From the NCBI GenBank assembly GCA_022360775.1, contig JAKSCD010000434.1, positions 1 through 35,208 of the forward strand: a DNA stretch of 35,208 nt, written 5' to 3'. The notes below the pieces were generated by a model that saw only the letters and a list, made by a program, of their open reading frames with translations, was not told where the DNA came from and made no database searches. The position numbers and the translations under genes were made by a program. Below are positions 1 to 35,208 of this stretch, one piece after another. Source of the stretch: Sneathiellales bacterium. Lineage in GTDB: Bacteria > Pseudomonadota > Alphaproteobacteria > Sneathiellales > Sneathiellaceae. Every line of letters begins with the position of its first letter. Positions within the stretch are counted from its first letter, which is position 1.

Positions 1-762
1 AAGCCATCCGGCTAAACAGATACCGACAAAGGTGATCAGATAGAAACCGAAAAGCCAGTCTCTTGTCTTGTCGCCAAGTTTGAGCGCTGTGGATTTAACA
101 CCGATGAGGATGTCGTCATCCTTGTCCTGATGGGCGTAAATAGTGTCATATCCAAGAGTCCAGGTTATCCCGGCGATATAGAGTATAACGGCCTCCCAGG
201 ATAGTGTGCCGGTGACAGCAACCCAGCCCAGAAGTGCGCCATAATTAAAGGCTATCCCGAGGAAAAATTGAGGCCAGTAGGTAAATCGCTTGGCAAAAGG
301 GTAGATAACAACAAGTATGAGGCTGGCAAGCCCCACCAAAATCGCGTTCAGGTTAAACTGCAAAAGGACCAGTAGCCCGATAAGACATTGAATGCCAAGC
401 CACAGGAAAGCTTGCAAGACAGTAACCTGTCCGCTGGGAATTGGCCTTTTTTTTGACCGCTCAACCATGCCATCGAAATTTCTATCGACGATATCGTTGA
501 TTGTACAGCCGGCACCGCGCATTACAAAAGCACCAATGGCAAATAACAAAAGCAAAAACGGGTCTGGAAAATGTCCCGGCTGGGTCGCCAGGGTGACCGA
601 CCACCAGCAAGGGAAGAGCAGAAGCCAGCTCCCTATAAGGCGATCAAATCGGGAAAGTTTTAAATAGGGTTGCAGCGCGTCAGGCGCATAGGCGTCAACC
701 CAGTTTTTCTTGCTGGCATCAGCAATAATTTTATCTGTTTTGATATCGCTTGTCTTGCGCAT
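1..762 (-). CDS. ubiA: 4-hydroxybenzoate polyprenyltransferase (partial, C-terminus beyond window)
   Basis: UbiA is an integral-membrane prenyltransferase that attaches the polyprenyl tail to 4-hydroxybenzoate in ubiquinone synthesis. Translating the minus strand from ATG 762 gives 254 residues without a stop, running off the left edge. The first Asp-rich motif is visible as INDIVDRNFDG (N89, D90, D93, D97), followed by KRPIPSG. The second signature, GYDTIYAHQDKDDD, lies about 110 residues later. Both motifs bind prenyl diphosphate through Mg2+ in this family. Several hydrophobic helices surround them. The roughly 35-residue polar N-terminus before the first helix is usual in alphaproteobacterial copies. 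No strong ribosome binding site is seen before the ATG. The 86-nt gap to the upstream autotransporter gene leaves room for its own promoter. The GYDTIYAHQDK form separates it from the heme O synthase CtaB, which is also in this window. Confidence 0.95.
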   Translation of the reverse strand, partial: MRKTSDIKTDKIIADASKKNWVDAYAPDALQPYLKLSRFDRLIGSWLLLFPCWWSVTLATQPGHFPDPFLLLLFAIGAFVMRGAGCTINDIVDRNFDGMVERSKKRPIPSGQVTVLQAFLWLGIQCLIGLLVLLQFNLNAILVGLASLILVVIYPFAKRFTYWPQFFLGIAFNYGALLGWVAVTGTLSWEAVILYIAGITWTLGYDTIYAHQDKDDDILIGVKSTALKLGDKTRDWLFGFYLITFVGICLAGWL

Positions 763-848
763 GGGGATCTACATAAAATCTGAATGAACGACTACACTTA
801 TACAGCAATCCTGACCCCTGTACATTTAGCAATTCCCCGCGGGAATAT

Positions 849-3800
849 TTACCATCTAAATTTAAGACCTGCTGAGAAAAGATGATCCTGAAAGTCAGCG
901 GAAATCTCACCATCATATTTGGCATAAAACAAATAATCGGCATTATTCGGTTTTGCGGAATAGGCGAGGCCGATTTTGGCTGAATCACGTGCGACTTCCG
1001 GACCATTAGCGGTGAAGGATACAGTTGGACTGGAAACAAAGCGCGAAGATTGATCCGCAGATTGATCGAGGAATTCATGAGACCATCCGATGCGCGCGAC
1101 CAAGCCATTTGTGAAAGTCTTGCCAACGCGTGTGCCTGTATATTGAATACCAAGTTCTGAAGCGAGTTTTTCAGTTGTACTGCTGTCAACAGACATATTC
1201 AGTGCCCCTGCACCACTTTCATCATAATCTTCATGTTGAATAATGCTGGCATCAAGCCCGACATAAGGGGAGATGACACCGGAAAGTGAATTCATTTTGT
1301 AGTCATAGGCCACTTCAGCATTTGCAAAAGCACCGAAACCACCAAAATCGGCATTTGCTTTGCCGGAAATAGTTGAACGCGACGTCTCATAGTGAATATA
1401 GGCACCTGAAATTGATCCGTTAATATGCCAACCACCATTTAAGTCCCGGGCGCCGTAAAGTCCCCCGCGAAAAACAATGGAATTTCCTTCATCATCCAGA
1501 CCATCTACATCTGAATTCGTATGGGAAACCGCGCCAAAGAGGCCTGCGCTTGTGGATGGTGAAAAATTCTGTTCCACACCAAAAGCGGTGCCGAAAGTGC
1601 GATGATCACTACCCTGGGCATTTTCATTGCTTTCGACTGAACCAAAACCATACGCACCCTCAATCCAGTATTCCCGTCCCCCTGCTGATCTGACAGGAAC
1701 AGCTTCCGAAGAGGCAATAACGACACCATCTTCCGACAAGCTTGCGACACTGGTCCCGCCAATTCTGGAAGTTCGGTTTCGGACAATGTTAGTGATCTTG
1801 TCAGACGCTGTGTTCACAGCCTTCATTGTACTGGTTGTAACGAGGCCAGACTGGGAGCTGAATAGATCCGCAGCTGTTGCGATGGAGATACTATTGAGAG
1901 ATGCTGCCAAGTCTACTGAAACAGTTCCATTATCCAGTGCCGTTGCTACTTTTCTGGAGGCGTTATTGTTTGCAGCTGTCGTGTATGCTTCTTTATTGGC
2001 TGTCAAAATCAGATTATTGGCATTTGAAGAATTCAAGTCAAAATCGATGAAGGTCAGATTTTCAGTGACGGTATAATTCGCACTATTGATCCCGCCATTT
2101 GCCGAATTCAATATCGTAAAAGTATCTCCATCTGCAGGGTTGCCTGATCCATCCTCCTGGATACTAATAGTGATCCCCCCAGCTGTGTCATCTACGACCG
2201 CGCCAGCGCCGTTTACATTGATACGAGATGCTGCGCCACCTGCACTAACCGTCGTGACGATACTAGATCCGGAATTGAAAGTAAGATCATCATTGACAGT
2301 TAAAATGGTGCTGCTATCTGAGCCTGCAATTATGCCGGAAAGGGTAACCGGGTTACCATCCGTTCCATCGCCAGAGATTGTGCCCCCTGTGCCAATATTC
2401 ACAGTGCCATTTAAATTGATAAGACCTGTGCTTGTGAGCGTACCACCGGAGAAATTAATTGTTCCGTTGTTGTTAATGGAGGCGTTGCCAGCGTTTAGAG
2501 TGCTGCCAAGAGACAGTGTCGCCCCGTTGTCAACTGTAACGGTACTATTTGTTGTTGTGAACGTATTGCCAGAAGCGACCGTAAAGGTACCGGAACTGAA
2601 AGTTGCAGTGCCTCCGCCTTCCAATGTCAGGTCATTACTCAGCGTCCAGGCTGTACCGTTCATAGTGAAATTTTCAAATTGATTGAAGGAAGATCCGATT
2701 GTTCCGGTTCCGTTCAAAATCAGATTATCCGTATCACCTGCACCGGCATTAACCGTGCCTGTTACCGAGGTGTTTTGAAGGGTTAAGGTATCATTGCCGG
2801 TCCCTAATGTCATGGAGGCGTTGATATTGCTTTCCGTAAAGGCAAGCGTGTTGGTTCCGGACGTTCCTGAAAAATCGATATTGCCGTTAAATGTATCGCC
2901 AGAAGAACGGATATCGACATCACCGGCACCATCAATATCGAAGCCTGCTGTCACTGTCGCTCCCGAAAGATCAATATCTTTCGCGCCAGCACCATTGAGC
3001 GTTATGAGTCCGCCAATAGTGGAATCTGTGATATCCAGATCATCACTGACTGCGGATTGGGCACTTAAGGTTCCTGTTATGTCAGAGCCACCGGTAATCT
3101 GCATAGTTACAGTATTTCCGAACCCCAGACTAACATTGCCGTTTATTGTGGAGGCGGTAAGGGTCAGGCTGTCATCACCGGTTCCAAGATTCACATTACC
3201 GGTGACCGTAGAACTTCCAACAATAGTGACAGTATCCGCGTTATTTGAACCGTTCAGATTTCCTGTTAGCGTTGAGCCCCCGGAAATACTGACTGAACTG
3301 GAAGTCGCTCCGCCCGCGAGGGTCAGGTTGTTACTAAATCCCGCGCCGTTTTGAAGCGTAAAAACCAGATCTTCACCACCACTTCCGAGAGAGGTCGACG
3401 CGCCATTAGCATCAAAAGCCGCACCAGCGTCGACCGTCAGTGATTTGACGGTTGTGAAGTCAATGGCTTCAATACTGTTTTGAGAACCGCTTAGATCGCT
3501 CAGGATAACAATATTATCGGTACCAGCGAGCGTTATCGCACCACTTATCTTGGTTCCTGTGCCGCTGAAAGTGAGTGTGTTTTCTCCATTACCAAGGGTG
3601 AGATTGCCTGTAAGAGTACTCGTCCCTGTTATGCTGACCGTATTGTCACCACTGCTAAGATCAACCGTGCTGGCCGTCACCGAGCCACCGTCCGATAAAC
3701 TAAATTGGTCGTCAGCTGTTCCCCCGGTGATATTATTTGCACCGAGATTAAGCGTACCGCTATTGGTGACGTTTATAATCAAAGAACCATTGCCAGGAGC

Positions 3801-4331
3801 GAGGTTACCACCAAGGGTCATTGTGGCGTTGTCTATGTTAAGTGTACCTGTACTTCCTGCGCCAACACTGAAGACAAGTGTTCCATTGTTGAAGGTGGAT
3901 CCATTTTCAAGGGTCAATGTCTGGTTGTCTCCGGCCCCTGAACCATCCAATGTGAGGGTTGTGCCGGCATTTGTCATCGTGCTGTTATTCAGGGTCAGAA
4001 CGTTTATACCGGTTTCCAGATCAAAAGATGCGGAGTTGATGGAAGAGTCTGTGACGGTCACAGTATCGGTTGCATCCGCCCCTCCATTAACATTTGCATT
4101 CAAAGTGACATTGTTGAGTGTCAGGCTGTCAGTTCCTTCCTCAAGATCGATATTTGTTGTTATCGTTGTATTTGAGAAAGAAAAATCATCTGCAGCCGCA
4201 TGCCCATTGATAAGCAGAATAGGGGCAAGTGTCGTGGCCAGGAGGAAGCGGGAAAAACGCTGATTGGTTGAAGGTGAAATCTTTTCGTTTTTCAAAGAAA
4301 ATACACTCAAGCTGTTGACTGAATTACTCAA
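849..4331 (-). CDS. Type Va autotransporter, copy 1 (passenger plus C-terminal beta-barrel)
   Basis: This is a 1160-residue secreted/outer-membrane protein. It starts at a TTG (4331-4329), because no ATG is in frame near the N-terminus and a GGAG sits 6 nt upstream. The signal peptide has a long n-region and a hydrophobic core near residues 28-42, with likely cleavage after GHAAA (about 47). Residues 48-800 are low-complexity, rich in Thr, Ser, Gly, Asn and Asp, and Cys-free, with recurring units such as GSTLTGNL and GTGDDSLTL. This is typical of a beta-helix passenger. Residues about 888-1160 form the autotransporter beta-barrel (start YWIEGAYGFGSV, end LKFRW with terminal aromatic), as in the Pfam autotransporter family. 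It is a close paralogue of the next gene (4571-8014). A TTGACA on the minus strand at 4435-4430 could be part of its promoter, but no convincing -10 follows. The passenger function is unknown; adhesion or aggregation is a guess from the class. Confidence 0.9.
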   Translation of the reverse strand: MSNSVNSLSVFSLKNEKISPSTNQRFSRFLLATTLAPILLINGHAAADDFSFSNTTITTNIDLEEGTDSLTLNNVTLNANVNGGADATDTVTVTDSSINSASFDLETGINVLTLNNSTMTNAGTTLTLDGSGAGDNQTLTLENGSTFNNGTLVFSVGAGSTGTLNIDNATMTLGGNLAPGNGSLIINVTNSGTLNLGANNITGGTADDQFSLSDGGSVTASTVDLSSGDNTVSITGTSTLTGNLTLGNGENTLTFSGTGTKISGAITLAGTDNIVILSDLSGSQNSIEAIDFTTVKSLTVDAGAAFDANGASTSLGSGGEDLVFTLQNGAGFSNNLTLAGGATSSSVSISGGSTLTGNLNGSNNADTVTIVGSSTVTGNVNLGTGDDSLTLTASTINGNVSLGFGNTVTMQITGGSDITGTLSAQSAVSDDLDITDSTIGGLITLNGAGAKDIDLSGATVTAGFDIDGAGDVDIRSSGDTFNGNIDFSGTSGTNTLAFTESNINASMTLGTGNDTLTLQNTSVTGTVNAGAGDTDNLILNGTGTIGSSFNQFENFTMNGTAWTLSNDLTLEGGGTATFSSGTFTVASGNTFTTTNSTVTVDNGATLSLGSTLNAGNASINNNGTINFSGGTLTSTGLINLNGTVNIGTGGTISGDGTDGNPVTLSGIIAGSDSSTILTVNDDLTFNSGSSIVTTVSAGGAASRINVNGAGAVVDDTAGGITISIQEDGSGNPADGDTFTILNSANGGINSANYTVTENLTFIDFDLNSSNANNLILTANKEAYTTAANNNASRKVATALDNGTVSVDLAASLNSISIATAADLFSSQSGLVTTSTMKAVNTASDKITNIVRNRTSRIGGTSVASLSEDGVVIASSEAVPVRSAGGREYWIEGAYGFGSVESNENAQGSDHRTFGTAFGVEQNFSPSTSAGLFGAVSHTNSDVDGLDDEGNSIVFRGGLYGARDLNGGWHINGSISGAYIHYETSRSTISGKANADFGGFGAFANAEVAYDYKMNSLSGVISPYVGLDASIIQHEDYDESGAGALNMSVDSSTTEKLASELGIQYTGTRVGKTFTNGLVARIGWSHEFLDQSADQSSRFVSSPTVSFTANGPEVARDSAKIGLAYSAKPNNADYLFYAKYDGEISADFQDHLFSAGLKFRW

Positions 4332-4570
4332 AACCTACTCCATGGAACATTATTTTGTGGAATTTCGTACTATTTTTTTTAGATCTTACACGAATATTCA
4401 ACTATAAGTTTTGTATGGCGGCAAAGGATTGTCAATCGGGTTGATTAACCGGTTTTATTAAAATCTGATGAGTGTGACTTTATTGACTATATGGATATTA
4501 TGGCGCGCGAATTTACGCCTGATACGGGTCTTTGTCGAGAAGGTGCGTATTTACTTTACAGTTGGCAAAT

Positions 4571-7500
4571 TCACCATTGGAACTTTATGCCTGCTGCAAA
4601 AAGATGATTTTCGAGATCTCTGGAGAGTTCACCATCATATTTGGCATAAAATAGATAATTCGCGGCATTGGATTTAGCGGATAATGTGAGACCGATTTTT
4701 GCTGAATCTCTGGTAACCTCTGGCCCGTTGCTGGAAAAAGAAACAGTTGGGCTGGATATGAAACGCGAAGACTGGCTCGCTGATTGATCCAGAAACTCAT
4801 GGGCCCATCCGACGCGAGCAACAATTGCTGCTGTCAGATCTTTTCCCTTTTGCTCGCCAGTAAATTGTAGTCCGAGATTTGAGGAGAGTTTTTCTACACG
4901 ATTACCATCCACAGACATGTTGAGCGCGCCCGCGCCTGTTTCATTATAATCGTTATGCTGGATCACGCTGCCATCCAGACCGACATAGGGGGAGAGGGCC
5001 GCTGACATTCCGGCGAATTGATAATCATAGGCGACTTCGACGTTCGCAAAAGCACCATAACCGTCAAATTCCGCCTTTGCTTCACCGGATACAGTAGATC
5101 GTGATGTATCATAATCAATATAGGCGCCTGAAACAGAACCACTGAAATGCCAGTTTTGACCGAGGTCCAGGCCGGTATAAAGGCCGCCGCGATAAGCAAT
5201 GGTCTTACTATCATCTTCCAGGCCATCAACATCAGAGCCGGTATAGGATACTGCCCCAAAAAGCCCGGCACGGAATAAGGAAGAGAAATTCTGTTCGGCA
5301 CCGAAGGCAAGCCCATAAGTATTGTGTTCACTTCCTTGAGCATTGGCATCGCCATCAACAGAGCCAAATCCGGCGGCCGCTTCAATCCAGTATTCCCGTT
5401 TTGGTAACGATTTAACTGGAACGGCTTCTGAAGAGGCAATAACAACACCGTCTTCAGTAAGTTCAGATACATTTGCCCCGCCGACACGTGAAATGCGACC
5501 TCGAACAACATCGGTAATCTGGCTTGCCGCAGAACCGACGGCATTAACCGTCCCTGTTGTGACCACACCGGACTGTGTCTCCAGAAAATCAACAAATTCG
5601 CTATTGGTCGTAAAGCCGGAGATGATCGCATCCAATTCAGCTGAGATCGTTCCATTATCGAGTGCTGTGGCCACCGATTTTGTTGAGCTGTTGGTTGCCA
5701 GGCTTGCAAATTCTACCTGGCTTTCAGTCGCTGTCGCGACAAGGGTATTTGCATCGGAAGCATCAAGGTCAAAGCTGAAAAAAAGAAAATCGTCTGTAAG
5801 GACATAATTGGAGCTATCAATTCCTCCATTTGCGGAAACGATAAGAGTGAACGTATCTCCATCTGCCGGGGTTGTTGAGCCATCTTCCATCAGATTAAGG
5901 GTTATTCCGCCGGCGCTGTCATCAATAACAGATCCTGCACCGGCAACACTGACAAGTGAAGCTGCACCTCCCGACGTGACAGTCGAGTTGATTGTGGATC
6001 CGTTATTGAGTGTCAGATCATCGTTAATGGTCAGAACAGTACTGCTATCGCTGCCGGTAATAGTGCCAGTCAGGGTGACCGGGTTTCCGTCTGTTCCATC
6101 ACCGGTGATCGTGCCACCAGTTCCTGTGCTCAGTGTCCCACCCAGGCTGATCAATCCTGTTGACGTTAGTGTTCCGCCACTGAAGGATAGCGTACCGGTA
6201 TTGTTAAATGTACCGCTCCCTGCATCCAAAGTACCGGCGAGGGAAAGTGTCGCGCCATTTGACACTGTTGTCGCACTGTTGGTTGTCGTGAAGCTATTAC
6301 CACTTGCGATCGTGAAGGTTCCGGAATTAAAAGCAGCTGTACCGCCTCCTTCAAGTGTAAGTGCTGTATTCAAGGTCCAGGCTGTCCCGTTCATGGAAAA
6401 ATTCTCGAACTGATTGAAATCAGATGCCAACGATCCTGTACCACTCAAAATGAGCTCATCTGTACCACCGGCTCCTGCATTAATCGCATTTGCAAATGAT
6501 GAGTTTTCTACGGTCAGAGTGTCATCATCAGTGTCGAAAATAATATCTGCGTTGATGCTGCTTCCCGAAAAGGACAAGGAGTTATTTCCAGTGGTCCCGC
6601 TGACGTCGATATTGCCGTCGAACTGGTCTCCTGAGGAGGTGAAGGTGAGATCACCAGCACCATCAATATCAAATCCGGCTGTAAAAGTGGAACCTGAAAG
6701 CTCGATATCCTTTGTGCCTGCACCGCTGAGTGTAATCAGGCCGGTGATAGTGGAATCATCGATATCTATATCCTCCGATGTGGAGGCATTGGTGTCGATC
6801 GTGCCGGAAACTGTGGAGCTGTTTGTAATCAGAAGCGTGGCTGTATTACTATTGCCCATATCAACATTTCCGTTGATATCCGATGCATCCAGATTGAGCG
6901 TATCATCTCCCCCCAGGAAAGTGATGTTGCCAGTTAGGGTAGATCCACCGGCGATGTTAAAAACATCATCACTGCTGGTTCCACGCAGGTTACCATTGAG
7001 AGCTGACCCGCCGCTGAAATTTACTTCCGCAGAAGCACCACCCACAACAAACAGAAAGTTGTTTTGAAACTGTGCACCATTTTGCAGATTAAGGACAAGA
7101 GCTTCTCCAGCGGTGCCGAATGTTGTTGAAGCGCCATCAGGGTCAAAGGCGGCACCTCCATCCACGGTTAGCGTTTTCAGCGCAGTGAAATCGAGAGCGT
7201 TTAGATTAGCTTGTACTGTGTTCAGCTCATCTAGGGTTAGGATATTATCCTGCCCGGCGAGCGTTATGGTTCCCGTTACTTTTGCTCCGGTACCACCGAA
7301 AGTAAGGTTGTTCTCGCCGCTGCCTGTAGTGAGATTTCCAACCAGTGAGCCGGTTCCAGTGATGCGAACAACATTATCACCTGATGAGAGATCTACAGTC
7401 CCTGCTGTCACCGTGGCATCTTCTATGATGAGCTGATCCGCACTTGTTCCGCCTGTAATATTATTGGCCCCAAGGTCAACGGTTCCACTATTTGAAACAT

Positions 7501-8014
7501 CTAGAATTAAAGTACCGTTTCCAGGAGCGAGGTTCCCGCCCAGTGTTAAATTGGAATTATCAACTGTGATTGTACCAATGCTGCCGGATCCGACGGTGAA
7601 GACAAGGGTGGGGTTATTGAAGGTGGTTCCGTTGCTTAATGTGAGCGTTTGATAATCGCCTGCTGCAGTTCCGTCCATCGTGAAAGTCGTACCGCCGGTC
7701 GTAAATGTACTGTTATCGAGAGACACGATATTGTCACCGGTTTCAAGGTCGAAAGCCGTCCCTGTAAAAGTGGAGCCAGTGAACGTGACTGTATCCGTTT
7801 CATCCGTTCCGCCAGTAATGGTGCCGCTGAAGGTAGAATTTGTCGCTGTGAGTGTGTCTGTACCCTCACCCATATCGATATTGGTGATAACATTCTGACT
7901 TGTAAAAACAAAATCTGCTGCATTAGCGTAATTATCGACAGTCAGAAAGGGGAGAACGGATGCGGATAATAATAAGCTGGAAAATTGATACAGTTTATTC
8001 CTGCACATACTCAT
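4571..8014 (-). CDS. Type Va autotransporter, copy 2 (paralogue of 849-4331)
   Basis: This is an 1147-residue protein from ATG 8014, preceded by a G-rich ribosome site (GGGGG, 5 nt away). The signal peptide spans residues 1-32, with cleavage likely after YANA. The only cysteine I see is C4, inside the signal peptide. The passenger follows the same plan as the neighbouring copy: matching blocks include FNNPTLVFTVGSGS, LGANNITGGTSADQ, FNQFENFSMNGTAWTL and GDGTDGNPVTLTG. The C-terminal barrel is residues about 875-1147, ending GIKFQW, and it is more alike between the two copies than the passengers are. Acidic repeats such as FLGGDDTLNLD and FDTDDDTLTVE recall RTX nonapeptides but are not regular arrays. 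It lies head-to-tail upstream of copy 1 with a 239-nt gap, so either read-through or a separate promoter could serve copy 1. It is divergent from rsmE across 216 nt. The cargo role is not identifiable from sequence. Confidence 0.9.
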   Translation of the reverse strand: MSMCRNKLYQFSSLLLSASVLPFLTVDNYANAADFVFTSQNVITNIDMGEGTDTLTATNSTFSGTITGGTDETDTVTFTGSTFTGTAFDLETGDNIVSLDNSTFTTGGTTFTMDGTAAGDYQTLTLSNGTTFNNPTLVFTVGSGSIGTITVDNSNLTLGGNLAPGNGTLILDVSNSGTVDLGANNITGGTSADQLIIEDATVTAGTVDLSSGDNVVRITGTGSLVGNLTTGSGENNLTFGGTGAKVTGTITLAGQDNILTLDELNTVQANLNALDFTALKTLTVDGGAAFDPDGASTTFGTAGEALVLNLQNGAQFQNNFLFVVGGASAEVNFSGGSALNGNLRGTSSDDVFNIAGGSTLTGNITFLGGDDTLNLDASDINGNVDMGNSNTATLLITNSSTVSGTIDTNASTSEDIDIDDSTITGLITLSGAGTKDIELSGSTFTAGFDIDGAGDLTFTSSGDQFDGNIDVSGTTGNNSLSFSGSSINADIIFDTDDDTLTVENSSFANAINAGAGGTDELILSGTGSLASDFNQFENFSMNGTAWTLNTALTLEGGGTAAFNSGTFTIASGNSFTTTNSATTVSNGATLSLAGTLDAGSGTFNNTGTLSFSGGTLTSTGLISLGGTLSTGTGGTITGDGTDGNPVTLTGTITGSDSSTVLTINDDLTLNNGSTINSTVTSGGAASLVSVAGAGSVIDDSAGGITLNLMEDGSTTPADGDTFTLIVSANGGIDSSNYVLTDDFLFFSFDLDASDANTLVATATESQVEFASLATNSSTKSVATALDNGTISAELDAIISGFTTNSEFVDFLETQSGVVTTGTVNAVGSAASQITDVVRGRISRVGGANVSELTEDGVVIASSEAVPVKSLPKREYWIEAAAGFGSVDGDANAQGSEHNTYGLAFGAEQNFSSLFRAGLFGAVSYTGSDVDGLEDDSKTIAYRGGLYTGLDLGQNWHFSGSVSGAYIDYDTSRSTVSGEAKAEFDGYGAFANVEVAYDYQFAGMSAALSPYVGLDGSVIQHNDYNETGAGALNMSVDGNRVEKLSSNLGLQFTGEQKGKDLTAAIVARVGWAHEFLDQSASQSSRFISSPTVSFSSNGPEVTRDSAKIGLTLSAKSNAANYLFYAKYDGELSRDLENHLFAAGIKFQW

Positions 8015-8230
8015 TCATTCCCCCTGAACCATTTCCCCAACTTGCTGAATACACTTATTTTTATATTTCAGTAAAAGGAAAGTAACTTCTTCTTTATAAT
8101 GGAAGCTGTTCCTGCGGGCAAATGAATGTCAGTTTTTTCTATTTTATTGAGTGAATAGTTTCCTGCTGTGCAAGATCCAAATTGATATAAGGTAATAAAG
8201 TTAAATTACTGAAGCTATATTGGGTGTTTG

Positions 8231-8971
8231 ATGTCCACAGGAAAATCTCCTATCCGACTTTATGTTACTTCTGATCTCAAAGCCGATCAGGGTGTTTTTC
8301 TTGATAGAAGCCAGGCGCATTATGTTGGCAATGTCATGAGACGGCAGGTTGGAGATCCTGTCATCCTGTTTAATGGAAGAAATGGTGAATGGAGCGGAGA
8401 GTTTCAGGAAATAAAGAAAAATGCTGCCCTGGTCCATGTAATGGAATTGCTACGGGAACAAAAAGCCGAACCTGACCTTCGACTTTATTTTTCACCTCTT
8501 AAAAAAACTCAGACATCACTTGTTATCCAAAAAGCGACAGAACTCGGTGTTTCCGAAATATACCCGGTTCTCACCAGTAGAACCAATGCCGAAAAAATCC
8601 GCCTGGATAAAATGGAACTGCAAGCATTAGAAGCATCTGAGCAATGTGAAAGACTGACAATACCTGTTATACATAAACCGATGAAACTGGATCAGGTTTT
8701 GACCGGACTGGAAGCAGATAGAACACTTGTTTTTTGTAATGAAAGATCAGATGAGGGAAATACGATAAAAGCGTTGCAGCCTTTTATTGGCAGTACCAAG
8801 GTCGCTATATTGATCGGTCCGGAAGGCGGTTTTTCAAAAGAAGAGGCTGACAAGATCGCGTCGCTGGAGAATTGTGTTCCTGTTACTTTAGGGCCCCGTG
8901 TACTTCGGGCGGAAACTGCCGCAATTTCTGTGATTACACTGGTACAGTCAGTCCTCGGTGACTGGCAGTAA
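8231..8971 (+). CDS. rsmE: 16S rRNA (uracil(1498)-N(3))-methyltransferase
   Basis: RsmE methylates N3 of U1498 in the decoding region of 16S rRNA using S-adenosylmethionine. The 246-residue product has the family's N-terminal PUA-like part (VGNVMRRQVGDPVILFNGRNGEW) and the C-terminal SPOUT/trefoil-knot signature. The knot motifs are LIGPEGGFSKEEAD and LGPRVLRAETAAI, where the methyl donor binds. I chose ATG 8231; a TTG directly before it (8228) would add one residue. The ribosome site is weak. The upstream 216-nt gap is shared with the divergent autotransporter. gshA follows on the same strand after 151 nt, an adjacency common in alphaproteobacteria. Between them is a 6-bp inverted repeat (GTAACC, ATCA, GGTTAC at 8977-8992) without a T run. 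Confidence 0.95.
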   Translation: MSTGKSPIRLYVTSDLKADQGVFLDRSQAHYVGNVMRRQVGDPVILFNGRNGEWSGEFQEIKKNAALVHVMELLREQKAEPDLRLYFSPLKKTQTSLVIQKATELGVSEIYPVLTSRTNAEKIRLDKMELQALEASEQCERLTIPVIHKPMKLDQVLTGLEADRTLVFCNERSDEGNTIKALQPFIGSTKVAILIGPEGGFSKEEADKIASLENCVPVTLGPRVLRAETAAISVITLVQSVLGDWQ

Positions 8972-9122
8972 ACAAGGTAACCATCAGGTTACTCAAAAAT
9001 ATTTGCGTGGATTTAACATGTTTTGAATTTGTACTTGAAGCATGGAATTCTATCCATTAAGTCAGTCAAAGCGGTCGGTTTAGGGCGTATGTCCGGCCAG
9101 AATTGTATAAAAGAGGGAAGTT

Positions 9123-10490
9123 ATGTCCGGACCTGCCAAGGGTGATGCTGTGGAAATCACCAATAAAGCCCAACTTGTTGAATTCGCTGAAAGCGGAAAC
9201 AAACCGAAAGAAGCCTGGCGGATTGGTACCGAACATGAAAAGTTTGGTTTTAACCTGGAAACACTTGACCCTCTCCCCTATGAAGGTCCAAGCGGAATTA
9301 AAGCAATGCTTGAAGGGTTGCAACGCTTTGGCTGGAAGCCGGAGTTCGAGGGCGACAATGTCATTGCCCTTACAATGCGGGGGCATTCGGTCAGCCTGGA
9401 GCCAGGCGGACAACTTGAACTCTCAGGAGAGGCCCTTGAAAATCTTCACCAGACCTGTAGTGAGGTGCATACACATCTGGCTCAGGTGCGCGAAGTCGGT
9501 GATGAAATCGGGGTAGGGTTTCTGGGATTGGGTTTCAGCCCGAAATGGACCCGTGAAGAAACACCGATTATGCCAAAAGGCCGCTACGGGATCATGAAAG
9601 CCTACATGCCCAAACGAGGGCAGCATGGCCTGGATATGATGTTCCGCTCCTGTACGGTTCAGGTTAATCTGGATTATGCCTCTGAAGCAGATATGGTGAA
9701 AAAATTCAGGACAAGCCTGGCTCTGCAGCCCGTTGCGACGGCTCTTTTCGCCAATTCACCATTTACAGAAGGAAAGCCAAATGGACATCTGAGCCACCGG
9801 AGCTATATCTGGACCGATACTGATCCGGATCGGACGGGAATGTTACCATTTGTCTTTGAAGATGGCTTTTCATATGAGCGCTATGTGGATTATGCGCTGG
9901 ATGTTCCCATGTATTTTGTTTATCGGGATGGTGACTATATTGACGTTTCGGGTCAATCTTTCAGGGATTTCCTGGAAGGAAGACTACCAGGGCTTCCAGG
10001 CGAGAAGCCTAATTTGGTGGATTGGGACAACCATCTGACAACCTTGTTTCCCGAAGTCAGAATGAAGCGGTTCCTTGAAATGCGTGGTGCAGATGGCGGG
10101 CCATGGCGCCGGCTTTGCGCTCTTCCGGCATTCTGGGTGGGCCTCCTTTATGATGATGCATCTCTTGATGCAGCCTGGGATCTGGTGAAAAACTGGACAG
10201 CAGAAGAGCGCCAGAATTTAAGAGACGGTGTGATTGCCCAGGCCATGTCCACGCCAACACCTGATGGTCGTACTGTACGTGAACTTGCACGTGATGTCCT
10301 GGAGATTTCCTCCGCCGGGCTTAAGGCGCGAAAACGTCTGGATAGTTTTGGTGAAGATGAAACCCATTTCCTGAATGCCCTGATAACAACAGTAGAAACG
10401 GGTGTCACACCAGCTGAAGAGCTTCTTGATCTGTTTAAGGGAGAGTGGAAGGGATCTGTTGATCCTGTTTTCCGTGACTTTGCCTATTAA
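9123..10490 (+). CDS. gshA: Glutamate-cysteine ligase, plant/alphaproteobacterial type
   Basis: GshA catalyses the first step of glutathione synthesis, the ATP-dependent joining of L-glutamate and L-cysteine in the cytoplasm. The 455-residue length fits the plant-like class found in alphaproteobacteria rather than the roughly 520-residue enterobacterial class. The family motif GTEHEKFGF is at residues 35-43, with further typical blocks [26 protein letters not shown] and [17 protein letters not shown] 9123 is preceded by AGAGGGA about 4 nt away, so the start is well supported. It lies downstream of rsmE on the same strand. Glutathione would connect to the thiol/peroxide genes near 25.6-27 kb, but only functionally, not by operon. 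Confidence 0.95.
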
Positions 10491-10621
10491 CGCCATATGG
10501 TGAAAAGCTGGGTTGATTTTCTTGTTTGGAAATCGTTCTTTACTTGATTGAAACTAAAACCGTTTAGTATCCTTGAAAACTGTTTCACAATTGTGACAGT
10601 GGATAACAAGGTGTTTTTTGG

Positions 10622-11311
10622 ATGACGGTTAGTATTAATCCGCGAATATATTTTCGTTGGATGATTTGTATGGTGGTGGCTCTGATTGTTGCTCATTTTT
10701 TGACAACACTCATTCCTCAGCTTGCTGAAAAAGAGTCAATCAATCGGTTTTTCCATATGGGGGAGGAACAGAATCTCCCGACATTTTTCTCGACGATGAA
10801 TTTGTTGCTGAGCAGCACTCTTTTGTTTTTGATCGCGTCCCTAAGCTCAAAGAATAAACGAAAAGAAACGATATACTGGTTTGTTCTTGGTGTGATTTTT
10901 GTGTTTTTGGCGATTGACGAATTCACTTTTATTCATGAAACCATCAGCGCGATCACCAGAAGGTCTTTAAAAACAGAAGGATATCTGTTTTTTGCCTGGG
11001 TCATTCCTTACGCTTTTGTGCTTCTTGTCATCGCTGTTTTTTACTTCCGTTTCCTTTTGTTAATTCCGAAGAAAACATGCAGGCAGTTTATTGTTGCTGG
11101 CGGAGTTTACATTTGCGGCGCGATGGGCCTGGAGGTAATCAGCTCTGGCCATGCTTATAGTGAGGGTGTAGAGACGCTGACATATAATGTCCTCAATGCT
11201 TGTGAGGAAACGCTGGAAATGATTGGAATTATCCTTTTTATCCAGGCGTTGTTTGAGTATTTATATGCTCAGTGGGAGGGTTTTTACATACGTATCGATC
11301 CAAAAAACTAG
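10622..11311 (+). CDS. Uncharacterised six-helix membrane protein
   Basis: I cannot name this 229-residue protein. Six hydrophobic segments are visible, near residues 12-31, 54-74, 83-101, 119-146, 154-173 and 196-215. Polar residues in or beside the helices stand out: GEEQNLPTFFS before helix 2, DEFTFIHE at the end of helix 3, GLE in helix 5, and EETLEMIG entering helix 6. The spacing of Asp, Glu and His resembles what I recall from other unnamed bacterial membrane proteins with E-N-x-P-T, D-E, H-E and E-E-x-x-E motifs, so this is probably a real family rather than a chance ORF. Such a set could bind a metal or a polar head group, but that is inference. ATG 10622 follows AAGGTG by 8 nt. A perfect 10-bp palindrome (10586-10595) lies just upstream. 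It is convergent with the cytochrome-like gene 20 nt away. Confidence 0.75.
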   Translation: MTVSINPRIYFRWMICMVVALIVAHFLTTLIPQLAEKESINRFFHMGEEQNLPTFFSTMNLLLSSTLLFLIASLSSKNKRKETIYWFVLGVIFVFLAIDEFTFIHETISAITRRSLKTEGYLFFAWVIPYAFVLLVIAVFYFRFLLLIPKKTCRQFIVAGGVYICGAMGLEVISSGHAYSEGVETLTYNVLNACEETLEMIGIILFIQALFEYLYAQWEGFYIRIDPKN

Positions 11312-11331
11312 CTCATTTGGAGCTGGCTCAA

Positions 11332-12156
11332 TCATTCATACTGTTTCAGTATTGAATTATAGTGATTTATTGCAGCCCTTTTGTTTTTATGTGCTTCAAC
11401 TCTTAAGGCACTCAGGGATTTTGCAAGTGAAGAAAGTTCCTGCCTATTTCCGTTATCCAAAAGTCTTTCAAGTGTTTCCTTAATTAATCCAACGCGCTGA
11501 TCTAACATTCTCCAATCTCCGGAATGAAGTGGATCCTTCAACAGTTGTAGCAAGTCAGCTAGAACAAAGGCAGGTTGGTGTTGTTCATGTGCATGATCTT
11601 TTCTTTCTTCCAGCAAAGACATGTAAGACATTAATGGGTCAAGAACCGCTATGTCAGGTTCCGGTCCCCCAAATTCCTTGACGATGACATTTTCTGTGAA
11701 CCTTCGCAGGGAGAGAATATTGTTCTGGTGTCCATAAGGGGCGGTATTTCTGATGTTTCGAAGTGTTGGTATTGCAATCGGGTTGAATAGACTGTCTTCG
11801 CCGCCGTCATGCCAGAAGCTGCTGGTTAAATCGATTGTGCCTGGTTCGGAAGAAAGCTTGGGGATAAAGAAATCTGAATTTCTATGTCCATTCGGATGAC
11901 AGCTATTGCAGGACAAACCAATACGAACGGCTTTTTCACCAAGTATTGAGGGGCTGTTGAAAAGGAGTTTACCAAGCAAGGTATCCCCTTCAAGTCTGGC
12001 GCCATTTGCCAATTGTTCAGGCGCGATTACTGTCATTCCAGTATGACTGCCAGCGGGTAGCCATTGGGTTTCATCAGCGATTATAGAAGGTATCATTGTA
12101 AACAGACTTATAAAAAGAACGCCGACAAAAGCGACTTTAAGTATGTTTCTACGCAT
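11332..12156 (-). CDS. Single-heme MauG/cytochrome c peroxidase-like periplasmic protein
   Basis: The 274-residue product from ATG 12156 has a signal peptide (MRRN, hydrophobic 9-24, probable cleavage after IIA at 27). It carries one c-type heme motif, CNSCH, at residues 83-87. Further on, IPTLRNIRNTAPYGHQNN with the following SLRRFTE resembles the 'P-x-LRN-x-x-x-TAPY-x-H' block of di-heme peroxidases and MauG-like proteins. Only one CxxCH is present, so it is not a classical di-heme enzyme. A longer reading from TTG 12180 would overlap tldD by 20 nt. I prefer the ATG because it starts 4 nt after the tldD stop and gives a normal signal peptide, although no Shine-Dalgarno is visible, which suggests translational coupling. 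The substrate is unknown. Electron transfer in the periplasm is the safest statement. Confidence 0.7.
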   Translation of the reverse strand: MRRNILKVAFVGVLFISLFTMIPSIIADETQWLPAGSHTGMTVIAPEQLANGARLEGDTLLGKLLFNSPSILGEKAVRIGLSCNSCHPNGHRNSDFFIPKLSSEPGTIDLTSSFWHDGGEDSLFNPIAIPTLRNIRNTAPYGHQNNILSLRRFTENVIVKEFGGPEPDIAVLDPLMSYMSLLEERKDHAHEQHQPAFVLADLLQLLKDPLHSGDWRMLDQRVGLIKETLERLLDNGNRQELSSLAKSLSALRVEAHKNKRAAINHYNSILKQYE

Positions 12157-12160
12157 GATT

Positions 12161-13594
12161 TTAAGAGGCAGTGCCCCCAACTGTCAGTCCTCCCAGCAGC
12201 ATGGTCGGCTGCCCAACACCAACAGGTACGCTTTGACCTGCTTTGCCGCAGGTCCCTATGCCGCTATCAAGCGCCATGTCATTCCCGATAGCTTTCACAT
12301 GTTTAAGGGCTTCACTACCCGTTCCGATCAATGTCGCCCCTTTTACCGGTGCAGTCAGTTTGCCATCTTCTATAAGATAGGCTTCGGTGCAGGAGAACAC
12401 AAATTTTCCCGAGGTAATGTCAACCTGTCCGCCGCCAAAATTGATGGTATAGAGGCCTTTTTTCACGGATGAAATGATTTCGTCCGGTTCTTTGTCGCCG
12501 CCGAGCATATAGGTGTTCGTCATACGTGGCATTGGCATATGGGCGAAGCTTTCCCTGCGTCCGTTTCCAGTGGGCTCAACCCCCATAAGCCGTGCATTCT
12601 GGCGATCCTGCATATATCCTACAAGAATACCATCTTCAATCAATGTCGTGGATGAGGAGGCGGTTCCTTCGTCATCAACGCTGAGCGAGCCCCGGCGATC
12701 CGGAATTGTTCCGTCATCAACAACAGTCACGCCTGGCGCCGCAACGCGCTCTCCGATAAGTCCTGAAAAAACGGATGTCTGCTTTCGATTGAAATCTCCT
12801 TCAAGGCCGTGTCCAACGGCTTCATGTAAAATAATACCTGGCCAGCCGGGACCAACGATGACATCCATTTCACCTGCAGGCGCATCTACAGCATCCAGAT
12901 TAACAACGGCCTGGCGCAAGGCTTCATCCACAGCCTCTTGCCAGGTCTGTTCTTCCAGGTAAAAGTCATACCCTGTGCGCCCGCCCATTCCGTGACTGCC
13001 GGTTTCCCGGCGACCATTTTGTTCGACCACGACAGAAACATTTAATCGGACAAGAGGGCGGATATCGCCGCTTCTCTCGCCGCCAGCACGGATAATTTCT
13101 ATTCCCTGCCAGGAGCCTGCGAGAGAGGTTGAAACCTGGACTACCCGGCTATCTCGGGACCGTGCATAGGCATCAATTTCACCCAGAGTTTTGACTTTTG
13201 CATCAAAAGGAATGTTCTGCAGTGGATTTTCATCTGTATAAAGCGACCGGTTCGCCCCTGCAGGAGCAAGTGCAACAGTACCCTGATGCCCTTTTGTTAC
13301 CGCTTTCACCGTCTCTGCGGCATTGTTGATCGCCTGTTCATTCAATTCTGAAGCATGGGCAAAGCCCGTCGCTTCGCCGCTGACAGCACGAAGTCCAAAG
13401 CCGGTAGTGGTATCAAAACTTGCGCTTTTCAGTCGGCCATCGTCAAAAGAGAATCCTTCCGACTGCCGGTATTCAAGGAATAACTCTCCATCATCGGCGC
13501 CATTTAGAGAGTTCGAAACGATTTTCTCGACGGCTTGTCGATCCATATCCGTTCCCTCAAAGAAAAGTTTGTTGGCTGTTTTGATGTCAGTCAC
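12161..13594 (-). CDS. tldD: Metalloprotease TldD
   Basis: TldD is the zinc-bearing subunit of the TldD/TldE (PmbA) peptidase, which degrades unfolded peptides and processes modified peptides in E. coli. The 477-residue length is normal. The zinc motif HEAVGH is at residues 257-262, inside GPGWPGIILHEAVGHGLEGDF. The Cys region CGKAGQSVPVGVGQP near residue 449 matches the third ligand described for E. coli TldD. ATG 13594 gives a complete N-terminal domain. No tldE/pmbA gene is in the window. The gene is divergent from the cox operon across 484 nt, and a heme-protein gene follows 4 nt after its stop, so the two are probably co-transcribed. Confidence 0.95.
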   Translation of the reverse strand: MTDIKTANKLFFEGTDMDRQAVEKIVSNSLNGADDGELFLEYRQSEGFSFDDGRLKSASFDTTTGFGLRAVSGEATGFAHASELNEQAINNAAETVKAVTKGHQGTVALAPAGANRSLYTDENPLQNIPFDAKVKTLGEIDAYARSRDSRVVQVSTSLAGSWQGIEIIRAGGERSGDIRPLVRLNVSVVVEQNGRRETGSHGMGGRTGYDFYLEEQTWQEAVDEALRQAVVNLDAVDAPAGEMDVIVGPGWPGIILHEAVGHGLEGDFNRKQTSVFSGLIGERVAAPGVTVVDDGTIPDRRGSLSVDDEGTASSSTTLIEDGILVGYMQDRQNARLMGVEPTGNGRRESFAHMPMPRMTNTYMLGGDKEPDEIISSVKKGLYTINFGGGQVDITSGKFVFSCTEAYLIEDGKLTAPVKGATLIGTGSEALKHVKAIGNDMALDSGIGTCGKAGQSVPVGVGQPTMLLGGLTVGGTAS

Positions 13595-13783
13595 GCCTGG
13601 CTCCGCTTGATAATGAAATCGTCTGTCCTACACTCTCCTCTGAATATGTGTGTTCTTCGTGAGAATGTCGAGTAACAGATTGGTTTCTTTCGTTGATTCA
13701 GTCGAAAAATGTTCTGGCAGTTGCCCTGATGCGACAAAATGTCACAACTTGACAAAAATTCAGTGCTGCTGTTCGAAGTTTTC

Positions 13784-13813
13784 TTGACAGCCAGATAAAG
13801 AAATTAACTATGT
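13784..13813 (+). promoter_or_regulatory. Candidate upstream cox promoter P1
   Basis: A consensus TTGACA (13784-13789) is followed after 18 bp by CTATGT (13808-13813), a form accepted by alphaproteobacterial housekeeping sigma factors. Transcripts from here would have a leader of about 260 nt before coxB and would include the 9-codon ORF at 13905. The call is seen by eye only. Confidence 0.35.
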
Positions 13814-13904
13814 AACTTATTGTTTTTGTTTGTTTTGAGCGGTCTTGATCAGAGGCTTTTATTATTAGGTATCAGGCATAAAAAGCTTTTGAAGGAGGAG
13901 AGGC

Positions 13905-13931
13905 TTGTTCAATTTGCAACGGATGGTGTAG
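13905..13931 (+). CDS. Possible 8-residue leader ORF
   Basis: The sequence AAGGAGG (13892-13898) lies 6 nt before a TTG that opens an eight-residue reading frame (MFNLQRMV, stop TAG 13929-13931). This is one of the best Shine-Dalgarno matches in the window, yet no long frame follows it. It would be transcribed only from the upstream promoter P1. It could be a leader peptide or a chance purine run. No function is claimed. Confidence 0.2.
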   Translation: MFNLQRMV

Positions 13932-13944
13932 GTTCCGCTCCAAA

Positions 13945-13958
13945 TTGATCTGAATCAT
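13945..13958. promoter_or_regulatory. FNR-type box 1 upstream of coxB
   Basis: TTGAT-CTGA-ATCAT matches the FNR/FixK-class consensus TTGAT-N4-ATCAA at nine of ten positions. Its centre is exactly 16 bp upstream of the centre of the perfect second box. Relative to the predicted start of promoter P2 it sits near -44. Confidence 0.55.
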
Positions 13959-13960
13959 TT

Positions 13961-13974
13961 TTGATTTGCATCAA
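13961..13974. promoter_or_regulatory. FNR-type box 2 (perfect consensus) overlapping the cox -35
   Basis: TTGAT-TTGC-ATCAA is a perfect match to the FNR/FnrL/FixK-class half-site pair. Its left half is also the -35 hexamer TTGATT of promoter P2. A protein bound here would cover the promoter, so repression is the simplest prediction. That would fit an aa3-type low-affinity oxidase being turned down when oxygen is low. Confidence 0.65.
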
Positions 13975-13989
13975 TAGACTGGCTATAAA
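13961..13989 (+). promoter_or_regulatory. Candidate proximal cox promoter P2
   Basis: The -35 TTGATT (13961-13966) and -10 TATAAA (13984-13989) have an ideal 17-bp spacer. The predicted start is near 13996, about 83 nt before the coxB ATG. FNR-type box 2 overlaps the -35. Confidence 0.5.
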
Positions 13990-14078
13990 CAGTAAATGAC
14001 TCAAAATTCCTTTTTTGGCACTGCCGGCTGAGAATGAGAATTTGCCAAGCTTAAGAAAGCGAATAGAAACGGGAATAA

Positions 14079-14930
14079 ATGATGGCTATGGTTAAGAATG
14101 TTGTCGCCCTGTTTGCTGCTGCCGCAGCGACGGTGTTGACAATGGGGAATGCCATTGCAGCTCAAGGACAGGCTGCTCCATGGCAACTCGGGCTTCAGGA
14201 TGCTTTTTCTCCTGTCGCTCATGACATGCATGACTTTCACAATTTGTTGTTGGTCATTATCACTGCAATTTCAGTCTTTGTTTTATTGCTGTTGATTTAT
14301 GTAGTGGTTCGCTTTAACCGCAAAGCCAACCCTAACCCTTCCAAAACATCACATAACACCCTGATCGAAATCGTCTGGACGGTCGTGCCGATTATGGTTT
14401 TGATCGCAATTGCGGTTCCTTCCTTCAACCTGCTTTACAAAGGTGATCGGATCGAGAACGCGGACATGACCCTGAAAGCGATCGGTTATCAGTGGTACTG
14501 GGGTTATGAATATGTGGACGAAGACGAGCTCGCTTTTGAAGCTGTAATGCTTGAGGATGATGAGCTTGAAGAAGGCCAGCCAAGGCTTCTGGCAACAGAT
14601 AACGTTATCGTTCTTCCGATTGATACAAATATCCGTCTGCTCGTGACAGCAGAAGATGTTTTGCATTCCTGGGCCATGCCAGCATTCGGCGTGAAGCTTG
14701 ATGCCGTTCCCGGCCGTCTCAACGAAACCTGGATGCGAATTGAAAAAGAAGGCATGTATTACGGACAGTGTTCTGAACTGTGCGGTGCACGCCATGGCTT
14801 CATGCCGATCGCTGTCAAAGCGGTCAGCAAGGAAGACTATAAAAAATGGCTTGTAGAAGCCAAAAAAGAATTCGCCAGCGCAGGTGATCCAGCCACTAAA
14901 ATGGCTGATGCATCTGCTGTAACCCAGTAA
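14079..14930 (+). CDS. coxB: Cytochrome c oxidase subunit II (aa3-type)
   Basis: CoxB accepts electrons from cytochrome c through its periplasmic CuA centre and passes them to subunit I. The 283-residue protein has a signal peptide (residues 1-28), two membrane helices (about 56-77 and 96-117) and a C-terminal cupredoxin domain. The CuA ligands are all visible: H196 in DVLHSW, then C231, E233, C235, H239 and M242 in CSELCGARHGFM. The aromatic electron-entry patch GYQWYWGYEY is at 136-145. There is no fused cytochrome c domain, so a separate or membrane-bound cytochrome c is needed. GGGA lies 5 nt before ATG 14079; a second ATG follows immediately. It is the first gene of the cox operon, with coxA 22 nt downstream. 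Confidence 0.97.
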   Translation: MMAMVKNVVALFAAAAATVLTMGNAIAAQGQAAPWQLGLQDAFSPVAHDMHDFHNLLLVIITAISVFVLLLLIYVVVRFNRKANPNPSKTSHNTLIEIVWTVVPIMVLIAIAVPSFNLLYKGDRIENADMTLKAIGYQWYWGYEYVDEDELAFEAVMLEDDELEEGQPRLLATDNVIVLPIDTNIRLLVTAEDVLHSWAMPAFGVKLDAVPGRLNETWMRIEKEGMYYGQCSELCGARHGFMPIAVKAVSKEDYKKWLVEAKKEFASAGDPATKMADASAVTQ

Positions 14931-14937
14931 TCCCTAG

Positions 14938-16557
<1,620 letters not shown>

Positions 16558-16571
16558 GAACGGAGTCTCTT

Positions 16572-17486
16572 GTGTCTGACACAAGCATGATCGGTAACGC
16601 TACCCGCGCCGCAGAACCTGTCGCGCGGGCCAGCGATTACTTTGCTCTTCTCAAACCACGTGTCATGTCCCTGGTTGTCTTTACCGGCCTTGTCGGTATG
16701 GCAGTTGCCCCAGGGTCTCTGCATCCGGTTCTATCTTTCACCGCTTTGCTTTGCATTGCGATCGGTGCGGGCGCGTCCGGTGCCATTAACATGTGGTATG
16801 ATGCGGATATCGACCAGATTATGGAGCGGACAAAAAACCGTCCTGTACCCTCTGGTCGGGTAACTGCAAATGAGGCTTTGGCTGTTGGAGTGACACTTTC
16901 GGTTGCTTCCGTGTTGATGATGGGGCTGGTGATTAATTATGTCGCGGCTATCCTGCTGGCGGTTACAATCGGGTTCTATATCTTCGTTTACACCATGTGG
17001 CTGAAACGCCGGACACCGCAGAATATTGTGATCGGCGGGGCTGCCGGTGCTTTTCCTCCCATGATCGGGTGGGCTGCTGTTACTGGTGATATCAGTGTTG
17101 AATCTGTTGTTCTGTTTGCCATCATCTTCATTTGGACACCGCCTCATTTCTGGGCTTTGTCCCTGTGGCGGGATATCGATTACGCCAATGCCGGTGTACC
17201 GATGCTGCCTGTTGTCGCCGGGCGTGAAGCCACGAGAAGACAGGTCGTATTCTATAGTGTGTTACTGTTTCCTATTGCTGTGATGCCTTATTTCCTGGGA
17301 TATGCAGGGATTTTCTACGGTATTGGTTCAGCAATGCTGGGAGCGGCCTTTTTGTATGGTGCTGTAAAAGTCTGGCTTAAGAAGGATGAGAAAAGTGCGA
17401 AACAGCTTTTTGCATTTTCGCTGCTCTATCTCTTCCTGATCTTTGCCATGCTTCTCGGCGAGAATATCGTTCGGAGCATGTTGTGA
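16572..17486 (+). CDS. ctaB: Protoheme IX farnesyltransferase (heme O synthase)
   Basis: CtaB farnesylates heme b to heme O, the precursor of the heme A used by the oxidase encoded alongside. The 304-residue product is a UbiA-superfamily membrane protein. Its prenyl-binding motif is NMWYDADIDQIMERT (N73, D77, D81) followed by KNRPVPSG. A second signature is YANAGVPMLPVVAG. I chose GTG 16572 because GGAG lies exactly 6 nt upstream; ATG 16587 is a later alternative. About nine hydrophobic helices are visible. The stop overlaps the start of the next small ORF (TGATG), indicating translational coupling within the operon. Confidence 0.96.
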   Translation: MSDTSMIGNATRAAEPVARASDYFALLKPRVMSLVVFTGLVGMAVAPGSLHPVLSFTALLCIAIGAGASGAINMWYDADIDQIMERTKNRPVPSGRVTANEALAVGVTLSVASVLMMGLVINYVAAILLAVTIGFYIFVYTMWLKRRTPQNIVIGGAAGAFPPMIGWAAVTGDISVESVVLFAIIFIWTPPHFWALSLWRDIDYANAGVPMLPVVAGREATRRQVVFYSVLLFPIAVMPYFLGYAGIFYGIGSAMLGAAFLYGAVKVWLKKDEKSAKQLFAFSLLYLFLIFAMLLGENIVRSML

Positions 17487-17608
17487 TGTCAGACGAAGAC
17501 GAGAAGAAAAAGATCAGGACCAGAAATCTCGTTCTGGGTGGTATTCTGTTTGCCCTCGTGATCCTTTTTTATCTCATCACGGTTGTCAAAATGACGGGAG
17601 CTGCCTGA
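17486..17608 (+). CDS. Small single-helix cox operon protein (CoxF-like)
   Basis: This 40-residue ORF fills the gap between ctaB and ctaG. Its ATG overlaps the ctaB stop in TGATG, and its own stop overlaps the ctaG ATG in a second TGATG, so it must be translated as part of the chain. The N-terminus is charged (MSDEDEKKKIRTRN), followed by one membrane helix at about residues 15-34 and a short tail KMTGAA. Short proteins of this charged-then-helix plan (often labelled CoxF or 'cytochrome c oxidase assembly') occupy this exact place in other alphaproteobacterial cox operons. A role in oxidase assembly or stability is inferred from that position. Confidence 0.85.
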   Translation: MSDEDEKKKIRTRNLVLGGILFALVILFYLITVVKMTGAA

Positions 17609-18207
17609 TGGAAGCAAATTCTGCAAGAAAATCATCCAGACTGGCTTTGGTGCTGGTTGGGGTTGCTGTCGGAATGGTCGGCCTCGCCTATGCGTCTGTG
17701 CCGCTTTATGATCTTTTTTGCAGGGTAACCGGTTATGGCGGGACAACGCAGCAGGCCGAAGAAGAATCAGATGTCATCCTGGACCAGGACATTACGGTCA
17801 GTTTTGATGCCAATACAGCGCGCAAGATGCCTTGGGATTTCAAACCGGTTAAAAAGGCAGTGACCTTGAAGATCGGGCAGACCGGAATTGCATATTACGA
17901 AGCGTATAATCCGACAAATCGGACGATCAAGGGGACTGCTTCTTTTAATGTGACGCCTATGAAGGCTGGGCAGTATTTTACCAAGATTGATTGCTTCTGT
18001 TTCACAGAGCAAACACTAAAACCGGGGCAGCGGGTGGATATGCCGGTGACATTTTATGTCGATCCGGAAATCGCCAGTGATCCCAACACAAAAGAAGTGA
18101 AGACAATTACACTTTCTTATACTTTCTTCCCTATGGAAGAAGAGGGGGAGGAAACAGTGTCTTCACTGGACGAGAATGCGGCCGACAAGGCCGTGAGTGC
18201 TAACTGA
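17608..18207 (+). CDS. ctaG: Cytochrome c oxidase copper-assembly protein CtaG (Cox11 family)
   Basis: CtaG/Cox11 delivers copper to the CuB site of subunit I. The start is ATG 17608, not the much longer upstream frame, because it overlaps the preceding stop. This gives 199 residues. One N-terminal membrane anchor (about 11-31) is followed by [18 protein letters not shown], the classic Cox11 block, and then a beta-sandwich domain. The copper motif is C129-F-C131 in [10 protein letters not shown], followed by [18 protein letters not shown]. The acidic C-terminal tail (about 175-199) is variable in the family. coxC follows after 58 nt with its own ribosome site. Confidence 0.96.
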
Positions 18208-18265
18208 TCCACAAAGGATCTTTTTGATAAAGCCGGATGAACCGGCATTATTGCAGGAGTTTAAC

Positions 18266-19078
18266 ATGGCAGATGCACACGCCAAACAACATGATTACCA
18301 TCTGGTAGATCCAAGTCCGTGGCCGGCTTTGGCTTCTCTATCCGCATTTGTGACGGCAATTGGAGCTGTAATGTGGATGCATGACAGCGGCTATGCTGTT
18401 TTCACCATCGGTATGATCCTCCTTCTTTATACAGCTTTCGTCTGGTGGCGGGATGTTGTGAAGGAAGGGGAACATCAGGGACATCACACACCTGTTGTTC
18501 AGCTCGGCCTCCGTTATGGCATGATCATGTTCATCGCTTCAGAGGTGATGTTCTTTGTTGCCTGGTTCTGGGCCTATTTCGCAGCCGCGTTTTTCCCAGG
18601 TGAAGCGCTTGGAAACCAGTGGCCACCAGAAGGTATCGTGGTTTTTGATCCATGGGGTCTGCCTTTCGTAAACACCCTGATCCTGTTGACGTCCGGTACA
18701 ACAGTGACCTGGGCGCATCACGCCCTGCAACATGGAGATCGTAAAGGCCTGGTTCAGGGTCTTGTCCTGACAGTTATCCTCGGGGCAGTTTTCTCTGTTG
18801 TTCAAGGATATGAATACTCACATGCTGCCTTTGGATTTACCGACGGCATTTACGCCTCAACATTCTATATGGCGACAGGCTTCCATGGTGCACATGTCCT
18901 GATCGGAACCATCTTCCTGCTGGTGTGTCTGATCCGTGCGACCAAAGGTCATTTCACACCAAATCATCACTTCGGTTTTGAAGCGGCAGCCTGGTACTGG
19001 CACTTTGTTGATGTTGTCTGGTTGTTCCTCTTCGGTGCGATTTACTGGTGGGGATCATTTGTTCGCATTGTCGAATAA
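18266..19078 (+). CDS. coxC: Cytochrome c oxidase subunit III
   Basis: Subunit III stabilises the oxidase core and supports proton uptake. The ATG at 18266 has GGAG 6 nt upstream, and the product begins [20 protein letters not shown], the conserved subunit III opening. A longer frame upstream lacks support. The 270 residues contain seven hydrophobic helices. The conserved acidic helix [15 protein letters not shown] and the C-terminal block [16 protein letters not shown] are clear. It is the last gene of the operon, and a strong hairpin terminator begins about 70 nt after the stop. Confidence 0.97.
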
Positions 19079-19149
19079 TCAGCGATCCAATATGACCTGA
19101 CAGCTGATTTGCGGCATGCCTGCAAATGTTGCATATCAGAAGACAAAAT

Positions 19150-19186
19150 ACAGGCCCTTCTCTTTGGAAGGGCCTGTTTCTATTTT
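19150..19186 (+). terminator. Rho-independent terminator of the cox operon
   Basis: A perfect 11-bp stem (ACAGGCCCTTC paired with GAAGGGCCTGT), a 6-nt loop TCTTTG, and a T-rich tail TTCTATTTT make a textbook terminator. It separates coxC from SURF1, so SURF1 probably has its own promoter in 19187-19275. Confidence 0.92.
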
Positions 19187-19275
19187 GCAGGCCTTTCAGC
19201 TTGTATCAGGCTTTCTTTTGAGAAGGCTTTAGCCTAGAGTGGCAGAAATTTTGTTAGCTTCAGACTTTCACGATC

Positions 19276-19992
19276 ATGAAAAAATTTGCACCGGGCTTCT
19301 GGCCCACCGTCATGACTATTCCCGCAGTCCTTATTCTTCTGTCTTTAAGCTTTTGGCAGCTGAACCGGTATAACTGGAAAGTGGATCTTATCGACCGGCT
19401 GGAAAGCCGATTGGCAGAGGCTGCTGTTCCCATGCCGGAGGGAAAGATCGATCCTGAAGAATGGGCACATCGCCGGGTATCGATTGAAGGTGAGTTTGAT
19501 CATAGCCAGGAAATTCATCTTTTCAGTCATGCTGAAAAAGGAAGAAAGGGATTTCAAATCATAACGCCTTTTACGCGATCTAACGGCGCTGGCGTTCTTC
19601 TGGTTAATCGCGGCTTTGTCCCTGAAGACCGTAAAGAAGTCAAATATCGTAAAGAAGGGCAAATAACAGGGCCGCAAGCGTTAAGCGGTATTATTCGTAA
19701 GCCCTGGACTAAGAGCTATGACTTTTTGCCAGATAACAATGCGAATACAAATGTCTGGCTTTATGGTGACCTTGATCAAATGGCGGCGCATCTAAATCTG
19801 GAGGTCGCTCCTGTCTTTGTTGAACTGGATGATTTGCCGGTTCCCGGCAGGTTTCCACTTGGTGGTCAGACCCGGGTAAGCATTCCCAATAATCACATCG
19901 AATACTTCTTTACCTGGCTTTCGCTCGCCGCGGCAATGATGGCTATTTACGGTCTTTACGGTATCTCAAAAGCAAAGAAAAACGCGCAATGA
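19276..19992 (+). CDS. SURF1 family cytochrome oxidase assembly protein
   Basis: SURF1 proteins help insert heme A into subunit I. The 238-residue product has the family plan: an N-terminal helix (about 9-29) ending in FWQLNRYNWK, a periplasmic domain with the blocks VSIEGEFDH and LLVNRGFVP, and a C-terminal helix after the signature IPNNHIEYFFTWLSLA. ATG 19276 has no strong ribosome site. It lies beyond the cox terminator, so it is not simply read through, though functionally it belongs with the operon. Its stop overlaps the next start by 4 nt (ATGA), coupling it to the carboxypeptidase. Confidence 0.94.
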   Translation: MKKFAPGFWPTVMTIPAVLILLSLSFWQLNRYNWKVDLIDRLESRLAEAAVPMPEGKIDPEEWAHRRVSIEGEFDHSQEIHLFSHAEKGRKGFQIITPFTRSNGAGVLLVNRGFVPEDRKEVKYRKEGQITGPQALSGIIRKPWTKSYDFLPDNNANTNVWLYGDLDQMAAHLNLEVAPVFVELDDLPVPGRFPLGGQTRVSIPNNHIEYFFTWLSLAAAMMAIYGLYGISKAKKNAQ

Positions 19993-21491
19993 CACAGAAG
20001 AACAAGGCTTACGTTAAGCTGGAAGACCTTTTTAAGAAAAAATCTGTTCTTGCAGGTGCAAGCGCGATCCTTCACTGGGATAATGCTGTAATGATGCCAG
20101 ATGGCGGTGCTGCTGCGCGAGCAGAACAGCTCGCGACCCTGGGATTGCTGACACATGAGATCATCAGTAGCACTGAAGTTTCAGATCTCTTGGACGAAGC
20201 TGAGGAAAGCATATCCCTGTTAAGCGAATGGGAAGCCGCCAATCTTCGGGAAATGCGTCATGAGTGGCGCCATGAAAACAGCCTGAAAAGTGATCTTGTC
20301 GAGGCCATGTCCCTGGCGACCTCCAAATGCGAACTGACCTGGCGGCAGGCACGTGAAGACAGTGACTTTTCACTTCTGCAAGAAGAGCTTGGAGAGGTCG
20401 TTAGATTAAACCAGCAGATGGCAAAAGCTAAAACTGAGATTTTTGGCTGTTCAGCTTATGATGCTTTGCTCGATCAGTTTGAACCGGGCTGCAAATCTGC
20501 GGATATCGATATTCTTTTCAAGGATTTGCAAGATTTCCTGCCCGGTTTTCTTGACCAGGTTCTGGACAAGCAAAGTGTATATGAGGTTTCTCAACCTGAA
20601 GGCCCGTTCAGTGTAGAGGTCCAGCAGGAACTGGGTCTTGAGTTCATGAAGGCTCTCACCTTCGATTTCGACCGTGGCCGTCTGGATGTAAGTCATCATC
20701 CCTTTACGGGCGGAATTCCTGACGATGTTCGCCTGACGACACGCTATGTCACGACGGATTTCACGCAAAGCCTAATGGGAACCTTGCATGAAACGGGACA
20801 TGCGCTCTATGAGCAAAACCTTCCGGCCGAGTGGCGTCATCAGCCTGTAGGGGATGCACGCGGAATGGCCATGCATGAAAGTCAGTCTTTGTTGATTGAA
20901 ATGCAGCTTTCCCGCGGTAAAGAATTTCTTTCCTACGCGCTCCCTCTTATTCGCAAGGCGTTTAAGGGGGAGGGAGAGGATTGGAGTGATCTTAACCTCA
21001 CCCGCCTTTATCATAAAGTGGAGCGTGGATTTATCCGGGTCGATGCAGATGAGGTCACTTATCCCTTGCATGTCATTTTGCGGTATCGCCTGGAGCAGGC
21101 ACTGTTAAGCGGTGATCTCCTGGTAAAAGATCTTCCTGCAGCATGGAATGATGGCATGAAGGAATTGCTGGGTATCACCCCGCCAAATGACGCGTTGGGA
21201 TGTTTGCAGGATATTCACTGGCCTGGTGGTGCAATAGGCTATTTCCCGACCTACACTTTGGGTGCAATGGCTGCGGCACAGATTTTTGAAGCGGCTGGTC
21301 ATGCACTGCCGGACTTGAAACAGCAAATCACGGCGGGTGAATTTACTCCTCTCATCACCTGGCTTAAAAAACATATTCATGAGAAAGCCTCTCTTAAATC
21401 CACCAACGGGATGCTGGAGGAGGCAACCGGGTCTGAATTGAAGGTGGATGCCTTTAAGAAACATCTGGTCAATCGTTATCTCAAGTCCTGA
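19989..21491 (+). CDS. Carboxypeptidase, M32 (Taq) family
   Basis: M32 enzymes are broad metallocarboxypeptidases that remove C-terminal residues. The 500-residue product has the zinc motif HETGH (H267, E268, H271). The downstream zinc glutamate is E297 in MAMHESQSLLIE. The family blocks HPFTGG (237-242) and DEVTYPLHVILRYRLE are also present. It is cytoplasmic, with no signal peptide. It is translationally coupled to SURF1 by an ATGA overlap, which suggests shared expression rather than a shared reaction. thrC follows after 86 nt. Confidence 0.95.
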   Translation: MTQKNKAYVKLEDLFKKKSVLAGASAILHWDNAVMMPDGGAAARAEQLATLGLLTHEIISSTEVSDLLDEAEESISLLSEWEAANLREMRHEWRHENSLKSDLVEAMSLATSKCELTWRQAREDSDFSLLQEELGEVVRLNQQMAKAKTEIFGCSAYDALLDQFEPGCKSADIDILFKDLQDFLPGFLDQVLDKQSVYEVSQPEGPFSVEVQQELGLEFMKALTFDFDRGRLDVSHHPFTGGIPDDVRLTTRYVTTDFTQSLMGTLHETGHALYEQNLPAEWRHQPVGDARGMAMHESQSLLIEMQLSRGKEFLSYALPLIRKAFKGEGEDWSDLNLTRLYHKVERGFIRVDADEVTYPLHVILRYRLEQALLSGDLLVKDLPAAWNDGMKELLGITPPNDALGCLQDIHWPGGAIGYFPTYTLGAMAAAQIFEAAGHALPDLKQQITAGEFTPLITWLKKHIHEKASLKSTNGMLEEATGSELKVDAFKKHLVNRYLKS

Positions 21492-21577
21492 TTACCCTGT
21501 TCTTTGAAACATAGTCGCGATAGAAACAGAACTCTAACAAAGGCCAGTTGGTCTCGTATCCTGAAAGGGAGAAGAAA

Positions 21578-22978
21578 GTGGAATATATCAGTACACGTGG
21601 TGAAGCCCCTGTTTTGAATTTTGAGGAAGTGGTTCTCACAGGGTTGGCGCGCGATGGTGGTCTCTATGTTCCTAAAACCTGGCCGCAGCTGTCAAAGGAC
21701 GAAATCAGGGCGCTTGCAGGTAAAAGCTATGCTGAAGTAGCGGCTGAGGTTCTGCAGCCTTTTCTTGGTGATTGTATTTCTCCTGAAGATTTCAGAGAGA
21801 TGACGGAAAAGGCGTATAGCTCTTTTTCACATAAAGCGGTTGTTCCTCTTTCGCAGCTTGGGGCAAATGATTTCCTTATGGAACTCTACCATGGTCCAAC
21901 ACTTGCCTTTAAGGATGTTGCGCTTCAATTGCTGGGTCTGCTTTATGATCATCTTCTGCAGCGGCAAGGCAAAAAAGTGACTATTGTCGGTGCGACGTCC
22001 GGTGATACAGGATCAGCAGCCATCGAAGCCTGTCGTGGCAGGGATGCCGTGGATATTTTTATTCTACATCCTGCCGGCCGGGTTTCCGATGTTCAGCGTA
22101 AGCAGATGACGACTGTATTGGATAGCAATGTTCACAATATTGCAGTTGAAGGAGATTTTGATGATTGTCAGGCTTTGGTAAAAGCCATGTTCAATGATCA
22201 TGACTTTCGCGATCAACTGGGCGTATCCGCCGTGAATTCCATCAACTGGGCTCGTGTTATGGCCCAGATTGTTTATTATTTTACAACAGCCGTCAGTCTT
22301 GGTGGGCCAGATAGGAAGGTCTCTTTTTCTGTTCCGAGTGGAAATTTCGGAGATATCTATGCAGGCTATTGCGCGTCCAAAATGGGATTACCAATTGATC
22401 AGCTGATCGTGGCAACCAACCGAAATGATATCCTCTCCCGCTTTTTTAACAGTGGTGAATATATCAAGGAAGGCGTCGATCCAACGATCAGCCCCAGCAT
22501 GGATATTCAGGTTTCCAGTAATTTTGAGCGCTTCCTGTTTGATCTTTACGGACGGGATGCTGCTGCTGTTCGCGCAATGATGTCTGATCTTGAGGAAAAA
22601 GGCGGCTTCTCGGTTAAGATGGCACAGTTAAACGAGGCAACCTTTTCTGCAGGTCGTAGTGATGAAGCTGAGACACTCAGCCAGATTTCAAGAACACTTG
22701 AGGAAAGTGACAAGCTCGTCGATCCGCATACAGCTGTTGGCCTTAATGTTGCTGAAAAATGCCGTAAAGACCAGACCGTTCCGATGGTGACGTTATCCAC
22801 TGCACATCCGGCAAAATTCCCGGCGGCAGTGGAAAAAGCAACGAAGATTCATCCTGAGCTGCCTGAACGGATGGCTGATCTTTTTGACCGCGAGGAAAGA
22901 TTGGTTCAACTGCCTAATGATCTTGCTACCTTGCAGACCTATATTAAGGAAAGAGCGCGAATTTTGAGCGCTACCTGA
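21578..22978 (+). CDS. thrC: Threonine synthase
   Basis: ThrC converts O-phosphohomoserine to threonine with pyridoxal phosphate. I chose GTG 21578 because AGGGAG lies 6 nt upstream and the product then begins MEYISTRGEAP, the normal N-terminus; a TTG 30 nt earlier is less likely. The 466 residues match the enterobacterial/alphaproteobacterial (class II) length. The PLP lysine is K112 in LAFKDVALQ. The block GATSGDTGSAAIEA and the phosphate-binding PSGNFGDIYAGY are clear. It is followed 14 nt later by an M16 peptidase, a pairing common in alphaproteobacteria. Its partner homoserine kinase thrB lies 5.4 kb away. Confidence 0.96.
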   Translation: MEYISTRGEAPVLNFEEVVLTGLARDGGLYVPKTWPQLSKDEIRALAGKSYAEVAAEVLQPFLGDCISPEDFREMTEKAYSSFSHKAVVPLSQLGANDFLMELYHGPTLAFKDVALQLLGLLYDHLLQRQGKKVTIVGATSGDTGSAAIEACRGRDAVDIFILHPAGRVSDVQRKQMTTVLDSNVHNIAVEGDFDDCQALVKAMFNDHDFRDQLGVSAVNSINWARVMAQIVYYFTTAVSLGGPDRKVSFSVPSGNFGDIYAGYCASKMGLPIDQLIVATNRNDILSRFFNSGEYIKEGVDPTISPSMDIQVSSNFERFLFDLYGRDAAAVRAMMSDLEEKGGFSVKMAQLNEATFSAGRSDEAETLSQISRTLEESDKLVDPHTAVGLNVAEKCRKDQTVPMVTLSTAHPAKFPAAVEKATKIHPELPERMADLFDREERLVQLPNDLATLQTYIKERARILSAT

Positions 22979-22992
22979 TAGAAAGTAATTAT

Positions 22993-24255
22993 ATGGAAGT
23001 TAAGGTTTCCACCTTGCAAAATGGCATGCGGGTCATTTCTGATCCCATGCCCTCCCTCGAAACAGCAGCTATTGGTGTCTGGGTAGATACGGGTGCTCGT
23101 CACGAGACACCAGAGGAAAATGGTATTTCCCACGTCCTGGAACATATGGCTTTTAAAGGGACAGAAAAAAGATCAGCGCTTGAAATAGCCGAATCGATTG
23201 AAGCTGTAGGCGGTCATTTAAACGCCTATACAAGCCGCGACCAAACTGCGTATTTTGCCCGGGTACTAAAAGAGGATTTGAAGCTGGGAGCTGATATCCT
23301 TGCGGATATTCTTCAGAACTCAACTTTTGACGAAATGGAGCTTAATCGCGAAAAAGAGGTGATTGTTCAGGAAATCGGGCAGACCAATGATACGCCGGAT
23401 GATATCATTTTTGATCATCTGCAGGAGACCGCTTTTCAGAACCAGGCTGTCGGACGCTCAATATTGGGGACGGCGGATCGTGTGCGCGGTTTTAGTCGGC
23501 AGACGATCGCCGGCTATATGAAAAGCCGGTATTATGCGCCGAAAATGGTTTTAAGCGCTTCTGGCGCTGTCGAGCATGATCAACTGGTTGGCCTCGCCGA
23601 AGATCTTTTCCGCGATCTTTCGTTTGAAGGCGCTTCCGGAATGGAGGCCGCCCAATATTCCGGAGGTGAATACCGGGAAGAGCGCGACCTTGAACAGGTT
23701 CATTTTGCGCTTTCTGTACCCGGAGTTTCCTACCAGGATAAGGACTTTTACGCGTCTCAAATACTGTCAGGTCTTTTGGGCGGCGGAATGTCGTCCCGGC
23801 TTTTTCAGGAAGTGCGCGAAAAGAGAGGCCTTTGCTATTCTGTTTTTTCTTTCTCCTCTTCTTTTGCGGATGCCGGATTGTTTACGGTCTATGCAGGAAC
23901 AGGGGAGCAGCAGATCACCGAACTTGGCCGTGTGATCTGTGATGAGCTATTGAAGACCATAGACGGAATTGATGAAAAAGAGCTGGCTAGAGCCAAAGCA
24001 CAACATAAAGCCGGATTAATGATGGGGCAGGAAAGCCCTGCTGCGCGCTGTGAGGTTCACGCAAGGCAAATGCTGATTTATGGTCGCACTGTTCCGCCTC
24101 ACGAAATTATGAACGAGATTAATGCTGTGACCACAGAACAGCTGCAGTCACTGGCGAAGCGCTTGTTTGTTGGAGTGGATCCCAGTATTGCAGCACTTGG
24201 GCCAATTAAAAATCTTGATCCCTATAGTGACTTTGCTGCAAGATTTAGAGGATAA
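22993..24255 (+). CDS. M16 family zinc peptidase (processing-peptidase-like)
   Basis: The 420-residue protein has the inverted zinc motif HVLEH (H47, E50, H51), with the distal ligand E127 in EKEVIVQEI, exactly 76 residues after H51. This is the arrangement of pitrilysin-family enzymes and of the mitochondrial processing peptidase beta subunit. The second half carries the glycine-rich block LLGGGMSSRLFQEVREKRGLCYSV. No signal peptide is seen, so a cytoplasmic role is likely. Single-chain bacterial homologues of this size act as homodimers. The substrate is unknown here. The gap from thrC is 14 nt, so it is most probably co-transcribed. Confidence 0.94.
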   Translation: MEVKVSTLQNGMRVISDPMPSLETAAIGVWVDTGARHETPEENGISHVLEHMAFKGTEKRSALEIAESIEAVGGHLNAYTSRDQTAYFARVLKEDLKLGADILADILQNSTFDEMELNREKEVIVQEIGQTNDTPDDIIFDHLQETAFQNQAVGRSILGTADRVRGFSRQTIAGYMKSRYYAPKMVLSASGAVEHDQLVGLAEDLFRDLSFEGASGMEAAQYSGGEYREERDLEQVHFALSVPGVSYQDKDFYASQILSGLLGGGMSSRLFQEVREKRGLCYSVFSFSSSFADAGLFTVYAGTGEQQITELGRVICDELLKTIDGIDEKELARAKAQHKAGLMMGQESPAARCEVHARQMLIYGRTVPPHEIMNEINAVTTEQLQSLAKRLFVGVDPSIAALGPIKNLDPYSDFAARFRG

Positions 24256-24294
24256 GAATATACTGCTTGCAATACGCGTATAAAGAAAGGCCTG

Positions 24295-24900
24295 GTGGTG
24301 GAGGATCGCAGTGTTATAGATCGGTTTCTCTATTCTGGATCGCAAAAGATCCAGACGTCGGAGAGATTGTATATTCGCACTCCTCGCCTTTCTGACTGGG
24401 CTGCCTGGGCCAGTATAAGAAGCAGTAGTCGGGATTTCCTGACCCCCTGGGAGCCGACATGGCCCGCGGATTCTCTTACTAAAACCAATTTCAAGGCGCG
24501 TCTTCGGCAATATGCGAGGGACGCTCGAGAGGATCGTGGAGTTGCCTTTTTTATCTTTCGCCGGGCAGATGACAAACTGGTGGGCAGTATTACTTTAAGC
24601 AATATTCGGCGGGGGGTCGCCCAAACAGGGACAATCGGTTACTGGATAGGGGAAGGCTATGCGCGAAACGGCTATATGTTTGAAGCCCTGAGCCTGCTTC
24701 TGCCTGCGCTGTTTGATCAATATGCCTTACGCAGAGTGGAAGCGGCTTGTGTTCCTGAGAATAAACCCAGCGCTTCCCTTTTGAGAAAAGTGGGATTTAC
24801 GGAAGAAGGGTATGCCAGAGAATATCTCTGTATCAATGGCAGATGGAGGGATCATTTGCTGTTTGCCATGATAAAAGGCGAAAAAATAGGACAGGAATAG
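24295..24900 (+). CDS. GNAT family N-acetyltransferase (RimJ/RimL-like)
   Basis: This 201-residue protein begins at GTG 24295 or the adjacent GTG 24298, after AGAAAGG; no usable ATG exists. The RimJ/RimL subgroup features are ERLYIRTPRLSDW near residue 43, VGSITLSNIRRG, IGYWIGEGYARNGYM (acetyl-CoA loop) and RRVEAACVPENKPSASLLRKVGF. Members acetylate protein N-termini, including ribosomal proteins, but also small molecules, so the substrate is open. It follows the M16 gene by 39 nt and converges on yqgE with only 4 nt between the stops. Confidence 0.88.
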   Translation: MVEDRSVIDRFLYSGSQKIQTSERLYIRTPRLSDWAAWASIRSSSRDFLTPWEPTWPADSLTKTNFKARLRQYARDAREDRGVAFFIFRRADDKLVGSITLSNIRRGVAQTGTIGYWIGEGYARNGYMFEALSLLLPALFDQYALRRVEAACVPENKPSASLLRKVGFTEEGYAREYLCINGRWRDHLLFAMIKGEKIGQE

Positions 24901-24904
24901 AGCC

Positions 24905-25480
24905 TTATGCGTGACCAAGGTCGGTTGAAAGAAGGCCTGGATCAAATCCCAGCTTTTGAATGGCTGCATTCCATTTGCCGTCCAGCTGTTGGCTAAAGAC
25001 AAGATCCCTGTCAGCATCAACGACGAGCCAGCCGTTATCCTGAATTTCTCTTTCCAGCTGACCCGGCCCCCAGCCTGAATAGCCAAGGGCAAAGAAACTG
25101 TTTGAGGGGCCAGTACCAATGGCCATGCTTTGCAGAATATCCAGCGTTGCTGTAAGAGCGATATCCTTATCAATAACAATCGATGTTTCGTGAATTTTAT
25201 CCGTGCTGTGAAGAACAAAGCCGCGTTCCGTTTCAACGGGACCACCGAAATGAACACCGGTCTCCCGCGCGGCGTGATTGGATTCGATATTAAGCTGGTC
25301 CAGCAAATCTTCAAAAGTCAGAACATTCAGGTTCTTATTCAGAACGATCCCCATGGCACCTTCTTCATTATGGGAACATAAAAGGATAATGGTTTTTTTA
25401 AATCGTGGATCCGACATGCTGGGCATGGCGATCAGAATTTGTCCTTCAAGATACCCGTTTTCTGAAGCGTTTTCTGTCAT
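24905..25480 (-). CDS. YqgE/AlgH family protein (UPF0301)
   Basis: The 191-residue product matches the YqgE/AlgH family: GQILIAMPSMSDPRFKKTIILLCSHNEEGAMGIVLN at the start, then GGPVETERGFVLHS, and GYSGWGPGQLEREI near the C-terminus. The fold is known, but the molecular role in most bacteria is not settled. Links to alginate regulation come from Pseudomonas only. No signal peptide is seen. It is divergent from the DsbD-like gene across 140 nt. Confidence 0.92.
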   Translation of the reverse strand: MTENASENGYLEGQILIAMPSMSDPRFKKTIILLCSHNEEGAMGIVLNKNLNVLTFEDLLDQLNIESNHAARETGVHFGGPVETERGFVLHSTDKIHETSIVIDKDIALTATLDILQSMAIGTGPSNSFFALGYSGWGPGQLEREIQDNGWLVVDADRDLVFSQQLDGKWNAAIQKLGFDPGLLSTDLGHA

Positions 25481-25620
25481 ATTTTGTCAGCTCTTGCCAA
25501 TCCTCAAAAAAGTTTCGATTTCTTCTAACTTAATCGTGACACATACGTGTTTCGCGCCTATCTCTATTCTAGGGTAAAAGAAACTTCATATTTATTAATC
25601 TGGTATCGAGAGACAGGAAA

Positions 25621-26451
25621 ATGAAGAGAAATCAGCGACTTTTTTGTTTTCTTTCCGTATTTTCCCTCTTCCTTTGCGGCATTGTCACACTTTCTCACGC
25701 GAACGAAGAGGTTTCCAGAATTGATCTTCTCTCTTCAAAAACAGCTCATGGCGGAGGGGCGGATCTCATACTCGGCCTGCATATTTCCATGCTTCCAGGC
25801 TGGAAAACCTATTGGCGTAGTCCGGGTGATGCTGGATTACCACCGCAGTTTAACTGGTCGGGATCTTCAAATATTGGTGAAGTGACAGTGCTTTGGCCAA
25901 AGCCGGAGGTTTTTGAAACAGCAGGACTGAAAACCTGGGGATATAAAGAGGACGTCGTATTTCCCTTGCACATTACGATTCTGGAAAAAAACAAAGCGGC
26001 CTCGTTACATCTGGAGATGTTCTATGGGGTCTGTGAAGATGTGTGTATTCCACTGAAACAGCAGGCCTTTCTAAATCTGCCTGCAGGCGAAGGCGAGAAA
26101 ACAGCAAATGCTGCATTGATTGAAACCTATTTACGACAGGTTCCGGTCTCTGCAGAACGGGATGGGCTTATCCAGGATATCTCTTTGCGTCTGGTCGCAA
26201 AAAAGGACCTTATTGCCGAATTTCACAGTGAAAAGGAACTGGTTGCTCCAAGTGTGATTCTTGAAGGAGAAGAAGGAGACTTCTTTGATATTGCGGGTTT
26301 CGATACGTCAGTGAGTAAAAAAGGGATAAAAAATACCTTTGAAATTAAAGCGGACCTTGCGGATACGAGCCGTTCGTTAAAAGGACGGACCTTAACAGTG
26401 ACAATTCTCGACAAGGGGGTTGCTGTTGAAGGACAAATCGCGGTTAAATAG
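25621..26451 (+). CDS. Secreted DsbD N-terminal-domain protein
   Basis: The 276-residue protein has a signal peptide (hydrophobic core 7-25, cleavage likely after SHA). It then resembles the periplasmic N-terminal immunoglobulin-like domain of DsbD/ScsB reductases: GLHISMLPGWKTYWRSPGDAGLPPQF, WGYKEDVVFPL, and the redox-type pair C138 and C142 in YGVCEDVCIP. There is no transmembrane or C-terminal thioredoxin part. It must therefore receive electrons from another protein or serve as a thiol carrier or chaperone; that part is inference. A purine-rich ribosome site (AGACAGGA) precedes ATG 25621. A peroxiredoxin follows 86 nt downstream on the same strand. Confidence 0.85.
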   Translation: MKRNQRLFCFLSVFSLFLCGIVTLSHANEEVSRIDLLSSKTAHGGGADLILGLHISMLPGWKTYWRSPGDAGLPPQFNWSGSSNIGEVTVLWPKPEVFETAGLKTWGYKEDVVFPLHITILEKNKAASLHLEMFYGVCEDVCIPLKQQAFLNLPAGEGEKTANAALIETYLRQVPVSAERDGLIQDISLRLVAKKDLIAEFHSEKELVAPSVILEGEEGDFFDIAGFDTSVSKKGIKNTFEIKADLADTSRSLKGRTLTVTILDKGVAVEGQIAVK

Positions 26452-26537
26452 GCGCCGAAACTAACTTATGTCCTCTGGCCTCATGTGACGGATGGAGTTG
26501 GGGCAAAGACAATCACTTCAATGAATAGGGAAAAATC

Positions 26538-27017
26538 ATGACAATCAAAGTCGGCGACAAACTGCCTGAGATGGATTTGATGGAAATGACCGAGAGCGGT
26601 CCGTCCAAAGTATCTTCAGCGGATCTCTTTGGCGGTAAGAAAGTTGCCATGTTTGCTGTTCCTGGCGCATATACCCCCACATGTTCTGCCAAGCATCTTC
26701 CTGGCTTTATTTCCAGTATGGATGCGCTAAAAGGCAAAGGTGTTGATACAGTTGTCTGCCTTTCTGTGAACGATCCTTTCGTTATGGCAGCATGGGGCAA
26801 GGAACAATCTGCGGGTGAAATTCGTATGATCGCAGATCCAGATGCTGCTTTCACAAAGGCAATGGGTGTGGATTTTGATGCTTCCGGCGCGGGTCTTGGT
26901 GTCCGGTCTCGCCGCTATTCCATGATTGTGGATAATGGATCAGTCTCGCAGCTCAATCTTGAAGAAACAGGTGGTTTTGAAGTCTCTGACGCGGATACAC
27001 TTCTGGGCCAGCTTTAA
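26538..27017 (+). CDS. Type II (Prx5-like) peroxiredoxin
   Basis: This 159-residue cytoplasmic thiol peroxidase reduces hydrogen peroxide and alkyl peroxides. The peroxidatic Cys is C49 in PGAYTPTCSAKHLPGF, the signature of the Prx5/type II group. The only other Cys, C74 in VVCLSVNDPF, is where plant-type II enzymes carry their resolving residue. The C-terminal block DGSVSQLNLEE is typical. AGGGA precedes ATG 26538. No fused glutaredoxin domain is present, so glutathione/glutaredoxin or thioredoxin is the likely reductant. It ends at a bidirectional terminator shared with rnhA. Confidence 0.94.
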   Translation: MTIKVGDKLPEMDLMEMTESGPSKVSSADLFGGKKVAMFAVPGAYTPTCSAKHLPGFISSMDALKGKGVDTVVCLSVNDPFVMAAWGKEQSAGEIRMIADPDAAFTKAMGVDFDASGAGLGVRSRRYSMIVDNGSVSQLNLEETGGFEVSDADTLLGQL

Positions 27018-27024
27018 TCACTCC

Positions 27025-27054
27025 AGTAAAGGGAGAGGAACCTCTCCCTTTACT
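27025..27054. terminator. Bidirectional terminator between the peroxiredoxin gene and rnhA
   Basis: A perfect 14-bp inverted repeat (AGTAAAGGGAGAGG, spacer AA, CCTCTCCCTTTACT) lies 8 nt after the peroxiredoxin stop. Its right arm overlaps the rnhA stop codon (27050-27052). The GGGAGAGG/CCTCTCCC core is flanked by TTTACTT-like tails in both directions, so it can serve both convergent genes. Confidence 0.82.
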
Positions 27055-27487
27055 TAAAGTCTTCCATTCCCTGATTTGCCAGGCTGTCTGCCTTTTCATT
27101 GCCCGGATTGCCAGCGTGGCCTTTTACCCAGTGCCAGTTGATATCATGCCGTGAAATGGCGTCATCCAGCTGAACCCAGAGATCCTGGTTTTTTACAGGT
27201 TTTTTGGCCGCTGTTTTCCAGCCGTTTTTCTTCCAGTTAAACATCCATTTCGTAATGCCGTCCTTCACATAGGTGCTATCGGTATGAAGTTCTATCTGGC
27301 TTTTTCTCTTTAACGCACCCAATGCTTTTATCGCTGCGGTTAATTCCATCCGGTTGTTGGTCGTTTCTTTTTCACCACCACAGAGTTCCTTGACTTGCCC
27401 ATCGCATTCAAGAAAAGCACCCCATCCGCCAGGGCCAGGATTACCGGAACATGCTCCGTCAGTGTAAATAATAACAGTCTTTGCCAA
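27050..27487 (-). CDS. rnhA: Ribonuclease HI
   Basis: RNase HI cuts the RNA strand of RNA-DNA hybrids. I chose TTG 27487, which has AGG 6 nt upstream and gives 145 residues. With this start the catalytic residues fall at D10, E48, D70 and D134 with H124, the same numbers as in E. coli RNase HI. That supports the start over the longer frame from 27574, whose extra 29 residues look like no known extension. The motifs are [30 protein letters not shown] and [15 protein letters not shown]. thrB and ispH lie upstream on the same strand, but cheZ on the opposite strand separates them from rnhA. Confidence 0.95.
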
Positions 27488-27648
27488 GCGACACCTGTCT
27501 AATCTGAAAACTGAAAGGCCTCTCTCTACCATAGAAGTCATCAGAATATTCCGAAAATTTGATCGAATTAACACATTTTTAGGTGCTTCTTGTCACCATG
27601 TATCGCTGATGGTCCTCATTTGGCTTTAGGTATGGATTGGGAGTTGTC

Positions 27649-28416
27649 GTGAGTATGGCACAGAAAAAGATGTATTCAGCAGAAATCAGGCAGCTTCAGC
27701 GCGACAGCGCGGGATCAGAGGATGGTGAAGCAGGCGGCGGTATCAGCCAGCAGCAATTTGAAGAGCTGATGGAAGGTATCAATGCAATTCGCGGTGATAT
27801 TGCGAATGGTGCCGGGCATAACAGCGAAGATGTTGGCCAGGCCGCAGCGGCAGCCGTCAATGATGCTGTTCTCCAGGATTTGCGCAAAGAATTTGGGGAG
27901 GCCCTGGAGCTTAAGAACGAGCTTGAGGAGCTTTCCAAGGTTATCATGGAAACGCGCCGTGAAATTGCCTCCCTAAATGCTCATGAAAAAGGCCCGAAAA
28001 TTCACGCGATGACAGATCAGCTCGATGCTGTTGTCGGAGATACGGAGGCCGCGACAAATACCATCCTGGAAGCCGTTGAAGTTATTGAAGATAAAAACGA
28101 GAGCCTGCAGCTAAATGCCACCGATCCTGACGAGTTGGAAATCACCGAAGGCATTGGTAATGCTGTAATGAAGATTTATGAGGCCTGTAACTTCCAGGAT
28201 ATTACCGGCCAACGTATTTCAAAAGTTGTAGGAACACTGAAATTTGTGGAAGACCGCATCGCTGCGATGATTGATATCCTCGGCGGCGAAGGCGAACTTG
28301 GTAATCTGCAGGCGGTTGAAGAAGAGGTCCGCATGGATGGCGATGTTGAGCTGAGTGGTCCAACTGTCGAAGGGCAGGAAATCTCCCAGGATGAAATCGA
28401 CGCGTTGTTTGATTAA
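27649..28416 (+). CDS. cheZ: Protein phosphatase CheZ
   Basis: CheZ speeds dephosphorylation of the response regulator CheY-P. The 255-residue product from GTG 27649 (GGGAG 5 nt upstream) is mostly predicted helix, as expected for the long four-helix-bundle dimer. The active-site block is ACNFQDITGQRISKVV, with D184 and Q188 in the places of E. coli D143 and Q147. The C-terminal ISQDEIDALFD is the CheY-binding tail; it closely resembles the FliM N-terminal CheY-binding peptide. Alternative starts are TTG 27637 and ATG 27655. No flagellar gene is nearby. Its stop codon overlaps the stop of thrB, encoded on the other strand, within a TTAA. Confidence 0.92.
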   Translation: MSMAQKKMYSAEIRQLQRDSAGSEDGEAGGGISQQQFEELMEGINAIRGDIANGAGHNSEDVGQAAAAAVNDAVLQDLRKEFGEALELKNELEELSKVIMETRREIASLNAHEKGPKIHAMTDQLDAVVGDTEAATNTILEAVEVIEDKNESLQLNATDPDELEITEGIGNAVMKIYEACNFQDITGQRISKVVGTLKFVEDRIAAMIDILGGEGELGNLQAVEEEVRMDGDVELSGPTVEGQEISQDEIDALFD

Positions 28417-29384
28417 TCAATTCCATAGGCGGAGACGGATTTCACATCTTTGTGGAACCGTATTTTTCTTAGATATTCAAAGGGGTTCTTGGGTTTAACA
28501 AGAGCCCCTTCTACTTGGTTGATCCAGTCATATAATCTTGTGAGATAAAATCTTAAAGCAGCGCCCTGGCAGAGCAGGGGCAATGTTTCAAATTCCCTGT
28601 CTGTCATTTTACGAACAGCCTGGTATCCCTGAAGGAGCTTGCGTGCCTTGGTGATATTGAAACTGGCATCGCTTTCAAAGCACCAGGCGTTCAAGCAAAC
28701 AGCGACGTCATAGGCCAAAAAATCATTGCAGGCAAAATAATAGTCAATGACACCGCTTACCCGGTCGTTGAGAAAGAAAATATTGTCAGGAAACAGATCT
28801 GCATGGATAACACCTGACGGAAGGTCTGAAGGCCAGTGTTTTTCCAAATGTGTAATCTCTTCCCTTACTTCTTCCAACTCAACTGGCGGAACAGATTTCG
28901 TGTTTTCATTGTCGTTCACACAGGCATTAAACAAGGGACGCCAGTTTTCAAGTGTGAGGGAATTTTCTCGTTTCAGGGAAAACCCTTCTGCCGCTATGTG
29001 AAGCTTCGCAAGGGCTTCTCCTAATTGAAAGCAATGCTGCGCTGAAATTCTGCGAATGGAGCGGCCTTCCAGAAATTCAATGATTGCAGCAGGTTTTCCT
29101 GCCAGTGTGGTCAGGGTCTTTCCAGCAAGATTAAGGATTGGCCTGGGCGAGACAAAATTCTGATCAGCAAGGTGTTCCATTAACCCAAGGAAAAAAGGTA
29201 AATCCTGTTCTCGAACACGTTTTTCGTAAATCGTGAGGATAAAATGACTTTTCTCGGTATGAAGGAGAAAGTTCGAATTTTCTACTCCCTCGGCAATCCC
29301 CTTGCAGGAAAGAATCTCGCCGATGGGATATTCGCTTTCCAAAAAATCAAGATCTTCATCGGAAATGTCGGTATAGACAGCCAT
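28413..29384 (-). CDS. thrB: Homoserine kinase (APH-fold type)
   Basis: ThrB phosphorylates homoserine to O-phosphohomoserine, the substrate of ThrC. The 323-residue product belongs to the aminoglycoside-phosphotransferase-fold type used by alphaproteobacteria, not the GHMP type of E. coli. Visible features are GIAEGVENSNFLL (nucleotide loop), FILTIYEKRV, the catalytic loop VIHADLFPDNIFF, and VIDYYFACNDFLAYDVAVCLNAW. It lies 23 nt after ispH on the same strand, a classical alphaproteobacterial pair. It converges on cheZ with overlapping stop codons. Confidence 0.95.
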   Translation of the reverse strand: MAVYTDISDEDLDFLESEYPIGEILSCKGIAEGVENSNFLLHTEKSHFILTIYEKRVREQDLPFFLGLMEHLADQNFVSPRPILNLAGKTLTTLAGKPAAIIEFLEGRSIRRISAQHCFQLGEALAKLHIAAEGFSLKRENSLTLENWRPLFNACVNDNENTKSVPPVELEEVREEITHLEKHWPSDLPSGVIHADLFPDNIFFLNDRVSGVIDYYFACNDFLAYDVAVCLNAWCFESDASFNITKARKLLQGYQAVRKMTDREFETLPLLCQGAALRFYLTRLYDWINQVEGALVKPKNPFEYLRKIRFHKDVKSVSAYGID

Positions 29385-29407
29385 TCTTTAATCTTCTTTC
29401 AGGTATT

Positions 29408-30352
29408 TCAGGCTTGTTCTAAAATTCTCGGGAGTTTAAAGGTAACGCGCTCTTTACCCGTTACGACTTCCTCGATTGTAATTTCATACTGCTTTGAAAA
29501 AGCATCAATAACTTCCTCGACCAGCTCTTCCGGTGCTGAAGCTCCCGCAGTGATTCCTATTCTCTGGGAGTGTGAGAGCTTCTCCCAGGGGATATCCGTC
29601 GCTCGCTGAACAAGACCTGTTACCGCGCATCCTGAATTCTTGGCAACCTCAACCAGACGCATCGAATTCGATGAGTTTGGCGCACCAATTACCAGTATGG
29701 CATCACATTGCTCCGCCAGATCTTTAACCGCGGCCTGCCTGTTGGTGGTTGCGTAGCAGATATCCTCTTTTTTCGGGGCCGAGATGGACGGAAAGCGCTT
29801 GTTCAGGATAGCAACGATATCGCGTGTTTCATCAACTGACAAAGTTGTTTGCGTGAGATAGGCAAGAGTTGAACTTGGATTTTGCGGCACAAATTTTTCG
29901 GCGTCTTCAACAGTCTCAATGAGGCTTATACGCCCCTCAGGCAACTGCCCCATTGTTCCTATGACCTCAGGATGTCCTTTATGGCCGATTAGAACAATCT
30001 CATGACCATCCTTGTCATGACGTTCAGCTTCACGGTGAACTTTACTCACCAGAGGGCAGGTCGCATCTATATAGAACATTTTTCTGTCTTCTGCCTCTGC
30101 AGGAACCGCTTTTGCTACACCATGAGCCGAGAAGATTACCGGTACATCTTTTGGTACATCCTTTAACTCATCGACAAAAACCGCCCCTTTTTTCTCCAGG
30201 TTTTCGACGACAAATCTGTTATGTACAATCTCATGACGTACATATACCGGAGCACCATACTTTTCCAAAGTGCGTTCAACGATCTGGATTGCGCGGTCAA
30301 CGCCAGCGCAGAAACCGCGGGGAGCTGCAAGTAACAGAGTGCGTTTTTCCAT
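29408..30352 (-). CDS. ispH: 4-hydroxy-3-methylbut-2-enyl diphosphate reductase
   Basis: IspH is the last enzyme of the methylerythritol phosphate pathway, reducing HMBPP to IPP and DMAPP. The 314-residue product has the three cluster cysteines C15 (RGFCAGV), C99 (IDATCPLV) and C199 ([10 protein letters not shown]). Substrate residues are present in [27 protein letters not shown] and TQTT. The SSNS phosphate-binding block is in [13 protein letters not shown]. Its product feeds polyprenyl tails for UbiA at the window's left end. ATG 30352 is standard. It is divergent from the lipoprotein gene across 187 nt. Confidence 0.97.
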
Positions 30353-30539
30353 CGTTTATACCTGGTCGCCTGTCCTGAAAAATCAAATAATTCAAGAATT
30401 TCGTCTGTCTGATGCCCTGATGCTTGCTAAAATTACCGGAGCATCCTAAATTCGGCGCATTAGTATAGCAAATTGCCAGAAGATGCCAGTATTACAGGAA
30501 AATCTAACTGTATTGGGCTGAAGGAGAGACTAGTCGGGG

Positions 30540-31106
30540 ATGGTACGCTTTTCAAGTTTTGCGAAAACAGTTACAGCGCTGTCTGCGATCGTTTTCCTGT
30601 CTGCCTGCAGCAGCAATCTGGATACTGATATTACAGGGATCTTCAGTCCCAAAACACCACTTCCCTGTCCGCGTGTATCAGTCCTTCCCAATGCGGATAG
30701 CGTCACCATTTTTCGAGAAGGGCCTGGCCGGGATCTGGTCGATGTCCTTTATGAAGGGGTTATTGCTCCCGTCAGTGGTGAGTGCTTTTATGAAGACGAC
30801 GACAGTAAACTTGTTGTCGAGCTTATTTTGAGGATAGGCGCGATCAAAGGGCCTGCAGCTGTATCGCAGTCGCAAGACTTCCCGTTCTTTGTAGCGATTG
30901 CGCGCAATGATAAACGCATTATCGCCAAGAAAGTTCTGAACAGCCCTGTAGAGGTCCAGGAAGGGCGCAGGAGAGGTGCAGTACAGGAAGAGATTGTCCA
31001 TCAGATCCCCCTTCCTGCCGGGCTGGATGGAAGACATTATACAATTGTCTTGGGATTTCAGCTGACGAAAGAGCAGTTGGAGTATAATCGCAAGGCAGCA
31101 AATTAA
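30540..31106 (+). CDS. Conserved-looking lipoprotein of unknown function
   Basis: The 188-residue product carries a lipoprotein signal peptide with lipobox L-S-A-C, lipidated Cys at 23. The residue after Cys is Ser, which favours outer-membrane sorting by the usual rule. The mature part has PCPRVSVLPNADSVTIFREGPGRDLVDVLYEG, paired cysteines (C43, C82) that could form a disulfide, and mixed beta-strand content. I recognise it only as resembling uncharacterised alphaproteobacterial lipoproteins. AAGGAG lies upstream but rather far from ATG 30540. It ends at a hairpin shared with the chemoreceptor gene. Confidence 0.8.
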   Translation: MVRFSSFAKTVTALSAIVFLSACSSNLDTDITGIFSPKTPLPCPRVSVLPNADSVTIFREGPGRDLVDVLYEGVIAPVSGECFYEDDDSKLVVELILRIGAIKGPAAVSQSQDFPFFVAIARNDKRIIAKKVLNSPVEVQEGRRRGAVQEEIVHQIPLPAGLDGRHYTIVLGFQLTKEQLEYNRKAAN

Positions 31107-31136
31107 AAAAGCCGCCTGAAGAATAGACGGCTTTTA
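31105..31136. terminator. Bidirectional terminator between the lipoprotein and chemoreceptor genes
   Basis: AAAAGCCG (31107-31114) pairs with CGGCTTTT (31128-31135) across a 13-nt loop. The hairpin directly follows the lipoprotein stop. Read on the minus strand, it ends in a run of six T and lies just beyond the chemoreceptor stop, so it is the stronger terminator for that gene. Confidence 0.75.
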
Positions 31137-31154
31137 GACGTCTGGGCTGAAAAA

Positions 31155-32450
31155 TCAGACAACTTTTCTGACATGCTCGAGGAAGCTTGAAACCTGTCCT
31201 TCAAGCCCGGCAGATTGTTCTTGCAAAATATTGGCAGTTTGCAGGAGGCTTCCGCTTGTTTTGGAGGTTTCTTCCGCCGCAGTTTGAACGGTTGAAATAT
31301 TATCCGAGACAGAGCGTGTATTGTCAGAGGCATTGAGCACACTGGCAGCAATTTCTTTTGTTGCACTATTTTGCTGATCCATCGCCGAGGAGATCGCTGT
31401 CATGGAAATGTTGATTTCTCCAAATGTCGAATTAATTGTTTCCATTGAATTCACAGCTTCAGATGTTGCGTTTTGAATCTCAACGATCTGGGAACTGATA
31501 TCTTCGGTCGCTTTTGCCGTTTGATTGGCAAGGTTTTTCACTTCATTGGCGACAACTGCAAATCCTTTTCCGGCATCTCCAGCGCGCGCCGCCTCAATCG
31601 TCGCGTTTAGCGCAAGCAGGTTTGTCTGACTGGCAATATCCTCAATCAGTTTTACAACCTCACCAATGGATTGTGCGGCTTCAGCAAGGCCTCTGATTTT
31701 GCTATTTCCGCTTTCGACCATTTCACTGGCAGAATTTGTACTATCAAGTGAATGATGAACCTGACGGCCAATTTCATGAATGGATGCGGACATCTCCTCG
31801 GCCGAGCTTGCGACGGTTTGTACGCTGGACGAAGCACTGGTAGCCGCATTTCCAACTTTTTCAACTTGTGAAGCGGTACTTCCCGCATGATTGGAGAGGC
31901 TGTCTGCAGAAGAATGCAGCGCTTGAACTGTTCCATTTATAGACTTGGAAACCGCACCAATCGTGTTTTCGAACTCAGAGACAATGTCATCAAATTCATG
32001 AGCCTTGGAGGCGAAGGATTGCGTGCTTTTATTGATCGCTCTTGCAGTATACTGAAAGGAACCGCTCATATCCGTTTCAAGGATGCGCCGATAATATTTC
32101 TGTTCTGCCACATGTTTCATTGATGCTTCAGCTTCGCGCAGGAAAGCATCTGTTCTGTCTGCCAGTTCATTAATAGACCACATGAGCTGTCGGCATGGGC
32201 TATCCAGATCAATCCCGACAATCCGGGCTTCAAAATCCCCTTTGGAGAGACGAATGCAGATCTCTTCAATACGAGAGATTTCCTCTTTCAAAACCGATGC
32301 CTCGGAAGAGGTTTCCGAAGGAGTATCTGACGACAAACCCTGACGTTTAAGATCTGCCAGCGCTTTTTTTGCCTTTCTGGCATCATTGAAGAATTTAAAT
32401 GCTGCGAGCGCAGGGATTGCAAAGGCGATTGCGATATAAAGAAACTGCAT
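31155..32450 (-). CDS. Methyl-accepting chemotaxis protein without a sensor domain (CetA-like)
   Basis: The 431-residue chemoreceptor has one N-terminal helix (about 3-20) and no second helix, so there is no periplasmic ligand domain. A HAMP-like stretch (about 55-140, with [14 protein letters not shown]) leads to the signalling domain. The conserved hairpin tip is at 268-312 ([19 protein letters not shown], then [15 protein letters not shown]), which binds CheA and CheW. No C-terminal CheR/CheB pentapeptide is seen; the protein ends EHVRKVV. It follows an Aer-like PAS gene by 66 nt on the same strand. The likely job is to relay signals from that PAS protein, as CetA does with CetB in Campylobacter. 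This is inference from domain make-up and adjacency. GGGA lies about 10 nt before ATG 32450. Confidence 0.93.
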
Positions 32451-32516
32451 TGGGAAGATTCCCTTAATTTATTAGTTTTTGTTTGTTGGCTTGAGGGGCT
32501 GATTAAACTCTCGATT

Positions 32517-33044
32517 TTAATGCAGCGAAAAGAGCCAGCGATGGTAATTTCCACCTGCATTCTGGATATGATCATTCAGCAACCGAAGAGAGGTTTGCAG
32601 TCCTTGTTTCGGAGAATTGCTTTCGTTCTCTACCTCGACAAGCTTTTGATAAAGCGGTGCAATTGTTCCGGATACGATAGCCGGATCGACGCAGCGGCGA
32701 TTCGAGTGATATGAGCGACATTCGCCATCTGTAGAGATCGAAGGGGTGACATGAGCCAAAACCCAATAATGATCACCGTTCTTGCAGAGGTTTTTGACAT
32801 AAGCAAAAACTTCTTCCCCTGCTTTCAACTGTTGCCATAGAAACTGGAAGATTGATCTCGGCATATCCGGATGGCGAATTAGATTGTGCTGGATACCCAG
32901 AACTTCTTCTTCTTTGAAATCAGAAATTTCGAGAAATTTCCTGTTGGCATATATGATCTTACCGGACAAATCGGTTTTACTAACGATAATCTCTTTTTCG
33001 CCTAAAACGCGTTCATGACCAGTGGGCGGGATACTTGGTTTCAT
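32517..33044 (-). CDS. Aer-like PAS domain protein (CetB-like energy-taxis sensor)
   Basis: The 175-residue soluble protein is mainly one PAS domain (about 15-135). Its core closely follows the FAD-binding PAS of E. coli Aer: HNLIRHPDMPRSIFQ and VKNLCKNGDHYWVLAHVTP, then APLYQKL. R57, H58 and D60 (from ATG 33044) occupy the positions linked to FAD binding in Aer. Unlike Aer, it stops after the PAS with a tail of about 40 residues, and has no membrane segment or signalling domain. The next gene supplies those parts. A GTG 12 nt further upstream is an alternative start; neither has a clear ribosome site. It probably senses redox state through FAD and talks to the adjacent chemoreceptor. Confidence 0.87.
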   Translation of the reverse strand: MKPSIPPTGHERVLGEKEIIVSKTDLSGKIIYANRKFLEISDFKEEEVLGIQHNLIRHPDMPRSIFQFLWQQLKAGEEVFAYVKNLCKNGDHYWVLAHVTPSISTDGECRSYHSNRRCVDPAIVSGTIAPLYQKLVEVENESNSPKQGLQTSLRLLNDHIQNAGGNYHRWLFSLH

Positions 33045-33196
33045 GGTTTGGAACACCGTAATGTAAAAAATCTACTGCGGGCATACTCGTGTCAATTGGT
33101 TAAAAGTTTGTAAGTCAACTTGCGAAAATCTGCGACATTCTGACGCATAATCTGTTTTCTTTTCGCTAAACTTCAGGAGAGAACAGTTTTGTTCGT

Positions 33197-33224
33197 TTGA
33201 CAGATCGATTTCCTTCACTATTAT
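33197..33224 (+). promoter_or_regulatory. Promoter of the glycine cleavage operon
   Basis: TTGACA (33197-33202) and TATTAT (33219-33224) are separated by 16 bp. The predicted start, near 33231, lies just before the glycine riboswitch, so this promoter would transcribe both aptamers and the gcv genes. Confidence 0.65.
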
Positions 33225-33244
33225 TCCCCTCAATATACAGATGA

Positions 33245-33426
33245 TCCCTGCGGGAGAGACAACTGCTGTTGTCGCCGAAGGAGCAACCGCCCCGGAAACT
33301 CTCAGGCACCCGGACCGTAGGGGGATGAAACTCTGGAAAGCAAACCGATACTCGGTTTCACCGAAGGGGTAAGCAGCGTCCAGCCGGATGATGTCAAATC
33401 TCTCAGGTCCTTAAGACAGAGGGGGT
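33245..33426 (+). promoter_or_regulatory. Tandem glycine riboswitch
   Basis: Two glycine aptamers lie back to back upstream of gcvT. The first (about 33245-33324) has the conserved GCGGGAGAGAC, GCCGAAGGAGCAA and AACTCTCAGGCACCCGGACCG elements. The second (about 33325-33426) has ACTCTGGAAAGC, CACCGAAGGGGTAAGC, ATCTCTCAGGTCC and GACAGAGGGGG. Such pairs sense glycine and usually turn on the glycine cleavage genes when glycine is plentiful. No hairpin with a T run lies between 33427 and gcvT, so control of translation start is more likely than termination. The exact aptamer edges are approximate. Confidence 0.93.
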
Positions 33427-33481
33427 AGCGTCGATGTGTAAGCGTCGAGGCAGGACCCGCTTTGCTGGAATGAGAGATATT

Positions 33482-34591
33482 ATGGGTGAAACAACTGCGG
33501 TTAATCGTACAGTTCTTTATGACTTGCATATCGAGCAAGGAGCCAAGATGGTTCCTTTCGCAGGATATGATATGCCGGTTCAATATCCTCTGGGAATAAT
33601 GAAGGAGCATCTGCATACCCGTGAAGCTGCAGGTCTTTTTGATGTATCCCATATGGGACAGGTCGTCATCTCTGGCGATAACCCCGCAAAATCCATAGAA
33701 AAACTTGTTCCTGGCGATATCCAGGCCCTTCAGCCTGGAGAGATGCGCTACACCTTTTTCACCAATGAAGAAGGCGGAATACTGGATGACCTGATCGTAA
33801 CGCGGCGCGAAAAGGATCTTTTCGTCGTTGTGAATGCTGCCTGCAAGGAACAGGATATCAAGATCCTGACAGAAGGACTTGCAGGAGAAGCGACGGTTAC
33901 CGAGCTCGCCGATCGGGCGTTGGTCGCCCTGCAGGGACCAAAAGCGTCAGATGTTCTTTCCCGTTATAATCCTGCTGTTTCAAACATGCTCTTCATGACC
34001 TATCAGGAAATGGAAATTGATGGCATCCCGTGTTTTGTGACCCGTTCAGGCTATACAGGTGAGGATGGCTACGAAATTTCCATTCCGGCGGAAAAAGCAG
34101 CAGATGTTTGCCGCAAGTTGCTGGCGGAGGCTGAGGTGGAGGCTATTGGTCTGGGGGCTCGCGATTCTTTGCGCCTCGAAGCCGGTTTATGTCTCTATGG
34201 CCATGATCTGACACCTGAAACAACACCGGTTTCTGCAGGTCTCCTTTGGGCGATCAGTAAACGCCGCCGTGAGGAAGGCGGCTTTCCGGGTGCCGATGTT
34301 ATCCTGAAAGAGATTGCAGAAAAGCCGGCTATGAAGCGTGTAGGGATCCTGCCTGAAGGCCGTGCACCTGCGCGGGAGCATACAGAAATAGCAGATATGG
34401 ATGGCAATATTGTCGGCGAAATTACTTCCGGCAGTTTTGGACCGAGCATGGAGGCCCCTGTGGCCATGGGATATGTTCCATTGGCCTTATCGGCCTCAGG
34501 AACGGAACTTCAACTCATTGTACGTGGCAAGGCGAGAGCCGCAAAGGTCGCCAAAATGCCATTTGTCGAGCAGAGATATTATCGGGGATAA
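33482..34591 (+). CDS. gcvT: Glycine cleavage system T protein (aminomethyltransferase)
   Basis: GcvT transfers the methylene group from the lipoyl-bound intermediate on GcvH to tetrahydrofolate, releasing ammonia. I chose ATG 33482 (GAGAGA 4 nt upstream), which gives 369 residues and the normal opening VLYDLHIEQGAKMVPFAGYDMPVQY. A frame from ATG 33434 would run into the riboswitch leader and adds 16 Arg-rich residues with no family support. Other motifs are GLFDVSHMGQ, ALQGPKASD, SGYTGEDGYEI and LGARDSLRLEAGLCLYGHD. gcvH follows after 33 nt. Confidence 0.96.
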   Translation: MGETTAVNRTVLYDLHIEQGAKMVPFAGYDMPVQYPLGIMKEHLHTREAAGLFDVSHMGQVVISGDNPAKSIEKLVPGDIQALQPGEMRYTFFTNEEGGILDDLIVTRREKDLFVVVNAACKEQDIKILTEGLAGEATVTELADRALVALQGPKASDVLSRYNPAVSNMLFMTYQEMEIDGIPCFVTRSGYTGEDGYEISIPAEKAADVCRKLLAEAEVEAIGLGARDSLRLEAGLCLYGHDLTPETTPVSAGLLWAISKRRREEGGFPGADVILKEIAEKPAMKRVGILPEGRAPAREHTEIADMDGNIVGEITSGSFGPSMEAPVAMGYVPLALSASGTELQLIVRGKARAAKVAKMPFVEQRYYRG

Positions 34592-34624
34592 CCCCTTAAA
34601 GCATAAAAGCTAGGGAATTGAAAA

Positions 34625-34999
34625 ATGAGCATTAAATACACTGAAGATCATGAATGGGTATCGGTTGATGGCGATGTTGCCACAATTGGTATCAGCGATT
34701 ATGCCCAGCAGCAGCTTGGCGATGTCGTTTTTGTTGAAGTACCGGAAATTGGTGCTGATCTGAACAAGGGTGATGAACTTGCCGTTGTTGAAAGTGTTAA
34801 AGCCGCCTCTGAAGTTTACGCGCCGGTTGCCGGTGAGGTACTGGAAGTAAACGAAGAGCTCGAAGGGACGCCATCACTGGTTAATGATGAGGCACTGGGA
34901 CAGGGCTGGTTCGCCAAAATCAAAATCAGTGATGCGTCCGAGCTCGATCAGCTCATGGATGACAATGCCTACAAAGCCTATATTGAGGGTCTTGGTTAA
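34625..34999 (+). CDS. gcvH: Glycine cleavage system H protein
   Basis: GcvH is the lipoyl carrier that shuttles the aminomethyl group between the P, T and L proteins. The 124-residue length is typical. The lipoylated lysine is K59 in [19 protein letters not shown], and the start [15 protein letters not shown] is the family N-terminus. Its stop overlaps the gcvPA start by 1 nt (TAATG), showing translational coupling. Confidence 0.97.
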
Positions 35000-35208
35000 T
35001 GAGATACATGCCGCATACTGCCGAGGACCGGCAGGCCATGCTGGAGAGGATCGGTGTCGGATCGGTAGATGAACTGTTCACTGATATTCCTCAGGATGCA
35101 CGGTTAAAAGGATTACTGGATCTGCCTGAGCATGCACCTGAAATGGTGGTGGATGCTAAAATGCAGGCTTACGGCGCGAAAAACCTTTCACCCTCGCAAG
35201 CGCCGTTC
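34999..35208 (+). CDS. gcvPA: Glycine dehydrogenase (decarboxylating) subunit 1, N-terminal fragment
   Basis: From ATG 34999 the frame is open to the window end (70 residues). [20 protein letters not shown] followed by SVDELFTDIP matches the N-terminus of the split P-protein alpha chain rather than the single-chain GcvP, whose N-terminus differs. The P protein decarboxylates glycine using pyridoxal phosphate; the PLP lysine lies in the beta subunit, expected downstream outside the window. The start overlaps the gcvH stop. Confidence 0.92.
   Translation, partial: MRYMPHTAEDRQAMLERIGVGSVDELFTDIPQDARLKGLLDLPEHAPEMVVDAKMQAYGAKNLSPSQAPF

Follow-up and report, generated by a model that had tools for sequence, protein, structure and literature searches.

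A predicted, clade-specific FNR operator at the aa3 oxidase promoter of Sneathiella

In Dinoroseobacter shibae, FnrL represses the aa3 oxidase genes ctaCBGE/ctaD (PMC5398030). The coxB locus of Sneathiella resembles this system in its FNR orthologue, alphaproteobacterial host, low-affinity oxidase and putative reciprocal control of the cbb3 oxidase. It differs in that no tandem box over the cta promoter is mentioned in the text consulted (PMC5398030), and in that the predicted Sneathiella operator is visible in the sequence and conserved in one clade. In R. sphaeroides, the FnrL-related protein CrpK binds the coxI region of aa3, with negative regulation (PMC4263372 Table 3). As is proposed for Sneathiella, a CRP/FNR-family protein there acts negatively at an aa3 gene, one that belongs to the CrpK/FnrL regulon, but the CrpK ChIP-seq peak is at coxI, not coxB (PMC4263372).

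The sites of FNR-repressed promoters in E. coli range from upstream of the -35 to the start site (PMC3688515). As is proposed here for coxB, transcription of ndh and cydAB is lowered anaerobically through FNR boxes that lie over the core promoter or upstream of it, although these sites are at -50.5 (ndh) and -53.5 (cydAB) (PMC3688515). Repression of aa3 is not universal: in Bradyrhizobium, also an alphaproteobacterium, CoxA and CoxB levels stay constant in microoxia (PMC6515984). The site upstream of coxB in Sneathiella appears to be a real, functional-looking, clade-specific predicted FNR operator, of a known type of control and with an uncommon spacing.

Architecture of the coxB promoter

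The window is the whole stretch of DNA that was analysed (35,208 nt), from the draft genome of a marine Sneathiella bacterium (4.26 Mb, 579 contigs). Two FNR-type boxes lie 104-134 nt 5' of the coxB start codon, within a 484-bp gap that separates the divergent tldD from the coxB-coxA-ctaB-ctaG-coxC-SURF1 operon. The features are as follows.

12161..13594, minus strand: tldD, the divergent neighbour that bounds the intergenic region (NF008006, above cutoff)
13904..13936, plus strand: bipartite element CTTGTT-N17-TGTAGGTTCC, 5' of the boxes (rigid spacing; exact or nearly exact in 24/24 aligned genomes)
13945..13958, plus strand: FNR box 1, predicted outer operator, TTGATCTGAATCAT, read as TTGAT-CTGA-ATCAT (centre about -44.5)
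13961..13974, plus strand: FNR box 2, predicted inner operator, TTGATTTGCATCAA, read as TTGAT-TTGC-ATCAA (centre about -28.5; overlaps the -35)
13961..13966, plus strand: -35 hexamer TTGATT (found in 24/24 aligned Sneathiella coxB upstream regions)
13984..13989, plus strand: -10 hexamer TATAAA (with a start predicted around 13996; same spacing kept in most of the 24 species)
14079..14930, plus strand: coxB, cytochrome c oxidase subunit II, first gene of the operon (TIGR02866, above cutoff)
14953..16557, plus strand: coxA/ctaD, cytochrome c oxidase subunit I (TIGR02891, above cutoff)
16572..17486, plus strand: ctaB/cyoE, heme o synthase (TIGR01473, above cutoff)
17443..18207, plus strand: ctaG, cytochrome c oxidase assembly protein (NF003465, above cutoff); the true start is probably downstream of 17443
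18197..19078, plus strand: coxC, subunit III (best matches are subunit III models, below their cutoffs)
19276..19992, plus strand: SURF1-like assembly protein (NF050123, below cutoff)

The centres of the two boxes are 16 bp apart. Box 1 ends 2 bp before the -35 hexamer, while the left half of box 2 is itself the TTGATT of the -35, which is followed after a 17-bp spacer by TATAAA. Box 2 matches TTGAT-N4-ATCAA perfectly and box 1 nearly so, and they are the only sequences in the window that match with 0 or 1 mismatch. The boxes, hexamers, 16-bp distance and 17-bp spacer described in the earlier note are thus correct to the base on direct reading of the sequence. A simple promoter scan does not list the coxB promoter, because it requires the sixth base of the -10 to be T; that almost all of the 24 species retain the promoter is the better evidence for it.

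When 20,000 sequences were simulated with a first-order Markov model of the 484-bp gap between tldD and coxB, the probability of at least one perfect box was 0.003, and that of a perfect box with a box of at most 1 mismatch within 40 bp was 0.0001 (about 1 in 10,000); the 16-bp spacing was seen in none of the 20,000. Ten perfect boxes are found in the 4.26-Mb draft, seven of them intergenic by ORF positions. One of these seven, at L018 (G000:C431, 876-889), is flanked by the gene of a PAS histidine kinase and by pyrB, which encodes aspartate carbamoyltransferase; an aspartate carbamoyltransferase gene is also among the reported targets of CrpK and FnrL in R. sphaeroides (PMC4263372).

The 16-bp pair, with at most 1 mismatch overall, occurs in 8 of 25 Sneathiella genomes and only at coxB, no such pair being found at other loci of the 25. 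No recurring tandem pair was found in 385 alphaproteobacterial genomes, where the only other matches to the pair are seven isolated cases with 1 mismatch, five within long ORFs and none repeated. Given this distribution, a general tandem FNR arrangement was rejected.

Conservation across Sneathiella

The coxB upstream regions of 24 Sneathiella genomes, including that of the window, were aligned, and a tree of CoxB+CoxA divides these genomes into two clades: A (n = 11, with the window) and B (n = 13). Box 1 is present with at most 1 mismatch in 11/11 clade A species. Nine of its ten half-site columns are invariant, compared with 1 of 31 leader columns, and drawing columns at random 200,000 times never gave so high a figure. 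Its half-sites are 98-100% conserved and its N4 centre 82%, in species whose transcribed leaders are essentially randomised (36% pairwise identity), and there are no indels between box 1 and the promoter in this clade. The left half of box 2, which doubles as the -35, is also invariant, but its right half is 78% conserved, no better than background (p ~0.1). This right half is exact in 4 of the 11 clade A species, has one change in another 4 and at least two changes in 3 (L026, L030 and L032), in which the inner box is degraded. Strong selection thus acts on the outer box, imperfect as it is, rather than on the perfect box that overlaps the -35, which reverses the emphasis of the earlier note.

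Box 1 is absent from clade B (0/13), where box 2 is perfect in G023 only and 1 mismatch off in two others. The core promoter TTTTGATT-N17-TATAAA is nevertheless retained almost throughout the 24 genomes, including this box-less sister clade, so the boxes are, judging from the alignment, not genus-wide. A lack of the boxes in close relatives, which the earlier note gave as a ground for refutation, is not what the alignment shows: they are conserved within clade A, the outer one most strictly, and lacking in clade B.

In two species, L044 and L026, the -10 has changed beyond recognition (CCCGGA-like and TCTTGA), but the -35 and the upstream element are retained, and another promoter may serve there. 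The element itself, at 13904..13936, may bind an activator or act as a second promoter. Copies with 0 mismatches are found upstream of coxB only, and CTTGTT-N17-TGTAGTTTCC resembles no motif that we recognise. As a regulon-wide motif it was rejected, since exact copies are confined to coxB and weaker matches are no commoner than those of a reversed control.

The FNR regulator and its boxes at ccoN

The presence of an FNR-family regulator in the genome, on which the earlier note depended, is confirmed. The encoded protein carries Pfam HTH_Crp_2 and cNMP_binding domains, C-X2-C-X7-C with a fourth cysteine, and an E-TVSR recognition helix (GLTIETVSR in G000). Its gene lies directly upstream of a 449-aa ORF, taken to be hemN, and then ccoN, and this fnr-hemN-ccoN cluster is shared by most congeners. 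Of 25 Sneathiella genomes searched, 24 gave a match to FNR, the exception being a genome that is 56% complete. All four cysteines are present in each of 20 Sneathiella FNRs examined, with the fourth 99 residues past the first, and the E-x2-SR helix is found in most congeners; for a few, the printed match is another E..SR segment. FNR is found in clade B too, so that a genome with the regulator need not have the box at coxB. The predicted operator was, it seems, either lost in clade B or never acquired there, while the FNR sensor was kept.

An FNR-like box is present in 19/19 ccoN upstream regions examined. Across these loci (L221-L240) it reads TTGAC-N4-RTCAA in clade A, as against TTGAT-N4-ATCAA in clade B; the FNR recognition helix is the same in both clades despite this difference, and coxB of clade A uses TTGAT. 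Most clade B ccoN regions have TA 22 nt past the end of the box, placing the box centre 28.5 bp from the -10. A class II site, centred at -41.5, was taken to have its centre some 28.5-29.5 bp from where the -10 begins, and most clade B ccoN boxes accordingly have the geometry of predicted class II activation.

Direction of control and rival explanations

With a probability of about 0.7, the best reading is clade-specific repression of aa3 by FNR, acting on a promoter that does not itself depend on FNR. At coxB, we infer the binding of FNR, the direction of control and its dependence on oxygen. A [4Fe-4S] FNR dimer would form at low oxygen and bind mainly box 1 (about -44.5), with or instead of box 2 (about -28.5). 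From box 1 such a dimer would extend into the -35, and from box 2 it would cover it; RNA polymerase would be denied the -35 region in consequence, and transcription of aa3 would fall. The same FNR, from a class II box, would switch on the high-affinity cbb3 oxidase. Two features of the promoter bear on this reading. The distance from box centre to -10 is 32.5 bp for box 1 and 16.5 bp for box 2, compared with 28.5 bp at clade B ccoN, which puts both cox boxes out of register for class II activation. The core promoter would also work without FNR, since TTGATT-N17-TATAAA persists in the box-less sister clade. Repression by occlusion is the simplest reading of this geometry. The interpretation in the earlier note is thus supported in part: the repression at low oxygen that it proposed is in keeping with the geometry and with the precedents at other aa3 genes, but would apply to clade A only.

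Class II activation from either coxB box was rejected on the 32.5-bp and 16.5-bp distances, the transcription start itself being predicted only. A wider definition tells against repression: E. coli class II sites were counted as -41.5 +/- 4 by Myers et al. (PMC3688515), a window that would admit box 1 at -44.5, and the box kept by selection is the one nearer -41.5. Because of this window, some probability stays with an arrangement in which box 1, as a class II-like site, would serve FNR to activate coxB when oxygen is moderately low, and box 2 to repress it once FNR is fully active. Expression would then peak at intermediate oxygen, an outcome that resembles E. coli cydAB. The unbroken distance between box 1 and the promoter in clade A would suit such a role as well. 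However, compared with the clade B ccoN boxes, box 1 sits another 4 bp away from the -10 and in poor helical phase, the -35 is a decent one, and the promoter is kept box-less in the sister clade, so that this biphasic control is improbable. It is slightly less probable that the ligand is a different CRP/FNR protein, with a signal other than oxygen through FNR: either a CRP paralogue or a protein of the L002 type, which has an E-x2-SR helix and may respond to NO or redox state. G000 does encode further CRP/FNR paralogues, one with an EVISR helix. Close orthologues of L002 occur in only six genomes, however, and are missing from complete or near-complete clade A genomes that keep box 1 (G009, G011 and G019), in all of which FNR is found. 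This distribution makes FNR the better candidate from the sequence comparison; L002 was rejected as the ligand, as its occurrence does not track box 1. It is very unlikely that the core promoter alone is functional and that the palindromes merely reflect AT-rich sequence which happens to surround a conserved -35. This would account for box 2, whose left half is the -35 and whose right half is conserved no better than background, but not for box 1, which lies outside the hexamers and still has nearly all its half-site columns invariant, around a centre that varies, in 11 species with randomised leaders.

Under the preferred reading of FNR repression, the part played by the pair is a separate matter. 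Dimers 16 bp apart would be about 1.5 helical turns from one another, and the footprint of a CRP/FNR dimer is about 22-25 bp; at this distance footprints would overlap, which makes joint binding uncertain. Simultaneous binding of two FNR dimers on near-opposite faces of the helix, as a compact complex that would cooperatively repress at the -35, is regarded as unlikely. The spacing is all that speaks for the sharp switch which the earlier note suggested for tandem dimers, and the inner box is not strictly kept. Box 2 may instead be easily gained and lost, the TTGATT of the -35 being already an FNR half-site. We know of no FNR-repressed promoter of E. coli with a pair at 16-bp spacing, and no description of a tandem FNR operator of this geometry was found in the literature; nor was a closer precedent found in that on Sneathiella respiration or on promoters with two FNR boxes.

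The physiology, in which a low-affinity oxidase would be turned off and a high-affinity one turned on, is as expected. The locus also shows how a -35 of sequence TTGATT supplies one half of an FNR box from the outset. Sneathiella offers a natural experiment: one genus with a conserved oxidase promoter and a conserved oxygen sensor, and with the predicted operator in one clade only. The contrast between the clades allows a direct test of how a housekeeping oxidase enters or escapes oxygen control.
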